From contig NZDE01000010.1 in the NCBI GenBank assembly GCA_002690045.1, positions 1-64,000 on the forward strand: 64,000 nt of DNA, read 5' to 3'. The stretch comes from Alphaproteobacteria bacterium (GTDB taxonomy: Bacteria > Pseudomonadota > Alphaproteobacteria > Micavibrionales > Micavibrionaceae). The translations under genes were made by a program, and so were the position numbers. Below are positions 1 through 64,000 of the stretch, piece by piece. How positions within the stretch are numbered: the first letter of the stretch is position 1; every line of letters begins with the position of its first letter. The notes under the pieces are model-generated. The model saw nothing but the letters and a program-made list of their open reading frames with translations, was not told the DNA's origin and did not search any database.

Positions 1-988
<988 letters not shown>

Positions 989-1043
989 CTAAACTACAAG
1001 CGCGCAGTAGCAAAAATATTTGTTAATGCAAACTTTCGCTAAT

Positions 1044-1061
1044 AAGATAATTCGTTATCTT
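1044..1061 (+). other. Spacer hairpin with TTCG loop in 23S-5S spacer
   Basis: AAGATAA and TTATCTT form a perfect 7-bp stem closed by a TTCG tetraloop between the 23S and 5S genes. It is probably part of rRNA precursor folding or processing. No tRNA gene is visible in this spacer. Confidence 0.4.
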
Positions 1062-1103
1062 GGCTGTTAGCCATTAATTATTTCATTATAACTGAGTTTG
1101 GTT

Positions 1104-1221
1104 GAGCTGGTGATTTTAGCACGGTTGAAACACGAGATCCCATCCCGAACTCTAGCGTGAAACGCCGTTGCGCCGATGGTACTCCGTCTTAAGGCGCGGG
1201 AGAGTAGGTCGTTGCCAGCTC
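1104..1221 (+). rRNA. rrf: 5S rRNA
   Basis: The terminal helix I is formed by GAGCTGG (1104-1110) and CCAGCTC (1215-1221). The conserved loop B/C sequence CCCATCCCGAACTC and the loop E region GGTACT are both present, and the length of 118 nt is normal. A further precursor stem (ACTGAGTTT at 1091-1099 with AAACTCAGT at 1226-1234) flanks the gene, as expected for an RNase-processed rrn transcript. It lies about 115 bp downstream of 23S. No initiator tRNA follows, unlike many alphaproteobacterial rrn operons. Confidence 0.95.
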
Positions 1222-1272
1222 TACTAAACTCAGTTATATATTACCTATTACGATGGTCTTGAAACAAAAATT

Positions 1273-1297
1273 ACCTGCCTCCCGGCAGGTTTTTTTG
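1273..1297 (+). terminator. rrn operon intrinsic terminator
   Basis: A 7-bp G+C-rich stem (ACCTGCC / GGCAGGT) with a 4-nt loop is followed by a run of eight T. It sits 51 bp after 5S, and the next gene is on the opposite strand, so it ends the rRNA transcript. Confidence 0.9.
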
Positions 1298-1321
1298 TAC
1301 CTAATTCTTGAGTTCTAGCAT

Positions 1322-1549
1322 TTATTTTATTTGCGGTTGTGGCGCGCTTGGGTCAACAAAGAATATTAGCGGGGTAATGTCTAGATTCAGGTTCTCGTTA
1401 ATACTATTAACTTGTTGATGGATATGCTCTTCGGTTAGGCCGTGGCAAACCATTTGGTTTTCATTTAGAGCAATATATTGCCCTGGATACTGCTTTAAAA
1501 CCTCACCCCAATGATCTTTAAGCCATTTTTTTTCCTGTTCACGCGCCAT
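1322..1549 (-). CDS. Small DUF5678-like protein
   Basis: This 75-residue soluble protein has no signal peptide or membrane segment. The core W-x13-YPGQYIALNENQMVCHG resembles the short DUF5678-type pattern, in which an aromatic Pro-Gly motif precedes a short beta hairpin and a helix. The function is unknown. The start is set at 1549 rather than further upstream because AAGGGG lies 8-12 nt before this ATG. A longer reading to 1657 would overlap slyX on the other strand and adds an unlikely basic and hydrophobic leader. It is transcribed toward the rrn terminator and is divergent from slyX. Confidence 0.6.
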   Translation of the reverse strand: MAREQEKKWLKDHWGEVLKQYPGQYIALNENQMVCHGLTEEHIHQQVNSINENLNLDITPLIFFVDPSAPQPQIK

Positions 1550-1626
1550 AGAATATCCCCTTTTAAAAAGCTGTATTCTTATATATATAATATAGATGTT
1601 AAATTTTACTTTAAGCCGAGGCGACA

Positions 1627-1857
1627 ATGAGCGAAAAAATGGTTGATTTAGAAACACGGCTGATGGAGTTAGAGCGTCAGCACCAAGAACTTTCAGATGT
1701 TGTCGCAGATCAGTGGAAGATCATTGATGCTTTGCGTGGCAGTTTAAGCCAGCATAAAGACCGTATTGGTGTTTTAGAAGCTGCGCAAGGGGCGAAGAAA
1801 AGTGAAGCTGCCTCATCAATTGATGAAGCGCGCGAGAATATTCCGCCGCATTATTAA
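1627..1857 (+). CDS. slyX: SlyX family protein
   Basis: This 76-residue protein is almost entirely a predicted coiled coil with heptad-like leucines (LETRLMELERQHQEL, then ALRGSLSQHKDRIGVLE). It ends in PPHY, the characteristic terminus of the SlyX family. SlyX proteins are small cytoplasmic coiled-coil proteins of unknown biochemical role. The length is usual for the family. The ATG at 1627 is preceded by a GAGGCG ribosome-binding sequence. It stands alone between a divergent small gene and ung. Confidence 0.85.
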   Translation: MSEKMVDLETRLMELERQHQELSDVVADQWKIIDALRGSLSQHKDRIGVLEAAQGAKKSEAASSIDEARENIPPHY

Positions 1858-1998
1858 TTTATAGCTATACGAAATCGCTTGCCGATAATTGCGTGGTGAA
1901 ACGTATTATACGTCCGCAAATCCTTTAGGTATATTTATACAGTTTTAGTTGCGTCTCTATATGTGGCGTTTTATGGTTTTCTTAGAAAGGTCATGAAA

Positions 1999-2682
1999 AT
2001 GAATGCTGCTATGTATATGGATGAAAGTTGGAAGACTGCATTAAATGAGGAGTTCATGCAGCCATATATGAAGGCGCTTAATACGTTTTTACAGGACGAA
2101 AAAGGCAATGGTAAAGACATCTATCCGACAGATAGTGCATATTTTCGTGCCTTAGAGTTAACACCGCTTGATAGCGTGAAAGTCGTTGTTTTGGGGCAGG
2201 ATCCGTATCATAGCGAAGGGCAAGCGCATGGCTTAAGCTTCAGTGTTCCTAAAGGAATTAAGATTCCGCCTTCATTAGTGAATATATATAAAGAGTTAGA
2301 ACGTGATTTAGGCATAAAGCCCGCGCAGCATGGTTTTTTGGAAGATTGGGCGAAGCAAGGCGTTTTACTATTAAACAGTGTTTTAACCGTTGAGTGCGGG
2401 CGTGCGGCTTCGCATCAAAGACGTGGCTGGGAGCGCTTTACGGATAAAGTGATACAGCAAGTAAATGCGCTTGACGCGCCCGTTGTGTTTATGCTCTGGG
2501 GCGCATATGCCCAGAAAAAAGCGGCTTTTGTGGATTGTGATAAACATTTGGTTCTTACAGCGCCGCATCCATCGCCTTTATCTGCCCATCGTGGGTTTTT
2601 GGGCTGTCAGCATTTTTCAAAAGCTAATGCGTTTTTGGAAGAAAGGGGGCGCGGGGCAATTAATTGGTGCTTAGAGGGTTAA
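1999..2682 (+). CDS. ung: Uracil-DNA glycosylase (family 1)
   Basis: The enzyme removes uracil from DNA, arising from cytosine deamination or dUTP misincorporation, and starts base-excision repair in the cytoplasm. The family-1 water-activating motif GQDPYH lies at about residues 66-71, with the catalytic Asp inside it. The DNA-intercalation motif [10 protein letters not shown] is at about 190-199 with the catalytic His first. The length of about 227 aa matches E. coli Ung (229). The start is set at ATG 1999 because AGAAAGG (1984-1990) gives an 8-nt spacing; the ATGs at 1993 and 1963 are worse placed. The 3' end overlaps the convergent gene by 4 bp. Confidence 0.96.
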
Positions 2683-3269
2683 GCATTATCGTTTATCTCG
2701 CCGATATAATTGTTAAATAATAGACAATCATTATGAACGAGCGTAAAAGCACGTAAAGTTACATCCTGAATATCGTTTTCATGATCAAAAATATTCTTAA
2801 CGCGCATATATGAAGAATCTTTGCGTAAAGATAGGATAAGCAGACCAGCTTGCATCGCTGTATTAATGCGCGCTGAAAAACTGTGCCCTTTATTGATTTT
2901 TATGGGGGATGTACAGGTATAGACATGCCTACTATGCACATTACTGCCTTTTGCTTTGAAGTGATTAGGCGCGACTTGGTAAATTTGCCCTTTATGGGAA
3001 AGATCAGAGATGTTTGTGTTAGGTGCAAATAATATATAAGGGGTGAATTGTCCCTTATAATCCATCCAGCCTGTCGTAAGCGCTTGATCTGCCCAGACTT
3101 GTTGATACGCTAAGGCAATATTATCACTAGCTGTTATGGTTTTTTGCTGTTGGCATGGGTGCAGCGTGTTAGTTTTTACCTCTTCGCGCATACCGCAAAA
3201 CAGATAATCAATTTCCTTAAAATCCTCGCCAGCATCAAAAAATATATGCCCTAAACTAATTTGCTTCAC
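2679..3269 (-). CDS. Hypothetical protein, 196 aa
   Basis: I do not recognise this protein. It appears soluble and mixed alpha/beta, with no clear signal peptide or transmembrane helix. It is fairly rich in His, Asn and Cys (for example [11 protein letters not shown] in the middle). The start is a GTG at 3269 preceded by a purine-rich AGGGAGAGGG, a convincing ribosome-binding site. Its stop overlaps the end of ung by 4 bp tail to tail. It may be co-transcribed with thiN, which ends 86 bp upstream of its start on the same strand. Confidence 0.65.
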
Positions 3270-3355
3270 TAGCGCCCTCTCCCTTGATGCAAATTTACAT
3301 AATATTAAGCGTGTTTTGAGAAAAAAGCAAGTTTAAATATGGCGGCTGTTCTATT

Positions 3356-3991
3356 TTATCTCACTTTGTAATGAATGAGGATCGCCGCGCCGCCTTGCAT
3401 GTATATGGTGGCCTGTTCTTTTTCAAGTACATTGGATGTTCCGAGCCACCCTAGCGTATATGGGCCTTCAATACCGTCAGCAGGATATTTAAGGCCATCA
3501 TAGGTGAGATTCTCAATTGGACGAAGCGGCAATACGCCAACTTTATCGCCGACCTGACCAGAGAAAGTAAAGTCATTGGTGATAATGCGAATGTCATGAT
3601 CTTCATCATGGAGGGTAAAGCGCATAGGGTGTTTATATTGTTCAAGTAAAAGAATATTGGCGAGGACATGGTCCATACGGCCACCAAGTGCGCCAAAAAT
3701 GGATATATGTGTGCAGTCGTCAGGAATAAGGTTTAGGGCTTTTTGCAAGTCTGTTGTGTTTTGATCCGCTGATGGGGTAATTGAAATGTCTTTATATGAC
3801 TTGAAATGTGCAAGGACATCATTGGAAATGGAATCAAAATCGCCGATAATTATATGTGGCTTAACATTGATTTCATGAGCAATATTCGCGCCGCCATCGG
3901 CGCATATAATTATGCATTTAGGGTGTATCATGTCCTTAATGTATGTGGGGTCAGTTATGGGGCTGCCGGCGATTATTGTGTAATATTGCAT
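3356..3991 (-). CDS. thiN: Thiamine pyrophosphokinase
   Basis: The enzyme transfers pyrophosphate from ATP to thiamine to give thiamine diphosphate (EC 2.7.6.2). The N-terminal catalytic domain shows the family signatures in order: ADGGAN at about residues 31-36, IGDFDS at about 49-54, D-x-TTDLQKAL at about 75-86, and GGRMDH at about 103-108. These acidic residues bind Mg-ATP. The C-terminal part is the beta-rich thiamine-binding domain. The 211-aa length is typical. It faces a HAD gene across a 110-bp divergent region with a 7-bp dyad (GCGTACA at 4011, TGTACGC at 4055). The cofactor is used by IlvI, encoded elsewhere in this window. Confidence 0.9.
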   Translation of the reverse strand: MQYYTIIAGSPITDPTYIKDMIHPKCIIICADGGANIAHEINVKPHIIIGDFDSISNDVLAHFKSYKDISITPSADQNTTDLQKALNLIPDDCTHISIFGALGGRMDHVLANILLLEQYKHPMRFTLHDEDHDIRIITNDFTFSGQVGDKVGVLPLRPIENLTYDGLKYPADGIEGPYTLGWLGTSNVLEKEQATIYMQGGAAILIHYKVR

Positions 3992-4101
3992 GTTTATATA
4001 ACCTTAGTTTGCGTACATATTATAACTTAAAATTGACAATGTAGACGATATTTGTGTACGCTTTCCTGAAATAATAATATACAGGGATTTGGGCGGTTAA
4101 C

Positions 4102-4812
4102 ATGCCTAAAAAGAATTTAACAGGGGCGTTAAGCCTGACGGATCAGTTTAATGCAGCAAGCGCGAATACCGTGCTTGTTTTTGATCTGGATAATACTATC
4201 GTTGAGATTTCATCTTTATATGACCAAATGGAACGTGCCTTTGCGCGCTTTCTTGCGCCGCGCCTTAATGTTAGTGAGGCTGTGGCGCTAAAGGAAGTTC
4301 ACTCTATGCTAGGCGCGGGGTATTACATTCAAGATGAGGCTTTAAAGCGCCATAATGTACCTATTCTAGAAACATTGAAAGCGACCTATGATCCGGCGCT
4401 ACTTGATTTCAAAGGGCTGACGGTAGACCCCAAGTTAAAATCTGTCTTAGATGCTATTAATTGCCCGAAATATATTTTAACTAATGCCGCGGGGTATTAT
4501 GGGCGAGCCGTGATAGACCATTTAGGACTTCGTTCATGTTTTACAGATGTCGTTGGGACGGATGATTTAGGTTTAACGCGGAAACCATATAAAGCCTGTT
4601 ACGATGCATTTGAGCAGAAATTTGGCCTTATTGGTAAAGACATTCATTTCTTTGAAGATACGCCAGAGAATTTAGATGCAGCGTATTTTCACAATAAATG
4701 GCACGGGCATTTAGTCGAAGAACATCGTAAACATCCCGCATATCCGTTCGGAACACGTCAGCCATATTACATACGTACACGTATGCATAGTTTGCTTGAT
4801 TTGGCGAAATAA
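4102..4812 (+). CDS. HAD-superfamily hydrolase, pyrimidine 5'-nucleotidase type
   Basis: This is a 236-aa cytoplasmic HAD phosphatase of subfamily IA. Motif I is DLDNT at residues 28-32 (nucleophile Asp28, general acid Asp30). Motif II is the Thr of LTNA at about 127, motif III is Lys161, and motif IV is the acidic pair ED at about 185-186. The layout, with a helical cap between motifs I and II, matches the SDT1/pyrimidine 5'-nucleotidase group, which dephosphorylates nucleoside monophosphates or related damaged metabolites. The substrate cannot be read from the sequence. It is divergent from thiN and has a TTGACA hexamer at 4033-4038 as a possible -35. Confidence 0.85.
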   Translation: MPKKNLTGALSLTDQFNAASANTVLVFDLDNTIVEISSLYDQMERAFARFLAPRLNVSEAVALKEVHSMLGAGYYIQDEALKRHNVPILETLKATYDPALLDFKGLTVDPKLKSVLDAINCPKYILTNAAGYYGRAVIDHLGLRSCFTDVVGTDDLGLTRKPYKACYDAFEQKFGLIGKDIHFFEDTPENLDAAYFHNKWHGHLVEEHRKHPAYPFGTRQPYYIRTRMHSLLDLAK

Positions 4813-4879
4813 GTAAATTTAACCATTATTTAAGTCAATCTCTATATGTTTGTCATATGGCTAAGCTAGGGAGAGGCAT

Positions 4880-5191
4880 ATGGTTGAAGCAATATTAAAT
4901 TCTTTTCAAAATTATTATGGTTTGGACTGGCTAGCTTTTCTTATGGGGTGCACAGGCGCCTGGCTGATTTCTTGTAAACGCTCTTATGGCTTTGTGATTG
5001 CTTCAGTCGGCTGTATATGTGGTTTGCTGATTGCGCTGATGTCCGGGCAATATGGCTTTGTGGTTAGTAACTTCACTTTCATATTGATTAATGTGAATGG
5101 CTTTATCCGTTGGCAGCGTGAGGACAAACTACACATGCAACGTGAGCCTTATACAAACTATAGCCATATTCAAGCGGAAGCTGCTGAATAG
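4880..5191 (+). CDS. Small inner-membrane protein, three to four TM helices
   Basis: A 103-aa protein with hydrophobic segments at about residues 16-32, 37-55 and 58-76 and a short polar C-terminus. The segment with conserved-looking Asn followed by GFIRWQRE resembles the last helix of PnuC-like and YgjV-like half transporters, where Asn and Trp close the final helix. That similarity is by eye only and no substrate is proposed. A GGGAGAGG ribosome-binding site precedes the ATG. It ends 2 bp from the convergent xseA gene. Confidence 0.7.
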   Translation: MVEAILNSFQNYYGLDWLAFLMGCTGAWLISCKRSYGFVIASVGCICGLLIALMSGQYGFVVSNFTFILINVNGFIRWQREDKLHMQREPYTNYSHIQAEAAE

Positions 5192-5193
5192 CG

Positions 5194-6612
5194 TTAAAAT
5201 AAATCCCCTTGATCTGTTTCATTTTTAACTTTGCGCGGTTTCTTCGCTATTGCGCCTTTGCCATGTGCTGTTGCCTGTACGCGGTCATCATGAAATTCAA
5301 TTTCAATTGCTTGGTTTGCGCCAATTGAAGCGGCGTTTAATATTGGTTTGCCGCTCTCATCGCGGATGATGCTGTAACCGCGCTTTAATATGTTCTGATA
5401 GGACAATGTTTCTAAAATACGGCTCGCTTGCCCTAGGCGGTGTTGAGAGTCACGAAGTAAACGCCCCCGTATACTTGATAGCGTTTGGCCTATATACTTC
5501 AGGCTTTGGCGCGATTCATTGACACGGTCTTTGGGGTGTTTTAAACGGCCATCAAGTTTCAATAAATATTGCTGCGCGCGGTTAAGGCGATTTAAGAATA
5601 CACCCTTTAGTTTCTCCACCTGATGGTCGACTTGCTGCGTTTTTATTTCAATCAAACGGCGTGGGTCGGACAGGCGCGCGCTAAGCGAGGAAACATATTT
5701 CTTATGTTGGTCTGCCATACGTGTCATTGCGGCGAGCAGGCGGGTTTGATCTTCCTCCACACGGGCAAGCAGCATTAAACGTTCCGGCACAGCCATCTCG
5801 GCGGCACCGGTCGGTGTCGGGGCGCGGCGGTCGGCGGCATAGTCCACCAAAGTTGTGTCGGTTTCATGCCCAACGGCCGATATAACGGGGATTTGCGATT
5901 CTGCGACAGCGCGCACGACATTTTCTTCGTTGAAAGCCATAAGGTCTTCTAATGAGCCACCACCACGCGCGACAATCAGAATATCAGGGCGCATATGTTC
6001 AGGCAGGGCATTAAAGCCGCGTACGGCATTGCTGACTTCATCCGCTGCGCCATCGCCCTGTACGCGTACAGGCCAAAGCAAGACTTCACGCGGGAAGCGG
6101 TCTTGTATACGGTGGAGAATATCACGAATGACTGCGCCAGTGGGCGATGTGACAACGCCAATACGCTCTGGCAAGAAGGGGAGCTGTTTTTTGCGGTCTT
6201 CAGCAAACAGCCCTTCAGCGGCCAGTTTCTTTTTACGCTCTTCAAGCATTTTGAGCAGTGCGCCTTCACCGGCGAGTTCCATACTTTCAATGATCAGCTG
6301 ATAGTTTGAACGCTGCGGGTATGTGGTAATGCGCCCTGTACAGATCACATCTAGCCCCTCTTCAGGCTTGATTGATAATTTTGATAGGCTACCACGCCAA
6401 CAGATGACGTTAATAACTGAATTTTCGTCTTTCAGGTCAGAATACATATGCCCAGAGGAAACGACTTTAACGCGGGAAAGTTCACCGCGCACACGCACGC
6501 GACCATAGGCGTCTTCCAACGTGCGCTTAAGGGATAACGCCAAATCAGACACACTCATTTCTGGTGCGTTATTGCCGCGTTCTAGCAGGTTCTGTGTATA
6601 GCTGTCATTCAT
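5194..6612 (-). CDS. xseA: Exodeoxyribonuclease VII large subunit
   Basis: XseA with XseB degrades single-stranded DNA from both ends and acts in mismatch repair and recombination. Residues about 15-115 form the OB-fold (VRVRGELSRVKVVSSGHMYSDLKD). The nuclease domain follows, with SPTGAVIRDILHRIQDRFP, VARGGGSLEDLMAFNEE and SAVGHETDTTLVDYAADRRAPTPTGAAE, all diagnostic. A long coiled-coil region leads to a conserved C-terminal RGYSIIRDESG. The length of 472 aa is normal. The small subunit gene xseB is not in this window. It is divergent from putA, sharing an 83-bp promoter region. Confidence 0.96.
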   Translation of the reverse strand: MNDSYTQNLLERGNNAPEMSVSDLALSLKRTLEDAYGRVRVRGELSRVKVVSSGHMYSDLKDENSVINVICWRGSLSKLSIKPEEGLDVICTGRITTYPQRSNYQLIIESMELAGEGALLKMLEERKKKLAAEGLFAEDRKKQLPFLPERIGVVTSPTGAVIRDILHRIQDRFPREVLLWPVRVQGDGAADEVSNAVRGFNALPEHMRPDILIVARGGGSLEDLMAFNEENVVRAVAESQIPVISAVGHETDTTLVDYAADRRAPTPTGAAEMAVPERLMLLARVEEDQTRLLAAMTRMADQHKKYVSSLSARLSDPRRLIEIKTQQVDHQVEKLKGVFLNRLNRAQQYLLKLDGRLKHPKDRVNESRQSLKYIGQTLSSIRGRLLRDSQHRLGQASRILETLSYQNILKRGYSIIRDESGKPILNAASIGANQAIEIEFHDDRVQATAHGKGAIAKKPRKVKNETDQGDLF

Positions 6613-6695
6613 AGGTCGTAATTCGATATTTCTTGTTTTGAATAAATGTTATATTGCCAAGATTATATAGAAAAATAAAGACGTGGGAGATATTC

Positions 6696-9600
6696 ATGAA
6701 CAAGGGATTTCCTGGCCGCGCATTAAGCATTGCGCAAAATGCCGAAGATTTTCAAGTTGAGAAATTAATTGGGTTCCTAGATTGGGATGCGGATTTTCGT
6801 ATGCAGGTCGAGGCTACGGCGACCGCGTTGATTAAGCGCGTACGCAATGTGCCGGCCAAGTTCGGTGAGATTGAAGCGCTATTGTTGAAATATCCGCTTT
6901 CATCGCCAGAAGGTCTTGGCTTGATGACTTTGGCGGAATCGCTGCTGCGTATTCCAGATAGCGGCACGGCGAATGCGTTGATTAAAGAAAAGCTTGTTCA
7001 TGGGAATTGGAATAAGGCGGATGATAAAGCTGAAAATGATGGTGATGAGACGCCGCAGAAGAAGCAAGACCTTGTGCTTCGTTTGTTGGCTGAAGGTCTA
7101 AATATTTCTTCAAAGACCTATAAAAGCCCGCTTGGTAAAGTTAGCCGCCCGTTTTTATTGCAGGCGTTTAAGCGTTCCATGCGTCAAATGGGGCAGAGTT
7201 TTGTTCTAGGTGAGACGATTGAAAAGGCGCTTAAGAAATCAAAGCCGTATCAAAAAAACAGTATTCTATTTTCTTATGATATGCTTGGCGAAGCGGCGCG
7301 TACGCAAGAGCAATCCGCAAAGTTTATGGCGAGTTATTTACATGCTATTCAAACTATTGGCGAGGCTGCGAAAAATGATCCGTGTGATGATATTACGCAG
7401 CGCCCAGGTATTTCGGTTAAGCTGTCGGCGCTTTACCCGAAATATCATACGGTTTACGCAAAAGACTGTGTGCCTATCTTGACGGAAAGACTACGTCAAT
7501 TATGCGGCGAAGCGAAAGCGCAGAACATTAACCTTACGGTCGATGCTGAAGAAGTTGAACGCCTTGATATATCCATCGATATAATTGATGCGATACTGGA
7601 TGATAAAGACTTGGTCGATTGGCAAGGTTTTGGTTTGGCGCTTCAGGCTTATCAACGTTCAGCCGTTGATTTGCTTGACTATTTGCACCGCCGCGCTGTT
7701 GAAACGAAGCGTAAATTACAGATACGTCTGGTTAAAGGTGCATATTGGGACACTGAAATTAAAAGGGCACAGGCTATGGGGCTGGATGATTATCCAGTCT
7801 TTACCAAGAAAAGCCATACGGATATTTCGTTTTTAGCTTGCGCGAAGAAAATGTTGGCAATGGATTCGCATTTTTATCCAATGTTTGCAACGCATAATGC
7901 GCAAACTATTGCATCAATCATCCAAATGGCAGAGCGTTCGGAAGTACGTTTTGAATTTCAACGTCTGCACGGTATGGGGGATGCTGTCTATGACGTTGTG
8001 AATGGTGATGATATGGGCCGTGTACGCGTTTATGCGCCCGTAGGTGCGCATGAAGAATTGTTACCTTATTTAGTGCGTCGTATCCTTGAAAATGGCGCGA
8101 ACAGTTCATTTGTACAACAAATTCGTGATGATGCTGTGCCGATTTCGTGGCTCTCTAAAGACCCGATTAGCCATGCGCTGAATGATAATGAGCGAAATAT
8201 ATTGCCGCCGTCTGACATATATGGCGATGCGCGCGTTAATTCGGCAGGCTATGATATGTCTGATAAAGCGACGCTTGCAGGCTTTATTCAAGGGGCAGAG
8301 GCGACCAAAGATGCGTCAGCTCTTCATGCGTCATCTGTGCTTGATGGTGCGCCATATAATGCAGGCTATCCTGAAACGGTGGCGAACCCATCAAACCATG
8401 ATGATATTGTGGGTACAGCGATGTTTGCGAGCGCAGAGGTCGCTGCGCCTGCGTTTAAAGCCGCCCAGAAGGGCTATAAAATTTGGCGTAAGACAGACGC
8501 GGCGCGGCGCGCCGATATATTGTGCCGTATTGCTGATTTATATGAACAGAATAAAGATCACCTCGTCGGCTTAATGATGCGTGAAGCGGGCAAAACTCTG
8601 GAGGATGCTTTGGCGGAACTCCGTGAAGCGGTGGATTTCTGTCGCTATTACGCCGCGCATGGCCGCCGCATTTTCAGAAAAGAAGGCATGTTACTGCCTG
8701 GGCCAACGGGTGAAGAAAACCGCTTGTTTATGGAGGGGCGAGGCGTTTTTGTTTGTATCAGTCCATGGAATTTTCCGTTCGCCATTTTTACAGGACAAGT
8801 TGTCGCGGCATTAATGGCTGGGAACGCGGTAATTGCAAAACCTGCGGAACAAACGCCAATTATCGCTTTTGAAGCAACAAAGTTAATGTTTGAAGCGGGG
8901 GTGCCGCATGGTGCGTTACAATTGGTTGTTGGTGATGGCGCGGTTGGTGCGGCATTAGTTGAACACCCTTTTTGCGGCGGCGTGTCTTTTACGGGATCAA
9001 ACGCGACAGCATTTAAAATTAATCGTACTTTGGCGGCTAAAAATGGGCCGTTTGTACCGTTTATTGCTGAAACAGGTGGGCTTAACACGATGATTGTTGA
9101 TTCCACAGCTTTGCCAGAACAGGTGGTGGATGATGTTATCATTAGTGCCTTTGGTTCTGCGGGGCAGCGTTGTTCTGCATTGCGGTTGTTGTTGTTGCAA
9201 GACGATATTGCGCCGCGTATTTTGCCGATGTTGAAAGGCGCTATGGCTGACTTAACGGTTGGTAATCCGCTTAATATTCATACAGATATTGGGCCGCTAA
9301 TTGATGCAGAGGCGCATGAGATGCTTACCCGCCACCGTGAAGTTATGAATGGCGTTGGTGAAATTCTGGCGACTGCGCCGCTTGATGATGATGTCGCACA
9401 AAAGGGATATTACTTCGCGCCGACGCTTTGCCGTCTAAAAGAATTTGATGATTTAGAGCAAGAGGTTTTTGGGCCATTCTTGCATGTTATGACCTTTAAA
9501 GCGGATGAGTTGGAAGATCTAATAGGTAAGATTAATGATACCGGATATGGCCTCACTTTTGGTCTCCATAGCCGCCTTGAAGAACGACACGAGATGCTCT

Positions 9601-9806
9601 CCGATCTTATAGATGTGGGGAATATATACATTAACCGCCATATGACAGGCGCAGTTGTCGGCTCGCAGCCCTTCGGTGGGCATGGCTTGTCGGGTACAGG
9701 ACCCAAAGCAGGTGGGCCGCATTACCTTTATCGCTTCGCTTCCGAAAAAGCGATTAGCACCAACACGGCCGCTATGGGCGGGGATGTGCGTTTATTGGTG
9801 GAATAA
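6696..9806 (+). CDS. putA: Bifunctional proline dehydrogenase / L-glutamate gamma-semialdehyde dehydrogenase
   Basis: PutA oxidises proline to glutamate in two channelled steps, with FAD in the first domain and NAD in the second. The PRODH barrel occupies about residues 130-480 (LVKGAYWDTEIK near 345). The aldehyde dehydrogenase domain covers about 570-1020, with SPWNFPFAIFTGQ near 690, ETGG with Glu792 as general base, and SAGQRCSA with catalytic Cys826. At 1036 aa it lacks the N-terminal ribbon-helix-helix domain of trifunctional PutA, so it should not repress its own gene. The start at 6696 follows GTGGGAGA with 6-nt spacing. It is divergent from xseA. Confidence 0.96.
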   Translation: MNKGFPGRALSIAQNAEDFQVEKLIGFLDWDADFRMQVEATATALIKRVRNVPAKFGEIEALLLKYPLSSPEGLGLMTLAESLLRIPDSGTANALIKEKLVHGNWNKADDKAENDGDETPQKKQDLVLRLLAEGLNISSKTYKSPLGKVSRPFLLQAFKRSMRQMGQSFVLGETIEKALKKSKPYQKNSILFSYDMLGEAARTQEQSAKFMASYLHAIQTIGEAAKNDPCDDITQRPGISVKLSALYPKYHTVYAKDCVPILTERLRQLCGEAKAQNINLTVDAEEVERLDISIDIIDAILDDKDLVDWQGFGLALQAYQRSAVDLLDYLHRRAVETKRKLQIRLVKGAYWDTEIKRAQAMGLDDYPVFTKKSHTDISFLACAKKMLAMDSHFYPMFATHNAQTIASIIQMAERSEVRFEFQRLHGMGDAVYDVVNGDDMGRVRVYAPVGAHEELLPYLVRRILENGANSSFVQQIRDDAVPISWLSKDPISHALNDNERNILPPSDIYGDARVNSAGYDMSDKATLAGFIQGAEATKDASALHASSVLDGAPYNAGYPETVANPSNHDDIVGTAMFASAEVAAPAFKAAQKGYKIWRKTDAARRADILCRIADLYEQNKDHLVGLMMREAGKTLEDALAELREAVDFCRYYAAHGRRIFRKEGMLLPGPTGEENRLFMEGRGVFVCISPWNFPFAIFTGQVVAALMAGNAVIAKPAEQTPIIAFEATKLMFEAGVPHGALQLVVGDGAVGAALVEHPFCGGVSFTGSNATAFKINRTLAAKNGPFVPFIAETGGLNTMIVDSTALPEQVVDDVIISAFGSAGQRCSALRLLLLQDDIAPRILPMLKGAMADLTVGNPLNIHTDIGPLIDAEAHEMLTRHREVMNGVGEILATAPLDDDVAQKGYYFAPTLCRLKEFDDLEQEVFGPFLHVMTFKADELEDLIGKINDTGYGLTFGLHSRLEERHEMLSDLIDVGNIYINRHMTGAVVGSQPFGGHGLSGTGPKAGGPHYLYRFASEKAISTNTAAMGGDVRLLVE

Positions 9807-9820
9807 TTTGATTCGCTACG

Positions 9821-10504
9821 TTACATGATGCGGTTGTTAATGCGTAGGCATATACGGGTCATTTCACCAGACTGATTATATTCTGGATGTTCAGGTGATC
9901 TGTGGAATATGCCATCATCGCCGCCGTCAAAGACTGCGACATCCCAAGGGGATGTTTGTTGAATGTCTGTTTTATCGCGCACGATGTCTTCGTTACCGAG
10001 CCTATTGTTGAATGCTCGTAAGTTCACGTTTGGCGTTTTTAACCATTCAGTGCCTGGTCCTTTATATGTACATAAAAGGCGCGCTTTTAAAATGTCGCCA
10101 TCATTGTGGAAGCGCACACTGCCCGCTAAGGTGTCGAGCGATAGATTGATTTCGTTGTCTTTAATCATTTCCGCCAATAATTCGCAGTTTTTACGGACAT
10201 CGGCTAGCCATGTTCCATAGAATGGGTGTTTTAAAACGCTGTCTTCAAGGTGCTGTTCAAAAAGTGCGTTGATTTGATCATTTTTATCGCTTACATCAAT
10301 TACTGCGTTACAAATATCGAGTGGCTTTTTAAACTGTTTGAAAAAATCTTCTGCGCCGTTTGGAGCCTGTCTTTCATGTATAAACATGCGGTGTGTTTTC
10401 TTGGTGAAATCAGCTAAACCAGAATAGCTTGCTGCATAAAAAACATCACTTAATGGTTTTGATATTAAATTGTGCCAAAATGATGATGTTAGAATATTAG
10501 ACAT
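9821..10504 (-). CDS. DUF1826 family protein
   Basis: A 227-aa soluble protein matching the DUF1826 pattern: RFHNDGDILKARLLCTYKGPGTEWL at about 131-155 and PWDVAVFDG...GIFHRSPEHPE at about 186-208. His133, Asp135 and His201 form an HxD...H arrangement, as seen in metal-binding double-stranded beta-helix enzymes. Whether it binds iron is inference; the family has no established function that I know. The start is ATG 10504, because GGAGGG lies 4 nt before it, rather than a GTG at 10516. It is convergent with putA. A second, more divergent protein with the same spacing is encoded at 16505-17314. Confidence 0.8.
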   Translation of the reverse strand: MSNILTSSFWHNLISKPLSDVFYAASYSGLADFTKKTHRMFIHERQAPNGAEDFFKQFKKPLDICNAVIDVSDKNDQINALFEQHLEDSVLKHPFYGTWLADVRKNCELLAEMIKDNEINLSLDTLAGSVRFHNDGDILKARLLCTYKGPGTEWLKTPNVNLRAFNNRLGNEDIVRDKTDIQQTSPWDVAVFDGGDDGIFHRSPEHPEYNQSGEMTRICLRINNRIM

Positions 10505-10608
10505 TTTTCCCTCCACAATGCTAGCGGTACATTACCATAATAAATTTTCTTTTCGCAAGAAAAACTTGTTATGCCGCGTAGAAGCAGGTAAAACGGGGGA
10601 AGAACAAT

Positions 10609-11283
10609 ATGATATGCGAGAGTAATTTTATGACACAAATCAAAGCCATTATCTGGGATCTAGATAACACTTTATATCGGTTTAGCCATTTATTTGAAGA
10701 TGCGTGTAATCATATTGCAGGGCGTGTTGTTCGTTCGCTTGGGCTTGATATGGGGGATGACGAAGCCAAGGCGCTTGCCGCTAAGTCTTTTACTACGCAT
10801 GGTTATTCAATGCGCGTTTTTTTGGAAGAATATGGGCTGTGCCGCGATGCGATGCACCATGAATTTCATAAGCATCTGGATGAGAAAATTTTAGAACGTT
10901 CACTGGCTTTGGTTGACCTGTTTGAGCGTTCAGAGCTTCAGCACCTGATTGTCACACACGGCTCGCGTCATTGGGCGGAGCGTGTGTTAGACCATATTGA
11001 ATTGCGCCGTTTCTTCCCCGATGAACGCATATTGGGGTTAGAAGATTATGATTTCCGCAAAAAGGATGAATCAACTTTTGTCTTTGAAAGAGCTATGGAT
11101 ATGTTGAACTGTCAGGCGCATGAAATGATTATGGCTGAAGATACAGTGCGCAATTTGCATTATCCGCACGCGATGGGCATGAAAACCGTGCTTGTCCATC
11201 ATGGACGTATTCCAAAAAACGATTTACCGCATGTGCATCATATGGTGAACTCAGCCGAAGAGATATTTGGACTTTTATCTTAA
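10609..11283 (+). CDS. HAD-superfamily hydrolase, pyrimidine 5'-nucleotidase-like
   Basis: A 224-aa HAD-IA phosphatase. Motif I WDLDNTLY lies at about residues 16-23, motif II is the Thr of IVTHGSRHW, motif III lies in the FRKKDESTFVFE segment (Lys), and motif IV is the acidic AEDT. The predicted fold matches the SDT1/5'-nucleotidase-like protein at 4102-4812, and the two may be distant paralogs. The substrate is unknown. ATG 10609 is preceded by ACGGGGGA with a suitable gap; ATG 10630 is an alternative. The stop lies 1 bp from the convergent FAD monooxygenase gene. Confidence 0.82.
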   Translation: MICESNFMTQIKAIIWDLDNTLYRFSHLFEDACNHIAGRVVRSLGLDMGDDEAKALAAKSFTTHGYSMRVFLEEYGLCRDAMHHEFHKHLDEKILERSLALVDLFERSELQHLIVTHGSRHWAERVLDHIELRRFFPDERILGLEDYDFRKKDESTFVFERAMDMLNCQAHEMIMAEDTVRNLHYPHAMGMKTVLVHHGRIPKNDLPHVHHMVNSAEEIFGLLS

Positions 11284-11284
11284 G

Positions 11285-12445
11285 TTATTTGGGGCCTAAC
11301 TTTTTGAAGTTGTTACGTTCTTCGCTGTCCCATTTCATAAATTCCCAAGGTACTTTTGCACTAACTTTGCGGAATTGGTCATAGCCGCAAAGTGCAGCAT
11401 TTTTCATGGATGCTGCGGTAAATTCCCATGCGACGTCAAGCGGACGGCAGGCGTTGTATGTATTGATTTTTGTGTTTTGTGCCCAATTATCCTGCGTTAC
11501 AATATAGCTAAGCTGAGAGCCGATTATCATGCCTGCATTGAGGGAACGAAAATATGGCACGCCCATGGCGGCATCGCCGACCAAATACCAGTTACGGTCT
11601 TCATGCTGCACAGCAAATTTATTAGCGCGGTAAAGCGACAGCGTTAATTTGCTGATTTTTTCTGATCCATCAATAAATTGTTCTTTCGCTTTATTGGCGC
11701 GGACGCTTAAATATGTTGCAAGATCATCTGCAAAATTTTGCGGTAGGCGTGGATCGTTTAATGTTAGTGGATCTTTGAAGCTGGCTTCTGGCATGGCGTT
11801 ATAGGTTGCTTCGTCAACAAAGAAGCGCAGCGAAACGGGGGCTTGTCCGTTCTTTTCTTTGCCGACATATTCAAAAGCCATGCTCGATAGTAATTTATTG
11901 GTTTTATATTGCGCGCGGTTCGATAGGGCTTTGGCCGCGCCTTGTGCTTCGTATTTTAGCTCTACCACATATTGTAGTGGGAAGTTTTTAACAGCGTCAT
12001 CACCCATTAATGCCTGACGTAGGGCGCTATGTGCGCCATCGGCGGCAATAAAATTTGTGCAGTTTGGGTGCTTGGTTATAAGCGTTTCAGGGGAATTAAT
12101 GCGTTCATAGCATATGGGTATGTCGAGGGCTCGTGCATATTGCTTTAACGCGCTTTCCAGTGCATTTGTGCGGATGAATACGGATTTCCCACCCGCGGCG
12201 CCCCAGAAGGCTTTTTTCAAGCTGCTGCCAAGCACGGCATCAAAAAATCTTTGTTCATGCGCATCGCCGCTTTGTTTTGCGTAAAGCAGCATGGAAAGGT
12301 TCTCAAGCTTTAGGACATGTGAACGTTTATATTCTTGATAACGCTCATAAACGGTGATGTCGGCATCAGGTTGACGCTTTTTGATTTGAATGGCAGTCCA
12401 AAGGCCGACTGGCCCGCCGCCTGTAACAACATATTCTGTTCCCAT
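11285..12445 (-). CDS. FAD-dependent monooxygenase-like oxidoreductase
   Basis: A 386-aa flavoprotein of the p-hydroxybenzoate hydroxylase fold. The N-terminal dinucleotide motif is GGGPVGLWTA with a following acidic residue (VYER). The middle motif is AADGAHSALRQ (DG motif), and the C-terminal FAD-ribityl motif is YLVGDAAMG at about 291-299. These three motifs define class A flavin monooxygenases. The substrate is unknown, and no ubiquinone gene neighbours suggest UbiH/UbiF. A 9-bp inverted repeat just before the start codon may control it. It follows the AAA+ gene by 72 bp on the same strand. Confidence 0.78.
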   Translation of the reverse strand: MGTEYVVTGGGPVGLWTAIQIKKRQPDADITVYERYQEYKRSHVLKLENLSMLLYAKQSGDAHEQRFFDAVLGSSLKKAFWGAAGGKSVFIRTNALESALKQYARALDIPICYERINSPETLITKHPNCTNFIAADGAHSALRQALMGDDAVKNFPLQYVVELKYEAQGAAKALSNRAQYKTNKLLSSMAFEYVGKEKNGQAPVSLRFFVDEATYNAMPEASFKDPLTLNDPRLPQNFADDLATYLSVRANKAKEQFIDGSEKISKLTLSLYRANKFAVQHEDRNWYLVGDAAMGVPYFRSLNAGMIIGSQLSYIVTQDNWAQNTKINTYNACRPLDVAWEFTAASMKNAALCGYDQFRKVSAKVPWEFMKWDSEERNNFKKLGPK

Positions 12446-12450
12446 GTTAA

Positions 12451-12479
12451 AACATCCCTTATTTTTGATTAGGGATGTT
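12451..12479 (-). promoter_or_regulatory. Hairpin overlapping the ribosome-binding site
   Basis: AACATCCCT and AGGGATGTT form a perfect 9-bp inverted repeat with an 11-nt loop, ending 5 nt before the ATG at 12445. Read on the minus strand, the AAGGGA inside the 3' arm is the only good Shine-Dalgarno candidate, so the hairpin would hide it. A short T run follows (TTTTAAC), so a weak terminator for the upstream AAA+ gene is the other reading. A protein-binding operator is a third. Confidence 0.5.
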
Positions 12480-12517
12480 CTAGCATTTTGTTTGTTCTTA
12501 TGTCAATACGGGTGGCG

Positions 12518-13411
12518 TTATTCTTTGAGCGCCAGTGCAGAAATGCCAACTTCTTTTGAAACCATTTCATAAATGGCTTCTTCTGAAAGTTCGCCGCCAG
12601 TGCCGAATTCTTTTACGTGGTAAGCACAAGCAGCATCCATCGTCATGATGGATTTATCTGGCTGATTACGTTTGCGCATATATTTTTCGGTAAGACGGAC
12701 AATTTCGCGGCACTTCTCGTCAGGAATCTCAATGCCGTGGTGCTTGATAAAGCCTGGGCGTACAGCCTGAAGAATTTTAAAGGCACCTTCAGCATCTGGG
12801 ATGGATAGATTTACTTGTTGGAAACGACGGTCCATCGCCGGATCAACGCCAATATACATACGGTATTCGTCTTTGGTTGTCGCGCCAATCACATATAACG
12901 CACCAGATGTCAGGTAAGGTTTCATCACTTCAGAAAGGCCTTTATAGGAGCTGCCCTCACATGTCGGCATGATTTGGTGGATTTCATCGATAAAGAGAAT
13001 GTTTAATCCGTAGTCAGGGTGGCCATAACGTTCACCAATCGCTTTAAGCAGCGGCACAACACGCCCTTGGAACTCTGAGATAGAGGCTGTACCCGCCGCC
13101 ATGGCAGCAAGGTCAATTTCTAATAGGCGGCAACCTTTTAGCTTGTCTGGCACATTGCCTGATACAACCTGCTGCGCTAGGCCAACACATAAAGCTGTTT
13201 TACCCACACCGGCGGGGGCTTGTAACATAGCGTTTTTACGGCCTTTTTGTAGGAGAATAAGAATAACTTGGTCAATCTCGACATCACGACCGTGAATAGG
13301 GTCGTACATGCCTTGGGACGCATTATAAGTGAAGTCATTACAGTATTTCTGTATGAGCTCATTCATTTCTTCATCTGAGTATTTAAAATCTTCTTTGTTC
13401 TTATACGCCAT
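12518..13411 (-). CDS. Stand-alone Clp-type D1 AAA+ ATPase module
   Basis: A 297-aa protein matching the first AAA+ domain of ClpA/ClpB/ClpC. It has PIHGRDVEIDQVILIL at about 38-53, Walker A APAGVGKT at 65-72, Walker B ILFIDEIH at 138-145, sensor 1 GATT at 177-180 and the arginine pair DRRF at 194-197. The end, DKSIMTMDAACAY then LSEEAIYEMVSKEVGISALALKE, corresponds to the D1 small domain and the D1-D2 linker. The protein therefore stops where a second AAA+ domain would begin. It lacks the Clp N-domain and any M-domain coiled coil. It lies 10 bp after serB and is probably co-transcribed. A degenerate-D1 Clp-like protein is encoded at 34311-36638. Confidence 0.85.
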   Translation of the reverse strand: MAYKNKEDFKYSDEEMNELIQKYCNDFTYNASQGMYDPIHGRDVEIDQVILILLQKGRKNAMLQAPAGVGKTALCVGLAQQVVSGNVPDKLKGCRLLEIDLAAMAAGTASISEFQGRVVPLLKAIGERYGHPDYGLNILFIDEIHQIMPTCEGSSYKGLSEVMKPYLTSGALYVIGATTKDEYRMYIGVDPAMDRRFQQVNLSIPDAEGAFKILQAVRPGFIKHHGIEIPDEKCREIVRLTEKYMRKRNQPDKSIMTMDAACAYHVKEFGTGGELSEEAIYEMVSKEVGISALALKE

Positions 13412-13421
13412 AATTTTGGTC

Positions 13422-14330
13422 CTAATATGTTTCGTCTATGAATTTGTCTTTGGTGAAGCCCTGCAGATAAAGCAGTGTAGTTAAGTCGCTATATTTTATC
13501 GTATGACGCAGGGCTTTTTCAAGGCTTGGCTTTGGGTAATAGCCAATGCCTAATGCTGCAGCATCTAACATCGCTAAATCATTCGCGCCGTCACCAACCG
13601 CCATGGTGTCTGCTGCGGTGAGGGATAATTTAGCCATATAATGGTTAAGAAAGTCTTCCTTGGCAGATTTATCAAGAATAGGGTCACGTACCGTACCGAG
13701 AATTTCAGTGTCACTGACATCTAATATATTACCGTGATTATAAGCAAAGCCGCATTTGCGTGCGACATATTCGGTAAACATTGTAAAACCGCCTGATACA
13801 AGCACGCAGGTTGCCCCATGTTTAGCCATAGTTTTAATCAGGGTTTGTGCGCCGCTATTGAGTGTAGTTTCTTCCAAGGCTTGCTTCAGAATAGAAAGCG
13901 GCTGCCCTTTTAGCATGGATACGCGTTCGCGCAGCGCTTCTTTGAAGTTTAATTCACCATTCATGGCGCGGGCGGTAATGTCCGCGACTTTGTTACCAAT
14001 GCCAGCAATATGTGCGATGTTGTCTAATGTCTCATCAGCAATAATCGTACTATCCATATCCGCGAGCAGGAGTGCTTTGCGGCGGTTATTTTGCGCAATA
14101 CAGAAAATATCAATTTGCTGTTCGGTGCCGAAAAGCTTGAGCGTTTTTAATTGGTCGGTCGTTAATTGGTCTAATAAATATATTTCAGCGGCTTGATGTT
14201 GGCCTAACCAGCGCGGCGGTGTATCCGTCATCGGGATGGCCATTTCGTCTAGCAAGCTTTGAATGTGCGCAATATGCGCTGTGCTGAGTGTTTGGTCGAC
14301 ACCGGAAACTAAAATGAGAGCAAAATTCAT
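13422..14330 (-). CDS. serB: Phosphoserine phosphatase
   Basis: SerB performs the last step of serine synthesis, phosphoserine to serine. The 302-aa protein has an N-terminal ACT-like regulatory region (about 1-80) and a C-terminal HAD domain. DMDST is at 91-95 (nucleophile Asp91, acid Asp93), followed by VLVSGGFT, then the DKSAKEDFL region and VGDGANDLAML. The arrangement matches bacterial SerB. It is divergent from serC across about 140 bp, so two steps of the pathway flank one regulatory region. serA is not in the window. The AAA+ gene follows 10 bp downstream. Confidence 0.95.
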   Translation of the reverse strand: MNFALILVSGVDQTLSTAHIAHIQSLLDEMAIPMTDTPPRWLGQHQAAEIYLLDQLTTDQLKTLKLFGTEQQIDIFCIAQNNRRKALLLADMDSTIIADETLDNIAHIAGIGNKVADITARAMNGELNFKEALRERVSMLKGQPLSILKQALEETTLNSGAQTLIKTMAKHGATCVLVSGGFTMFTEYVARKCGFAYNHGNILDVSDTEILGTVRDPILDKSAKEDFLNHYMAKLSLTAADTMAVGDGANDLAMLDAAALGIGYYPKPSLEKALRHTIKYSDLTTLLYLQGFTKDKFIDETY

Positions 14331-14375
14331 TGGCGCGCTTTGATGTTTGGGGCTAGACAGAAACTGGGTAAAAGA

Positions 14376-14453
14376 CTATGTTTGCATTACAGCATTTATT
14401 CTATGACTTTATCATGAGTTAGCCTTTAACAAAAGGCGTAATGCACAGCATAG
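14376..14453 (+). ncRNA. Candidate structured leader upstream of ORF53-serC
   Basis: CTATG (14376-14380) pairs with CATAG (14449-14453), and GCATTAC (14384-14390) pairs with GTAATGC (14438-14444), separated by a small 3/4 internal loop. Immediately inside the closing helix is a hairpin GCCTTT/AAAGGC (14422-14437) that stacks directly on it. A weaker ATGA/TCAT helix (14403-14415) would complete a three-way junction. The element ends 21 nt before the ORF53 start codon. A serC leader motif has been described in other Alphaproteobacteria, but I cannot tell whether this is the same element. A DNA operator between divergent serB and serC is an alternative. Confidence 0.45.
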
Positions 14454-14474
14454 AGCCAATTATATGAGGGGCAA

Positions 14475-14636
14475 ATGGCAATTGTAAGCGGCGGCCTGTT
14501 TAGCAGGTTAAAACATACCAAAGCGAATATGAATCACCAAATGGCAGAGAAGCCAGCAGCGGCCAATGATGCGCGCGGCGTAAAGCCCTTGTCTGCCCGT
14601 TCAAAAGTTTCTCTTAGCAAGCGTGAGGGTGCGTAA
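14475..14636 (+). CDS. 53-aa basic protein or leader peptide ahead of serC
   Basis: A short open frame (MAIVSGGLFSRLKHTKANMN... to LSKREGA) with a strong GAGGGG ribosome-binding site 4 nt before its ATG. It is Lys/Arg-rich, has no membrane segment, and no family is recognised. Its TAA is directly followed by the serC ATG, so the two are likely translationally coupled, and the serC ribosome-binding site (GAGGG) lies inside this frame. It could be a genuine small protein or a translated leader. The tight abutment and strong initiation site argue against chance. Confidence 0.55.
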   Translation: MAIVSGGLFSRLKHTKANMNHQMAEKPAAANDARGVKPLSARSKVSLSKREGA

Positions 14637-15803
14637 ATGAAACCACAGCAAAAACCTGTAAATCCAAATTTTTCATCTGGCCCATGCGCGAAACGTCCTG
14701 ATTGGTCGTTAGATAATTTAAAAGGTGCATTGCTCGGGCGCTCGCATCGTTCTGGTATTGGTAAGGCACGCTTGAAAGAAGTGATTGAGTTACAGCGTAG
14801 CTTGCTGGGTATTCCAGACGATTATTTAATCGGCATCGTGCCGGCATCAGATACAGGCGCTATTGAAATGGCGCTATGGTCAATGCTTGGCGCACGCGGT
14901 GTGAATGCGCTTGTTACGGATAGTTTTTCGGGGGACTGGGCGAAGGATATTAAAGATCATCTAAAATTAACGGATGTCGAGACATTTACAGCTGATTATG
15001 GTGACATGGTTGACCTATCAGCGGTTGATACGGACCGCGACACGGTATTTGTGTATAACGGGACAACGGCGGGTACGCGCCTGCCGAATTTGGATTGGGT
15101 GAAGGCGGATCGTCAGGGCTTAACCTTCTGCGATGCGACGTCAGCCGTATTTGCCTATGATATGGATTGGTCAAAATTGGATGTCACGACATGGTCATGG
15201 CAGAAGGTTCTGGGCGGTGAAGCGGCGCATGGTATGCTTGTCCTGTCGCCGCGTGCGGTTGAGCGTCTTGAAAGCTATGTGCCAGACCGCCCGCTGCCGA
15301 AAATATTCCGTATGACTAAAGGCGGCAAAGTTAATGCAGGGCTGTTTGTTGGGGAAACTTTAAATACGCCATCTATGCTTGCCGTGGAAGATTGCCTTGA
15401 TGCTTTGCGCTGGGTGGATTCGCTCGGCGGGGTGAAGGCATCCATTCAACGCTGCGATGATAATTTGGCGGCCATAGCGCGCTGGGTGGATAAAACTGAT
15501 TGGGTAGCGTTTTTGGCGGTAGATGAAGCTGTGCGTTCATCTACATCTATCACATTAAAAATTACTGACCCATGGTTCACGGCGTTGGCTGATGATGACC
15601 AAATGCCGTTTATTCAGGCGATGATCAAGTTGCTTGAACAAGAAGGCGTTGCGTACGACATTAAATCATACCGTTCAGCCCCTGCGGGCTTGCGTATTTG
15701 GGGCGGTACAACGATTGAATCGTCTGACCTCGCCATTTTGACTGAATGGTTAGATTGGGCATATGCTGCCGCTAAAGCAGAGGCATCCGAAAAAGCGGCT
15801 TAA
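14637..15803 (+). CDS. serC: Phosphoserine aminotransferase
   Basis: SerC is a PLP-dependent enzyme converting 3-phosphohydroxypyruvate and glutamate to phosphoserine, and it also serves pyridoxal phosphate synthesis. The N-terminus NPNFSSGPCAKRPDW, then SHRSGIGKARL, and the PLP-lysine segment WSWQKVLGGEAAHGM at about 190-204 (Lys194) are typical of the alphaproteobacterial SerC type, as is the 388-aa length. It starts 0 bp after ORF53 and is followed 23 bp later by an exoribonuclease gene, so the three probably form one transcript. Confidence 0.95.
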   Translation: MKPQQKPVNPNFSSGPCAKRPDWSLDNLKGALLGRSHRSGIGKARLKEVIELQRSLLGIPDDYLIGIVPASDTGAIEMALWSMLGARGVNALVTDSFSGDWAKDIKDHLKLTDVETFTADYGDMVDLSAVDTDRDTVFVYNGTTAGTRLPNLDWVKADRQGLTFCDATSAVFAYDMDWSKLDVTTWSWQKVLGGEAAHGMLVLSPRAVERLESYVPDRPLPKIFRMTKGGKVNAGLFVGETLNTPSMLAVEDCLDALRWVDSLGGVKASIQRCDDNLAAIARWVDKTDWVAFLAVDEAVRSSTSITLKITDPWFTALADDDQMPFIQAMIKLLEQEGVAYDIKSYRSAPAGLRIWGGTTIESSDLAILTEWLDWAYAAAKAEASEKAA

Positions 15804-15826
15804 CTATATATTATGGGGAGGATAAT

Positions 15827-16366
15827 ATGAGCAATAATTTAAAACGGTACTTTTTCGATACTGAATTTCTTGACCCATCGGCTGATGGTTTTGCGATTGA
15901 GTTTATAAGCCTTGGCATCGTCGCGGAAGATAACCGTGATTTCTATGGCGTGTATGAAGGCTTGGATGAGCAAGCGTGTTTGAAATCCGCATGGGTGAAA
16001 GCCAATGTGATGGCGAAACTGCCCGAGAAAAGCAAGTGGGTTGGCCTTGATGATATGCGCCGTGGGATTATTGATTTAATTGAACCATGCGATAAAGTTG
16101 AGTTCTGGGCGAAGAATGGTACATATGATTTTTACATTATGTGCCGCTTGTTTGGTGGGTTATCTGGCTTACGCGATACGCTTTTGCAGGAAAAAGGCAT
16201 TCAGAATGTTCGTTTTTGTGATAGCAATGATTTGCGCCGCGAACTTGGTTATCCGCAATTGCCTGATGCGGATGAGGCAGATAAGCATGATGCGTTATTT
16301 GATGCACAGCTAGAAAAAATCCAATACGACCATATGATGCATTTAAAAAACACGCCTAAACCGTAA
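15827..16366 (+). CDS. DEDD-family 3'-5' exoribonuclease, Rv2179c-like
   Basis: A 179-aa cytoplasmic nuclease-like protein. RYFFDTEFLD at about 7-16 supplies the first Asp and Glu of the DEDD motif, and HDALFDAQLEKI near the C-terminus supplies the later His and Asp. The VEFWAKNGTYDFYIMCRLFGG segment in the middle supplies another acidic residue. The spacing resembles the Rv2179c-type polyadenylate-trimming exoribonucleases. RNA specificity is inferred from the family, not seen. GGGGAGG lies before the ATG. It probably belongs to the serC transcript. Confidence 0.75.
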   Translation: MSNNLKRYFFDTEFLDPSADGFAIEFISLGIVAEDNRDFYGVYEGLDEQACLKSAWVKANVMAKLPEKSKWVGLDDMRRGIIDLIEPCDKVEFWAKNGTYDFYIMCRLFGGLSGLRDTLLQEKGIQNVRFCDSNDLRRELGYPQLPDADEADKHDALFDAQLEKIQYDHMMHLKNTPKP

Positions 16367-16437
16367 TTATATCTATCGTTGTTTTCTTTTCTAAGGTATT
16401 GAAAATAATATTATATTAGCTTTTTGTAAAAATATTG

Positions 16438-16466
16438 TTGACACGCCCTTCTGTTTTATGTAAAAA
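16438..16466 (+). promoter_or_regulatory. Candidate sigma-70 promoter
   Basis: A consensus TTGACA -35 (16438-16443) is followed after 17 nt by TAAAAA (16461-16466, four of six matches). It lies about 40 bp before the ATG at 16505, in the gap that separates this gene from the serC transcript. Confidence 0.4.
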
Positions 16467-16504
16467 CATGAGCAGAATTTATGTGTGAGACTATGAGGAT
16501 TGTC

Positions 16505-17314
16505 ATGTACCAAGCAAATATGAATATTGAAGAAATTGATGGCGCAAATGAAAACTTACCAGCAGATATTGCCGTGATTAAGGCGGGTGGTTATGCGGAG
16601 GCGCTTGCCAAAGTTATTAAAGTTTCTGACGCAGATAAGCGTGTCGGTCTGGTTGTATGGCAAGGGGCGGGGGATATTATTCCTGCGGGTATTCGTAAAG
16701 CGCTGAAAGAGCCATCTAAGCAAATTTCCCGTCGTAATTTTAATATCGCCTCTAAATTTAATGTTGATGGGGGGCGTGGTTTGTCTGCAGGCGTCGTCGA
16801 TGAAGACCTTAAAGCGCATTTTGAAAAAATGAATGATAAGTCGGCGCGTTATGGTCAGGTGGTTGTTCAGGATAATCATGCCAGTGCGTTATCAACGCAT
16901 GTGCATGATTTATGTGCCGCATTTAATGCGTATTCACCTGTAACGGAATATAAGCGCCTTGATCGTTTTCAAACATGCCAATCACAAGTTTTTTGGCATC
17001 GTGACAACCATAATCAGTTTAATATGTGCCGCGTTATTCGTAATATTGAAGGCGCAGGTACAATTTTTATGGAAGAGAGCAATATTGGCGGCGTTGGTTA
17101 TAATGGTGCGCTATGCCTAAATAACTGGAAAGAGGCAACGGGCTGGATGTTAAAGTCATGGGATATGGCCTTTATGCTGCCGACTGTTAAAGGCGGTATC
17201 GGTCATACATGGCCTGCACAAGAGTTAAATGCGCAGTTATTTTCAAGTTCTGCACAACGCCATTTTGAATCCATTGACGTAACAACCGCAGCGCCAATTT
17301 TTTCGCAGCGATAA
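16505..17314 (+). CDS. DUF1826-like protein with HxD...H motif
   Basis: A 269-aa soluble protein of unknown function. The C-terminal half resembles the protein at 9821-10504 in layout: FWHRDNHNQFNMCRVI at 163-178 with GAGTIFME next, then SWDMAFMLPTVKGGIGHTWP at 218-237. His165, Asp167 and His234 occupy the positions of His133, Asp135 and His201 in that protein. The N-terminal half has a 4-mismatch-tolerant helical look and no recognised motif. The start is set at 16505, with GAGG 6 nt upstream, rather than ATG 16481. It is a monocistronic unit between a candidate promoter and a strong terminator. Confidence 0.65.
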   Translation: MYQANMNIEEIDGANENLPADIAVIKAGGYAEALAKVIKVSDADKRVGLVVWQGAGDIIPAGIRKALKEPSKQISRRNFNIASKFNVDGGRGLSAGVVDEDLKAHFEKMNDKSARYGQVVVQDNHASALSTHVHDLCAAFNAYSPVTEYKRLDRFQTCQSQVFWHRDNHNQFNMCRVIRNIEGAGTIFMEESNIGGVGYNGALCLNNWKEATGWMLKSWDMAFMLPTVKGGIGHTWPAQELNAQLFSSSAQRHFESIDVTTAAPIFSQR

Positions 17315-17339
17315 GTTACAGGTTATTCGTTAAGATCAG

Positions 17340-17369
17340 CGCCGATGTGATTCACGTCGGCGTTTTTTT
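17340..17369 (+). terminator. Intrinsic terminator after DUF1826-like gene
   Basis: CGCCGATGTG and CACGTCGGCG pair with one wobble around a short loop, followed by seven T. It stands 25 bp after the stop at 17314 and before the convergent L,D-transpeptidase gene. Confidence 0.85.
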
Positions 17370-17397
17370 ATTGCGTGATTAGGTTTTAAAAAATCAA

Positions 17398-18582
17398 CTA
17401 ATCATTATATGACGCATTTAAGATGCGTTGTTTTGCTTCTTCTTGGGCGGCGGTTAGGGCGGTTTCATTTTCTGCGCTAGCGCTTTCACCTTCTGGCGCG
17501 GCTTCTACTTCGGCGCTTTTTTCTTCTGTGATCTCGTCTATGGCTGCAGCCATTTTGACTTCTTCAGGGCTATAAAGGACTGGCACGGGGTAGCCGCTGC
17601 GGGCATCAAAAGCTTTTTGGGCGATGTCCCAGTTAATCTTATCTGCGCGGTCTTTCGCTGTTTTTTTAATATAAGCAATTTGGTCGCTGCTTAGTTTTTG
17701 CGCTGTAACTTTGCCTTTTTTTTCCATTTCGTCGGCAAGCTCTTGCCCTGCATGCGCCTCGATATAGAGCATATCTTCGACCCAGCCGACTTTAAGTGCT
17801 TGGTCAACAACCGTGACGGGGGTTTTGACATCAATAAGGTCGTATGCTTTGACGATGGCTTCAGGATACATGCGAATGCAGCCAGAGCTGACGCGGCGGC
17901 CAATGCCATAGGGACGATTTGTGCCATGAATGGCATATTGTGGCCACCCTAAATACAGGGCGTGCGTACCTAGTGGGTTGTCAGGGCCCGCTTCGACAAC
18001 TTCCGGCAGGTCTGGGTCTTCTTTACGCATGCGTTCTGTCGGACGCCAAGATGGACCAATGGCTTTGCGGACAACTTTTGTAGTACCCAATGGCGTTTGA
18101 AGGCCTTCGCGCCCTATGCCAATGGGGAAGGTTTTTGGCGCATTTCCATCTTTGTCAAAATAATAAAGGCGCATTTCAGCCAAATTGATTACAACGCCTT
18201 CGCGCGGGGCGTTGGGCAGTATGTGGCGCTTGGGTAATATAACTTCCGTGCCTTCGCCTGGTATCCATGGGTCTAAATGAGGGTTGGCGGAACGGATATC
18301 AACAAAGCCCAAGTTATTTTTGCGCGCAAGGTGGATTAAAGTGTCTTCATATTTCGCCGTATATTTTTCAGTATTGCCAATATAATCAAGGGCGTAATGT
18401 TTTTCCTGATGGGCAGGCTTTTCTATCTCTTGCTTATGCTTTTTTTGTGCGGATGGGCTTGATATGACGTTATCTTTTTCAAGCTGCTGACGCACATCGT
18501 CAGGAATGGCGGATGCAAATGGCGCAGCCACAGGCAGTAAAGATAATAAGGTGATGCAAAGTAAGGCGCGAGAATTAAGCAT
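17398..18582 (-). CDS. L,D-transpeptidase (YkuD / ErfK-YbiS type)
   Basis: An exported cell-wall enzyme that makes 3-3 peptidoglycan crosslinks or attaches proteins to peptidoglycan. The N-terminus is a signal peptide (MLNSRALLCITLLSLLPVA...FASA). A LysM-like stretch (YTAKYEDTLIHLARKNNLGFVDIRSANP) precedes the YkuD domain, which ends in YAIHGTNRPYGIGRRVSSGCIRM; the catalytic Cys is residue 235. The C-terminal tail is Ala/Glu-rich, low complexity and probably extended. The total of about 394 aa is long for the family because of this tail. A TTG at 18624 is an alternative start with AAGGC upstream; the ATG at 18582 gives the cleaner signal peptide. Confidence 0.9.
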   Translation of the reverse strand: MLNSRALLCITLLSLLPVAAPFASAIPDDVRQQLEKDNVISSPSAQKKHKQEIEKPAHQEKHYALDYIGNTEKYTAKYEDTLIHLARKNNLGFVDIRSANPHLDPWIPGEGTEVILPKRHILPNAPREGVVINLAEMRLYYFDKDGNAPKTFPIGIGREGLQTPLGTTKVVRKAIGPSWRPTERMRKEDPDLPEVVEAGPDNPLGTHALYLGWPQYAIHGTNRPYGIGRRVSSGCIRMYPEAIVKAYDLIDVKTPVTVVDQALKVGWVEDMLYIEAHAGQELADEMEKKGKVTAQKLSSDQIAYIKKTAKDRADKINWDIAQKAFDARSGYPVPVLYSPEEVKMAAAIDEITEEKSAEVEAAPEGESASAENETALTAAQEEAKQRILNASYND

Positions 18583-18721
18583 AAGGTGATAATTAACTTG
18601 TTGTGGTTTGTGTGGTTGTGGCAATTAAAACTTGCCTTTATATATAGCGGGACTAGATTGCATGACAAGTATAAAGCATGCTTATAATAGCAGAAAAACT
18701 CATAATTTGTGAAAATTTAAT

Positions 18722-20119
18722 ATGTCCGAACCAGAATGCACCGATACTGCGCCGTCTAATATACATATGGCACGTAATGGTGCGTCGCGTAACTTAACCG
18801 AAGGCGCGGTGTCTAAACACTTGCTGCGTTTGTCTATTCCGATGGTTTGGGGCATTTTTTCGATCATTGCCATACAGCTTATTGATATGTTTTATATCGG
18901 TTTGCTGGGTGAGCAAGCATTGGCAGCAATTAGTTTTACCTTTCCTGTAACTTACGCAGTGTTTTCGGTGTTTATGGGGTTTGGCGTTGCAATGTCATCT
19001 GTGGTGTCACGCTTAATTGGCGCGGGGGAGCATATAAAGATGCACCGCGTGTTGTTTCATGGTTTTATTTTAGTGGCGCTGTGCGGCACGATCTGTGCGG
19101 TGCTTGGAAACTTCTATGCGCGCGATATCTTTGCTTTAATGGGCGCAGAGGGCGCGGTTCTCGATGATTTGCTTGGCTACATGCATATATGGTTTGCCGG
19201 CGTTGTTCTGGTGAGTTTACCAATGATTGGTAACTCTGCAATGCGCGCCTGTGGGGATGCGCGTATACCGGCTCATGTGATGGGTGTTAGCGCGCTGACC
19301 AATTTAATTATGGATCCGATTTTGATTTTTGGATGGCTTGGCTTTCCAGAAATGGGGATGGAGGGCGCTGCATTAGCCACAATTTTATCATATTTCGCGG
19401 GTTTAGTGATTGGCCTTTATATCATGATTTTCAAGATGAAAATTTTGGTGAATCCTGCTGAATTTGGTTGGCTTAAAGATTTTGGTGACTCTGCGCGCCG
19501 TTTGGTCGTTATTGCGGTTCCTGCGGGTACTACGAGCGCCATTCAGCCATTGTTACAGGCTTTCGTTACAGCGCTTTTGGCGGGGAGCGGCGCTTATGCT
19601 GTGGCGGCTTATGGCGTGGTGACGCGGGTGGAGGCTTTCTTGTTTGTGCCAATTATGGCGATGTCGACCGGGCTTGCCCCGATTATCGGGCAGAATTTTG
19701 GTGCGGGGCTTTATGGTCGCGTGTATGAGGGACTGCATTTCTGGATGCGTTTGGCGTTTTTCTGGTCATTATTAACGGCGGTGTTGATGATGGCGCTGGG
19801 CGGTTTTATTACATCGTGGTTTTCTGATAATGCGCAGACGATTAAACTGGCACAGCTATATTTCTGGATTGTGCCTGTGACGTATATTCTGGCGAATATA
19901 TTGCCAGGGTGGGCGTCTGCGTTTAATGCCGTGGCAAAGCCGCATTTGGCGTTTGTGATTTTGATTTTCCGCATGTTGGTGTTGAGTGCGCCAGCATGTT
20001 TAGTTGGTGCGCATTTAGCTGGCGTGACGGGCATTTTCCTTGGTTTGGCGGTGGCAAATATTCTTTCTGGCACGCTCACGCATGTTCTTGGGTGGCGTTA
20101 TATCTCGCGTTACGCATAA
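18722..20119 (+). CDS. MATE family multidrug/metabolite exporter
   Basis: A 465-aa inner-membrane protein with about 12 hydrophobic segments in two halves. The first half begins LSIPMVWGIFSIIAIQLIDMFYIGLLG, a canonical MATE TM1 with Asp, and contains GFGVAMSSVVSRLIGAG. The second half begins LVVIAVPAGTTSAIQPLLQ. MATE proteins use Na+ or H+ gradients to expel cationic compounds, and the substrate here is unknown. No good ribosome-binding site is visible at ATG 18722, and an internal Met at codon 16 is possible. It is divergent from the L,D-transpeptidase gene. Confidence 0.9.
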   Translation: MSEPECTDTAPSNIHMARNGASRNLTEGAVSKHLLRLSIPMVWGIFSIIAIQLIDMFYIGLLGEQALAAISFTFPVTYAVFSVFMGFGVAMSSVVSRLIGAGEHIKMHRVLFHGFILVALCGTICAVLGNFYARDIFALMGAEGAVLDDLLGYMHIWFAGVVLVSLPMIGNSAMRACGDARIPAHVMGVSALTNLIMDPILIFGWLGFPEMGMEGAALATILSYFAGLVIGLYIMIFKMKILVNPAEFGWLKDFGDSARRLVVIAVPAGTTSAIQPLLQAFVTALLAGSGAYAVAAYGVVTRVEAFLFVPIMAMSTGLAPIIGQNFGAGLYGRVYEGLHFWMRLAFFWSLLTAVLMMALGGFITSWFSDNAQTIKLAQLYFWIVPVTYILANILPGWASAFNAVAKPHLAFVILIFRMLVLSAPACLVGAHLAGVTGIFLGLAVANILSGTLTHVLGWRYISRYA

Positions 20120-20164
20120 ATATGCGGTAAAATAGAATAAATATAACAACAAAAGATATTTGTG

Positions 20165-21373
20165 ATGCGCATGTTTATAACGGCATCGGGAACCGGACAG
20201 AATTGGCGGGATGTCGTTCAGCATCTGCTGAAAGATATTATGGCGCAAATTGAACAAAGCGATGTGCGCCCAAACTTAGCTTATCTTTATATCACTGATA
20301 AATTGGCGCGTGATGCGCAAAGTATTGTTGAAATTTTACGTTCAGTTAGCGGTGTGCAGCATTGGGTCGGTGTAACTGGCGCGGCCGTATTTAGTGAGCA
20401 TGCCGTTCATTATGATAAGCCTGCGGCATCTTGTGCTTTGCTGAAGGTTGACGATAATGCCTTTGCGCACCTGACATTGTCAGAGGGCAATTATCAAGTA
20501 GATTTAGAAAAGTTCATAGATGCCTATCGCGAAAGCGAAGCTTACATTGGGCATTTTTATTTTCACCCAGAGCTTGGGTACCGTCCTGATTTTATCGTTG
20601 GGGATTTATATGAGCAGACCTTAGGCTTTATGACGGGCGGTGTATCATCGGCGCGCGGAACGCATTGTGTATTTTCTGAAAATTCTTATGATTGCCTGGT
20701 TTCTGGTTATGGATTTTCAGAAGATGTTCCGATTGTTTCAGCGCTGTTTGAAGGGTTCGAGAATATCGGCCGAGAGCATCAAATTACAGATTGCCGTAAG
20801 AATGTTATTTATGCATTAGATGGGCGTATGGCGACATCGGTGCTTTCTGATGATATGGCGGAATGGCTGGAATCCGCTTTGTCCAACGACAGTGCCGATG
20901 CAAAACCCACCCTGGCAGAGCATTCATTGGATGATTTAATGGCTTATCTGCCCGCTCAAGGCGTGGAAATGCAGCTAGCCTTTCGTTATTATCAAAACGA
21001 CATGGCTAAGCGTAAAATTAAGCATATTACCGCACAAAATGAGAGCGAAGGGACAATTGCATCAACGTATCGCGCCGCGGAAGGCGGTCATGTGTCTTTT
21101 GTCTTCCGCAACCCTGCGGCGCTTAAGAAAGACTTAGCGCGTAGTTTGATGGATTTGCGCGTACGTTTAAATGCAGAGGGGCAGCTAGATGCCTTGAAAG
21201 GCGGCATATATATATCCAATTTCTCGCGCTTTGATAAAGATGCAGCGGATATAGAGCTTGTCCTTATCCGTGAAATTCTAGGAGACATCCCGATAGCAGG
21301 GTTTTATGCGGCGGGGGAGGTGTCGCATAATAGTTTATATAATTTTACGGGTGTATTAACCCTGTTTCTGTGA
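20165..21373 (+). CDS. FIST domain signal-transduction protein
   Basis: A 402-aa cytoplasmic protein with FIST_N followed by FIST_C, the ligand-sensing pair often coupled to chemotaxis or cyclic-di-GMP proteins. The N-terminal half holds the repeated GVTGAAVFSEHAV and MTGGVSSARGTH glycine turns. The C-terminal half closes with PIAGFYAAGEVSHNSLYNFTGVLTLFL, the signature end of FIST_C. No output domain is fused, so it probably acts with a partner; none is adjacent. The start is uncertain among GTG 20162, ATG 20165 and ATG 20171, which differ by three residues. Confidence 0.85.
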   Translation: MRMFITASGTGQNWRDVVQHLLKDIMAQIEQSDVRPNLAYLYITDKLARDAQSIVEILRSVSGVQHWVGVTGAAVFSEHAVHYDKPAASCALLKVDDNAFAHLTLSEGNYQVDLEKFIDAYRESEAYIGHFYFHPELGYRPDFIVGDLYEQTLGFMTGGVSSARGTHCVFSENSYDCLVSGYGFSEDVPIVSALFEGFENIGREHQITDCRKNVIYALDGRMATSVLSDDMAEWLESALSNDSADAKPTLAEHSLDDLMAYLPAQGVEMQLAFRYYQNDMAKRKIKHITAQNESEGTIASTYRAAEGGHVSFVFRNPAALKKDLARSLMDLRVRLNAEGQLDALKGGIYISNFSRFDKDAADIELVLIREILGDIPIAGFYAAGEVSHNSLYNFTGVLTLFL

Positions 21374-21446
21374 AAACTTGACTTAACATTACGGGGCTAT
21401 GGGGCTATACTCGAGCGACTATAATTAATCGTCGAGGGTGAACACT

Positions 21447-22328
21447 ATGCTATGTCTTTCTAAAACCTTGCGCAAAACACTTATGTCAGTGGGTGCGGCA
21501 ATGGTCTTCTTCTCCACAGCTTTGGCGCAAGCGCAAACTGTGCCCGAAATGCCAGATACGTTAAAGGATTTGGCAGATAAAGGGGCGCAAGTACGATTTT
21601 TGGGGGATGACTTAGGATTATCAGGCTGGTTTGTTTTTATGAAAGGCTCGCAACAGTTTTTTTATGAAACCGCTGATAAAAAAGCGTTAATTTCTGGTGT
21701 GCTTTATAACGATAAAGGTGAATTGGTTACCTCAGAGCAGCTTAAGCGTTTACAGTCTGATGATCAGGATATAATTGATCAATTTACAGGCGGTATAGCG
21801 GCGGAGCCTGCTGCTGAGAAAACGGCCTCAACCTCAACTTTGCCTAGTCAAAGTGAATATGAAACATTATCCCCTTCAGAGCAGCTATTTGTTACGATCG
21901 AGCATAGTAATTGGGTATCGTTGGGCGATAAAGATGCGCCAGTTGTTTACAGCTTTGTTGACCCTTTATGCCCACATTGTCATGACTTCGTGAATGAGCT
22001 TCGCCGCGGTTTTTTGAAGCGTGGTATGGTGCAGCTTCGAATTGTGCCTGTCGGTTTGATGGGGGCGGACAGCATGAAAAAGGCGGCCTTTCTATTAAGT
22101 GCACCTGATGCGGCCGATCGTTTTTACAAACATCTGGATGGCGATGAAAAAGCCTTGCCTGTTGAGAATAATTTTAATACAGATGGGGTTGAGCTGAATA
22201 TTGATATTATGCGCGGCTGGGGACTGGATGTTACGCCATTCTCTATATATCGCGATGCTGCAGGTAAAGTGAAAATCATCAAAGGCATGCCGTCGCGCCT
22301 AGAAGAGATGATTGGCGATCTGCCATAA
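21447..22328 (+). CDS. Periplasmic DsbC/DsbG-like thiol-disulfide protein
   Basis: A 293-aa exported protein with a signal peptide (about 1-30, ending ALAQAQ) and an N-terminal dimerisation-like region (LSGWFVFMKGSQQFFYETADKKALISGVLYN). After a short Ala/Thr linker comes a thioredoxin-fold domain with VDPLCPHCHDF, active site CPHC at 175-178, and cis-Pro in VTPFSIY. This is the DsbC/DsbG plan (disulfide isomerase/reductase). The ATG at 21447 is used because GAGGG lies 8 nt before it. It heads a run of exported or secretion-type genes to 25094. Conjugative I-type systems carry TrbB-like proteins of this kind, so a secretion-linked role is possible. Confidence 0.85.
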   Translation: MLCLSKTLRKTLMSVGAAMVFFSTALAQAQTVPEMPDTLKDLADKGAQVRFLGDDLGLSGWFVFMKGSQQFFYETADKKALISGVLYNDKGELVTSEQLKRLQSDDQDIIDQFTGGIAAEPAAEKTASTSTLPSQSEYETLSPSEQLFVTIEHSNWVSLGDKDAPVVYSFVDPLCPHCHDFVNELRRGFLKRGMVQLRIVPVGLMGADSMKKAAFLLSAPDAADRFYKHLDGDEKALPVENNFNTDGVELNIDIMRGWGLDVTPFSIYRDAAGKVKIIKGMPSRLEEMIGDLP

Positions 22329-22376
22329 GAAAATAATATTTAGCGAAATCAGGATGGGTTTGAATAAGGTAGTAAA

Positions 22377-23456
22377 ATGGCACAATCATCAGAAATGATC
22401 GGGCAAATTGTTGAAAAGCTAGGCATGCCGATTATTGCGGCAGTTAGTGAAGTTGAACGACAAAAGCAGGCGATGGGGCGCGTGCAAGGGGTTCAGTCAG
22501 ATGAAGCGCAGGCGCGTTTGGTTGCTGAATTGCTAGGTAAATCAACTGAGCTCGGTTTGATGCTGTTCCGCAGTTTTGATATAAATGAGCCAACGGAAAG
22601 CCGCGCTGACGCGGCACGCTTGGGGTTAACGGCATTGTCGAGCACCGTAATTGCCAATTTATATGGTATGACGGGGCGTATTCCTGGCGAACCTGAATTG
22701 CAGCGCCTTGAAAAGGTTGTGCAGTCCGTTGTCGCATTTTCTGATAATTATGAAACTGGCCAAGATGCTACGCAGGTTATGGCGGCGGCGGATGTTGAGA
22801 AAGCAGGCGGCCTCTCTGTGCTTGATTATTCGGCAGTGCATTATGCATCGGCGTTAATTCCAGTTGTGAATGCGGTTGCAGCTTTCCCGTTTGGGCGCCC
22901 TGAAGACCAGTTGATGAAAGAAGTTATGCAGCGTCTTATGGGTGTTGTAAGTGCGGTTGCTTCTCGCCTTTATGCGGGTTTGAACGATGCGCAAAAGAAA
23001 TCCGTTGAGCTTGCCTTGATGAAAGTTGCGGCAAATACATATGCGCAATGCCATTTCGCAGAAATGACGCAGCTGATGTCGTCGGGCGATCAACAAAAAA
23101 TGATGGCGCAAAATTTGTCTATGGATGGCATCTGGCAAGCTTTTGATAAGCGTTTCAGCATGTTGGAAACGGTTGTCACGTCATTGAGCGGCGCAGATCA
23201 AGCGTCATCTTCTGGATCATCTGGCGTTGCGCCGAGCGCGCCGCCGCCGCCGGCAGCCCCTCCACCAGTCGAGACGGCTCCGCAGCAGCCTGCCGCCGCT
23301 CCAGTTGATATAACGCAGCCACCACCAGCAGCACCAGTGGATGTGACTCAGCCTGCCGCTGCGCCTGTAGAGCCACCGCCGCCCGCCGCGCCGGCAGCAG
23401 ATTCTTCTGATCCAATGGCCTTCTTCTCTGCGCCGCCACCAGCGAGCGAAGAATAG
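22377..23456 (+). CDS. Unknown helical protein with Pro/Ala-rich tail
   Basis: A 359-aa protein I cannot assign. Residues 1-270 are predicted mostly helical and cytoplasmic (no signal peptide). Residues from about 280 are a low-complexity tail of Pro, Ala and Val with repeated PPPAAPVD and QPAAAPV units, ending in DPMAFFSAPPPASEE. Such tails often span periplasm or act as flexible tethers, but no membrane segment is visible here. AAGGT precedes the ATG. It lies 48 bp after the DsbC-like gene and 17 bp before the transglycosylase gene, so it is part of that operon, and a secretion-accessory role is inferred from context only. Confidence 0.7.
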   Translation: MAQSSEMIGQIVEKLGMPIIAAVSEVERQKQAMGRVQGVQSDEAQARLVAELLGKSTELGLMLFRSFDINEPTESRADAARLGLTALSSTVIANLYGMTGRIPGEPELQRLEKVVQSVVAFSDNYETGQDATQVMAAADVEKAGGLSVLDYSAVHYASALIPVVNAVAAFPFGRPEDQLMKEVMQRLMGVVSAVASRLYAGLNDAQKKSVELALMKVAANTYAQCHFAEMTQLMSSGDQQKMMAQNLSMDGIWQAFDKRFSMLETVVTSLSGADQASSSGSSGVAPSAPPPPAAPPPVETAPQQPAAAPVDITQPPPAAPVDVTQPAAAPVEPPPPAAPAADSSDPMAFFSAPPPASEE

Positions 23457-23473
23457 AGTAAAGGGCGTAGACT

Positions 23474-23884
23474 ATGTTTACTGAAGCTTTGGCATCTTGT
23501 TTAATTTTAGCGGCACAGACCTATAATGTGCCGCCTGCTGTGCTTTATGGTATTTATAAGGTTGAGGGCGGCAAGGTAGGAATGGCGAATCGTAATACAA
23601 ACGGTACTTATGATTTGGGTCCAATGCAGATCAATACAGTTTGGTTAAAAGAGCTGACGAAGCATTGGCGCGTTAATCAGAAAACGGCGATTCATTGGCT
23701 GCAAAATGATGAATGCACCAATGTTGGCGTTGCTGCATGGATTTTGCGCAGCCATTTGGATGAAACAAAATCCTTACCTAAGGCCATCGCCTATTACCAT
23801 TCGCGCACCCCTAAAATTGGTGAGGCTTACCGTAAGCGTGTTGTGCGCGCCATGTATAATGAGGGGTTGATTACAGGAAAGTGA
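23474..23884 (+). CDS. SLT-domain lytic transglycosylase, secretion-associated type
   Basis: A 136-aa single-domain enzyme expected to cut peptidoglycan to make room for an envelope machine. YKVEGGKVG near residue 28 holds the catalytic Glu, and TYDLGPMQINTVWLKEL follows as the second SLT motif. AIAYYHSRTP near 103 is the conserved aromatic motif. The small size and lack of other domains match the VirB1/IagB/PilT-like transglycosylases of type III, type IV secretion and pilus systems. A cleavable signal is not obvious. It sits between the unknown helical protein and the TcpQ-like protein. Confidence 0.85.
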   Translation: MFTEALASCLILAAQTYNVPPAVLYGIYKVEGGKVGMANRNTNGTYDLGPMQINTVWLKELTKHWRVNQKTAIHWLQNDECTNVGVAAWILRSHLDETKSLPKAIAYYHSRTPKIGEAYRKRVVRAMYNEGLITGK

Positions 23885-24020
23885 TAGAATTACGCGTAAT
23901 CTGTCCTTTATAACTGTATTTTATCTGTTGCACGCGCTTGTGTTTTATCCCGAACCGTTTTATTGTTTTTGTCAGGTTTTTTAATTGATGTTTTTAAATA
24001 GTAGCAGGAGTCTGCAAACA

Positions 24021-25094
24021 ATGACTAAACGTGTCCCCCTTCTTTCTGTGTTATCAAGCTGTTCTATTTTTATGGCAGCAAGCCTTGGTGCATCACATGT
24101 TCAGGCTGGTTTTGAATGGGTTCCTGCAGACCACGCGCCTCCGCCGGCGCTTCATAAGCCGCAAGAGGTTATTACGCCAGAGCTACAATACACTGCGCCA
24201 CAGATGAGCGAAATGCATGTTGAAACAACGCCAGAAGCTGAGCCTGTTAAGGTTATGCATCATGTTGCGGTAACGCCAGAAGGCGACGCAGCAGTTGGTT
24301 CAGAAGATATGCCAATGCCTGTTACAGAAGATGTTACAGAAGCTGAAGTGCAGACAGAAGAGGTCGCGGTTATTGAGGCAGAAGTGATCGAGGCTCCTGT
24401 TGAGGAAGAAGCAACTGAAGAAGTTGTTGTGGTTGAAGAAGAAATCGTTGTTTACGAAGAAACAATGCCGAAAAAAGAATATGCAATGGCATATGGTTTC
24501 GGTAAAGAAATGCCGCTCGCATTGGCGCTTCGTCAAATTGTTCCGGCTAGCTATGCGTTTTCATTTGATCCTGCGGTAAAGATTGGTACGCGCGTATCAT
24601 GGCAGGGCGGCGAAGCATGGAACGTTGTGTTGAAAAAAGCGCTTTTAAACCAGAATTTAGCTGCAACTGTATATGATGATATGGTGCTTGTGCGCCCATC
24701 AACGCATGCCGATGTTGCAGAAGTATCAGAAGTGGCATCTGCGCCTGAAATGGCTGTCGAAGAAGAAGCATCTGCAGCTCCTGCTGAGTTGGCAATTGAG
24801 GCGGACCAGCCGGCATATTTTGATGCGGCACACAGCTGGACAGCGGCTGAAGGGCAAACATTACGTAGCGTCCTTGCCAAATGGTCTGACAAAGTTGGTG
24901 TTGAATTGCACTGGGATAATTTATATGACTTCCCAGTTGTCAATAACTGGACATATGAAGGTGATTATGTGCACGCTGTTGATGGCCTACTTACCGCTTT
25001 TGAAAACGAAACACCAAAGCCAGCTGGCCGTTTGCATCCAAATGCACCTGAAGGCCCTGCCGTATTGGTGGTCAGCGTCACAAGCGCTGAATAA
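24021..25094 (+). CDS. TcpQ/PilL-like envelope protein
   Basis: A 357-aa exported protein. The signal region is about 1-31, ending SHVQA; an LSSC tetrad at 11-14 resembles a lipobox but lies inside the hydrophobic core. A long acidic Glu/Val-rich linker (about 60-150) follows. A first beta/alpha module (FGKEMPLALALRQIVP...VLVRP, about 160-228) resembles secretin N0/STN domains. A second (SWTAAEGQTLRSVLAKWSDKVGVELHW, about 270-357) fits the TcpQ C-terminal pattern. Such proteins assist secretins or outer-membrane cores; DotD of Dot/Icm has a comparable N0-like fold. ATG 24021 is chosen because GCAGGAG lies upstream. Confidence 0.7.
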   Translation: MTKRVPLLSVLSSCSIFMAASLGASHVQAGFEWVPADHAPPPALHKPQEVITPELQYTAPQMSEMHVETTPEAEPVKVMHHVAVTPEGDAAVGSEDMPMPVTEDVTEAEVQTEEVAVIEAEVIEAPVEEEATEEVVVVEEEIVVYEETMPKKEYAMAYGFGKEMPLALALRQIVPASYAFSFDPAVKIGTRVSWQGGEAWNVVLKKALLNQNLAATVYDDMVLVRPSTHADVAEVSEVASAPEMAVEEEASAAPAELAIEADQPAYFDAAHSWTAAEGQTLRSVLAKWSDKVGVELHWDNLYDFPVVNNWTYEGDYVHAVDGLLTAFENETPKPAGRLHPNAPEGPAVLVVSVTSAE

Positions 25095-25141
25095 GCTTTT
25101 ACTCGCTTAAATTAATATTATTTCTGTGAAAGGATGCGTCT

Positions 25142-26290
25142 ATGGTTTCTCCTGTTGAATTAACGCAGGCGCTCATCCGCTGCCCATCTGTGACGCCCGA
25201 AGATGCTGGTGCGCTTAAAACATTAAGTGATGTCCTTGATGCAGCTGGCTTTACAACGCATCGCCTGCGTTTTGAAGAAGATGGCACCGCGCCGATTGAT
25301 AATATATTTTCAGTTATTGGTGAAAAAGGTAAGGGTAAGCATTTATGTTTTGCTGGGCATACGGATGTTGTGCCAACGGGCCCTGAATCCAAATGGACAT
25401 ATCCGCCATTCGCTGCAGAAATTCATGATGGTAAACTTTATGGACGTGGCGCTGCCGATATGAAAAGCAATGTTGCGTGTTTCGCTGTGGCAGCATTGCG
25501 TTATGTTGAGAAACATGGCGTTCCTAATGGGCAGATTAGTTTGTTAATTACTGGTGATGAAGAAGCCGAAGCTGTGAACGGCACGGTTAAAGTCCTACCA
25601 TGGATGGATGCGGAAGGCTTTATTCCTGATGCTGCTTTGGTCGGCGAGCCAAGTAACCCTGAAGTCCTTGGGGAGTACATAAAAATTGGACGCCGTGGGT
25701 CATTTAATGGGGATTTGTTAATAAAAGGCAAGCAAGGCCATGTCGCTTATCCGCATTTGGCCAATAACCCTGTCCCTATTATGGCGAAGGTCGCGGCTGC
25801 ACTTACTGATGCGGTACTTGATACGGGCAATGCACATTTTCAGGCCACTAATTTAGAGGTAACCTCTATCGACGTTGAAAATAGGGCGGATAATGTTATC
25901 GCCGCGGATGCGCGCGCGAAGTTTAATATCCGTTTTAATGATGAATGGACGGTGGAAACGCTTGAAGCTGAAATTCGCCGTATCATTGAAACAGTCACGA
26001 AGGATTATGAACTGAATATCCGTTGTAATGCACATAGCTTTGTCACTGCGCCGTCTCCTTATACAGATGTGGTCGTTGGCGCAATTAAAGATTTAACAGG
26101 GCGCACGCCAGAGCTAAGTACGTCAGGCGGGACATCGGACGCGCGTTTTATTGCGCAATATTGTCCTGTTGTTGAATTTGGCATTATTAATGCGACCAAT
26201 CATCAAATTGATGAGCATGTAAAAGTTGATGATATCGAAAAACTGACGGATATATATGAAGAAATAATTCGTCGTTACTTTAATGACTAA
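25142..26290 (+). CDS. dapE: Succinyl-diaminopimelate desuccinylase
   Basis: DapE hydrolyses N-succinyl-LL-diaminopimelate in the lysine and peptidoglycan precursor pathway, using two zinc ions. FAGHTDVVPTG (about residues 65-75) and GRGAADMKS (about 99-107) provide zinc-ligand His and Asp. TGDEEAEAVNGT carries the catalytic Glu and a zinc-ligand Glu. TSGGTSDARF and the late NATNHQIDEHV complete the M20 family set. The length of 382 aa is normal. AAAGGA precedes the ATG at a suitable distance. Confidence 0.96.
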   Translation: MVSPVELTQALIRCPSVTPEDAGALKTLSDVLDAAGFTTHRLRFEEDGTAPIDNIFSVIGEKGKGKHLCFAGHTDVVPTGPESKWTYPPFAAEIHDGKLYGRGAADMKSNVACFAVAALRYVEKHGVPNGQISLLITGDEEAEAVNGTVKVLPWMDAEGFIPDAALVGEPSNPEVLGEYIKIGRRGSFNGDLLIKGKQGHVAYPHLANNPVPIMAKVAAALTDAVLDTGNAHFQATNLEVTSIDVENRADNVIAADARAKFNIRFNDEWTVETLEAEIRRIIETVTKDYELNIRCNAHSFVTAPSPYTDVVVGAIKDLTGRTPELSTSGGTSDARFIAQYCPVVEFGIINATNHQIDEHVKVDDIEKLTDIYEEIIRRYFND

Positions 26291-26305
26291 GGAAAGGATC
26301 GTCTT

Positions 26306-26758
26306 ATGCGTTTATTTCAAATTTTAAGTGTAATTTTTAGCCTAAGTTTTTTGCCTGTGGCGCAGGCTGATGTGTTGCCAGCGGATGGCGCATCAGTACA
26401 TTTTGATAAGGCCTATGCGTATCCAACTGCACCGTCACAGAAAAATGGCGCGGTATTTGTAAAAGTACAGAATTTGACGGATCAAGCGGTTAAAATTGTG
26501 CGTGCGGCATCCCCTGTTGCGGGCATGGTTGAATTACATACCCATTCCATGGAAGATGGACATATGAGTATGTATCCAGTTGATTATTTCACAGTACCGG
26601 CAAATGAAACACATGAATTAAAGCCGGCGGGTGACCATGTGATGTTGATGATGCTACATAATCCGTTAAAAACGGGTGAGGTTTTCCCAGTGACGTTTAC
26701 TTTGGATGATGGCTCAGAACATACAATTGAAGCCAATGTTATTTCTTTAACGCAGTAA
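26306..26758 (+). CDS. Periplasmic copper chaperone PCuAC
   Basis: A 150-aa exported protein with a signal peptide (MRLFQILSVIFSLSFLPVAQA). The PCuAC Cu(I) motif H(M)x10Mx21HxM is recognisable in GMVELHTH, the Met-rich GHMSMYP and GDHVMLM. PCuAC delivers copper to the CuA site of cytochrome c oxidase, usually with Sco1. No sco or cox gene is nearby. It lies 15 bp after dapE and 4 bp before the HAD gene, so it is likely co-transcribed with both. Confidence 0.88.
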   Translation: MRLFQILSVIFSLSFLPVAQADVLPADGASVHFDKAYAYPTAPSQKNGAVFVKVQNLTDQAVKIVRAASPVAGMVELHTHSMEDGHMSMYPVDYFTVPANETHELKPAGDHVMLMMLHNPLKTGEVFPVTFTLDDGSEHTIEANVISLTQ

Positions 26759-26762
26759 AGCC

Positions 26763-27374
26763 ATGTCCAAAACTATCGAATATATCGCCTTTGATTTAGG
26801 GCGGGTTATTGTTGAATGGAATCCAGCTTATTTATTTGACGACTTAATCCCCGATGTTGCGCGCCGTCAATATATGCTCGAGCATGTTGTGACGATGGAT
26901 TGGATTGAGGAGGTTGATCGCGGTAAGACGCTTTCACAGGCTGTAGAAGAACGTAGCGCTTTATTCCCTGATTTTGCGGAAGAGTTGCAAGAATATGGCG
27001 CACGTTGGATTGAAACAATTCCGCATTTAATAGACGGCACTTTGGCGCTGAAACTACGCTTGAAGACTGCAGGGTATCCATTATACGCGCTCTCAAATTT
27101 TGGGCGCGATACATATGAAGACGCCGTCAAAATATACCCTGAACTGGCGGATTTTGATGGCGCAGTTATTTCGGGGCATGAAAGAGTAATTAAGCCTGAA
27201 CCTGAAATTTATCAGATTCTGCTGACGCGATATGGCTTAACGCCTGAAAAGTTGCTGTTTATTGATGATCGCGCCGATAATGTGGCGCAGGCACAAGATT
27301 TAGGCATACAAGCAGTTCAGTTTATAAACGCGGAAAAACTTGAGGCAGATTTGATACGTTTATCTGTGCTGTGA
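26763..27374 (+). CDS. HAD-IA hydrolase, YihX-like
   Basis: A 203-aa cytoplasmic HAD protein. Motif I is FDLGRVIVEWN at 10-20 with nucleophile Asp11. The usual second Asp is Gly13, which is normal for the YihX/epoxide-hydrolase-N-terminal branch. Motif II is in ALSNFGRD, motif III is Lys in VIKPEPEIYQ, and motif IV is LLFIDDRADNV. YihX proteins are sugar-phosphate phosphatases (alpha-glucose-1-phosphate in E. coli). The actual substrate here is unknown. It starts 4 bp after the PCuAC stop. Confidence 0.82.
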   Translation: MSKTIEYIAFDLGRVIVEWNPAYLFDDLIPDVARRQYMLEHVVTMDWIEEVDRGKTLSQAVEERSALFPDFAEELQEYGARWIETIPHLIDGTLALKLRLKTAGYPLYALSNFGRDTYEDAVKIYPELADFDGAVISGHERVIKPEPEIYQILLTRYGLTPEKLLFIDDRADNVAQAQDLGIQAVQFINAEKLEADLIRLSVL

Positions 27375-27489
27375 TGGATCGTTTGGGGATTACGCATTAA
27401 GATGCGCTGAATCATCTTGCGCGGATAATCTTCATTATGATAGCTGTAAAGATATTCAATGATTGAGATTTATTAAGGAGCCTTGGCAA

Positions 27490-27789
27490 ATGAGCGAGAG
27501 CAATGTTGCGGTTATCCCGCAGGCAGAACCAGAAGATGAAACAGTACAAGATGTTGGCGGCGTTACTGGCGCACAGCTGAAACAATATATTGAGCGTATT
27601 GAGCGCCTTGAAGAAGAGAAAAAGGCCCTTGCGGAAGACATCAAAGAAGTCTACGGCGAAGCAAAAGCGATGGGCTTTGATGGCAAAGCGATGCGCCAAT
27701 TGGTTAAATTGCGCAATATGGACAATGAAAAGCGCCGCGAAGAAGAGGAAATTCTTGAAGTTTACAAGGCCGCTATTGGTCTTGCGTAA
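27490..27789 (+). CDS. gapR: GapR nucleoid-associated protein (DUF2312)
   Basis: A 99-aa DNA-binding protein that clamps overtwisted DNA ahead of forks and polymerases in Caulobacter. Here it is preceded by a short acidic N-terminus. The conserved core begins at GVTGAQLKQYIERIERLEEEKKAL and continues KEVYGEAKAMGFDGKAMRQLVKLR, which is diagnostic of DUF2312. The family is essentially alphaproteobacterial and supports the taxonomic call. AAGGAG 9 nt before ATG 27490 fixes the start; an in-frame upstream Met at 27463 precedes this site and is not used. A terminator follows. Confidence 0.95.
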   Translation: MSESNVAVIPQAEPEDETVQDVGGVTGAQLKQYIERIERLEEEKKALAEDIKEVYGEAKAMGFDGKAMRQLVKLRNMDNEKRREEEEILEVYKAAIGLA

Positions 27790-27817
27790 TATTATAAAAA
27801 CTATATAAATTTAATAG

Positions 27818-27845
27818 AGCCGCATGTTTATGCGGCTTTTTCTTT
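27818..27845 (+). terminator. gapR terminator
   Basis: AGCCGCAT/ATGCGGCT forms a perfect 8-bp stem with a GTTT loop and a T-rich tail, 28 bp after the gapR stop. Confidence 0.88.
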
Positions 27846-27982
27846 AGTTTATTGCGTATTGTTTTGAATGTATATTCAAAAGGATTATAAAATATATTAG
27901 GTGTAGAAAATATAGGTATTTTTATCCCTCTATGGTATATTAGTTAAATATATTATTTTAATCTTTTGTGTGGGTTTTGCCT

Positions 27983-29551
27983 ATGAATGATACCTATGGT
28001 CTAAATTTAATAAAAACATATTTAAGTAAGCTAGATTTAGTTAAAGCATCTGAAATATTTCATAAAGAACTTAAAGAACAGCTCGCGCTGGAAAGTTGCG
28101 AAGCACATCTCGAAGCTCTGCTCGAAGGAGAGGACGCGATAATTGAAGGTATGTGTGCTGCGTCCCTGCCCACAGCGTATCAGGCGGTTTTACGTACGTT
28201 ATTAGAACAAGTTTTTAGCTTAAAAAAACCGTTCCGTAACGTTAAAGATTTTGATGCCTTAGCGCTCGCTATAACGGATATTTTTATGAGGGCTTTGTCT
28301 AATGTGACAGCGGTGCCTACCGATGCTGTTGATGAGGAGGGTATCAAGGATAAAATTGCCATGCGGGTCATGGATAATGCTGTGGATTCCTCTATGGCGA
28401 TTAATAACCTATTCATTGAATGTTTGAAGGCAGAAGACATCGCTTTAGATGTTGACCATCGTGTTAACTCTATATCCGCTGCAATTGAGGAGATGACGGC
28501 AACAGTTGCGACGATTAGCCAGAATACATCTGAGGCGCTTGAATATTCAGCTCAGGCGCGCGAAAATGCGCAGCAAGGCCGCCGTGCATCTGACCAATCG
28601 TTAGAAATGATGAATGTGATGAAAACGGCGGTACAGGCTACGGCAGTAAAGACGGAAGAATTATCAAGTTCATCAAAACAAATTGAAGGTATTATCTCTA
28701 AGATTCAGAAGATTGCCGAACAGACAAACTTACTTGCACTTAATGCAACGATTGAAGCCGCACGCGCCGGTGAGGCAGGTAAAGGTTTTGCTGTCGTCGC
28801 GAATGAGGTTAAGGGGCTTGCCAATGAAACTAGCCGTGCGACTACAGAAATCGCTGAAATCATTGGGGCTTTGGTCGGGGCAATTGAAGAAATTGCTACG
28901 TCAATGGACCAAGTGAGCTTGTCAGTTGACACGAGCAGTCAGAACGCCGCAGATATTCAGCAGCGTGTATCCGTGATTGAGGAGCATGCAAATTTAGTTA
29001 GTGAGCGGATGAAAGATATCTCACATGCGCTTAAAGAGCAGGGACAAGCCTCGTCTGAGATTGCGCAGGCTTCTGTTAAAATTCTTGAAAATTCAGCATT
29101 GAATAGAGAGGCAAGCGCCCTAAACGCACAATATAGCCGTCAGGCTTCACGGAAGAATGGGGCGCTGATCGCGAATATGGCGGAACTTACAAAAGGGCGG
29201 CGTGCAAGCGTTATTAAGCTTGCTAAATCTGACCATGTGGTTTGGAAACGTAAGCTTGCGGACATGCTATCAGGGCGCGCTGAATTGAATGATGCAGAAC
29301 TGAAAGACCATACGCAATGCCGCTTAGGGAATTGGTATTATGGCCTTGATGATCAAAGCATTAAAGATTTACCAGCATTCTCTGCGTTAGAACAGCCGCA
29401 TGCAGAAGTCCATAAATGCGGTATCGAGGCATTTCAATTATATAAGAATGGTAATCATGAGGGGGCATTTGCCAAGATGGATGCGCTGGAAGGCGCATCA
29501 CAGCAGGTTATATCGATCTTGAATGAGATCGACAGCGTTATTTCAAGGTGA
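27983..29551 (+). CDS. Soluble methyl-accepting chemotaxis protein with C-terminal CZB domain
   Basis: A 522-aa cytoplasmic chemoreceptor. No transmembrane helix is visible. Residues 1 to about 150 form a helical sensor region of unknown type. Coiled-coil signalling helices follow, with the universal hairpin tip [33 protein letters not shown] at about 245-280. The last about 120 residues are a chemoreceptor zinc-binding domain: HVVWKRKL, then CRLGNWYYG, then PHAEVHK, giving the His/Cys zinc ligands. CZB domains sense zinc oxidation state, for example by hypochlorous acid. ATG 27983 is preferred to an in-frame GTG at 27968. No cheA, cheW or flagellar gene is nearby. Confidence 0.9.
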
Positions 29552-29561
29552 TTGTTTAAGA

Positions 29562-30131
29562 TCAAATTTTGTCGTTACCGCGCGGCAGTGCGGCGATGCC
29601 CGTGCGGCTGATTTGGCTGAGGCCGAGGGGCTGCATCATTTCGACGAGGGCGTCAATTTTTTCTGGTGTTCCTGTCGCTTCAAAAGTTAAAGAATCTATT
29701 GTTGTATCAACGACTTTTGCACGGAAAATTTCGGCTGTACGCATTGCTTCTACGCGTTTTTCTCCCTGTCCGCTGACTTTGATGAGGGCGAGTTCACGTG
29801 CCACATGTGGACCAAGGATGGTTAAGTCTATAACGTTGTGTACAGGGACTTGTTTGTCCAGCTGGCTGATAATTTGGTCAATTATACGCTGCGTCCCTTT
29901 GGCAATAATGGTGATGCGCGAAAGGTTTTGGTCATGGTCGGTTTCGGCCACGGTTAGGCTTTCAATGTTATAACCACGCCCAGAAAATAGGCCAACAATT
30001 TTGGCGAGTACGCCTGGTGTATTGTCAACTAATATGGATAATGTATGTGCGGCTTCTGGCGTTGTCTCTGGCGCAGCGCCATATACAGATTTTTTGGCCA
30101 TGACATTACGATTTACAGGTGTGCTGTTCAT
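29562..30131 (-). CDS. ilvH: Acetolactate synthase small (regulatory) subunit
   Basis: The ACT-domain regulatory partner of IlvI, giving valine feedback control of branched-chain amino acid synthesis. HTLSILVDNTPGVLAKIVGLFSGRGYNIESLTVAETDH is the standard ACT start, and the second half (ELALIKVSGQGEKRVEA) matches the ALS_ss C-terminal domain. The start is set at 30131, 13 bp after the ilvI stop, with AAAAGGA upstream. A longer reading to 30176 would overlap ilvI by 32 bp and adds no conserved sequence. The length is about 189 aa. Confidence 0.93.
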   Translation of the reverse strand: MNSTPVNRNVMAKKSVYGAAPETTPEAAHTLSILVDNTPGVLAKIVGLFSGRGYNIESLTVAETDHDQNLSRITIIAKGTQRIIDQIISQLDKQVPVHNVIDLTILGPHVARELALIKVSGQGEKRVEAMRTAEIFRAKVVDTTIDSLTFEATGTPEKIDALVEMMQPLGLSQISRTGIAALPRGNDKI

Positions 30132-30144
30132 TGGCTGTGTCCTT

Positions 30145-31938
30145 TTAAACGAGTTTCTTATCGAATTGCTTGGCATCGGCGGATAAAATCATTTCGTTAT
30201 GATTTTTGCCTGATGGGATCATCGGGAAGCAGTTTTCCTTTGGATCGACACGTACATCCAAAATGGTGAATTTATCGCTTTCGATCATCTGCGTAATGGC
30301 GTCATCTAATTGATCTGGATGATCAACGACTATGCCGAGCCCGCCATAGGCGTCAGCTAGTTTGACAAAATCAGGCAAGGCTTCGCTATAGCTTTGGGAA
30401 TAGCGCTCCCCATGTAACAATTCTTGCCACTGGCGTACCATACCCATCCATTGGTTGTTAAGTATGAAGACTTTGACGGGCAGGCGGTATTGCGCGGCTG
30501 TCGAAAGCTCCTGAATATTCATTTGGATGGATGCTTCACCGGCTATATCAATGACCAATGCATCAGGATGCGCAATTTGCGCGCCAATTGCGGCGGGCAG
30601 GCCGTAACCCATTGTGCCAAGGCCGCCCGATGTCATCCAGCGGTTAGGGCGGTTAAATGGTATGAATTGCGCTGCCCACATTTGGTGCTGACCGACTTCG
30701 GTGGTGATATAGACATCATCACGCGCCCCAAGATGCGCTTGTAGGCGCTCTAAAGCGTATTGTGGTTTAATCACGCTGTCAGAATTTGTGTACTCTAGGC
30801 AGTTTACCTGTCGCCATTTGTCGATTTGCTGCCACCAAAGCTGCATTGCAGGGTCGTTTAACTTGGCCTTTTGTTTTGTCCATGCGGCGCTAATTTTTTC
30901 AAGCGCGGAAGTTGCGTCTGCGACAATGCCTAAGTCAACTTCAATGTTTTTATTGATGGAGCTTGGGTCAACATCAATATGAATTTTAAATGAGTTTGGT
31001 GAAAACCCGCTGACATTGCCCGTAACGCGGTCATCAAAACGCGCGCCGATACAAACCAACACATCGCAATCATGCATGGCTAGGTTGGCCTCATATGTGC
31101 CGTGCATACCGAGCATACCAAGCCATTGTGATTTATTGGCAGGAAATGCACCAAGCCCCATAAGGGTTGATGTGATCGGGATGTTTGTATCGCTAATGAA
31201 TTTTGTAAGCAGTTCTGATGCGCGGTCACCCGCGTTGATAATACCGCCGCCCGTATAGAATACAGGTTTTTTCGCCTGCGCCAATATTTCGACCAATTTG
31301 GCAATGGCGTGGTCGTCTGCTTCTAAATGCGGACGATAAGAACGATATTCTACATCCTGCGCCGTTGTGTATGTACCAGATGCAAACTGTACGTCTTTTG
31401 GTAAGTCAATAACGACGGGGCCTGGGCGGCCTGTACGTGCAATGTGGAAGGCGCGATGTGTCATTTCCGCAAGGCGGGATACATCTTTGACAAGATAGTT
31501 GTGCTTTGTACAGTGGCGCGTTATGCCTGTTGTGTCCGCTTCTTGGAAGGCGTCTGTACCAATTAGGAATGAGGGCACTTGACCGCATATGCAAACAACT
31601 GGAATGGAATCCATCATAGCATCAGTTAGGCCTGTGACTGCATTGGTTGCGCCGGGACCGCTGGTGACTAAGGCAACGCCAACCTTACCGGTTGAGCGGG
31701 CATAGCCCTCGGCGGCGTGAAGGGCAGCTTGTTCGTGGCGCACCAGAATGTGTTTAATGTCATTTTGTTGGAATAGTGCATCATAAAGCGGTAGAACTGC
31801 GCCGCCGGGATAGCCAAATATGGTATCGACCCCTTGTTCCTTCAGCGCCTTTATCATGATATCTGCGCCGGTCATTAAATCTGCTTCGGAAATTGTATCT
31901 TTTTCGGCTTTTTCGACAACCGCTTTCATGTCTTTCAT
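30145..31938 (-). CDS. ilvI: Acetolactate synthase large (catalytic) subunit
   Basis: A thiamine-diphosphate and FAD enzyme that makes acetolactate or acetohydroxybutyrate. The N-terminal segment GYPGGAVLPLYDAL...LVRHEQAALHAAEGYAR includes catalytic Glu69. The central FAD region and the C-terminal ThDP domain (TSGGLGTMGYGLPAAIGA, then the metal-binding motif) are all present, and the length of 597 aa is normal. In the metal motif the usual GDAS/GDGS reads GEAS (IDIAGEASIQMN), an Asp-to-Glu change at the Mg-ligand position. GAGGTGAGGG before the ATG fixes the start. It forms an operon with ilvH and depends on thiamine diphosphate, the ThiN product. Confidence 0.95.
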   Translation of the reverse strand: MKDMKAVVEKAEKDTISEADLMTGADIMIKALKEQGVDTIFGYPGGAVLPLYDALFQQNDIKHILVRHEQAALHAAEGYARSTGKVGVALVTSGPGATNAVTGLTDAMMDSIPVVCICGQVPSFLIGTDAFQEADTTGITRHCTKHNYLVKDVSRLAEMTHRAFHIARTGRPGPVVIDLPKDVQFASGTYTTAQDVEYRSYRPHLEADDHAIAKLVEILAQAKKPVFYTGGGIINAGDRASELLTKFISDTNIPITSTLMGLGAFPANKSQWLGMLGMHGTYEANLAMHDCDVLVCIGARFDDRVTGNVSGFSPNSFKIHIDVDPSSINKNIEVDLGIVADATSALEKISAAWTKQKAKLNDPAMQLWWQQIDKWRQVNCLEYTNSDSVIKPQYALERLQAHLGARDDVYITTEVGQHQMWAAQFIPFNRPNRWMTSGGLGTMGYGLPAAIGAQIAHPDALVIDIAGEASIQMNIQELSTAAQYRLPVKVFILNNQWMGMVRQWQELLHGERYSQSYSEALPDFVKLADAYGGLGIVVDHPDQLDDAITQMIESDKFTILDVRVDPKENCFPMIPSGKNHNEMILSADAKQFDKKLV

Positions 31939-31973
31939 GCCCTCACCTCTAATATTTTGATCGCACTCTACCG

Positions 31974-31991
31974 CCCGCGACCCCTTGCGGG
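31974..31991 (-). promoter_or_regulatory. Hairpin in ilvIH leader
   Basis: CCCGC and GCGGG (5-bp stem, 8-nt loop) lie 36 bp before the ilvI start on its leader side. It is too short to be a terminator and lacks a T run. Regulation of ilvIH by leader structure is possible but not shown. Confidence 0.3.
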
Positions 31992-32101
31992 AACTAGCAT
32001 AACAAATAAATGAAAAAAAGAAAATTTTTTTGCATTTTTTGCTTGAGAATTTATGCGGTCTTGCGTAGTGTAGCGCTTACCAATTTACAAAGCACAAATA
32101 T

Positions 32102-32188
32102 GCCAGAGTGGCGGAATTGGTAGACGCACCGGATTCAAAATCCGGCGATAGCAATATCGTGCCGGTTCGAGTCCGGCCTCTGGTACCA
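32102..32188 (+). tRNA. tRNA-Leu, anticodon CAA
   Basis: A complete cloverleaf: acceptor stem GCCAGAG with CTCTGGT (one G-U), a 17-nt anticodon arm CCGGA-loop-TCCGG with anticodon CAA at 32136-32138, a long leucine-type variable arm (CGATAGCAATATCG), the TTCGAGTCC T-arm and an encoded CCA at 32186-32188. It reads UUG codons. It is divergent from ilvI. Confidence 0.95.
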
Positions 32189-32289
32189 CTTATAATCATT
32201 TTATTTCATTTAATTACTGCGCCAAAACTTGCTCATGTATGTTTATACATGTCGCGCGCATTGACTTGCCCTAAAATAAACTAAAGTGA

Positions 32290-32865
32290 TTAGGTGCCAG
32301 CTTTTTTATCTTGATAGGCTTGAACGGATTTACTGATTTCTTCTTGGATATCTTGTTGTAAGTAGGCATTCCAAGGCATTTTTGCAATGATCTTTATTAG
32401 GCCGCATTTGCCGGTGATGCCGCGGGCGAGGAGGGCGGCCGCTGCGAGCAATATCAAAATATCTAGATCAAATACAAGACCAAGTGTGGCTAGGCCGCCG
32501 ATGATGACTAGATATTGGCGTTCAATGCTAATGACGCCCGATGTAAAAGGGATGCCAAGTGCATCGAGGGCTAATGTGCCACCATCAACGACAATGACCT
32601 TTTCTGCGCCAGCAGCCTCGATATCCATTGCAGCGAACTGGGCGCGTTTCCCAGCCTTACAGAGCACGTAAGTGGGCATGTTTCGGCAATGGTTGACGAT
32701 GGTGTCGACCACGTCAGGGACTTCATGTAGAGGGACATTATCACTGGCGATTCCAGCGAGGCGTGCTTTTTTGTATTCAGCTTCGCTGCGAACATCAAGA
32801 ATATAGAATTTTTCATTGGCGTTTTGGATTTGCTCAATAAATTCTGGGGCGCTGATAATATTCAT
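32290..32865 (-). CDS. Rhodanese domain with C-terminal membrane anchor, YgaP-like
   Basis: A 191-aa protein. Residues 1-110 are a rhodanese sulfurtransferase domain: ILDVRSEAEYKKARLAG, then the active-site loop LCKAGKRA with the persulfide-forming Cys at about 69. Residues about 115-160 contain two hydrophobic helices (YLVIIGGLATLGLVFDLDILILLAAAALLARGI), matching the YgaP arrangement of rhodanese plus DUF2892. It probably transfers sulfur at the inner membrane. AAAGGA precedes the ATG. It is separated from the upstream Clp-like operon by a weak terminator-like hairpin. Confidence 0.85.
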   Translation of the reverse strand: MNIISAPEFIEQIQNANEKFYILDVRSEAEYKKARLAGIASDNVPLHEVPDVVDTIVNHCRNMPTYVLCKAGKRAQFAAMDIEAAGAEKVIVVDGGTLALDALGIPFTSGVISIERQYLVIIGGLATLGLVFDLDILILLAAAALLARGITGKCGLIKIIAKMPWNAYLQQDIQEEISKSVQAYQDKKAGT

Positions 32866-32918
32866 TTGATACTGTCCTTTATATAAAATTTATATGCGCA
32901 ATATGCATGATTTTATAC

Positions 32919-32941
32919 AAAAAGAAAAGCCCCGCATGGGG
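32919..32941 (-). terminator. Weak terminator-like hairpin after the Clp-like operon
   Basis: On the minus strand CCCC-ATGC-GGGG is followed by CTTTTCTTTTT. The stem is only 4 bp of pure G+C and the T run is interrupted, so its efficiency is doubtful. Confidence 0.4.
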
Positions 32942-33092
32942 TGACATGCAAGGCTTTCCTATAGGACACAAAACTCTTTCTGATCGTTTGATCTCACTTT
33001 ATGTCGGCGTCTTATCTCGTTTACCTATTTTCATAGGCTTCACTCGATATGACTTGTCCTAAAGCGCGCTTAAACGACCACTTTTTCGGCGG

Positions 33093-34283
33093 TTAATCCA
33101 CTTTCATTTTCGGGCCATTTTCAATTGAAATGCTGGCCGTCAATGTTACATCTTGGTTATCGTTGCTGATATAACCGTTTGTGGCGTTGTTAAACTGCAC
33201 ACTTGTTGTTTTATCAGCATCGGCATCTTTATTTTCTTCGGTTTGTTCCGCTTCTTCATCGTCACCAAAGGCCATATCCCATGCACCAGTAGCAAGATCG
33301 CCAACGCCTTCAACAGCCCAGCTTACAGCGCCAAAAATGCCGGATAAGATGCTATCACCTGTACGGACGACGTAATCAAGCGTACCTGGGTTGCTATCAT
33401 AGTAATAGAAGCCGCCTTGCTCATAGACTTCGCCGCCTTCTTTGGTGACTTCACCAGTTTTCGGATCAACAACGTCTTTTTCAAGATATTCTTCTAGCTC
33501 TTCAAAAGTATCTTTACACACTGGTTCGCCGAGTATTGATGGGCGGAACGCTTTGAATAAATATGCGCTTTTGAATGTGGTGTTAATTGCACAGACTTTG
33601 TTATCAGATGTATTGAGCATGCTGACAACTTCGTCTTCAGGGTCGTAGCCAACAAGGCTGACATTGCTGATTGCGTAAGTTAAGTCATACCAGCTATTAT
33701 CTGGAATGTTGAAACGTAATAAATACTCTTTGCTTAACTTGCGGTCTTCATCTTCTATGAATTGTGCAGCAACGGTCATATCTGATGAGTTCGCTTTGTT
33801 CATCATGTAGATAGGGTCATCGCGCATAGCGGCAAAGCCAGCTTTGACAGTATCTACGGGGAGAGTTGCTGCGAAGCTTGCGGTCCAAATTGCGGCGGTA
33901 AAAGCCGCCGGAAATGCAAGAACATTAAAATAGCCTTTAGGTCCAGTCGGCAGTTTAGGGTGTCGGCCGCCAAATTCATCCTTATACGTTAATTCTTGAC
34001 CAAGGTTCTTCCACCATTTTTTTGTATGGCCCCATGTGTAATCACGTAATGCGCCAGTTTTGCTCCACGCCCATGATAATGCAGACGTACCGTATAGCCA
34101 TGCGACGGACCCTATGCGATAGGCCGCTTGAGCTGTTCCGGCGACTAATGCTATGGCTACGCCAGTACTATCTGAAATGGCTTTTTGATTTTTTTTGTTT
34201 TTTATAAAGTCCGCAGACCCTTTAACTAGCTCGTCACCAATATCAGTAACGTCGTCATCATTTTTTTTGTTATCTGTACTCAT
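33093..34283 (-). CDS. Unknown protein of the Clp-like operon, putative membrane-associated
   Basis: A 396-aa protein with no recognised family. A charged N-terminus (about 1-35) precedes a hydrophobic stretch about 40-75 (VAIALVAGTAQAAY...LYGTSALSWAWSK) and a second at about 118-150 (YFNVLAFPAAFTAAIWTASFAATLPVDTV). The middle is an ordered, soluble-looking domain with two cysteines. The C-terminus is acidic and low complexity (DDEEAEQTEENKDADADK) before a final beta-like segment. AGGAG precedes the ATG. It is the last gene of the three-gene operon, 27 bp after the Clp-like ATPase, and I infer it works with it. Confidence 0.7.
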   Translation of the reverse strand: MSTDNKKNDDDVTDIGDELVKGSADFIKNKKNQKAISDSTGVAIALVAGTAQAAYRIGSVAWLYGTSALSWAWSKTGALRDYTWGHTKKWWKNLGQELTYKDEFGGRHPKLPTGPKGYFNVLAFPAAFTAAIWTASFAATLPVDTVKAGFAAMRDDPIYMMNKANSSDMTVAAQFIEDEDRKLSKEYLLRFNIPDNSWYDLTYAISNVSLVGYDPEDEVVSMLNTSDNKVCAINTTFKSAYLFKAFRPSILGEPVCKDTFEELEEYLEKDVVDPKTGEVTKEGGEVYEQGGFYYYDSNPGTLDYVVRTGDSILSGIFGAVSWAVEGVGDLATGAWDMAFGDDEEAEQTEENKDADADKTTSVQFNNATNGYISNDNQDVTLTASISIENGPKMKVD

Positions 34284-34310
34284 GTTTCGTGCTCCTATAA
34301 ATAAATCCCT

Positions 34311-36638
34311 TTAAACCACCGCGGCATTTGGGGCAAATGCATTGCTTGCCGAAGGTTTGTTTTCGTTATCAGCCGTTAATGTTTGTGCGGCCTCTTTTAG
34401 ATCATATGTAAATTTACCATCGTTATAACATACTTTTAATACGCCGCAAGTACTTTTCTCATCGGCATCGTTTTCAAGGGCGAGGTTACAGACATAATCA
34501 CCAACATTTTGTTCAAGCATTGTTTGGACAACACGTGCACCGTTTTTCTTTTTATAGTGCTCAGTAACGAAGCGCTGAACGCTCTCATCGTCCATTTCGA
34601 CCGTAAAGTCACCATCCTCACCAACATATTCTTTAGCAAAGGCGCTTACGCGACGGGCTACTACTTTTCTAATAACATCTTCGCTTAAGAAGTCTGCGCA
34701 GACAATTGTACAGCGGTTCAAAAACTCGGGTGAGAAGTGATCGCCAGCCTTAAAAATTTGATCTTTAATTTGTGCTTCCCATACTTCAAAAGGTTGGTCT
34801 GCATTTGGCAAAATGATGTCTTGCTGCCCAAAGTTTGATGTCATGATAATAATGTTATCACGGAAGTCTGCTGTATCTTTACCATTGGCAGATGTGAATT
34901 TACCTTTATCAAGCGGCGTCAAAAGAGCTTGTTTCACGTCTAAATGTGCTTTTTCGATTTCATCCAAAAGCACTACGCCAGATGGGTTTGATTCACTTAT
35001 TTTAATTAGTTCTGCTTTGTCTTCATAGCCGACTAGGCCAGGAGGTGCACCGATCAAACGTGATACGGTTTGCTTTTCTTTAAAGCCTTCCATGTTAACA
35101 ACGCTAATTTTACCGCCGCAAAGCTCTTCGGAGAGGATTTCGGCAATAAAGGTTTTACCAACACCGGATGGGCCGAGGATTAGGAATACACCTTTTGGCT
35201 TGCTCGCTTCTGATTTACGGGCTAGACGCTGTTTTATTGCGCTAATCATTGGGTTGATCATTTGTTCTTGACCCATGACTATGCCGTTGATTTTCGTGTC
35301 AGCTGTGCGGATAAGTTTGCGCAAATCAGGTACATCATTCATGCCAAGTTTGTTTTGTGCATAATCTTGTACGAAATCCGCATCAAGTGTGATTGGGAAA
35401 AGCATTTCATCAATTGCGGCTTGCAGTTTGACATTATCTTTCTTGATCCAGTCATCGGTGCCTTCAATGGTTGTTTTTATTTTTGCAGCGTCACCAGGCA
35501 TATTGCTTTGTTTGTTCTGCGTATCCGTTTGCATAAATTGTTTTAGGCTTTTGTCTTTTACGCGGTCACTGTTTTCACCTTTTAGGCGTTCATATTCTTC
35601 TGCTGATTTTTCTTCAAAAATCTCAATGCAGCGATCTAGCCTTTCTTGTTGTTTAGCTTTTGTTTCTTCGTATTTTTGAATTTCACTACGAATTTCTAGT
35701 ACAGATGCTTTGGCAGCTGTCCACTGATCGTAATCAACTTGTAAATTTGCTTTAATTTGTTCGATTTGTGATTCTAGCGCTGATTTTTCGCTTTCATCTG
35801 CTGTTTTTAACTTGCCTTCTAATGTGGCTAACTCAGCTTCTTGCTCGACAGCGCCTTGCGGCTTGCTGTGATACTTCATGCGGAACGCAGTTGCAACTTC
35901 ATCAAGGAATACTGATGCGTTTTTAGGCATAGAGAAATGACCTAGTGCAGCATAGCGCTTACACAGTTGAACGACTTTCGCAATCGCGTCTTCAGAAATG
36001 TCCAATTGGTAACGTGCATAGCGTTTGGACTCATGTTCAAGCATGGCTGTAACGTCGCTATCCGCCATTGTGTCAATTTTCTGCTCAGTAAAATGGGCAA
36101 GGAAATTTGGGTATGACTTCTTCATAAGATGCATGGCATCTGTATCAAGGCTAAGAATTAGGTCAAAATCATCGCTGCCAATATCTGCGTCTTTTAATTT
36201 ATTGAGGAGTGAAGAGGCACGGCGCTCTGTGACTTCTTTTGCAAAACATGAGCCGTCGTCAATTACTAATACTGGCTTTTTACCAGTGCTGGCTTTTGTT
36301 GATTTTAGTTCTTCTATGACTTCGTCAAAACGTTCTTCAACTGTGGCAATATTTTGCGTGTTGAATAATTCTTGTACGTTAAGGCGTTTGACGTTCAAAT
36401 TCATCATCTCGATGGGCATGAAGTCTGCGCTTAGGCCTTGAACGAAACCTGAAATAAGTGAGCGGCGTCCTATGCCGGCTGGACCTGTTAAAAGAATGCT
36501 GTTATGGCCGTGTTGGTTTAAGCCGCGCGCAAGGTCTACAATGCCTTGATTTGAACCGAAATATTTAAAATCTGGCGCTGTTTCTGTGATGTAATCAGCG
36601 TAATTTTGTAGAATTTTTTTGCTTTGTGTCTTTGACAT
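34311..36638 (-). CDS. Clp/Hsp100-like double-AAA+ protein with degenerate D1
   Basis: A 775-aa protein. The first AAA module (about 30-250) keeps the fold but not catalysis: Walker A reads GPAGIGRR (52-59, Lys replaced by Arg) and Walker B reads VLVIDDGS (123-130). A long coiled coil (about 258-370) follows, similar in place to the ClpB middle domain. The second module is canonical: Walker A GPSGVGKT 489-496, pore loop GAPPGLVGYE 530-539, Walker B VVLLDEIEKAH 555-565, sensor 1 MTSNFG 599-604, FLNR arginine finger 639-642. There is no Clp N-domain. It probably remodels or unfolds a partner in the cytoplasm. ATG 36638 has GAGGG upstream. It is the middle gene of the operon. Confidence 0.85.
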   Translation of the reverse strand: MSKTQSKKILQNYADYITETAPDFKYFGSNQGIVDLARGLNQHGHNSILLTGPAGIGRRSLISGFVQGLSADFMPIEMMNLNVKRLNVQELFNTQNIATVEERFDEVIEELKSTKASTGKKPVLVIDDGSCFAKEVTERRASSLLNKLKDADIGSDDFDLILSLDTDAMHLMKKSYPNFLAHFTEQKIDTMADSDVTAMLEHESKRYARYQLDISEDAIAKVVQLCKRYAALGHFSMPKNASVFLDEVATAFRMKYHSKPQGAVEQEAELATLEGKLKTADESEKSALESQIEQIKANLQVDYDQWTAAKASVLEIRSEIQKYEETKAKQQERLDRCIEIFEEKSAEEYERLKGENSDRVKDKSLKQFMQTDTQNKQSNMPGDAAKIKTTIEGTDDWIKKDNVKLQAAIDEMLFPITLDADFVQDYAQNKLGMNDVPDLRKLIRTADTKINGIVMGQEQMINPMISAIKQRLARKSEASKPKGVFLILGPSGVGKTFIAEILSEELCGGKISVVNMEGFKEKQTVSRLIGAPPGLVGYEDKAELIKISESNPSGVVLLDEIEKAHLDVKQALLTPLDKGKFTSANGKDTADFRDNIIIMTSNFGQQDIILPNADQPFEVWEAQIKDQIFKAGDHFSPEFLNRCTIVCADFLSEDVIRKVVARRVSAFAKEYVGEDGDFTVEMDDESVQRFVTEHYKKKNGARVVQTMLEQNVGDYVCNLALENDADEKSTCGVLKVCYNDGKFTYDLKEAAQTLTADNENKPSASNAFAPNAAVV

Positions 36639-36706
36639 GCCACCCTCTCTCATGCATCTCTTTTTTATTCTATTATTGTGTCCGTCTTTTTTTGTTTTGT
36701 GTCGGT

Positions 36707-36736
36707 ATAAAGGGGCGGGCTGATCCGCCCCTTTAT
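36707..36736 (-). repeat. Perfect 12-bp hairpin between operon genes
   Basis: ATAAAGGGGCGG and CCGCCCCTTTAT are perfect complements around a 6-nt loop, in the 123-bp gap between the coiled-coil gene and the Clp-like gene. No T run follows in the direction of transcription, so it is not an ordinary terminator. It would protect the upstream mRNA end or set the expression ratio of the two genes. Sigma-factor-independent binding as a DNA dyad is also possible. Confidence 0.65.
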
Positions 36737-36761
36737 GAGATTATGTGTGTCTTACCTCGTC

Positions 36762-38795
36762 TTACTGGCCAGGCTCTTTTGGTTTAGGGCCTTGGAAATA
36801 GCTTGCAGTAGATTGAACTGCCTGTTTTGCGTAGGCTTCATCTTCTTGCATTTTCTGACGCGCTTCGTTTTTACTGTTGCGAGACGTGTTAACAAGCTCT
36901 TGTGCAGATTTTTCAAACTGGTCAGTTGCTTGTGTACCAAGTTTTTGTAGCGCAGCTGTCTTCTTCGCTTCTTCAACCAGTTGTGCTTTTGCCGCATCCA
37001 TGGTTTTTGAAAGGTCAGTAAGCGTCTTGATTGATTCTGCGCGATCCTTATTCGACATTTTCTCGCGGTGGATTGATGCGTAAGTTCCTGTTTTCGCAAT
37101 CATTGCGTTCGTCTTGCTCGCGGCTTGACCGAATTCAGCCATCATGTTGATGTTGATTTCTTGTAGAAGCTGTGAGACTGTCGCTGTTGCGTTTGACGTA
37201 CCTGCGTTAACCATAGTTACCTGATTGTTTTTCAGAGACTCAGTCTTGTGTGTCAGATTAACAGCAGTTTGGTGCGTCTGTGTTGTTTGCGCTAGCGATA
37301 CTGTAATTTGCTCTTCAAATGTAGAGATTTGTTCTAAACGAGAGGAGTAATCACGAAGGAACGATTCATATTCGCGTTGATCTTCTTGCATTTGCTTCAC
37401 ATGTGGTGGAAGGTCGATATATTCCTTTTCAATATTATCAATGGCTTCTAAACGCTCATCTTCAGCTTCAATTTCATTCGCTTTTTCAAGCTCTGCAGCT
37501 TTATCAGATTCAATTTTTTCTAATGCAGCTGTTAGCTCTTCTGAAAGTGCTTTGTAGTCTTTTTCATGTGCAAACAAACCCTTACGAAGACCTGCAACGA
37601 TTGATTTAAGTTCAGAACTTAAGTTCGTGCTTGTGTTCAAAAGTTTTGTTTGGTTTTCTTGTTGAACACCATAAAAATCAATACATTTAGCAAGTTCGCT
37701 TTCCATCAGATTAACAAGTTGCTTACCAGCATCACCGAATTTTTTCGCTTGTTCAGTGAAGTGTGTGTTATCACCGTTACCGATTAATTCTTCAACAGCT
37801 TTTACCGTATCGTCATTAGCCAGTTCTTCTTCGATAGCGTTATATTCAGTTTCTTGCGCTGTAAGTTCAGCTTGTACTGCTTCAAGCGCTTCTTTAGAAC
37901 GGCTGATAGGGCCTTCAAGGTTGCGCACTTGTGGGTTAAGATCGTCAACAACATCATCAGCGGCTTTGATCTTCTTTTTGTATTCTGCAATTGCTTTGCC
38001 GAGTGCATCTTTCTTTTTATTGCCAAAGAATGCCCAGCCACCACTTTCTGCAGCGTAAGCTTGTTCAAGTGTTGCAAGTGGTTGTAGTTTTTTCTGTAGA
38101 ACTTCGCCAGTTTGCTCGTCTTTTACTTCTTCACAGCCTTTTGTGTATTTGTCTTTTTCAGCCTGTGCTTCTTCAACTTCTTTTTGTAATTTCTTCTGTT
38201 TTTCGATTTGCGCGTCATATTCACCCTGCGCTTCTTCAACAGCTTCTGTTTGCGAAATCATCGCAGCTTTCAGTTCATTTGCCTTTTTACGTTTGGCTTT
38301 TGTTTCTGAAATAATGTCTTTAATGCCGCGGCCTTGTTGCTGTGCAGCCATCAAAGCGACAATCGCTTTGTTGTACATTTCAGACAGTTCAGAATAATCT
38401 GACTGGTGCTGGTGGATGGTTTGCAATGTTGTATTGAAAACTTCCGCTTGATCTAGGTTATTGGCATCGCGCACAGCTGAGCTTGTGATGCTAGATAGTT
38501 GAGCATATTGTTCAACAATATTTGCAAGTTCTTGTACTACTGCTTTTGAATCTTCGCCGATGTTAACCTTGACAAAGTCTATCAAGGCTTGTTGTTTTTC
38601 AGCGCCTGTTTTATCAGAAGAAATAATCTGGTAAATCGGGTTGCTTGCCAAACCTTCTTCAGCGGCTTCGTATTTTTGGCCGAAATCTGCTAGGTTTGCT
38701 TCTTGCTGTTCGAATGCGTCTTGTGAAACGGCTGTATTTTCAGCAGTATCTGTTGCATTACCGAACAACGCGTCTAGGTCTAAGTTATCACTCAT
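36762..38795 (-). CDS. Large coiled-coil protein, first gene of the Clp-like operon
   Basis: A 677-aa acidic protein with no signal peptide or membrane segment. It is almost entirely predicted helical, with coiled coil over about 160-350 and 430-650. The N-terminus SDNLDLDALFGNATD is a short linear motif. Parts (about 400-560, ISTFEEQITVSLAQTTQTHQTAV...) look faintly like TelA-type helical proteins, but I do not claim homology. It ends in a Pro-rich GPKPKEPGQ. AGAAGAGGG precedes the ATG. Leading an operon with an Hsp100-like ATPase, it could be a substrate, adaptor or scaffold of that ATPase; this is inference. Confidence 0.75.
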   Translation of the reverse strand: MSDNLDLDALFGNATDTAENTAVSQDAFEQQEANLADFGQKYEAAEEGLASNPIYQIISSDKTGAEKQQALIDFVKVNIGEDSKAVVQELANIVEQYAQLSSITSSAVRDANNLDQAEVFNTTLQTIHQHQSDYSELSEMYNKAIVALMAAQQQGRGIKDIISETKAKRKKANELKAAMISQTEAVEEAQGEYDAQIEKQKKLQKEVEEAQAEKDKYTKGCEEVKDEQTGEVLQKKLQPLATLEQAYAAESGGWAFFGNKKKDALGKAIAEYKKKIKAADDVVDDLNPQVRNLEGPISRSKEALEAVQAELTAQETEYNAIEEELANDDTVKAVEELIGNGDNTHFTEQAKKFGDAGKQLVNLMESELAKCIDFYGVQQENQTKLLNTSTNLSSELKSIVAGLRKGLFAHEKDYKALSEELTAALEKIESDKAAELEKANEIEAEDERLEAIDNIEKEYIDLPPHVKQMQEDQREYESFLRDYSSRLEQISTFEEQITVSLAQTTQTHQTAVNLTHKTESLKNNQVTMVNAGTSNATATVSQLLQEININMMAEFGQAASKTNAMIAKTGTYASIHREKMSNKDRAESIKTLTDLSKTMDAAKAQLVEEAKKTAALQKLGTQATDQFEKSAQELVNTSRNSKNEARQKMQEDEAYAKQAVQSTASYFQGPKPKEPGQ

Positions 38796-38979
38796 TTTTT
38801 GTGCCCTCTTCTGTGCGTTTTACGTAATATAAAATTTATTATGCTCGTCTTTTTAAGGTATTTCCGTAATTGTGTCAATACTTTTTTAACCATTTTATGA
38901 AAATAAATATGTTGTTTGAAGGCGTTTTTATAGGCGATGCCTTATAGCCACAGGCGTTTTATATGAAAAATAAAATATC

Positions 38980-39018
38980 AAAAAACGCCAATTATATGAA
39001 AATTAATTGGCGTTTTTT
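38980..39018 (-). terminator. Intrinsic terminator after argS
   Basis: A perfect 15-bp stem (AAAAAACGCCAATTA with TAATTGGCGTTTTTT) and 9-nt loop lies 26 bp downstream of the argS stop. Because it has A and T runs on both sides it can work in both directions, but the only gene that needs it is argS on the minus strand. Confidence 0.88.
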
Positions 39019-39043
39019 ATGAGAAATTGCTTATAAAATTATT

Positions 39044-40819
39044 TTACATACGCTCGGGCGTCGGAATGCCGAGTAAATCAAGCGTCTTTTCAAGGCTGCG
39101 TAGGGTTAGCGCACTTAAAAATAGGCGGGACTGTTGTGCGCCTTGCTGTGCAGCGTCACTTAAGATTGGGCAGTGGCTATAAAAACTACTGAAGCTTTGT
39201 GCAAGTTTATACGCATAATCCGCCAATACGTGCGGCGTATAGTTACGCGCCGTAAGGTCGACGACATTGGGGAAATCCGCAAGGATTAGCGCAAGCGCTG
39301 TTTCATGTTCGCCTAATTCAACCTTGTTAAGGCTTTCTGGCTTAAGCCCGCGGTCAGCTGCTTTCCTTAGTAACGATTTAATGCGCACTGCTTGATACAG
39401 CAAGTACGGGCCAGTCTTGCCTTCAAACGATGTTAGGCGGTCGAGGTCGAAAATGTAATCCGCACTACGATTGTTTTGTAAATCTGCGAATTTAATGGCG
39501 GCAATGGCGACTTTATGGATGATGTCGGCGCGTTCTTCGGCGCTATAATCTTGGCCGATATTGGCTTCGTCTAGGCGCTGCGTTGCCTTTTCTACACCCA
39601 TTTGGATAAGGTCTTCAAGCTTCATTACACCGCCGGCGCGCGTTTTGAAAGGTTTGCCATCTTGACCATTCATGGTGCCGTTTCCTGCGTGGGTAAGCTC
39701 TGTTCCTTCTGGCACAATATTGCTTAAACGCGCTGCGCGGAAGACTTGTTCAAAATGCAGATTTTGACGCTGGTCGACTACATAAATGATTTTTTCTGGA
39801 TTAAAATCCTGCATACGCTGTACTAATGTAGCAAGGTCCGTCGTGCCATACATCACTGATCCATCGCGTTTATAGAGGATAAGCGGCGGATATTCTTTTT
39901 TATCAGTTTCTTGTTTGACGGGAATAACAATTGCGCCGTCATCTTCAATGGCGTGGCCTTGCTTTTGTAAGGCTTCAACCATTTCAGGGATGTAGTCCTG
40001 CGCATCAGACTCGCCAAGCCACAGTTCAAAATAAACATCTAACGCCGCGAAGTTCTTTTTCATCGCTTCGACAGATACATTAAAGCAATGTTTCCAAAGT
40101 GCATAATAGCCAGGCTGCTTCTTCTGAAGTTCCGCAGTCACTTGGCGAGAAATTTCCATGCGCGCTTCATCTGATTTGCTCGCTTTTGATGCTTCTGGAT
40201 ATAGGGTTTCAAGGTCTTGGATGGTGATTGGCGGTTCAGAGGGGAATCCATCTGTTTTACTTTTGTCAAAGTAAGGCCATTCAGGGTGGCGGATTTCAAA
40301 TTCAGAAAGCACCATGCCCATATGTGTGCCCCAGTCACCTAGGTGGATGTCACCCTTTGCGTCATAGCCGACAAATTTTAATACGCGTTTAATGCTTTCG
40401 CCGATAATACTGGCGCGCAAGTGGCCGACAGGCATGGGTTTTGCTGTGTTCGGGCCGCCATAATCAACGATAACGTTTTTGCTGAGGCCAATATTATCAA
40501 CCAATAGGTTTTCATCCGCATTTAAGGTGATGATGTGGTCGGATAGAGCTTGTTCAGTTAGTTTTATATTAATGAAGCCAGGGCCCGCAATTGAGACCTC
40601 AGCAAAAATTGGGTCTTGCTGTAGATCTGCGACAATGTCTTCGGCGATAGCGCGCGGCGCTTTACCCGCGATTTTTGCAGCAGCCATTGCGCCGTTACAT
40701 TGGAATTGCGCAAGGTCAGGGCGGTCAGATACACGCACAGCGCCTAATTCTTCAGGCAGGTTATGTTTTTTAAATGCTGCGCCGATATGCGCAGAAAGCT
40801 GTGATGTTAACGCCGTCAT
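39044..40819 (-). CDS. argS: Arginyl-tRNA synthetase
   Basis: A class I aminoacyl-tRNA synthetase charging tRNA-Arg. The N-terminal Add1 domain is about 1-85. The catalytic start NVIVDYGGPNTAKPMPVGHLRASIIGE is typical except that the HIGH motif reads PVGH (130-133) where HVGH or HIGH is usual. KTRAGGVMKLEDL occupies the KMSKS region, a degenerate form common in ArgRS. The C-terminal DALR helical domain ends in LGIPTPERM. The length from ATG 40819 is 591 aa; an upstream in-frame start at 40891 adds 24 non-conserved residues. It lies 90 bp downstream of the ABC ATPase gene. Confidence 0.94.
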   Translation of the reverse strand: MTALTSQLSAHIGAAFKKHNLPEELGAVRVSDRPDLAQFQCNGAMAAAKIAGKAPRAIAEDIVADLQQDPIFAEVSIAGPGFINIKLTEQALSDHIITLNADENLLVDNIGLSKNVIVDYGGPNTAKPMPVGHLRASIIGESIKRVLKFVGYDAKGDIHLGDWGTHMGMVLSEFEIRHPEWPYFDKSKTDGFPSEPPITIQDLETLYPEASKASKSDEARMEISRQVTAELQKKQPGYYALWKHCFNVSVEAMKKNFAALDVYFELWLGESDAQDYIPEMVEALQKQGHAIEDDGAIVIPVKQETDKKEYPPLILYKRDGSVMYGTTDLATLVQRMQDFNPEKIIYVVDQRQNLHFEQVFRAARLSNIVPEGTELTHAGNGTMNGQDGKPFKTRAGGVMKLEDLIQMGVEKATQRLDEANIGQDYSAEERADIIHKVAIAAIKFADLQNNRSADYIFDLDRLTSFEGKTGPYLLYQAVRIKSLLRKAADRGLKPESLNKVELGEHETALALILADFPNVVDLTARNYTPHVLADYAYKLAQSFSSFYSHCPILSDAAQQGAQQSRLFLSALTLRSLEKTLDLLGIPTPERM

Positions 40820-40909
40820 GACTATATATCCATTATTTACTGAATTATTATAATAAGGGTCGATATTATGGGCATTCGTGCACTGCGTCAAGTGGCTGTA
40901 AGGCGTTAA

Positions 40910-41845
40910 TTACTTGCTACGAGTTAAGCTTAAAAATACATCTTCTAAGTCTGGCTCTTGGGTGGAAATATCAATGATCGTGTTTTTCTTTTTACGAATG
41001 CGCTCAATAATATCGCCAGCATTAATATCCGCTGGGTTGTAGCGGATCAGCACTTTGTTTTTACCTTCATTTGAAAAGAAACAGTCTTTGAATAGATCAG
41101 CCATACGTGGTGCCGTGGTTTCGGCAAGGGTGATGAGCAATTCTTTGCTTTCAATTTGGCCGATAAGCCTATCTTTAGTGGTGTCTTTGATTTTCTTGCC
41201 GTGATTGATAATAGCAATATGGTCGCAGAGCTCTTCGGCTTCTTCGAGGTAATGTGTGGTCAGCAATATAGTTGTGCCAGCCTTGTTGAGGGCGCGAACG
41301 TTTTGCCAAAGCATTTGACGCAGTTCAACATCAACCCCTGCTGTTGGTTCATCGAGAATTAGGATGGGGGGCGTATGAACAAGCGCTTTGGCGATCATCA
41401 AGCGGCGCTTCATACCACCTGATAGAGAGCGGGCATAAGCATTTGCTTTGTCACTCAGGCCGACAAGCTCTAGCAATTCTTCCGTGCGGCGTTTATCTTT
41501 TGGTACGCCGTAAAGGCCAGCCTGCATGTCCAAAGCCTGCGCGGGGGTGAAAAATGGGTCGAGGTTTATCTCCTGCGGGACAATGCCAATGGAAGCGCGG
41601 GCTTGACGCGTGGCGCTATCAATATCAGATTCCCAAATTTTAACTTCGCCAGATGTTTTCATCACAAGGCTTGCAAGAATATTGATAAAGGTTGATTTTC
41701 CCGCACCGTTAGGGCCAAGAAGGCCATAGATTGACCCGCGTGGGATTTGGATGTCAAAATCCTTCAACGCATGTTTTTCGGGGCTGCGGGTCTTCTTATT
41801 CGCAGCGTAGATTTTGTTGAGGTTTTTGGCTTCGATTGCGTACAT
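40910..41845 (-). CDS. ABC-2 type transporter ATP-binding protein, orphan
   Basis: A 311-aa ATPase with Walker A GLLGPNGAGKST (about 41-52), Q-loop VPQE, signature LSGGMKRRL (about 143-151), Walker B ILILDEPTAG and H-loop LLTTHYLEEAEEL. The C-terminal extension ending PDLEDVFLSLTRSK is typical of CcmA/YadG-like ABC-2 exporters. No permease gene is adjacent, so the partner must be elsewhere. ATG 41845 is used, 7 nt after GAAGGG; a GTG at 41851 is too close. It lies 13 bp after the hydrolase gene and is probably co-transcribed. Confidence 0.9.
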   Translation of the reverse strand: MYAIEAKNLNKIYAANKKTRSPEKHALKDFDIQIPRGSIYGLLGPNGAGKSTFINILASLVMKTSGEVKIWESDIDSATRQARASIGIVPQEINLDPFFTPAQALDMQAGLYGVPKDKRRTEELLELVGLSDKANAYARSLSGGMKRRLMIAKALVHTPPILILDEPTAGVDVELRQMLWQNVRALNKAGTTILLTTHYLEEAEELCDHIAIINHGKKIKDTTKDRLIGQIESKELLITLAETTAPRMADLFKDCFFSNEGKNKVLIRYNPADINAGDIIERIRKKKNTIIDISTQEPDLEDVFLSLTRSK

Positions 41846-41858
41846 ATTCACGCCCTTC

Positions 41859-42824
41859 TTAATTGGATTTATATTGGTAATGACCGTCTTTGCCTAAATA
41901 GGCGCTAAAGCCGCCTTTAGTCAACCATTCGGTCGCGGCTTGGTCATGGTGTAAATGGGCATCCCAAAAGGCGAGGGACGCGATGAGGATGAGTTCTTCG
42001 TGACGTTCACGGTTGACGTTACCCGCTAATTGTCCGCGTGAGCCGCTATATATCATATGGTCGCCATCCTCTAAGATGAAAAGATGCTGCGCGGCTTTAT
42101 CGACATGCTCAAATATTTCTAAGCGGGTTTTGTAATCCGTATTATCAACGGGGCTGTAATCCTCTGTGCCAGTCATATGCATCAGTGGGATGTCGATTTG
42201 CCCGTAAATGGTTTCTGCGGCGTCCTGACGGTTAAAAGATGGAATAGGTGAGTAAAGTATGCCCGCCTTAAAATCATCATGTTTAAAATGGTACAGGCGG
42301 CGGCCACGGCCAAGGCTTTGCCCTGCCATAATTTGTGTTGTGCCCGCGCCGAATGAATGGCCAGACATGCCAATAGTGCTTAAGTCCATGATATCTAGAA
42401 TTTCTGGGGCAATGTCTGTTCCGTTTTTTAGGCACTCTAGGGCGTAAGGGACATCTTGGTAACGTTGCAGCGCCATTTTACGGGGGATTTTCGCGGCGCG
42501 GATGTTGTCCCATGGATGACCCGCTTTGCCTTCCCAAAGGTAGCTATCTGTGCCGTGATGCTGGATGTGGACGATAATATAGCCGAAATGTGCGAGATAG
42601 CGTGAAATAAAACCTGCGCCATCACGCGTGCCGCCTAAACCGTGCGACCAGATAATCACGGGCAGCTTTTCGCCGGCTGTAACATCTTGCGGGGAAGGAT
42701 AGTATATTTTAAACGGCACAGGACGTTCTGTACGGTTCTGGTCAATCCATTTACCACGGGCGATTAAGGTTTTTTCGTATGTCTTGCCATGGCGTGACCA
42801 TGGCGGTGTTGGAAAATCGGGCAT
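41859..42824 (-). CDS. Alpha/beta-hydrolase, dienelactone hydrolase or PAF-acetylhydrolase-like
   Basis: A 321-aa soluble hydrolase with no signal peptide. The oxyanion-hole region is VIIWSHGLGGTRDG, the nucleophile elbow is GMSGHSFGAG (Ser in GHSFG at about 152), an acid lies in HMTGTEDYSP and the catalytic His is in LEDGDHMIYSG. This layout matches the chlorophyllase/PAF-acetylhydrolase and dienelactone hydrolase branches. The substrate is unknown. It leads a two-gene unit with the ABC ATPase, and its upstream side is a long AT-rich intergenic region. Confidence 0.8.
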   Translation of the reverse strand: MPDFPTPPWSRHGKTYEKTLIARGKWIDQNRTERPVPFKIYYPSPQDVTAGEKLPVIIWSHGLGGTRDGAGFISRYLAHFGYIIVHIQHHGTDSYLWEGKAGHPWDNIRAAKIPRKMALQRYQDVPYALECLKNGTDIAPEILDIMDLSTIGMSGHSFGAGTTQIMAGQSLGRGRRLYHFKHDDFKAGILYSPIPSFNRQDAAETIYGQIDIPLMHMTGTEDYSPVDNTDYKTRLEIFEHVDKAAQHLFILEDGDHMIYSGSRGQLAGNVNRERHEELILIASLAFWDAHLHHDQAATEWLTKGGFSAYLGKDGHYQYKSN

Positions 42825-42988
42825 ATTTCTCTTAGTCTTATTTGTGTTTGTGTATAGATATTTAGCACAAAAATGTGATTAGACGAGAAGAAATTGAAAA
42901 TTTTTCTTTATTTATATTTGTAAAATCTTATATAATAAATATGTAAGATATATTTACACATAAAAATACGGTTTTTGGAAAATTAGAC

Positions 42989-43018
42989 TTGATTAATGTA
43001 TAAGTTCTGTTTTATACC
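42989..43018 (+). promoter_or_regulatory. Candidate promoter for the small RNA
   Basis: TTGATT (42989-42994) is followed after 18 nt by TATACC (43013-43018). Initiation 6-7 nt later would fall at the base of the first predicted RNA hairpin (43025-43045). Both hexamers match only four of six consensus bases. Confidence 0.3.
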
Positions 43019-43023
43019 AACCA

Positions 43024-43155
43024 CCGAACGGACAAACAGCGTTCGTAATAGAGTGTGTAAAGCGTAGTATAAAAAAGTTTACGAGTTTCTTTCTCCCTCC
43101 CCCAAAGAAAGAACGGCCGGTTTTAGGGTTCGCCCTGAAACCGGCTAATTTTTTT
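43024..43155 (+). ncRNA. Candidate small RNA with C-rich anti-SD-like loop
   Basis: The 445-bp region 42825-43269 has no credible ORF but carries a strong plus-strand terminator with no annotated plus-strand gene to serve. Upstream of it are a hairpin CGAACG/CGTTCG (43025-43045) and a TTTCTTT/AAAGAAA helix (43086-43110) that presents CTCCCTCCCCC in its loop, complementary to Shine-Dalgarno sequences. CCUCC-loop small RNAs are known in other Alphaproteobacteria. The AT-rich remainder (about 42840-42985) shows only imperfect dyads, and nothing else is seen there. Transcription is unproven. Confidence 0.45.
43116..43155 (+). terminator. Strong plus-strand terminator with TTCG loop
   Basis: GCCGGTTTTAGGG and CCCTGAAACCGGC pair over 13 bp with one wobble around a TTCG tetraloop, followed by TAATTTTTTTG. 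The T run is only on the plus-strand side, so it ends a plus-strand transcript. Confidence 0.8.
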
Positions 43156-43211
43156 GTTTGCTTTTAAGTGGTGCGTTTTAAGACGTAATGATAGAGGCAA
43201 TCCAGCATTAC

Positions 43212-43246
43212 AAAAAGGCTACATAAATATTTATGTAGCCTTTTTT
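43212..43246 (-). terminator. Terminator after mlaC
   Basis: A near-perfect palindrome of about 34 bp (AAAAAGGCTACATAAAT with ATTTATGTAGCCTTTTT) lies 24 bp past the mlaC stop. It has A and T runs on both sides, so it can act in both directions. Confidence 0.82.
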
Positions 43247-43269
43247 TGTATATATTTGTTTCGATTGAT

Positions 43270-43902
43270 TTAATTGTTTTTTCTTAGTTCCGCGAGAAGA
43301 TATTCAACTTCACCTTGGCCTTTTTGGATGACGGCGGCGAAGTCAGAGCGTTGTGTTTGCCCCATGCTGATGCCTTCGACAATGATGTCAATTACGCGCA
43401 GGTCGCCATTGCGGTTGCGTACGCGCCAGTCTACGCGAACGTCTGGGCCTTTTTCGCCTTCAGGGGGCAGGATGGATGACGTAACGACAAAATCTTTTTT
43501 GCCGCGCTTTTGTGCGCCAATTACTTCAAATTCTTGGCCGTTATATTCGCTGAAACGGCGAGAGTATACATCAATAACCATTTTTTCGAATAGGCCTACA
43601 TATTCGGTTTTTTCTTTTTCAGAGGCTGACTTCCAATGGAGGCCGAGCGCGAAGCGCGCAATGGTCTTAATGTCAAAGCTTGTATCAAGCATCTTTTTAA
43701 AGCGTGCTTTTTTTTGCTCTGTTGTTAACTCTTTATTGCTAAGGAAAGACAAGCCGTCATTGGCCATTTCAGATATAAACGCCATCACTTGTTTTTCGTT
43801 CACTTCAGCTGCATATACGGCCTTTCCCTGTAGCGCGACAGGGAAAGCATAGCTTGAGGATAGAATAACGCCAAAAGCGATTGCGGTGAAAATTGACTTC
43901 AT
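43270..43902 (-). CDS. mlaC: MlaC-type phospholipid-binding periplasmic protein
   Basis: The shuttle of the Mla system that returns mislocalised phospholipid from the outer to the inner membrane. The 210-aa protein has a signal peptide (MKSIFTAIAFGVILSSSYAFPVALQ...). The Ttg2D/MlaC domain shows FKKMLDTSFDIKTIARFALGLHW, then YVGLFEKMVIDVYSRRF, and RVIDIIVEGISMGQTQRSDFAAVIQ. The gene is 45 bp downstream of mlaA. The inner-membrane MlaFEDB genes are not in the window. Confidence 0.9.
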   Translation of the reverse strand: MKSIFTAIAFGVILSSSYAFPVALQGKAVYAAEVNEKQVMAFISEMANDGLSFLSNKELTTEQKKARFKKMLDTSFDIKTIARFALGLHWKSASEKEKTEYVGLFEKMVIDVYSRRFSEYNGQEFEVIGAQKRGKKDFVVTSSILPPEGEKGPDVRVDWRVRNRNGDLRVIDIIVEGISMGQTQRSDFAAVIQKGQGEVEYLLAELRKNN

Positions 43903-43947
43903 TTTATTGGTGACCTGTAACCTTTATATCTCTATTGTTTTAGAAAA

Positions 43948-44742
43948 TTAATAATCATCATCATAATCAGGGATGTCTTGTAAAAAGGCATCGTTTTTCT
44001 TCTGATCCGCGACTAATGCCGCGCGGTTTTGTACATATACACTGCGCATGGTTGCATAATAATCAATCGCGCTCATTTTTAGTTCGGCAAGAACATCTAG
44101 CAGTTCTTCACGTGTTGATACAATTTGTGTGCCAGTGCGTGCCAATAGCCATTCTTCTTGTTCTGTATTCGTTAGCCACCAGTAAAGTGGATCCACTACC
44201 GTATCAACCATTTTGCCTGTATAATCACGGAAAGAACCTGGCCCCATTAGCGGCGCAACGACATAAGGGCCGTGTCCTACGCCCCAAACGGCGAGTGTTT
44301 GGCCAAAATCTTCTTCTTCATACTCAATACCTTCATAGCCAGCAACATCAAACAGACCACCAACACCGATAAGTGAATTGACCATAGCGCGAGTCATTAC
44401 TTTTAGGGCGCCATCAACATCACCTTGTAGTAATTCGTTCCCAAGAAGGACAGGGCTTTTTAGATTGCGTAATGCATTGCGTACGCCTTTGCGCGCTGGA
44501 GACGGCACAACAAAACGGTAGCCTTCAGCAATTGGCTTAAGGATAACGGCATCTGCTGCTTCGTTAAAGGCAAAAACAGCGCGGTTCATGTCTTCAAATG
44601 GGTCAGCAATGCCGCCCGTCATGGATTTATCTTGCGATGCACATGCAGAAAGCGCAATGACTGAAAAACCAAGTAAAATAGATTTTGTTACAAAGCGATG
44701 TGAACGACTTAAAATGCTTTTGATACCACCCAGAATAGCCAT
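43948..44742 (-). CDS. mlaA: MlaA (VacJ) outer-membrane lipoprotein
   Basis: The outer-membrane channel component that removes phospholipid from the outer leaflet and hands it to MlaC. The lipobox LSAC ends at Cys34 after a hydrophobic signal. ADPFEDMNRAVFAFNEAADAVILKPIAEGYRFVVP, then RNLKSPVLLGNELLQGD and FGQTLAVWGVGHGPYVVAPLMGP, are VacJ hallmarks. At 264 aa it is typical, with an acidic DYDDDY end. A 9-bp inverted repeat lies about 95 bp upstream. mlaC follows in the same direction. Confidence 0.93.
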   Translation of the reverse strand: MAILGGIKSILSRSHRFVTKSILLGFSVIALSACASQDKSMTGGIADPFEDMNRAVFAFNEAADAVILKPIAEGYRFVVPSPARKGVRNALRNLKSPVLLGNELLQGDVDGALKVMTRAMVNSLIGVGGLFDVAGYEGIEYEEEDFGQTLAVWGVGHGPYVVAPLMGPGSFRDYTGKMVDTVVDPLYWWLTNTEQEEWLLARTGTQIVSTREELLDVLAELKMSAIDYYATMRSVYVQNRAALVADQKKNDAFLQDIPDYDDDY

Positions 44743-44837
44743 AGATTTACCCTTACTCGATCCTACTACCTATAATTTAAAACGAATCTCATCCTCGATC
44801 CGCGGTTAATACGATAATATATCTAGTTTCTTACTGA

Positions 44838-44867
44838 AAGGTTACTAAATACAAATTAAGTAACCTT
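44838..44867. repeat. 9-bp inverted repeat upstream of mlaA
   Basis: AAGGTTACT and AGTAACCTT are perfect arms 12 bp apart, between lptG and mlaA. No T run follows on either strand, so a terminator is unlikely. It may be an operator for mlaA or an mRNA hairpin in its leader. The rest of 44743-44952 shows nothing further. Confidence 0.5.
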
Positions 44868-44952
44868 GCACAAGATTTATCGGAAACATCGCGGGGATAG
44901 AGCTTCAAGCAGTATTATTTAGTGTGAAAATAGGCTTGGGTCAAGAGGTGTT

Positions 44953-46050
44953 TTAGCCATCTTCTAATGTAAATAACGCGCTAGCGCCAAGCAGCAAAGT
45001 AATCAAGGCAGGGGACCATGCCGCAAGCGCAACGGGAATTTGCTGTGAGATACCAAGTGCTTTGAGGAAGCTTGCCCCGAGGAAGATAACAAATCCAAGG
45101 AATATGCCTGATAAAATAAGGGCTGATGTGTTGCTGCTACGTTGCGGACGAAGCGAAACAACGGCAGCCAATAATACCATTGCGGCAAAGAGAATCGGCA
45201 TGGCCAGTAAGTTTTGTAAATGGATACGCATTTTTGTGCTGTCGAATCCGGCCGTTTCCAATGTGTGTATAAAGCCGGGTAGTTTCCAAAATGAAATGGT
45301 TTCGGGGGATGAAAATGTCTCTTCAATATCTTCGCGCGTTAAATCGGTTGGAATGATGTAGTCCTCAACTGGAAGCGCGGGGCTGTTGCCTGTGTTTAGG
45401 GTTGCGGATTTAAATGCCCATTGGTTTCTTTCCAAAATGGCTTGCGCAGCATCTATTCGACGCATGAAACTGTCTTCATTGTTAAAATAAAGGGCAATAA
45501 CGTTGTTTAGCTCCCAATTGGCGCGATTGATTTTTTCGGCGTGGATGATGATATAACCTTCGCCATCTTCTTGATTCTTTTGTTTAAGCCAAAGCCCGCC
45601 TTCAAAAAGGGCGATTAGGTTCTTTTGATGACTCAAATTTTGGGTCTCGAGCTGTTCGTAGCGCCCTAATAAAGCGGCGCTAAGCGGGTTGATCGCTGTA
45701 ATTTGGAGTATGCCAAATAGTAACGCTGTGGCAATTAAGGGCGTAAGAAACTGCCATGCAGATAGGCCCGCAGCACGCAGAATAACTAACTCGCTGCGTT
45801 TGGAGAGATCCCAAAATGTATAGATTGCCCCGAATAATATAACGAATGGCATGGTAATCTGCCCAATTTCTGGGAGTTTGAGTAGTGCCATGTGCAATAC
45901 CATTGATAATGACACATCATCAAATTTACTGGCGCGGCGGATAAGCTCGACGGTATCGAATAAATATATGATGCTCAAAAAGACGAGTAAAAGGCCAAGG
46001 CAGTTTTTCGTGTATTTGCGGGCAAGATAAAGGTTTAGCGTGTTAATCAT
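44953..46050 (-). CDS. lptG: LPS export permease LptG
   Basis: One of the two permeases of the LptBFGC complex that extracts lipopolysaccharide from the inner membrane. The 365-aa protein has the YjgP/YjgQ layout: LYLARKYTKNCLGLLLVFLSIIYLFDTVELIRR at the N-terminus, TM segments about 55-120, a periplasmic beta-jellyroll (about 130-270), and C-terminal TMs (LLAMPILFAAMVLLAAVVSLRPQR). Its start overlaps the lptF stop by 4 bp (ATGA), showing tight translational coupling. Confidence 0.93.
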   Translation of the reverse strand: MINTLNLYLARKYTKNCLGLLLVFLSIIYLFDTVELIRRASKFDDVSLSMVLHMALLKLPEIGQITMPFVILFGAIYTFWDLSKRSELVILRAAGLSAWQFLTPLIATALLFGILQITAINPLSAALLGRYEQLETQNLSHQKNLIALFEGGLWLKQKNQEDGEGYIIIHAEKINRANWELNNVIALYFNNEDSFMRRIDAAQAILERNQWAFKSATLNTGNSPALPVEDYIIPTDLTREDIEETFSSPETISFWKLPGFIHTLETAGFDSTKMRIHLQNLLAMPILFAAMVLLAAVVSLRPQRSSNTSALILSGIFLGFVIFLGASFLKALGISQQIPVALAAWSPALITLLLGASALFTLEDG

Positions 46051-47195
46051 GCGTGTGCCCCCTGATGCCGTGGGCGTGAGGATTGTCTTAATATATGACT
46101 GCGTAAACCTTCACCAAAGCGGCTGATGATAAATAAGCCAAAGCACAATGGTATAAGCGTGATGCCGTAGAGTAAGACAATGCCAAAATTGTTATCCTTG
46201 GCTATGTTGAAAAAGACCAAATATAGGCTCTGTAATATGATGACGCTTAAGGCGGCGCTGACCACGCGCTTGCCCATGCCGCGGCGACTCACAGGGCCAA
46301 GCAATAAGGCGCAAAGTGCAATTAGCGTAAAGCATGGCGCTAAAAGTGGGCTGATAATGCGGCGGTGTGCTTCAACCATGAATTCGCGTTTGTGGCGTAA
46401 ATCATCCCGGTCTGATAAATCAGGGTTTAATAATTCTATAAATGTACGCTCGTCCGGCTCAATCCAGCGGTCATTGACGGTGCCGTTATCGTTCGGAATG
46501 TCGATGCTATAGCGTTCAAACCCTAGCTTGTTCATGGCTTTGCTATTGGGGTTGACGCTTTGCTGTATGCCATTAAATACAAGGACCTGCTGCCCAGTGC
46601 CCGTGGAAACAATCATTCCAGTTTTTGCGATAATGGTCGATGCGGGTTCGGCTTTGTTTCGTTCATCATGGATGATAATACCGCTCATGCTGCCATCTTC
46701 ATTGCGTTGACGAATGTAAATCGTAATTCCTTTGGCGACGGAGTTAAATACGCCTTCGCGGAACAATAATGTTGAATATTCGGCCTTAACGTCTTTACGC
46801 AGGCGCTGCATTTTAGCGAGGGCGGTAGGCCCTGCCCATGTGGTCATGACCATGAGCAAGACGGATGTGAGTAAAGAAAGAATAATTGCGGGGCGCGCAA
46901 TACGTCCTGGTGAGAATCCTAATGAACGCATAACGACAAGCTCGCTATCACTTGTCATGCGATTATAAAGGAACAGCACAGCGACGGATAAAGCAATAGG
47001 GATGATGATTTCAAAGAATCGCGGTAGGGCCAGTAAAATAAGCTGTAGGAATATGCCGCCAGAAGCGCCTGATTCAATGATTAACTCCAGAAATTTAAGG
47101 GACTGCGATAGGAATATCACACCCGTTAATGTCAGTGTGACAATAATGGTGATTCCTAAAAGCTGCCAAAATAAATATCTGTTCAGAATGCTCAT
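46047..47195 (-). CDS. lptF: LPS export permease LptF
   Basis: The partner permease of LptG. The 382-aa protein starts LNRYLFWQLLGITIIVTLTLTGVIFLSQSLKFLELI, with TM2-TM3 containing LALPRFFEIIIPIALSVAVLF and RMTSDSELVVMRSLGFSPGRIARP, the conserved cytoplasmic coupling loop contacting LptB. A periplasmic jellyroll and C-terminal TMs (RRIISPLLAPCFTLIALCALLLGPVSRRG) follow. It is the first gene of lptFG and is divergent from pepA. This pepA-lptF-lptG neighbourhood is conserved in many Proteobacteria. Confidence 0.93.
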   Translation of the reverse strand: MSILNRYLFWQLLGITIIVTLTLTGVIFLSQSLKFLELIIESGASGGIFLQLILLALPRFFEIIIPIALSVAVLFLYNRMTSDSELVVMRSLGFSPGRIARPAIILSLLTSVLLMVMTTWAGPTALAKMQRLRKDVKAEYSTLLFREGVFNSVAKGITIYIRQRNEDGSMSGIIIHDERNKAEPASTIIAKTGMIVSTGTGQQVLVFNGIQQSVNPNSKAMNKLGFERYSIDIPNDNGTVNDRWIEPDERTFIELLNPDLSDRDDLRHKREFMVEAHRRIISPLLAPCFTLIALCALLLGPVSRRGMGKRVVSAALSVIILQSLYLVFFNIAKDNNFGIVLLYGITLIPLCFGLFIISRFGEGLRSHILRQSSRPRHQGAHA

Positions 47196-47263
47196 GCGCT
47201 TTTTATGAACAAAAACGGCCGTGAATTCAAGTGAATTATCTTATCCTTTATATGGCACAGCCC

Positions 47264-47291
47264 TTGCGCATTGATGGGCATTGCGTATAAT
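47264..47291 (+). promoter_or_regulatory. Candidate pepA promoter
   Basis: A perfect TATAAT -10 (47286-47291) is preceded after 16 nt by TTGCGC (47264-47269, three of six). It lies about 40 bp upstream of the pepA ATG, in the lptF/pepA divergent region. Confidence 0.5.
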
Positions 47292-47330
47292 CAGGATCAT
47301 AAATTTAGTGACATAATTTGAGGATCAAAC

Positions 47331-48839
47331 ATGAAGATTTCATTCTTTAATGAATTAAACGAAGCAACTGATACATTAGTATTCCCATTGTTTAAGGGGC
47401 AGGCAATTAAAGACGCGCTTGCGGATCTTGATACAAAAACAGATGGGCTTATCGCTACGCATTATGAAGAGAACAAGCAATTCAAATGTAAATTAGGTGA
47501 TGTTTTGGTCGTGCGTTTGCCGAAATCTACTGGACATCGCTATGCCGTTTTGCTCGGCCTAGGTGAAGATGAAAAAATGTCACGTGATGGCGCCGAAACA
47601 GCGGGTGGAAAGCTTTATAAGACACTGAAGCATTTAGGCGCTGAGCATATCGGCGTGATGATGGAGCAGGGGCTTAACGATAGCGATTTGCCAATGGATG
47701 CGCTTATCGCACATTTGGCCATGGGCGTGAATTTATCTGCTTATGAATTTGATAAATACAAAGACAAGCGCGATGCGGATGAAGACGAGAAGGGCGTTGA
47801 GGCCATTGATTTTATTTCTTCGCAGGCGGAATCGGCAAGCAATGCGTATATCGTGCTTGATGCCATGGCGCAGGGCGTGTTCTTTGCGCGTGACTTGGTT
47901 AATGAGCCACCAAATGTTTTGTACCCTGAAAGCTACGCCGAAATGGTCAAGGAAAAGCTGAAGCCATTAGGCGTGCAGGTTGAAGTCCTTGACGATAAGA
48001 AAATGGTTAAAATGGGCATGGGCGCATTAATGGCGGTTGGGCAAGGCTCTGCGCGTCCAGCACGCATGGTTATTATGCGCTGGAATGGTGGTTCGCCTGA
48101 CCAGAAACCATTAGGCTTTGTTGGTAAGGGCGTGACCTTTGATACAGGCGGTATTTCGATTAAGCCTGCCGCGCAGATGGATTTGATGAAAATGGATATG
48201 GGCGGCTCTGCCGCTGTATGTGGTTTGATGTATTCATTGGCGCTGCGCAATGCACCGGTTAATGTGGTCGGCGCGATTGGCTTGGTTGAAAACATGCCAT
48301 CTGATAATGCCTATCGTCCGGCGGATATTGTAAAGGCCTATAACGGTAAAACGATTGAAATTCTTAATACGGATGCAGAAGGCCGTTTGGTGCTTTGTGA
48401 CACGTTGGCTTATGTGCAAGAACAGCACGACCCTGAAATTGTCATCGACCTTGCAACATTGACGGGCGCGATTATGGTGGCGCTGGGCACAGAATATACG
48501 GGCGTCTTCTGTAATAATGATGAGCTCTGGGCGAAGATGGATGCATCTGGTAAGCATAGCGGTGAAAAGCTATGGCGTATGCCGCTTGGCGATAATTTTA
48601 GTGAAGAAATGAAGAGTAAAGTCGCGGATTACCGTAACCTTGGTACGGTTGCCCGTTATGGCGGCGCATCTACGGCGGCGGCTTTCCTTGAATTCTTTAT
48701 TGATAAAGATCGTCCTTGGGCACATATGGATATTGCGGGTACAGCATGGGCACATAAAGACAAGCCAACTGGCCCGATGGGCGGTACAGGCGCAGGCGTA
48801 CGTGCGCTTCACCAGTTAATTGTCGATCATTACGAATAA
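47331..48839 (+). CDS. pepA: Leucyl aminopeptidase, M17 family
   Basis: A cytoplasmic, hexameric, two-metal aminopeptidase that releases N-terminal residues. In some bacteria it also binds DNA as a recombination and gene regulator. The 502-aa protein has a divergent N-terminal domain and a catalytic C-terminal domain: GFVGKGVTFDTGGISIKP (Lys and Asp metal ligands), MDMGGSAAV and the family signature NTDAEGRL. The ATG at 47331 is preceded by TTGAGGAT. holC follows after 18 bp. Confidence 0.96.
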   Translation: MKISFFNELNEATDTLVFPLFKGQAIKDALADLDTKTDGLIATHYEENKQFKCKLGDVLVVRLPKSTGHRYAVLLGLGEDEKMSRDGAETAGGKLYKTLKHLGAEHIGVMMEQGLNDSDLPMDALIAHLAMGVNLSAYEFDKYKDKRDADEDEKGVEAIDFISSQAESASNAYIVLDAMAQGVFFARDLVNEPPNVLYPESYAEMVKEKLKPLGVQVEVLDDKKMVKMGMGALMAVGQGSARPARMVIMRWNGGSPDQKPLGFVGKGVTFDTGGISIKPAAQMDLMKMDMGGSAAVCGLMYSLALRNAPVNVVGAIGLVENMPSDNAYRPADIVKAYNGKTIEILNTDAEGRLVLCDTLAYVQEQHDPEIVIDLATLTGAIMVALGTEYTGVFCNNDELWAKMDASGKHSGEKLWRMPLGDNFSEEMKSKVADYRNLGTVARYGGASTAAAFLEFFIDKDRPWAHMDIAGTAWAHKDKPTGPMGGTGAGVRALHQLIVDHYE

Positions 48840-48857
48840 GCGGGCAGTATCCATACA

Positions 48858-49310
48858 ATGAGTGAGGTTCGGTTTTATCATTTACAGCAGCAAAGCCTTT
48901 ATCAGGCTTTGCCTTTGCTTGTGCGCAAGGCGCTCGATAATGGTAAGCGGATTGTTATTCGTGTCAGTGATGCGGCGATGATTGCGCCGTTAAGTGATGC
49001 GCTTTGGAGCTATCGGGATGATGGCTTTATTCCGCATGGTGCGAGCGGCGATGATCTTTCCCCTGCTGATCAACCCGTATTTATTACAGCAGATAATGAT
49101 AATGCAAATGGGGCCGATATGTTGATTCTAGCCAGTGGCTCTGATAACGCGAAGATTGGCGATTTTGCACTATGCTGTGAGGTTTTTGACGGGCGTAACG
49201 TGGATGAAGTGCAGGAAGCTCGCAAACGGTGGAAGGCCTATAAAGACGCAGGGCATGACATTACCTATTGGCAGCAGACCGAACGCGGCGGCTGGGAACA
49301 GAAGGCGTAA
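48858..49310 (+). CDS. holC: DNA polymerase III chi subunit
   Basis: Chi links the clamp loader to single-stranded DNA-binding protein at the replication fork. The 150-aa protein has the family start RFYHLQQQSLYQALPLLVRKAL, the ADQPVFIT strand, and the closing RWKAYKDAGHDITYWQQTERGGWEQ. The family and its position directly after pepA are conserved across Proteobacteria. It is co-transcribed with pepA, and asnB starts 8 bp after its stop. Confidence 0.93.
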   Translation: MSEVRFYHLQQQSLYQALPLLVRKALDNGKRIVIRVSDAAMIAPLSDALWSYRDDGFIPHGASGDDLSPADQPVFITADNDNANGADMLILASGSDNAKIGDFALCCEVFDGRNVDEVQEARKRWKAYKDAGHDITYWQQTERGGWEQKA

Positions 49311-49318
49311 GGTTTGGT

Positions 49319-51253
49319 ATGTGCGGTTTAGCAGGGGTAATGGCGCTGGGACGCGCCGCGTCAGATCATCATGATTTAACATCTTTACTCGAAGCGATGA
49401 GCGGTAAGATACAGCATCGTGGCCCTGATTCTTCTGGGGTATGGCAAGACCATAATGTGCCGCTTGCTTTGGGGCATCGGCGTTTGTCGATTGTTGATTT
49501 GTCCGAACTAGGGCATCAACCGATGGCCTCAGCGGATGGGCGATATATGATTGCCTATAATGGTGAAATTTATAATTTCCTTTCCTTGCGCCGTACACTT
49601 GAGGATGCCGGACACCGTTTCAAAGGGCATTCAGATACCGAAGTGTTGCTTGCGGCCATTTCGCATTGGGGGATTAATACGGCGCTTCAGAAAATTAATG
49701 GTATGTTTGCCATTGCGCTATGGGACGTACAAGCCAAAGAGTTACATCTTATTCGTGACCGCTTTGGTAAAAAGCCCCTATATGTCGGTTGGGCTGGCGG
49801 AGATTTCATTTTTGCGTCTGAACTAAAGGCGTTTTCGGCGCATCCTGAATTTTCAAAGACGAAATCAATCAATAAAAATGCTTTGGCGCAGTTTATGCGG
49901 TTTTCTTATGTACCTGCGCCGTATTCCATTTTTGACAATGTTTGGACACTGCCGGCAGGGCACCGCCTGACCTTAAAATATGATGCGCAGCTTTATGGCG
50001 CTGATTTGCAAAAGATGTTTGAGGTGTATTTTCACGCCGGTCAAGTGATAGAGGAATGCCGTCAGCATGGCTCTTTTCTAGAAGATGATATTGAAATCGC
50101 GCTGCAAGATTTAGATGCAGTCATGAATAAAGCTGTTGAACGGCGGATGATTTCTGATGTGCCGCTTGGCGCGTTTCTATCAGGGGGGATCGATTCCACG
50201 TTAGTTGTGGCGATGATGCAGGAACAAAGCTCTGCCCCGATAAAAACATTCTCGATTGGTTTTCATGAGCCCGCTTATAATGAAGCTGAACATGCCAAAG
50301 CCATTGCCATGCATTTGGGGACAGATCATCATGAATTTTATGTAGGCAGTGATGATGTTAAAGATTGCCTGAACCTTATGGCGGATATGTATGATGAACC
50401 GTTCGCTGATGCGTCACAGATTCCGACCTATATGGTTGCGAAGGCGGCGCGTGAGCATGTAACCGTGGTGCTAACTGGTGATGGCGGTGATGAAATGTTT
50501 GCGGGCTATAAGCGCCACTATGATGCGGCTGCCGTGTGGCGCAAAATGCGTTTATTGCCAAGGCCGCTACGACAGGTGATGGCGAAAATTTTGCGCGTGA
50601 CGCTGCCATCAGCGTTAAAAAACAAGCATGGGCGCATCAATCGTTTGCTTGAAGTTATGGATAGCGAAGATACGCTTGATTTTTATAACCGTATCGCGGG
50701 GCAGTGGCATGATGCAGAAAATCTGGTGCGTGGGGCAAGCTATGTGCCGCGCTTATTGGATAAAACGCAATATGCATGTAATGGCCTCAATACAGACGAA
50801 TCTTTTGTCTATTGGGATGTTTTATCACACTTGCCTGACCGTATGATGGTTAAGGTAGACCGCGCGACGATGGCTTGCGCCATGGAAAGCCGCGCACCGT
50901 TTATGGATGTGAATGTCTTTAAACAGGCTTGGGCTATGCCGCTTTCTTATAAAGTACGCGGCGGGCAGGGTAAATATATTGTGCGCCGCTTATTGGAAAA
51001 ATATGTACCGAAGGCGCTGTTTGATCGCCCAAAGCAAGGCTTCACACCGCCGCTTAATACATGGCTCTGTACAGATTTACGTGATTGGGTTGAAGGATTA
51101 ATCGCGGATCAACATAGCGCCGTGAATACATATTTTGATATGCCACGCATAGCAGCCGCATGGCAGCGCTGTTTACAGGGTTCAGAAGCGGATACGCTTC
51201 GCATATGGAATTATATGATGTTTGCGCTTTGGTATAAGCGCTGGATGCGCTAA
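49319..51253 (+). CDS. asnB: Asparagine synthetase (glutamine-hydrolysing)
   Basis: A 644-aa two-domain enzyme. The start MCGLAG places the nucleophile Cys2 immediately after the initiator Met, which fixes the start at 49319. The N-terminal glutaminase has HRGPDSSG, YNGEIYNF and HSDTE. The synthetase domain has the PP-loop FLSGGIDSTLV (about 280-290) and LTGDGGDEMFAGY. The inserted acidic segment around 240-260 and the length are those of the asparagine synthetase or amidotransferase type often found in polysaccharide loci, so a role other than free asparagine synthesis is possible. AAGG lies 8 nt before the start. Confidence 0.92.
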   Translation: MCGLAGVMALGRAASDHHDLTSLLEAMSGKIQHRGPDSSGVWQDHNVPLALGHRRLSIVDLSELGHQPMASADGRYMIAYNGEIYNFLSLRRTLEDAGHRFKGHSDTEVLLAAISHWGINTALQKINGMFAIALWDVQAKELHLIRDRFGKKPLYVGWAGGDFIFASELKAFSAHPEFSKTKSINKNALAQFMRFSYVPAPYSIFDNVWTLPAGHRLTLKYDAQLYGADLQKMFEVYFHAGQVIEECRQHGSFLEDDIEIALQDLDAVMNKAVERRMISDVPLGAFLSGGIDSTLVVAMMQEQSSAPIKTFSIGFHEPAYNEAEHAKAIAMHLGTDHHEFYVGSDDVKDCLNLMADMYDEPFADASQIPTYMVAKAAREHVTVVLTGDGGDEMFAGYKRHYDAAAVWRKMRLLPRPLRQVMAKILRVTLPSALKNKHGRINRLLEVMDSEDTLDFYNRIAGQWHDAENLVRGASYVPRLLDKTQYACNGLNTDESFVYWDVLSHLPDRMMVKVDRATMACAMESRAPFMDVNVFKQAWAMPLSYKVRGGQGKYIVRRLLEKYVPKALFDRPKQGFTPPLNTWLCTDLRDWVEGLIADQHSAVNTYFDMPRIAAAWQRCLQGSEADTLRIWNYMMFALWYKRWMR

Positions 51254-51298
51254 GATATATCTCTTGAAGAAACATATTTTGGGAATATTTATCACTAA

Positions 51299-52507
51299 AT
51301 GGTACTTTTAGACAAATTAGAACAAAACCCAGTATGGCAGAAGGCACGATCATCATATATTGTCGTGTTGACGCTTTTAATTATGGGGTTTTTATCCCTT
51401 AGAGATGGTCATGAAACGCTGCATGTCCTTTTGCAAGTGCTTAGTGATGCATATATTGCCGTTAGCGTTTTTGTCGCATTCACATTCGCGGTGTTTTATA
51501 CCTTGGAAGCGGGCTTAAAGCTTGATACCAAAAGCCTATTAAAAAAATATCAGCATATACAAGTCCCTATAGCTGCTGTGTTAGGCTCTTTACCGGGCTG
51601 CGGCGGGGCGATTATTGTAGTGACGCAATATGTGCGCGGGCGTATTTCATTCGGTAGTGTTGTTGCGGTATTAACGGCAACCATGGGCGACGCCGCGTTT
51701 TTGTTGTTGGCGCAGGCACCAAAGACTGGGCTTCTTGTAATGGGCCTTGGCATCGTGGTGGGCTCGATTAGTGGTTATATTATTGACATGATCCACGGGC
51801 AGAATTATTTGCGCCCAGATAAAGGCGAAGTAGAAGACGCGAAAGCACTGGATGAAAATGGCCTGAATCCATTAAGGGTTAATATTTTTGATGGTTTGTG
51901 GTTGTTGATAATTGTGCCGGGCTTTGCCTTTGGTTTGTTATCTGCTTTTCAGGTTGAAACAGTTTTTAATATTCCGGCTGACGTTTACGAGACTTTCTTA
52001 TTGTATTTTGGCGCATTTGGTGGGCTTTTGGCGGGCGCCATGTGGGTTTACGCATCCGTATTTCGTGTGCATACAAAGGGCGAAATATACGGTATTTCCC
52101 ACAATATTCACATTAGTAGTGAAAAGGACCTCCCTGTTCACCGCGTCATTCAGGACACAAATTTCGTGACGACGTGGGTTGTGTTAGCCTTTTTCGTGTT
52201 TGAAATGACGGTGCATGTCTTTGCGATTGATTTGGCGGTGTTATTCTCAGGTGTGCATGTGTTTTTGCCGCTAATCGCCATCCTAATTGGCTTTATACCG
52301 GGCTGCGGCCCACAAATTCTGGTTACAGCAACATATTTAAGCGGGGCTATCCCGCTATCAGCGCAGTTGGGTAATGCCATTAGTAATGATGGCGATGCTT
52401 TATTCCCCGCGATTGCGCTGGCGCCAAAGGCAGCTGTGGTTGCGACAATCTATTCGGGAATACCCGCATTTATTGTTGCTTATGGATATATGTGGTTTTT
52501 TGAATAG
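51299..52507 (+). CDS. Putative 10-TM heavy-metal exporter (ArsP_2-like)
   Basis: A 402-aa inner-membrane protein with about ten hydrophobic segments in two repeated halves. Each half carries the same signature: LGSLPGCGGAIIVVTQYVRG and IGFIPGCGPQILVTATYLSG. A TMGDAAFLLLA or SNDGDALFPAIA motif follows each. This is the duplicated pattern of ArsP_2, putative 10-TM metal exporters, some called putative manganese transporters. The metal is unknown. The central loop (about 275-285) contains His and Asp residues. No metal-responsive regulator gene is near it. Confidence 0.8.
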   Translation: MVLLDKLEQNPVWQKARSSYIVVLTLLIMGFLSLRDGHETLHVLLQVLSDAYIAVSVFVAFTFAVFYTLEAGLKLDTKSLLKKYQHIQVPIAAVLGSLPGCGGAIIVVTQYVRGRISFGSVVAVLTATMGDAAFLLLAQAPKTGLLVMGLGIVVGSISGYIIDMIHGQNYLRPDKGEVEDAKALDENGLNPLRVNIFDGLWLLIIVPGFAFGLLSAFQVETVFNIPADVYETFLLYFGAFGGLLAGAMWVYASVFRVHTKGEIYGISHNIHISSEKDLPVHRVIQDTNFVTTWVVLAFFVFEMTVHVFAIDLAVLFSGVHVFLPLIAILIGFIPGCGPQILVTATYLSGAIPLSAQLGNAISNDGDALFPAIALAPKAAVVATIYSGIPAFIVAYGYMWFFE

Positions 52508-52573
52508 TAGTTCTTGAAACTTGCGAAATAAAAATCATACTTAATATAGACGTGTATGTGAAAGGATCTAAAT

Positions 52574-52894
52574 ATGTCGAGTTTAAAAGTTACAGATGCT
52601 TCTTTTGATAAAGAGGTTCTAAAAGCAGATGGTTTGGTTGTTGTTGATTTTTGGGCAGAGTGGTGTCAACCATGTCAGGCGATGTCCCCGCTTATTGACG
52701 AAGTTGCGGAAACAATGGCCGACAAATTCAAAATTGTAAAAGTTAATATCGAAGACAGCCCAGAGGCGCCGACAAAATACAGCGTACGTGGCATCCCAAC
52801 ATTAATGGTCTTCAAAGACGGCCAAGTTGTTGATACGCGCGTTGGTGGCATGAACAAAGATCAGCTTAATGACTGGCTCGGCGGCATTGCTTAA
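52574..52894 (+). CDS. trxA: Thioredoxin
   Basis: A 106-aa cytoplasmic thioredoxin with no signal peptide. The fold order is standard: VVVDFWAEWCQPCQAMSPLIDEVA (active site at about 32-36), VNIEDSPEAPTKYSVRGIPTLMVFKDG (cis-Pro), GGMNKDQLNDWL. The active site reads WCQPC instead of the near-universal WCGPC, which would alter the redox potential or partner choice; otherwise it is typical. AAAGGA precedes the ATG. A terminator follows at 52967. Confidence 0.93.
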   Translation: MSSLKVTDASFDKEVLKADGLVVVDFWAEWCQPCQAMSPLIDEVAETMADKFKIVKVNIEDSPEAPTKYSVRGIPTLMVFKDGQVVDTRVGGMNKDQLNDWLGGIA

Positions 52895-52966
52895 TAATCG
52901 ACTGATTTTATTGCGTTTAGGCTGCGTTTCAGATGGCTTGCTTTAAAATATGATAGAATTCTAAAA

Positions 52967-52997
52967 AGTCCTGCATCCTGATGTGGGGCTTTTTTTT
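52967..52997 (+). terminator. trxA terminator
   Basis: AGTCCTGCAT and ATGTGGGGCT form a 10-bp stem with three wobbles and a CCTG loop, followed by eight T, 73 bp after trxA. Confidence 0.75.
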
Positions 52998-53075
52998 GTT
53001 TTGGTGATATTGGCTAGACCTTGGGTGAGCAATTTAATAGGGTGATTGCTTATTGTTTATAGAAAGTTATTTTAA

Positions 53076-53903
53076 ATGGTTTGGTATTATATCCTTCTTT
53101 ATGCGGTTATTCAGGGCGTTACGGAGTTCTTGCCGATAAGTTCGTCGGGGCATTTGGTTTTGGCGCATGAATGGGTAAACAGCCACACAGGCATGGATAA
53201 TGCGCAAGACCGATGGGCAGAAGATGCGGTGATTGATATTGCCGTCCATGTGGGAACATTGCTTTCTGTGCTGCTCTATTTCAGACATGACTTCTTTAAA
53301 ATGACAAAATCATTGGCCTGCGTAAAATCAGAAGCGGGCGGATCATCGCGCGCAATGGTGCTCTATATTATTATTGGCTCTTTGCCTGTGATCCTATGTG
53401 GGTATTTACTGCATTTATGGCAGCCAGACTGGATACGCTCCCCTGAAATTGTCGCGTGGACGACGCTTGTTTTTGGCTTCTTCCTTTGGATGGCAGACCG
53501 TTTTAGTAAGCATATTAAACCAATAGAGCAGATGACGTTGGCGACGGCTTTTTTAATTGGTCTATCGCAAGTTCTAGCCTTAATCCCTGGGACAAGCCGT
53601 TCAGGTATTACCATGACATCTGCGCGTGCATTAGGGTACACGCGTGAGGCCGCGGCGAAATTTTCGTTATTCCTATCCGTAATCGCGATTAGTGGAGCAG
53701 GCGTCCTTGCTGGGCGCGATGTGTTGTTGAACGGGAACAGCTTCCTTGGTACGCAGTCATTAATCGCCGTCGGCGTATCTTTTATCGCAGGCTATGCATC
53801 CATTAGCCTTATGATAAATTGGCTGAAAACACACGACTTCACACCCTTTGTTGTTTATCGGGCGCTATTAGGCTGTGTATTAATTCTTATGCTTTATTTG
53901 TAA
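53076..53903 (+). CDS. uppP: Undecaprenyl-diphosphatase UppP (BacA)
   Basis: An integral inner-membrane enzyme that dephosphorylates undecaprenyl diphosphate so the lipid carrier can be reused for peptidoglycan and O-antigen. Its overexpression gives bacitracin resistance in other species. The 275-aa protein has IQGVTEFLPISSSGHLVL at 9-26 with the catalytic Glu, and LALIPGTSRSGITMTSA at about 168-184 with the catalytic Ser/Arg. About eight TM helices are present. It is convergent with the DotA-like array, ending 9 bp from it. Confidence 0.95.
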   Translation: MVWYYILLYAVIQGVTEFLPISSSGHLVLAHEWVNSHTGMDNAQDRWAEDAVIDIAVHVGTLLSVLLYFRHDFFKMTKSLACVKSEAGGSSRAMVLYIIIGSLPVILCGYLLHLWQPDWIRSPEIVAWTTLVFGFFLWMADRFSKHIKPIEQMTLATAFLIGLSQVLALIPGTSRSGITMTSARALGYTREAAAKFSLFLSVIAISGAGVLAGRDVLLNGNSFLGTQSLIAVGVSFIAGYASISLMINWLKTHDFTPFVVYRALLGCVLILMLYL

Positions 53904-53912
53904 ATATCGCTT

Positions 53913-56900
53913 TTATTTCTGAGAATCTATTAAGCCTTTTGTAATTCGAGGGAATCTATCGGCTAAATCTTGTATTTCTTTAGGTACGTTTCCGCTCTTC
54001 AAACCTTGCGCGTGTGGTGCGAGTTGCTTGTAAACCGCTTGCTCCTGAATCGCCTTCCACTCGCCAGCGTGTATGTCACGTAAGCGCTGAATTTCTGGAG
54101 GAACGTCTTTATAGTCTTTAAGCACATGCTCAGGTTTTTGTAATGCGGCCATATCTTGGCTTTTGCTGGTTTCTTTATACTTACTGGTAATGCCTTGCGT
54201 AAATTGCGTGAAAATACGTGTGGCCGCCATTGCCGTCTTCGATACAACAGATGATGTGATGTCTTCTTTCTGATCAACAAAGGTTGGTACGCTCGCGCCA
54301 ATCCAACGCAGAATACTTTGTGGAATTTGGTCAACCAGCTTGAATGACGATACGCCGACCATATAGAGCAACATGGTAAACATGATTAAATAGAAGAGTT
54401 GATCTATAGGCGTACGAATTTTATCGGCAAGCCCGCTGGCTGCGCTTTCTTCTACGGATGAAACGCCGCCGACATTGGCAACGGCAATATCCCAAATATC
54501 GGTAAGAACGTTCGCCATGGCAGAGAATATGGTGATGGAGGCAATAAAGCCCATAACGATCATAACTGGCCGGACGAATATTTCGAACAACAAGTAATAA
54601 CCATTTGCCGCTTTTTGCCCTGGTAAGCCGCCACCTTCAATGTGAATATGTGATAAAGCCCATAACGGCATACCAACCATGGCTTCAAACACGGTTTTGA
54701 TCCATGTGCCGACAGCAAAAAAGAAATACATAAAGGGCAAGATTGGCACGATGTAGAATAAAATAAACCCTGCCGTCAGTGTTAAGCCCGCAGCAGACGT
54801 TAACGCCACGCCAGCTTGCCCAGCCATATCGCCTGCGCCAGATAACGCGTTGTCTGCGCCATTTATAATGTCGCCGAGCATGAATGTACTACCCATAATC
54901 AAGTTTCGAATAGAGCTTTCAATAAGGGATTTTCCTAGGCCTGATAGTTTGGCTAATGGATGCACGGCATCTGTAGTGTTTTGGGTCATTGAAAATAGAC
55001 CTTCAACGCCAAATATTAAGGCAAGGGTCGATTCAAAAGCGTTACCAGATTGTGTACGGCCACCTGTACCAGGGCCATCTTGTGTCCATTGTTTGTATAT
55101 GTCGTAATAAGCGCGTGCGAGCAATTCTTCGCCAGAACGCGGTAGGATCGCGCCTTGTTCTGCCGCACGGAAATAGGGGTTAAATAAATCTGGACCGACG
55201 GGGTTTGTATCATTACGGCTGTGGATCTTAGACACGCGCGTCATTGTGATTGGCCAGCGCGTTACTTGTGGAATGTTGTTTACGGAATCTATTAATCCGC
55301 CATTAATCTCGGCAATACGATTATACCAAATACCTGCACCTGCCCAGCCACGATTAAGTAATGATTGCGGCACAGAGGCGTTGTTGCCCGCAGCAATAGC
55401 GGCACGTTCGGCATTTACAGCAGCTTCGATAATACAGTTTAGATGTTCCCTGAGCATAGCCGCGCCATCTGTCTTAAATTCGGATATTGACCGCGTGGGC
55501 GTGTTGGTTGCGGAGAAATCAAGTGTAGATTTAAACCATTGATCAGCCAAAATTCGGCTATGGGCATCAATATCAAATCCAAACTGCCAAATCGCATCTT
55601 GTCCGTTCACGGTTGTACTATTGCCTGCGCCGTCTATGAAGCTATAATCTGTAAACGTTGTGTTAGGGCAATTGGGTGCGGTATAGCCATTATTTACATC
55701 AAGCCACATCTCGACTATTAGCTCATAATATTTCTGGCGTATTAGCTCTGTCCCAGCAGATGAAGTGTTTACCGCAGGAATAACAATTTCGCCACAATAG
55801 GGGAAAACATCGCCTGCATATCGCCCGCCATATAGCTTTGTTGGCCACCCATAGGCGCCAGGGTCAAGTGACCCCACGCGAATGACAATATCTCCACCAC
55901 TGGAAAAAGCATCGGCCTGAAAATAATTGGTATAATTTCCGCCGCCCGTAAGAATGGTTTGTCGTTGATTTGTTGTCGCATTAATGAGGTAGAGACCAAT
56001 TTCTTTATCGTAGGCAGCAGGCATATTATGACGCGGGTACATGGTGCGTTCGACCTGTTGACAGAAATTACCAATATGGGTAAAGCCAACTATATGCATG
56101 GCATCTTGGGCTTGCGGCGTGCCGACCATTGAATTCGCATCCATGATACCATCTGTGGCGAGGCGCACATTAAATTCTGTCCATACATTTGTGGCGAGGC
56201 TTGATCCCCATTTGGCGGAATATAGAACGCCATATTGTGCCAAGTTTAAGCCATTTGATACGGGGACAATCAAGGCAAAGGCGGTCATTAAGCGTAGCGG
56301 CGCCCATAGCTTTGAAAAACGCTTCCCAAATGGCGTACCAGATTGGATACTTTCCAAAATGACAGCAGCAACAAAATATAGAACAATAAATAACGATAAA
56401 GCAGCAATGGTATAGCTAAAAAAGGCAAACATTTGGTGTAACGCCAAATGGAAAGCCCAAGGGAAAATGGCCGGGACGGGAACAATTTCTGTCGCGCTGT
56501 CTCCCCCATCATAGCGAAGCGCCGTACATGGATTGCCTGCATCACCCACGCAAGACCCGAAGAATCCTATATTTCCTGCGCCAGATGGTATCGGCACGCC
56601 AAAAATGCGGTCGAGCAGAACAAAAGCAATATCATTCGTCGGGTTCGGGGTTTGGAATAATTGTAGCTGCGCAAAAGCACCCGGCATTAATATGGCGAGT
56701 ACAAAAGCGCATATTTGCGCAAAGATTGAGAATATTGCAAAACATATTAAGCTGAAGATAATCACTTGATCTATATGCTTACGCGAGAAGACCAAATTAT
56801 CTTTTGCCGCCATAATCACGTTAAATACGCCAAACCGTCCATAGTTATGCGGTAAAACATAAGTATGACCGACGGGGAGCAGGCCAATATTCAAGAAAAT

Positions 56901-57008
56901 CTGTGCCATGAGTGCGGCAATCGTAGCAAAGCCGGAACGCCATAGCTCCATTATACGTGGAATAATACCAGGCAGCACAGCATATTTTAATGCTGAAGAT
57001 ATGGTCAT
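53913..57008 (-). CDS. DotA/TraY-like type IV secretion protein, copy 1
   Basis: A 1031-aa inner-membrane protein. N-terminal hydrophobic segments (about 1-150) are followed by a large periplasmic region with a Cys pair (GSCVGDAGNPC), then the block GTPFGKRFSKLWAPLRLMTAFALIVP and AKWGSSLATNVW. The C-terminal membrane block contains YFFFAVGTWIKTVFEAMVGMPLWALSHIHIEGGGLPG and FEIFVRPVMIVMGF, the core of the DotA/TraY family. DotA in Legionella is about the same length and is needed for substrate export. A cytoplasmic tail of about 90 residues ends ITKGLIDSQK. ATG 57008 is used because CAGGACAGAAC precedes it; ATG 57032 has no such site. Confidence 0.85.
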   Translation of the reverse strand: MTISSALKYAVLPGIIPRIMELWRSGFATIAALMAQIFLNIGLLPVGHTYVLPHNYGRFGVFNVIMAAKDNLVFSRKHIDQVIIFSLICFAIFSIFAQICAFVLAILMPGAFAQLQLFQTPNPTNDIAFVLLDRIFGVPIPSGAGNIGFFGSCVGDAGNPCTALRYDGGDSATEIVPVPAIFPWAFHLALHQMFAFFSYTIAALSLFIVLYFVAAVILESIQSGTPFGKRFSKLWAPLRLMTAFALIVPVSNGLNLAQYGVLYSAKWGSSLATNVWTEFNVRLATDGIMDANSMVGTPQAQDAMHIVGFTHIGNFCQQVERTMYPRHNMPAAYDKEIGLYLINATTNQRQTILTGGGNYTNYFQADAFSSGGDIVIRVGSLDPGAYGWPTKLYGGRYAGDVFPYCGEIVIPAVNTSSAGTELIRQKYYELIVEMWLDVNNGYTAPNCPNTTFTDYSFIDGAGNSTTVNGQDAIWQFGFDIDAHSRILADQWFKSTLDFSATNTPTRSISEFKTDGAAMLREHLNCIIEAAVNAERAAIAAGNNASVPQSLLNRGWAGAGIWYNRIAEINGGLIDSVNNIPQVTRWPITMTRVSKIHSRNDTNPVGPDLFNPYFRAAEQGAILPRSGEELLARAYYDIYKQWTQDGPGTGGRTQSGNAFESTLALIFGVEGLFSMTQNTTDAVHPLAKLSGLGKSLIESSIRNLIMGSTFMLGDIINGADNALSGAGDMAGQAGVALTSAAGLTLTAGFILFYIVPILPFMYFFFAVGTWIKTVFEAMVGMPLWALSHIHIEGGGLPGQKAANGYYLLFEIFVRPVMIVMGFIASITIFSAMANVLTDIWDIAVANVGGVSSVEESAASGLADKIRTPIDQLFYLIMFTMLLYMVGVSSFKLVDQIPQSILRWIGASVPTFVDQKEDITSSVVSKTAMAATRIFTQFTQGITSKYKETSKSQDMAALQKPEHVLKDYKDVPPEIQRLRDIHAGEWKAIQEQAVYKQLAPHAQGLKSGNVPKEIQDLADRFPRITKGLIDSQK

Positions 57009-57054
57009 GTTCTGTCCTGTATTATCGCTCATATCATACCGTATAAGTTATTGG

Positions 57055-59946
57055 TTATTTACTGATCGCGCCAGCCATTTGTTTCATAGCGCCTTGCGTG
57101 CCTTGGGTTAATTGTCCAAACATATGTCCGCCACCAATCGCCGCGTATTGAACAAGTCCGCCAGCAGCATCTTGTGATTGGTCGACAAATGTCGGTACAC
57201 TTGCACCAAGCCAACGCAAAATTTGCTGTGGGATAAGTTCAACAAGTTTGAACGATGATATGGCCATCATATAAAGAACAATGGTGTAAACAACCAAATA
57301 GAATAGCTTATCTACTGGGCCACGTATGGATTCTATGAACCCGGCTTGTTCCGCAGCGCCCGTACCGCCAACGTTGGCAACAACAATGTCCCAAATGTCA
57401 TGCAGTACCGCAGCCATCGCGGCAAATATACTAATACCTGCAATCAGGCCGAATATAATCATAATTGGGCGCAGGAAGATTTCGAATATCAAGTAATAGC
57501 CGTTAATTGCGGCATCGCCGGGTAGGCCATTACCATCAATACGAATATGCGCAAGTGCCCATAGCGGCACGCCGACCATGGCCTCAAATACAGTTTTAAT
57601 CCAGTTACCAACCGCAAAGAAGAAATAGATGAACGGCAAGAATGGAATAACGTAATACAGAACGAAACCTGCCGTAAGACCAACTGTGGCAAGGCTGAAC
57701 ATGATGTCGCCGCCAACTTCACCAAATTGTTGACCAATTTTGGCCAATGGGTGGTCGACCATACCAAGAACCGCGCCGCCGAAAATAGCGCCCGTACCGA
57801 TAGTCAGGTTTTGGATAGTTGAATCGATCAAACCCTTACCAACGCCCACAAGTTTAGCAAGGGGGTGCACATCGTTATTTTCGGTGATGGAATACAGCCC
57901 CTCTAGTCCAAAAAGATCCATGATCAGTTTGCCAAGGAAGTTACCTGATGAGCTTGGACGGCCTACGCGTTCCAAATCCGTCAACCAGAAGCGATATAAA
58001 TCGTAATAGACTTGCCCTGCCACAACTTCTGCGTTGCCACGCGGCAGCTGTAACATTTTACCATCATTGACGGTCGGGTTATACAAATCATCCGATGTCA
58101 CGTTTGGGTCTACGCGTAATTTTGCTTGTGAAACGCGCTCCATAATAAGCGGGTATGTTATTACTTTTGGAACGTTTCTGGCAGCGGTGACAAGTGAGCC
58201 ATTTGCAGCGGCAATTTTGTTGTACCAAATACCTGCACCAGCCCAGCCGCGGACAAGAAGCTCTGGTGGAATATCAAATGCACCAGTATCAGCGCGTTCT
58301 TCGCGCACAGCGTTATTGATTAGGCACTGTAAAACATTTGTCACTGTTTGGTGCATGGATTGTTTCGTATCTGCGGTGATAAAGTAATCCGTTGTACCAA
58401 CGCCACCTGCGGCGTTGCCACTAACTTTCATACGGCTTGCAACCCATTGCTGAGAGCTATCGCCTAAAGCTTGCGCTAATTGTTCAAGGTCCCCAGCCGC
58501 ATTACAGTCCTGCGCGCCAGGGGCGCTTGATGTCGGCAATAGCCCATTGCCTCCGCCCCACAATGCGTTGACTAACTCATAATAGCCTTCATAAAGATAG
58601 GATGCGCCTGCACTGCCCATGTCAGTTGTTGTAAGTAAGATCTCGCCACATGAGTTTTTAACAAGGCCTTTTTCGTTTTTATAGATTGGTGGCACGCCAT
58701 TATTCTGATATGAGGGATCTTCGTCGCCAAAGCGTATAATCACGTTACCGTTTTCATAGAAATTCATTGCCCCAGGATAATCAGTTGCGGTAAAGAGCAA
58801 TGTCTGGTTGCTTGGAGTTGGATCGTTTTTGATGAGATAGCCGTCAATGTAGCGCTGCGGCATTGGGTTTAAACCCGGCTGTGTGCTCTGATAGTTCCAA
58901 GGGAAGTGATCAGCCTCTATAAATTCACAGGCATAAGCGAGCGACATAAATGATAATAACTGCATGGCTGTCGGTGCTTTGGGGACGCCAAGTAATTCTT
59001 GTTCAGTGGTTAATTGTGCCAAATTACTATTAAATTGGAACCAAGCTGTTGTTGCTAGGCCAGATCCCCATTTAGCTGCATATAAGGTGATGAACTGTGC
59101 TGAGTTCATGCCGAAGGCAAAAGGCACCAATAGTCCGATGGCAACGACCATACGAATAGGCGCCCATACGGAGTTAAAGCGGCGGCCAAATGGTGTGCCT
59201 GTTTGTGCGGTTTCAATCAACACGACCATTATAAAATAGATGAAGATAAACATACCGACCACAAGTAAGGCAAGGCTGTAGAGCAGGTACATATTGTGTA
59301 AGCCCCTGTGGAATGGCCATGGGAATGTGTTCGCGGTGGATTGGACTTCGTTAACAGCATTTGTACCGTCTGCGTTTATGCCTGTACAGGGCTGTAAAAT
59401 ACTCACACAAGAGTCAAATAGGCCTGGGACACCGAATATACGGTCGAGCAGGATCATCGCAATATCATAGCGTCCATCTGCGCCGACGCCGACGCCTGCG
59501 CCAGCAGGTACAAAAGCTGGGTATGGGTCAAAAACATTGGCGATTTGTGCGAAGGCGGGGGTCATCACAAACGTGACGAGTAATGTAAAAATTTGTAAAG
59601 CTAGTAATGCTAGCGCGGTTACGACAATGCCAAATATAATGATCTGGTCGGCTTTATCCTTACGAAACTCTAAATTATTTGCCGCCGCTGCCAATACTTG
59701 AATAATGCCAAACTTTCCTATGTTGTGTGGTCTTAGATATTCATGTGAGGCAGGAATAAGGCGTATAGTTGATAAAACACAGGCCATAAAAAACGCAAAG
59801 GTTTTGAAACCCGTACTGATAAATTCAGCGAGGCGTGGCAATATACGCGGTAGAACCATATATTTCACAACAGATCCTGCCGTGATGGCTTTGTGGTTAT
59901 GTTCTACGATGTTATCTTCGTTCTTTCCAAAGTCAAAGAGTGCCAT
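57055..59946 (-). CDS. DotA/TraY-like type IV secretion protein, copy 2
   Basis: A 963-aa paralog of copies 1, 3 and 4. The same blocks appear: a periplasmic Cys pair (DSCVSILQPC), GTPFGRRFNSVWAPIRMVVAIGLLVP, AKWGSGLATTAW, and the C-terminal YFFFAVGNWIKTVFEAMVGVPLWALAHIRIDGNGLPG followed by FEIFLRPIMIIFGLIAGI. The last about 40 residues (SQDAAGGLVQYAA...GAMKQMAGAIS) are less charged than the tail of copy 1. The ATG has AGGACAGAACA upstream, almost identical to copy 1. It starts 14 bp after copy 3. Confidence 0.87.
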   Translation of the reverse strand: MALFDFGKNEDNIVEHNHKAITAGSVVKYMVLPRILPRLAEFISTGFKTFAFFMACVLSTIRLIPASHEYLRPHNIGKFGIIQVLAAAANNLEFRKDKADQIIIFGIVVTALALLALQIFTLLVTFVMTPAFAQIANVFDPYPAFVPAGAGVGVGADGRYDIAMILLDRIFGVPGLFDSCVSILQPCTGINADGTNAVNEVQSTANTFPWPFHRGLHNMYLLYSLALLVVGMFIFIYFIMVVLIETAQTGTPFGRRFNSVWAPIRMVVAIGLLVPFAFGMNSAQFITLYAAKWGSGLATTAWFQFNSNLAQLTTEQELLGVPKAPTAMQLLSFMSLAYACEFIEADHFPWNYQSTQPGLNPMPQRYIDGYLIKNDPTPSNQTLLFTATDYPGAMNFYENGNVIIRFGDEDPSYQNNGVPPIYKNEKGLVKNSCGEILLTTTDMGSAGASYLYEGYYELVNALWGGGNGLLPTSSAPGAQDCNAAGDLEQLAQALGDSSQQWVASRMKVSGNAAGGVGTTDYFITADTKQSMHQTVTNVLQCLINNAVREERADTGAFDIPPELLVRGWAGAGIWYNKIAAANGSLVTAARNVPKVITYPLIMERVSQAKLRVDPNVTSDDLYNPTVNDGKMLQLPRGNAEVVAGQVYYDLYRFWLTDLERVGRPSSSGNFLGKLIMDLFGLEGLYSITENNDVHPLAKLVGVGKGLIDSTIQNLTIGTGAIFGGAVLGMVDHPLAKIGQQFGEVGGDIMFSLATVGLTAGFVLYYVIPFLPFIYFFFAVGNWIKTVFEAMVGVPLWALAHIRIDGNGLPGDAAINGYYLIFEIFLRPIMIIFGLIAGISIFAAMAAVLHDIWDIVVANVGGTGAAEQAGFIESIRGPVDKLFYLVVYTIVLYMMAISSFKLVELIPQQILRWLGASVPTFVDQSQDAAGGLVQYAAIGGGHMFGQLTQGTQGAMKQMAGAISK

Positions 59947-59960
59947 TGTTCTGTCCTGTC

Positions 59961-62930
59961 CTACCGTTTAAATCCGCGTGCTATACCACCCGCGGCCTGC
60001 CCACCAGCGCCACCAACGCCAGAAGCGATTTCTTTCACGCTGCCTGCAGCCATTGTACCCTGAATAGAAATTGTTCTGTTCAGACCTTCCGCAATGTTGC
60101 CGGATTCGTCACCGAAGCTCTTCACGCCTGCGCCCATCCAACGTAAAATACTGTCTGGAATAAGGTCAATTAGCTTGAATGAAGCCATCGCCATCATATA
60201 AGCAATAATGGCATAAAGAACTGTATAGAAGAACATATCCACTGTACCGCGGAATGTATCAATATAATCCTGGTCATTGGCAGCGGCATTTGCGTCAATA
60301 TTATTGTTTGCTAAGTTGTCGACGACCAAATCAAAAATATCGTTAAAGATAACCATTAACGCACCATATGTCGTTATGGATGCCAATAGGCCGAATAATG
60401 TTAATACAGGGCGCAGGAATATTTCGAAAACAAGGAAATATCCATTGCCAGCTACGCCAGGTAAGCCTGTACCATCAATACGAATATGTGCCATGGCCCA
60501 TAGCGGCACGGCGATCATTGCTTCAAAAATACTTTTGACCCAACGCCCTGCGGCAAGGAAGAAGTACATGAATGGCGTCAATGGAATAACATAGAATAAG
60601 ATAATCCCTGCTGTTAAGCCAACGGTCGCTGCCATGGATGAAATAGTTGTCGCAACTTGAGATACTTTTGCGCCGGTGGTCGCCCCTAATGCACTTAAAA
60701 AGCCCGTAATACCTTCTGTGAAAATTGTACCAGTTAACGCCAAGATAGAGCTGTCCATTAAGCCTTTACCCGCACCGACAAGTGCGCCGAATGGATGAAT
60801 GTCGCCATTCTCACGTAGGTTAAATACACCTTCGAGGCCAAAGATAATGTTGATCATATTCACGAAGCCAGATGTATTGTCGTGGCGCGCATATTGTTCA
60901 GCGTTCTGTGTTTGAGTAAGGCCTGTAATAACCTGATGCATCATTTTTGCATATTGTAGATCGTTAGGATTTTTTAAGGGTACAACTTGGTTCTCAGAAA
61001 GGATCGGGTTGAACATGTCGGTACCGCGTGCGCTTTCTTGAACCGTTCTTTTGGCTTTGGCAACTTCGTTTAATATTTCTGGATAGCTTTTGACATACCC
61101 GACTTTAAAAACATTTGTGTATGCGCCATAAAGATCAGATATTTCATTATACCACATGCCCGCGCCGGCCCAGCCATATGTTAATATTTTATTGTTGTTG
61201 GGGTTGTTTCCGCCTGCGAACCACATATGTTCTTTGGCCTCATCTACGGCTTCTTGGTAGGCGTTATTGAGGTCTGCAGCCAGGGAGGTCTTGAACTGGT
61301 CAAAAAGGCGTTGATAATAAGCCGCTGGCGGTGGTTCGTTACACGATGTCTCGCCTGCTGCATTTGACCACACGCCAAAATGTAATGGAACATCAATGTC
61401 GCACCCTTGAACGCCATCTATCATACCGTTAATGGCAAGCATACGTTGTGAATATGGGGTGACTAAGTTGCCCATCCACATATTCATGACGACGGCCATA
61501 TTTCCCATGCGCCATGTCCCTGCGGCGCTAAATGCATCAGCGGGTCCAGCGTTTGGAGTGGGGGCGCCCGGAATAACAATTTCACCACAGATTGGACGTA
61601 TGCCGCCGTTTGTCGGCGCGACACCTTCAGTTGCAACAAGGTCGCCACGATATGCTGGATGGATTTGTCCAAAGCGGATACGGACGTCTTTGGTGTCTGT
61701 TGCTGTAATAAATGTATCGAATGAATTAGTAACAGCTGTGGCGCCAGCTGGCAGTGTTGTATAGTATACTGGAGCAGGGCCTCCTGCGCTTCCTAGGCCG
61801 TTGAAAATGGCAGGGACGTTGCTTTCTTCTTTCACATCATAGATGGTGTAAACATCAATAGGGTATGGTCGTCCGCCAGAAAATGTATGTTCATTTTGCG
61901 CGGTCACATTGCCGGCTGCATTAACAGTGACCGGTTGTTGTACGGTGTATAATAGATTGCCTGCATCATCAGTTTCTGCGGCATAGTATGTATGATATTC
62001 CTGTTTATGGTAAGTTGCGCACAAATTCGCAAGGAGTAGTCCTTCAATAAGGGCTGTAGCATTTGGTGTTGTGGGTCTTGCTAGAAGCTCGTCTCCGCCC
62101 GTACCTATAGGTGTTTGTACACTATCTATGAAACGTAACCATGAGTTTGTAGCAAAATTTCCGCCGATTTTTGCGACGTTTAAAATTAAATGCTGACCTG
62201 TGCTGAAGCCGTAATAAGTTGGGACTAAAAAAGCGAGTGCAATAATTAGACGGAGCGGGACGTAGCCACTTGCGAAACGTTTGCCAAATGGTGTGCCATC
62301 TTCGATTGTTTCGATCACCACAACGAAAAGGAAATATATGACCAAGAATGAGGCAACAGTCGACATTGCAAAGTTGTAAAAATAGAACGTACTTTGCAAG
62401 GCGCGTGTGAATGGCGGGATGCCACCTAGCGCGATCGGGTCATATTTTGTACCATAAAGGCCAGGAATGCCGAAAACTTGATCGAGCATTCCGAAGGCAA
62501 TATCATTTGTTAGGTTTGCGCCTAGCGGTGCTTGGAAGAACCCCATAAATTGTAATTGTGCATGGGCCAGATTCGTCGTCATCACAAACGCCAGAATGGC
62601 AAACTGCATGGCCAGTAAGACAAAGCCGACAAGTACAACGCAATATATGATAACTTGGTCGCTATGCCGAATGTTGAAATTCACATTATTGGCGGCTTGG
62701 GCCATTACACCGCGGATTGTAAGGTTTTTGGTATCCTTAAGCGCTGTTGATGACAAATCTGTGGGCAGTAGGCGGATCATTTGGAAAATGCTGGCAAGCA
62801 TAAGGGCAATCCACTGCGTATTAAGCGACAGGTTTTTAATCCGCCGCCCAAGCTGTGGGGAGAACATATATCCTAGCACAGCGCCTGTGCTTATATTTAT
62901 TCGCCTATTTGGGTTTACCTTCATTTGCAT
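59961..62930 (-). CDS. DotA/TraY-like type IV secretion protein, copy 3
   Basis: A 989-aa paralog with the shared blocks GTPFGKRFASGYVPLRLIIALAFLVP, ATNSWLRFIDS, and YFFLAAGRWVKSIFEAMIAVPLWAMAHIRIDGTGLPG then FEIFLRPVLTLFGLLASI. The first periplasmic loop lacks the Cys pair found in copies 1 and 2, so this copy is more divergent there. The N-terminus begins with a short basic segment (MKVNPNRRINIST). The start is not supported by a good ribosome-binding site, so 62930 or Met3 at 62924 are both possible. It lies 70 bp after copy 4. Confidence 0.85.
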   Translation of the reverse strand: MQMKVNPNRRINISTGAVLGYMFSPQLGRRIKNLSLNTQWIALMLASIFQMIRLLPTDLSSTALKDTKNLTIRGVMAQAANNVNFNIRHSDQVIIYCVVLVGFVLLAMQFAILAFVMTTNLAHAQLQFMGFFQAPLGANLTNDIAFGMLDQVFGIPGLYGTKYDPIALGGIPPFTRALQSTFYFYNFAMSTVASFLVIYFLFVVVIETIEDGTPFGKRFASGYVPLRLIIALAFLVPTYYGFSTGQHLILNVAKIGGNFATNSWLRFIDSVQTPIGTGGDELLARPTTPNATALIEGLLLANLCATYHKQEYHTYYAAETDDAGNLLYTVQQPVTVNAAGNVTAQNEHTFSGGRPYPIDVYTIYDVKEESNVPAIFNGLGSAGGPAPVYYTTLPAGATAVTNSFDTFITATDTKDVRIRFGQIHPAYRGDLVATEGVAPTNGGIRPICGEIVIPGAPTPNAGPADAFSAAGTWRMGNMAVVMNMWMGNLVTPYSQRMLAINGMIDGVQGCDIDVPLHFGVWSNAAGETSCNEPPPAAYYQRLFDQFKTSLAADLNNAYQEAVDEAKEHMWFAGGNNPNNNKILTYGWAGAGMWYNEISDLYGAYTNVFKVGYVKSYPEILNEVAKAKRTVQESARGTDMFNPILSENQVVPLKNPNDLQYAKMMHQVITGLTQTQNAEQYARHDNTSGFVNMINIIFGLEGVFNLRENGDIHPFGALVGAGKGLMDSSILALTGTIFTEGITGFLSALGATTGAKVSQVATTISSMAATVGLTAGIILFYVIPLTPFMYFFLAAGRWVKSIFEAMIAVPLWAMAHIRIDGTGLPGVAGNGYFLVFEIFLRPVLTLFGLLASITTYGALMVIFNDIFDLVVDNLANNNIDANAAANDQDYIDTFRGTVDMFFYTVLYAIIAYMMAMASFKLIDLIPDSILRWMGAGVKSFGDESGNIAEGLNRTISIQGTMAAGSVKEIASGVGGAGGQAAGGIARGFKR

Positions 62931-63000
62931 TGCTGTTTAACGCTTACCTTCTTACTTACTCTCTTTATTCGCCAAAAACTTTAAAATCTGTTTAACTTAC

Positions 63001-64000
63001 TTAATTTTTCATTGCACCTTTTAAGCCCATACCAACCCCAGTACCTAACGCGCCACCAGCTTTGGATGCTGCGCCTGTTACTTGTGGCACCATTTGCGCG
63101 CCTGAGATTGCGGCTGTTTGTGTCAGTGTTTCAAGCTGGTCTTGTGACATGTCACCAAAGCTTGATGTCGAGCTGCCCATCCAACGTAAAATTTGGTTAG
63201 GGATCATATCAATGAGCTTAAAGCTACCTTGCGCCATCAAATAAACAACAATCACGTAACAAATGGTAAAGAATAGCTGGTCAATACGCCCGCGGAAAGA
63301 ATCTGTATCAACATCATTTGCGGCGGCATCAAACTCAAAACCTGTCAGGTTAGTGGTAACCAAAGACCAAATGTCATTTAAAACTGTAACCAGCGCACCG
63401 AAGATGCTTAATGCGGCTATTAGGCCAAAAACAATTAAAACAGGACGGATGAATATTTCGAAAATCAGGTAATACCCACTAATCGCCATATCGCCAACGC
63501 CTTCACCTTCATAACGCAAATGCGCCAATGCCCATAATGGCGCACCGACCATTGCTTCGAATACAGTTTTTACCCAACGCCCACAAGCGAAGAAGAAATA
63601 AATAAACGGCATTAGCGGGACAATGTAGTACAAGATAATCCCTGCGGTGAGGGTGATTTGCCCGACCATGCCTGTAATGCCTGAAATAGCGCCGGTTATT
63701 GCTTGCGCGCCGGGCATACTTAATTGACCAAGCAGCCCCGTGCCTGCGGACGCAATGGTGGATACGAGAAGGTTACGAATAGAGGCTTCAATCAAGCCGC
63801 GTCCTAAGCCTGTGAGTTGATAAATTGCGTGCGTTTCTGAGTTAGCGGTCATATTTGCAATGCCGCTTGTTCCGAATAAGGAATTTAGAATCATTTCAAG
63901 GATGCTAGAGGCGGAGGTATCCGTAATGCTGTTTTGCTGTAAAGCGCCAAGCGGCGACATCATTTGCGTATAAACAGGGAACAGAACCTTAACCAAGTTA
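63001..64000 (-). CDS. DotA/TraY-like type IV secretion protein, copy 4 (partial)
   Basis: Only the last about 333 codons lie in the window. The frame is open to the right edge, and the apparent TTG start at 63996 is an artefact of truncation. The C-terminal membrane block is intact: YFFFACGRWVKTVFEAMVGAPLWALAHLRYEGEGVGD and FEIFIRPVLIVFGLIAAL, then the ending LIDMIPNQILRWMGSSTSSFGD, matching copies 1-3. By comparison the full gene should extend about 2 kb further. It is the most upstream copy seen, so the array may be longer. Confidence 0.87.
   Translation of the reverse strand, partial: NLVKVLFPVYTQMMSPLGALQQNSITDTSASSILEMILNSLFGTSGIANMTANSETHAIYQLTGLGRGLIEASIRNLLVSTIASAGTGLLGQLSMPGAQAITGAISGITGMVGQITLTAGIILYYIVPLMPFIYFFFACGRWVKTVFEAMVGAPLWALAHLRYEGEGVGDMAISGYYLIFEIFIRPVLIVFGLIAALSIFGALVTVLNDIWSLVTTNLTGFEFDAAANDVDTDSFRGRIDQLFFTICYVIVVYLMAQGSFKLIDMIPNQILRWMGSSTSSFGDMSQDQLETLTQTAAISGAQMVPQVTGAASKAGGALGTGVGMGLKGAMKN

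Follow-up and report, generated by a model that had tools for sequence, protein, structure and literature searches.

Among the described systems that come closest to the locus reported here, two combine an AAA+ motor with a membrane protein. Pex1/Pex6-Pex15 is a type II AAA+ motor, with a dead first ATPase domain (D1) and an active second one (D2), that sits on a membrane anchor protein (PMC10518020), and PTEX is made up of HSP101 (906 aa), PTEX150 (993 aa) and EXP2, a protein of 287 aa with a single membrane helix and a conserved disulfide (PMC7355975). We analysed a stretch of 64,000 nucleotides (hereafter, the window; contig NZDE01000010.1, assembly GCA_002690045.1) from a member of the Micavibrionaceae, which has an obligate epibiotic predator, M. 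aeruginosavorus, among its relatives (PMC3189940). Three adjacent genes of the window are judged, from their sequences, to be a lineage-specific Hsp100 variant and two orphan partner families. The trio is described in none of the matches listed from the open-licence literature, where no paper was found that treats Micavibrio together with ClpB, and the available part of PMC3189940 contains no word starting with Clp.

A three-gene operon that recurs among relatives

A sequence-only reading of the window had proposed an operon of three open reading frames, and all three are present as described on the minus strand, namely, gene 1 (36762..38795, 677 aa), gene 2 (34311..36653, 780 aa, with a further in-frame ATG five codons in) and gene 3 (33093..34283, 396 aa). 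They are separated by gaps of 108 nt (genes 1-2) and 27 nt (genes 2-3), and terminator-type hairpins, each with z around -5.4 against shuffles, bound the operon on either side. The hairpin 3' of gene 3 (32923..32960, minus strand; z -5.5) is an intrinsic terminator, a 16-bp stem and then a T run, that was listed by our consensus scan; the one between argS and gene 1 (38979..39019, minus strand; z -5.4) is absent from that list, and over the whole region the scan returned 10 terminator-like sites versus 10.6 in shuffles, that is, no excess. A promoter-like TTGACA-17-TAAAAA lying 5' of gene 1 (38850..38878, minus strand) was read by eye and is also absent from the consensus-scan list.

Within the order, 142 genomes were searched and 29 of them carry gene 1; gene 2 adjoins it in 28 of these 29, and gene 3 is found beside both in 24 of the 142. 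About 14 flanking contexts exist among the 25 genomes compared, the flanks being common only within genera, save for three lone links. Since the three genes keep their order in other genera, where the flanking genes differ, and since the gaps of 108 and 27 nt lie between two terminator-type hairpins, the trio is not a product of chance. Given this recurrence, one outcome that would have refuted the sequence-only reading, namely, that the three genes never co-occur in relatives, does not hold so far. Class and phylum samples from beyond the order yielded neither gene 1 nor gene 3. Genes 1 and 2 are both retained in genus g42, and gene 3 was not found there, either by whole-genome profile search of four genomes (79-98% complete) or beside the gene pair in the three genomes with the downstream side visible; therefore, the membrane part is not universal.

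Gene 2 and the loss of catalytic residues from D1

Gene 2 is identified by profile searches as a ClpB-derived Hsp100. Its Pfam matches are AAA_2 (E 2e-38), AAA_lid_9 and ClpB_D2-small, and comparison of the family with the ClpB of the same genome (hhalign) gave E 1.5e-97 over ClpB residues 153-854. The 23 trio ATPases form a single clade (support 100/100), apart from seven of their own paralogues, in a tree where long branches were flagged.

As judged from its residues, D1 is catalytically dead wherever it is readable. The Walker A remnant of the window copy, GPAGIGRRS (36459..36485, minus strand), has Arg in place of Lys, and its Walker B remnant, VLVIDD (36255..36272, minus strand), has Asp in place of Glu, in agreement with what the sequence-only reading had claimed for both residues. 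Across the family, the Walker A Lys is missing in 24 of 28 copies and the Walker B Glu in 26 of 26 readable ones, whereas the D2 catalytic motifs are present in all 24 aligned rows; the YRG pore loop of D1 is absent in 23 of the 23 rows aligned there, as are the Arg fingers in 24 of 24. In the window copy, D2 keeps its P-loop (GPSGVGKT, 35151..35174), the DE Walker B (LLDEIEKAH, 34944..34970), the arginine finger (R647, 34713..34715; invariant in alignment A1) and sensor 2, all on the minus strand. Thus, the earlier description of a canonical D2 with a pore loop holds for the catalytic motifs but not for the pore loop, APPGLVGY (35025..35048, minus strand), which is non-canonical because the aromatic Tyr is Leu; this Tyr is missing in 6 of the 27 family copies readable there.

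The D1-D2 linker (35181..35894, minus strand) is of ClpB M-domain length, with 238 aa in the window copy and 216-267 aa in 24 rows, where the own ClpB has 205 aa and six other paralogues have 83-93, and the M-domain of the family aligns through with that of ClpB and bears an invariant Trp. Gene 2 has no N-domain: 49-79 aa precede the D1 P-loop in the family versus 206 in ClpB, and the 25 Pfam families listed for the window copy, with matches from residue 50 onwards, do not include Clp_N. The ClpP loop [ILV]G[FL] of D2 occurs in none of the 24 rows, a single one of which has MGF instead, and a tripeptide of this type is present in six of the seven own paralogues and not in ClpB.

Assignment to the protease ATPases ClpA/ClpC was rejected, the IGF/LGF-type ClpP-binding loop being missing from the D2 of the family, and identity with ClpV/TssH was rejected on a score of 233 bits versus the TIGR03345 cut-off of 885. 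A defence system was also discarded, as the PADLOC matches are to the AAA+ domains of gene 2, with none for genes 1 and 3, and a relative's gene 2 matches JetC and LmuB of PADLOC through its coiled coil.

Genes 1 and 3 belong to orphan families

Gene 1 encodes a charged, helical protein, predicted as coiled coil, of an unnamed family and without a clear membrane helix. No library family matched it at the curated cut-off, weak matches of coiled-coil type all falling below the cut-offs, and its structure model is helical with low confidence (mean pLDDT 53). Between genomes G000 and G001 gene 1 shows 18% identity and the ATPase 59%, so the coiled-coil protein is the faster-evolving of the two.

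Gene 3 is of an unnamed family as well, without family match at any cut-off in library profile searches, and it is likely an inner-membrane protein with its N-terminus inside. The most hydrophobic 19-residue segment of the window copy, VLAFPAAFTAAIWTASFAA (33867..33923, minus strand; mean 1.61), is the likely membrane helix, and two weaker segments (1.29) lie at residues 42 and 312. Exactly one segment exceeds the threshold in 19 of 24 rows; further weak ones occur in four rows, the window copy included, and G082 has none over the threshold. The predicted helix is only moderately hydrophobic in several rows. Cysteines of the outer domain number four in 15 rows, two in 3 and none in 6 of the 24, never an odd count; the six sequences without them are of genus g48. 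Because of the paired cysteines and the likely membrane helix, the C-terminal domain is probably periplasmic. The structure model of gene 3 (mean pLDDT 36) is unusable, and that of gene 1 is likewise of too low quality for use.

Some homology searches gave results that weigh against the interpretation proposed below. In a single-sequence search with the window gene 1, the relative of the same genus and at the same place in G001 scored E 4e-4, about equal to two coiled-coil stretches from genomes that lack the system (G106, E 4e-5; G056, E 9e-4). When HMM searches were done with the own genus out of the profile, the only gene 1 to score was that of G001 (22 bits, the best decoy reaching 8.4), those of the window and of G002 giving no match. 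For gene 3 the scores were 16.6, 10.7 and 0.8 bits, so that all but the last exceed the best decoy (7.0). For gene 1 and gene 3 alike, homology between this genus and the others therefore rests on profile-profile comparison. For gene 1 this yielded 98% (E 2.6e-14), where 20 column-shuffled decoys gave at most 0.9% and two reversed controls 7.9% and 31.7%; for gene 3, the comparison of this genus with the rest (hhalign) yielded a probability of 89%, or 1.4% without genus g3, with decoys at most 1.2% (column-shuffled) and 0.5% (reversed).

Several candidate origins of gene 1 were discarded. Kinship with TelA (PF05816), an idea formed by eye, found no match at E 0.01 in 21 members and an hhalign probability of 1.1% against one TelA protein of a relative. 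Searches on phage and plasmid origin returned no match for gene 1 in 50,697 phage records, and the gene 1 of a relative had none among 72,556 plasmid records. A weak PHROG match (E 0.003) to a family of tail tape-measure proteins was taken as coiled-coil noise, and the one match outside the order, in G167 (E 2e-7), is an unrelated coiled-coil reading frame with the other trio genes absent. That no known system could be recognised in the trio, as first noted from the sequence, is borne out so far: genes 1 and 3 match no library family at a curated cut-off, and the trio matches no described Clp adaptor family, which would also have refuted the sequence-only reading.

A hairpin between genes 1 and 2

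The gap between genes 1 and 2 contains a hairpin (36707..36736, minus strand) with a 12-bp stem and without a T run after it (z -6.4 versus shuffles). Hairpins with z < -2.5 were found in 16 of 20 such gaps, the remaining four having no strong hairpin, versus 5 of 41 control gaps between mechanically picked reading frames (Fisher test, p 3e-7, with related genomes counted as independent). These 20 gaps define the test; outside it are four that are too short or too long, plus G010, G053, G134 and G135, in which the pair is present. The hairpin of G096 was borderline when repeated, and covariation, available from three sequences only, was equalled by 60 of 500 shuffles. The hairpin probably allows more of gene 1 than of the ATPase to be produced, an expression ratio that we infer from its recurrence.

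A proposed membrane-tethered unfoldase and its alternatives

We propose, with a probability of roughly 0.5, that the operon encodes a membrane-tethered, ClpP-independent unfoldase, in which gene 2 would be a D2-driven Hsp100, gene 3 its anchor and gene 1 its adaptor or client. What the proposal takes from the sequences themselves is the structure of the operon and the linkage of its genes, the descent of gene 2 from ClpB, the loss of catalytic residues from D1 and the intact D2 motifs, together with the missing N-domain and ClpP loop, the paired cysteines and the recurrent hairpin; the physical association of the three proteins is what we infer. The D1 ring would serve as a passive assembly platform, and therefore the D2 ring alone would hydrolyse ATP and pull the substrate. 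The cytoplasmic N-terminal part of gene 3 would tether the ring at the inner membrane, its disulfide-type C-terminal domain sensing or binding something periplasmic, while the coiled coil of gene 1, probably more abundant than the ATPase owing to the intercistronic hairpin, may stand in trans for the missing Hsp100 N-domain, as adaptor, or be the main client. At the inner membrane, the unfoldase would likely serve to extract or remodel proteins or assemblies. The sequence-only reading had suggested a dedicated unfoldase for an envelope or secretion machine. A dedicated three-gene system with a dead-D1 Hsp100 and an apparently membrane-anchored third protein agrees with this suggestion. The link to such a machine is putative; flanks vary between genera, and the ten annotated flanking proteins include neither a secretion family nor type VI secretion genes.

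The same observations can be accommodated in other ways. ClpV takes apart the type VI sheath, and on this model gene 1 could be a self-assembling structure, such as a filament or a scaffold, that gene 3 anchors and gene 2 disassembles. The coiled-coil protein and the ATPase are the tightest pair, together in g42 without gene 3, the hairpin recurring 3' of gene 1 suggests an excess that fits a structural protein, and the faster evolution of gene 1 points in the same direction; however, its polymerisation is putative, given a structure model of low confidence, and we regard this reading as possible but doubtful. That the trio is a specialised stress disaggregase allied to the Hsp70 system, with gene 1 guiding aggregates and gene 3 as an accessory, seems unlikely to us, despite an M-domain of ClpB length with its invariant Trp, the absence of the ClpP loop, and J-domain genes near the gene pair in three of four g42 genomes (G044, G134, G135). 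These neighbours are seen in one genus only, an ordinary ClpB is also encoded in the same genome as the trio, and D1, which is important in ClpB, is dead in gene 2.

Analogy with Plasmodium PTEX suggests an export motor, with the ATPase feeding unfolded cytoplasmic proteins into a passage formed by a gene 3 multimer and gene 1 acting as a collar. The parts are of the same kinds as HSP101, PTEX150 and EXP2 (PMC7355975), but the disulfide domain is expected across the membrane from the ATPase here, while in PTEX the two share one side; g42 yielded no gene 3; and a pore made by gene 3, with its unusable model, is putative, all of which makes this reading highly improbable. A broader form of the analogy, which we hold to be quite unlikely, would see in the trio a bacterial machine that threads proteins at the inner membrane, pushing or pulling them across the envelope or out of it. 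Its parts would be a ClpB-type motor driven by D2 only, an orphan coiled-coil protein that is overproduced by way of the intercistronic hairpin and acts as collar or adaptor, and a single-helix membrane protein that forms oligomers. Found in relatives of an epibiotic predator, such a machine would be the counterpart, by convergence, of PTEX or of Pex1/Pex6-Pex15, at the same low likelihood.

Significance and comparison with known systems

The operon would add a class of Hsp100 in which one whole bacterial clade has lost the catalytic residues of D1, and it ties an Hsp100 to two orphan protein families, one of them probably spanning the inner membrane. Loss of D1 clade-wide, with members still differing in Walker A, would provide a natural experiment on the purpose of the D1 ring. 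Given the kinship with the epibiotic predator M. aeruginosavorus, the system may have to do with an unusual lifestyle, a notion qualified by its occurrence in only about one fifth of the genomes of the order that were searched.

Among known systems, ClpV/TssH provides the top-scoring NCBIfam model for gene 2 (233 bits). Pex1/Pex6 belongs to an AAA+ clade other than that of gene 2, and we know of no counterpart of gene 1 in Pex1/Pex6-Pex15. The likeness to this system lies in the inactive D1, the active D2 and the anchor protein, which for the trio are predicted from sequence, while Pex1/Pex6 is a eukaryotic heterohexamer with N-terminal domains (PMC10518020). ClpI of Actinomycetota was likewise recognised from sequence as a third class of double-ring Hsp100 that is specific to one lineage, but it has intact ATPase modules, an M-domain of ClpC length and a variable N-domain, and the available part of its description names no partner genes (PMC10149685). 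PTEX shares with the trio a ClpB-type motor, an orphan adaptor and a single-helix membrane protein with a disulfide, yet both ATPase domains of HSP101 have Walker A and B, the topology is different and the genes are on separate chromosomes (PMC7355975). ClpB/Hsp104 is matched end to end by gene 2 (ClpB residues 153-854), including an M-domain of ClpB length and no ClpP loop; the differences are that gene 2 is without the N-domain, that its dead D1 lacks the pore-loop Tyr and the Arg fingers, so that, with these D1 residues lost, the family does not possess the two ATPase-competent AAA+ domains by which ClpB is recognised, and that it forms a separate clade with dedicated operon partners.

The three-gene operon, its borders and its distribution

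The three-gene arrangement proposed by the sequence-only reading was recovered as open reading frames on the minus strand, namely, gene 1 (36762-38795), encoding a coiled-coil protein of 677 aa; gene 2 (34311-36653), encoding an Hsp100 ATPase of 780 aa; and gene 3 (33093-34283), encoding a putative membrane protein of 396 aa. Gene 1 is separated from gene 2 by 108 nt, and gene 2 from gene 3 by 27 nt. Upstream, the trio is bordered by argS (Pfam) and then a terminator-type hairpin, and downstream by a 16-bp terminator 3' of gene 3, ahead of a rhodanese-domain gene; with such structures on both sides the trio is, judging by its sequence, a delimited transcription unit. A putative promoter read by eye 5' of gene 1, TTGACA-17-TAAAAA, is absent from the output of the consensus scan, where promoter-like sites were rarer than in shuffles and terminator-like sites showed no excess over them. 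Near the end of the operon lies a tRNA-Leu (CAA) on the plus strand (32102-32188), and 23S and 5S rRNA occupy positions 1-1220 of the window.

The same gene order was found in contig L009, from a genome of the same genus (G002), which was counted once. Among 142 genomes of the order Micavibrionales, the ATPase was initially detected in 21 (E < 1e-50), gene 3 in 24 (profile search) and gene 1 in 29; after inspection of neighbourhoods, ATPases of the trio type numbered 28. The grouping recurs in relatives: the ATPase adjoins gene 1 in all 28 genomes having it, and gene 3 comes after the ATPase in 24. The locus of G010 is divided between two contigs, one with gene 1 and the ATPase N-terminus and the other with the ATPase C-terminus and gene 3, and in G011 the ATPase reading frame is broken. 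Gene 3 had no profile match in genus g42 (G044, G053, G134, G135); it does not adjoin the pair in G044, G053 or G134, and the G135 contig stops within the ATPase. A J-domain gene occurs near the pair in G044, G134 and G135. That of G134 (L136:9619-10581) also encodes a match to an SLT transglycosylase domain (E 1.9e-5), for which the G044 and G135 counterparts gave no match at E 0.001. G101 keeps a gene 1 remnant (L135:8694-10091), with no ATPase or gene 3 in the 18 kb examined.

Outside the order, searches of samples of 337 class and 349 phylum genomes for gene 1 returned only the window's own genome and one chance coiled-coil match (G167), and those of 327 class genomes for gene 3 returned the window's own genome only. 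The order is Micavibrionales in GTDB terms, and NCBI's taxonomy places Micavibrio aeruginosavorus in Bdellovibrionota. In 25 genomes compared, flanking genes are common within genera only, bar three lone links, and therefore the trio or pair has been kept together across about 14 contexts, one flank alone being visible in two of these. Pfam annotation of ten flanking proteins revealed no secretion families, their functions being housekeeping, regulatory, transport or unknown. A PrkA kinase gene adjoins gene 3 in G096, and another lies about 5 kb from it in G070 (L048:1-1474, L058:280-2238).

A hairpin between genes 1 and 2

In the window, the gap between genes 1 and 2 contains a hairpin (z -6.4) whose 12-bp stem is not followed by a T run. 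Of 24 such gaps, 20 were testable and 16 had z < -2.5; in the same loci, other gaps between same-strand genes reached this value in 5 of 41 cases (Fisher p 3e-7, related genomes being treated as independent). The gap of G096 gave z -1.6 on repetition, and in genera g6 and g49 the gap spans 11-39 nt; two of these were tested and lack the hairpin while three were too short. Stem sequences vary from genus to genus; in g48, two pairs are altered on both sides, in a comparison of three sequences with a weak control. Since hairpins of this type can set segment-specific mRNA stability, the puf operon being an example (PMC7509114), the cell probably produces more of the gene 1 protein than of the ATPase.

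A ClpB-derived ATPase with a decayed first domain

The ATPase family aligns to residues 153-854 of the ClpB from the same genome (hhalign, E 1.5e-97). Unlike this ClpB, trio ATPases have no N-domain, with 49-79 rather than 206 aa ahead of the P-loop of the first AAA+ domain (D1), whereas their middle region is of ClpB length (216-267 versus 205 aa); in six other paralogues of the genome it spans 83-93 aa. The ClpP-binding tripeptide, found in six of the seven own paralogues, is absent in the 24 aligned sequences examined, one of which has MGF at that place. In the tree, 23 trio ATPases form a single clade (support 100/100) apart from the seven paralogues, with long branches flagged by the tool.

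Loss of the D1 Walker A Lys and Walker B Glu, as first noticed in the window, was borne out across the family (24 of 28 and 26 of 26 readable copies, respectively), and the D1 YRG pore loop and both arginine fingers are absent from all sequences aligned there. The four copies that retain the Lys (G035, G028, G096 and G100) are placed beside the window's genus in the tree, so that at least two losses of this residue are probable, while the Glu seems to have been lost ancestrally. The second domain (D2) had been read as canonical, pore loop included. Its P-loop, DE, arginine finger and sensor 2 are indeed retained in 24 of 24 sequences, but 6 of 27 copies, that of the window among them, have Leu or Phe in place of the pore-loop Tyr.

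The 2.88-Mb genome of the window encodes eight Hsp100-type proteins, six with ClpP-loop-like tripeptides. One of 899 aa (G000:C13:216192-217142; L012:9142-11841) combines an intact D2 with a D1 in which no Walker motifs can be recognised, apparently a separate, independent instance of D1 decay. At another locus (L011:3625-9213, G000:C12), a protein of 876 aa whose C-terminal domain is of TraG/TraD type (PF12696) is encoded shortly upstream of a ClpA/ClpC-like Hsp100 with an IGF loop.

The partner proteins

The gene 1 product is charged, mainly helical and fast-diverging, with no family match at curated cut-off and no strongly hydrophobic segment (19-residue maxima 0.64-1.49). In leave-one-clade-out HMM searches, recovery was strong for six of the seven clades tested and weak for the window's genus; profile-profile comparison recovered the latter over 513 columns (98.3%, E 2.6e-14), with 20 shuffled decoys at <=0.9% and reversed profiles, which preserve coiled-coil character, at 7.9% and 31.7%.

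For gene 3, 19 of 24 sequences have exactly one 19-residue window above the hydropathy threshold, four have extra weak ones (G000, G001, G010, G070), and G082 has none. Its C-terminal domain contains four cysteines in 15 sequences, two in three (window copy included) and zero in six, with no odd count among the 24. This loss in pairs suggests disulfides, and hence an oxidising compartment. As inspection by eye revealed no Sec-type signal in the ATPase, the latter should be cytoplasmic, and gene 3 is predicted to be N-in, C-out. Profile-profile comparison of gene 3 between the window's genus and the others gave 89%, and 1.4% with genus g3 left out.

Proposed mechanism and comparison with known systems

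We propose that the inactive D1 ring would serve hexamer assembly and D2 would pull substrate, while gene 3 would tether the ATPase ring to the inner membrane and gene 1 would be either the substrate itself or its deliverer. Because gene 1 and the ATPase remain paired where gene 3 is absent, this pair may be regarded as the core of the system and gene 3 as its usual anchor.

An Hsp100 with partners is a molecular kind already known. The class described here has a D1 that is dead in every copy that can be read, together with two orphan partner families restricted to one order as far as sampled, and no description of it appeared among the papers listed in literature searches. Pex1/Pex6 with Pex15 provides a precedent for a dead D1, an active D2 and membrane anchoring (PMC10518020), and PTEX has a similar list of parts, although its topology differs from that of the trio (PMC7355975). 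The nearest precedent found for a lineage-specific Hsp100 class is ClpI, whose ATPase modules, in contrast with those of the trio, are intact (PMC10149685).
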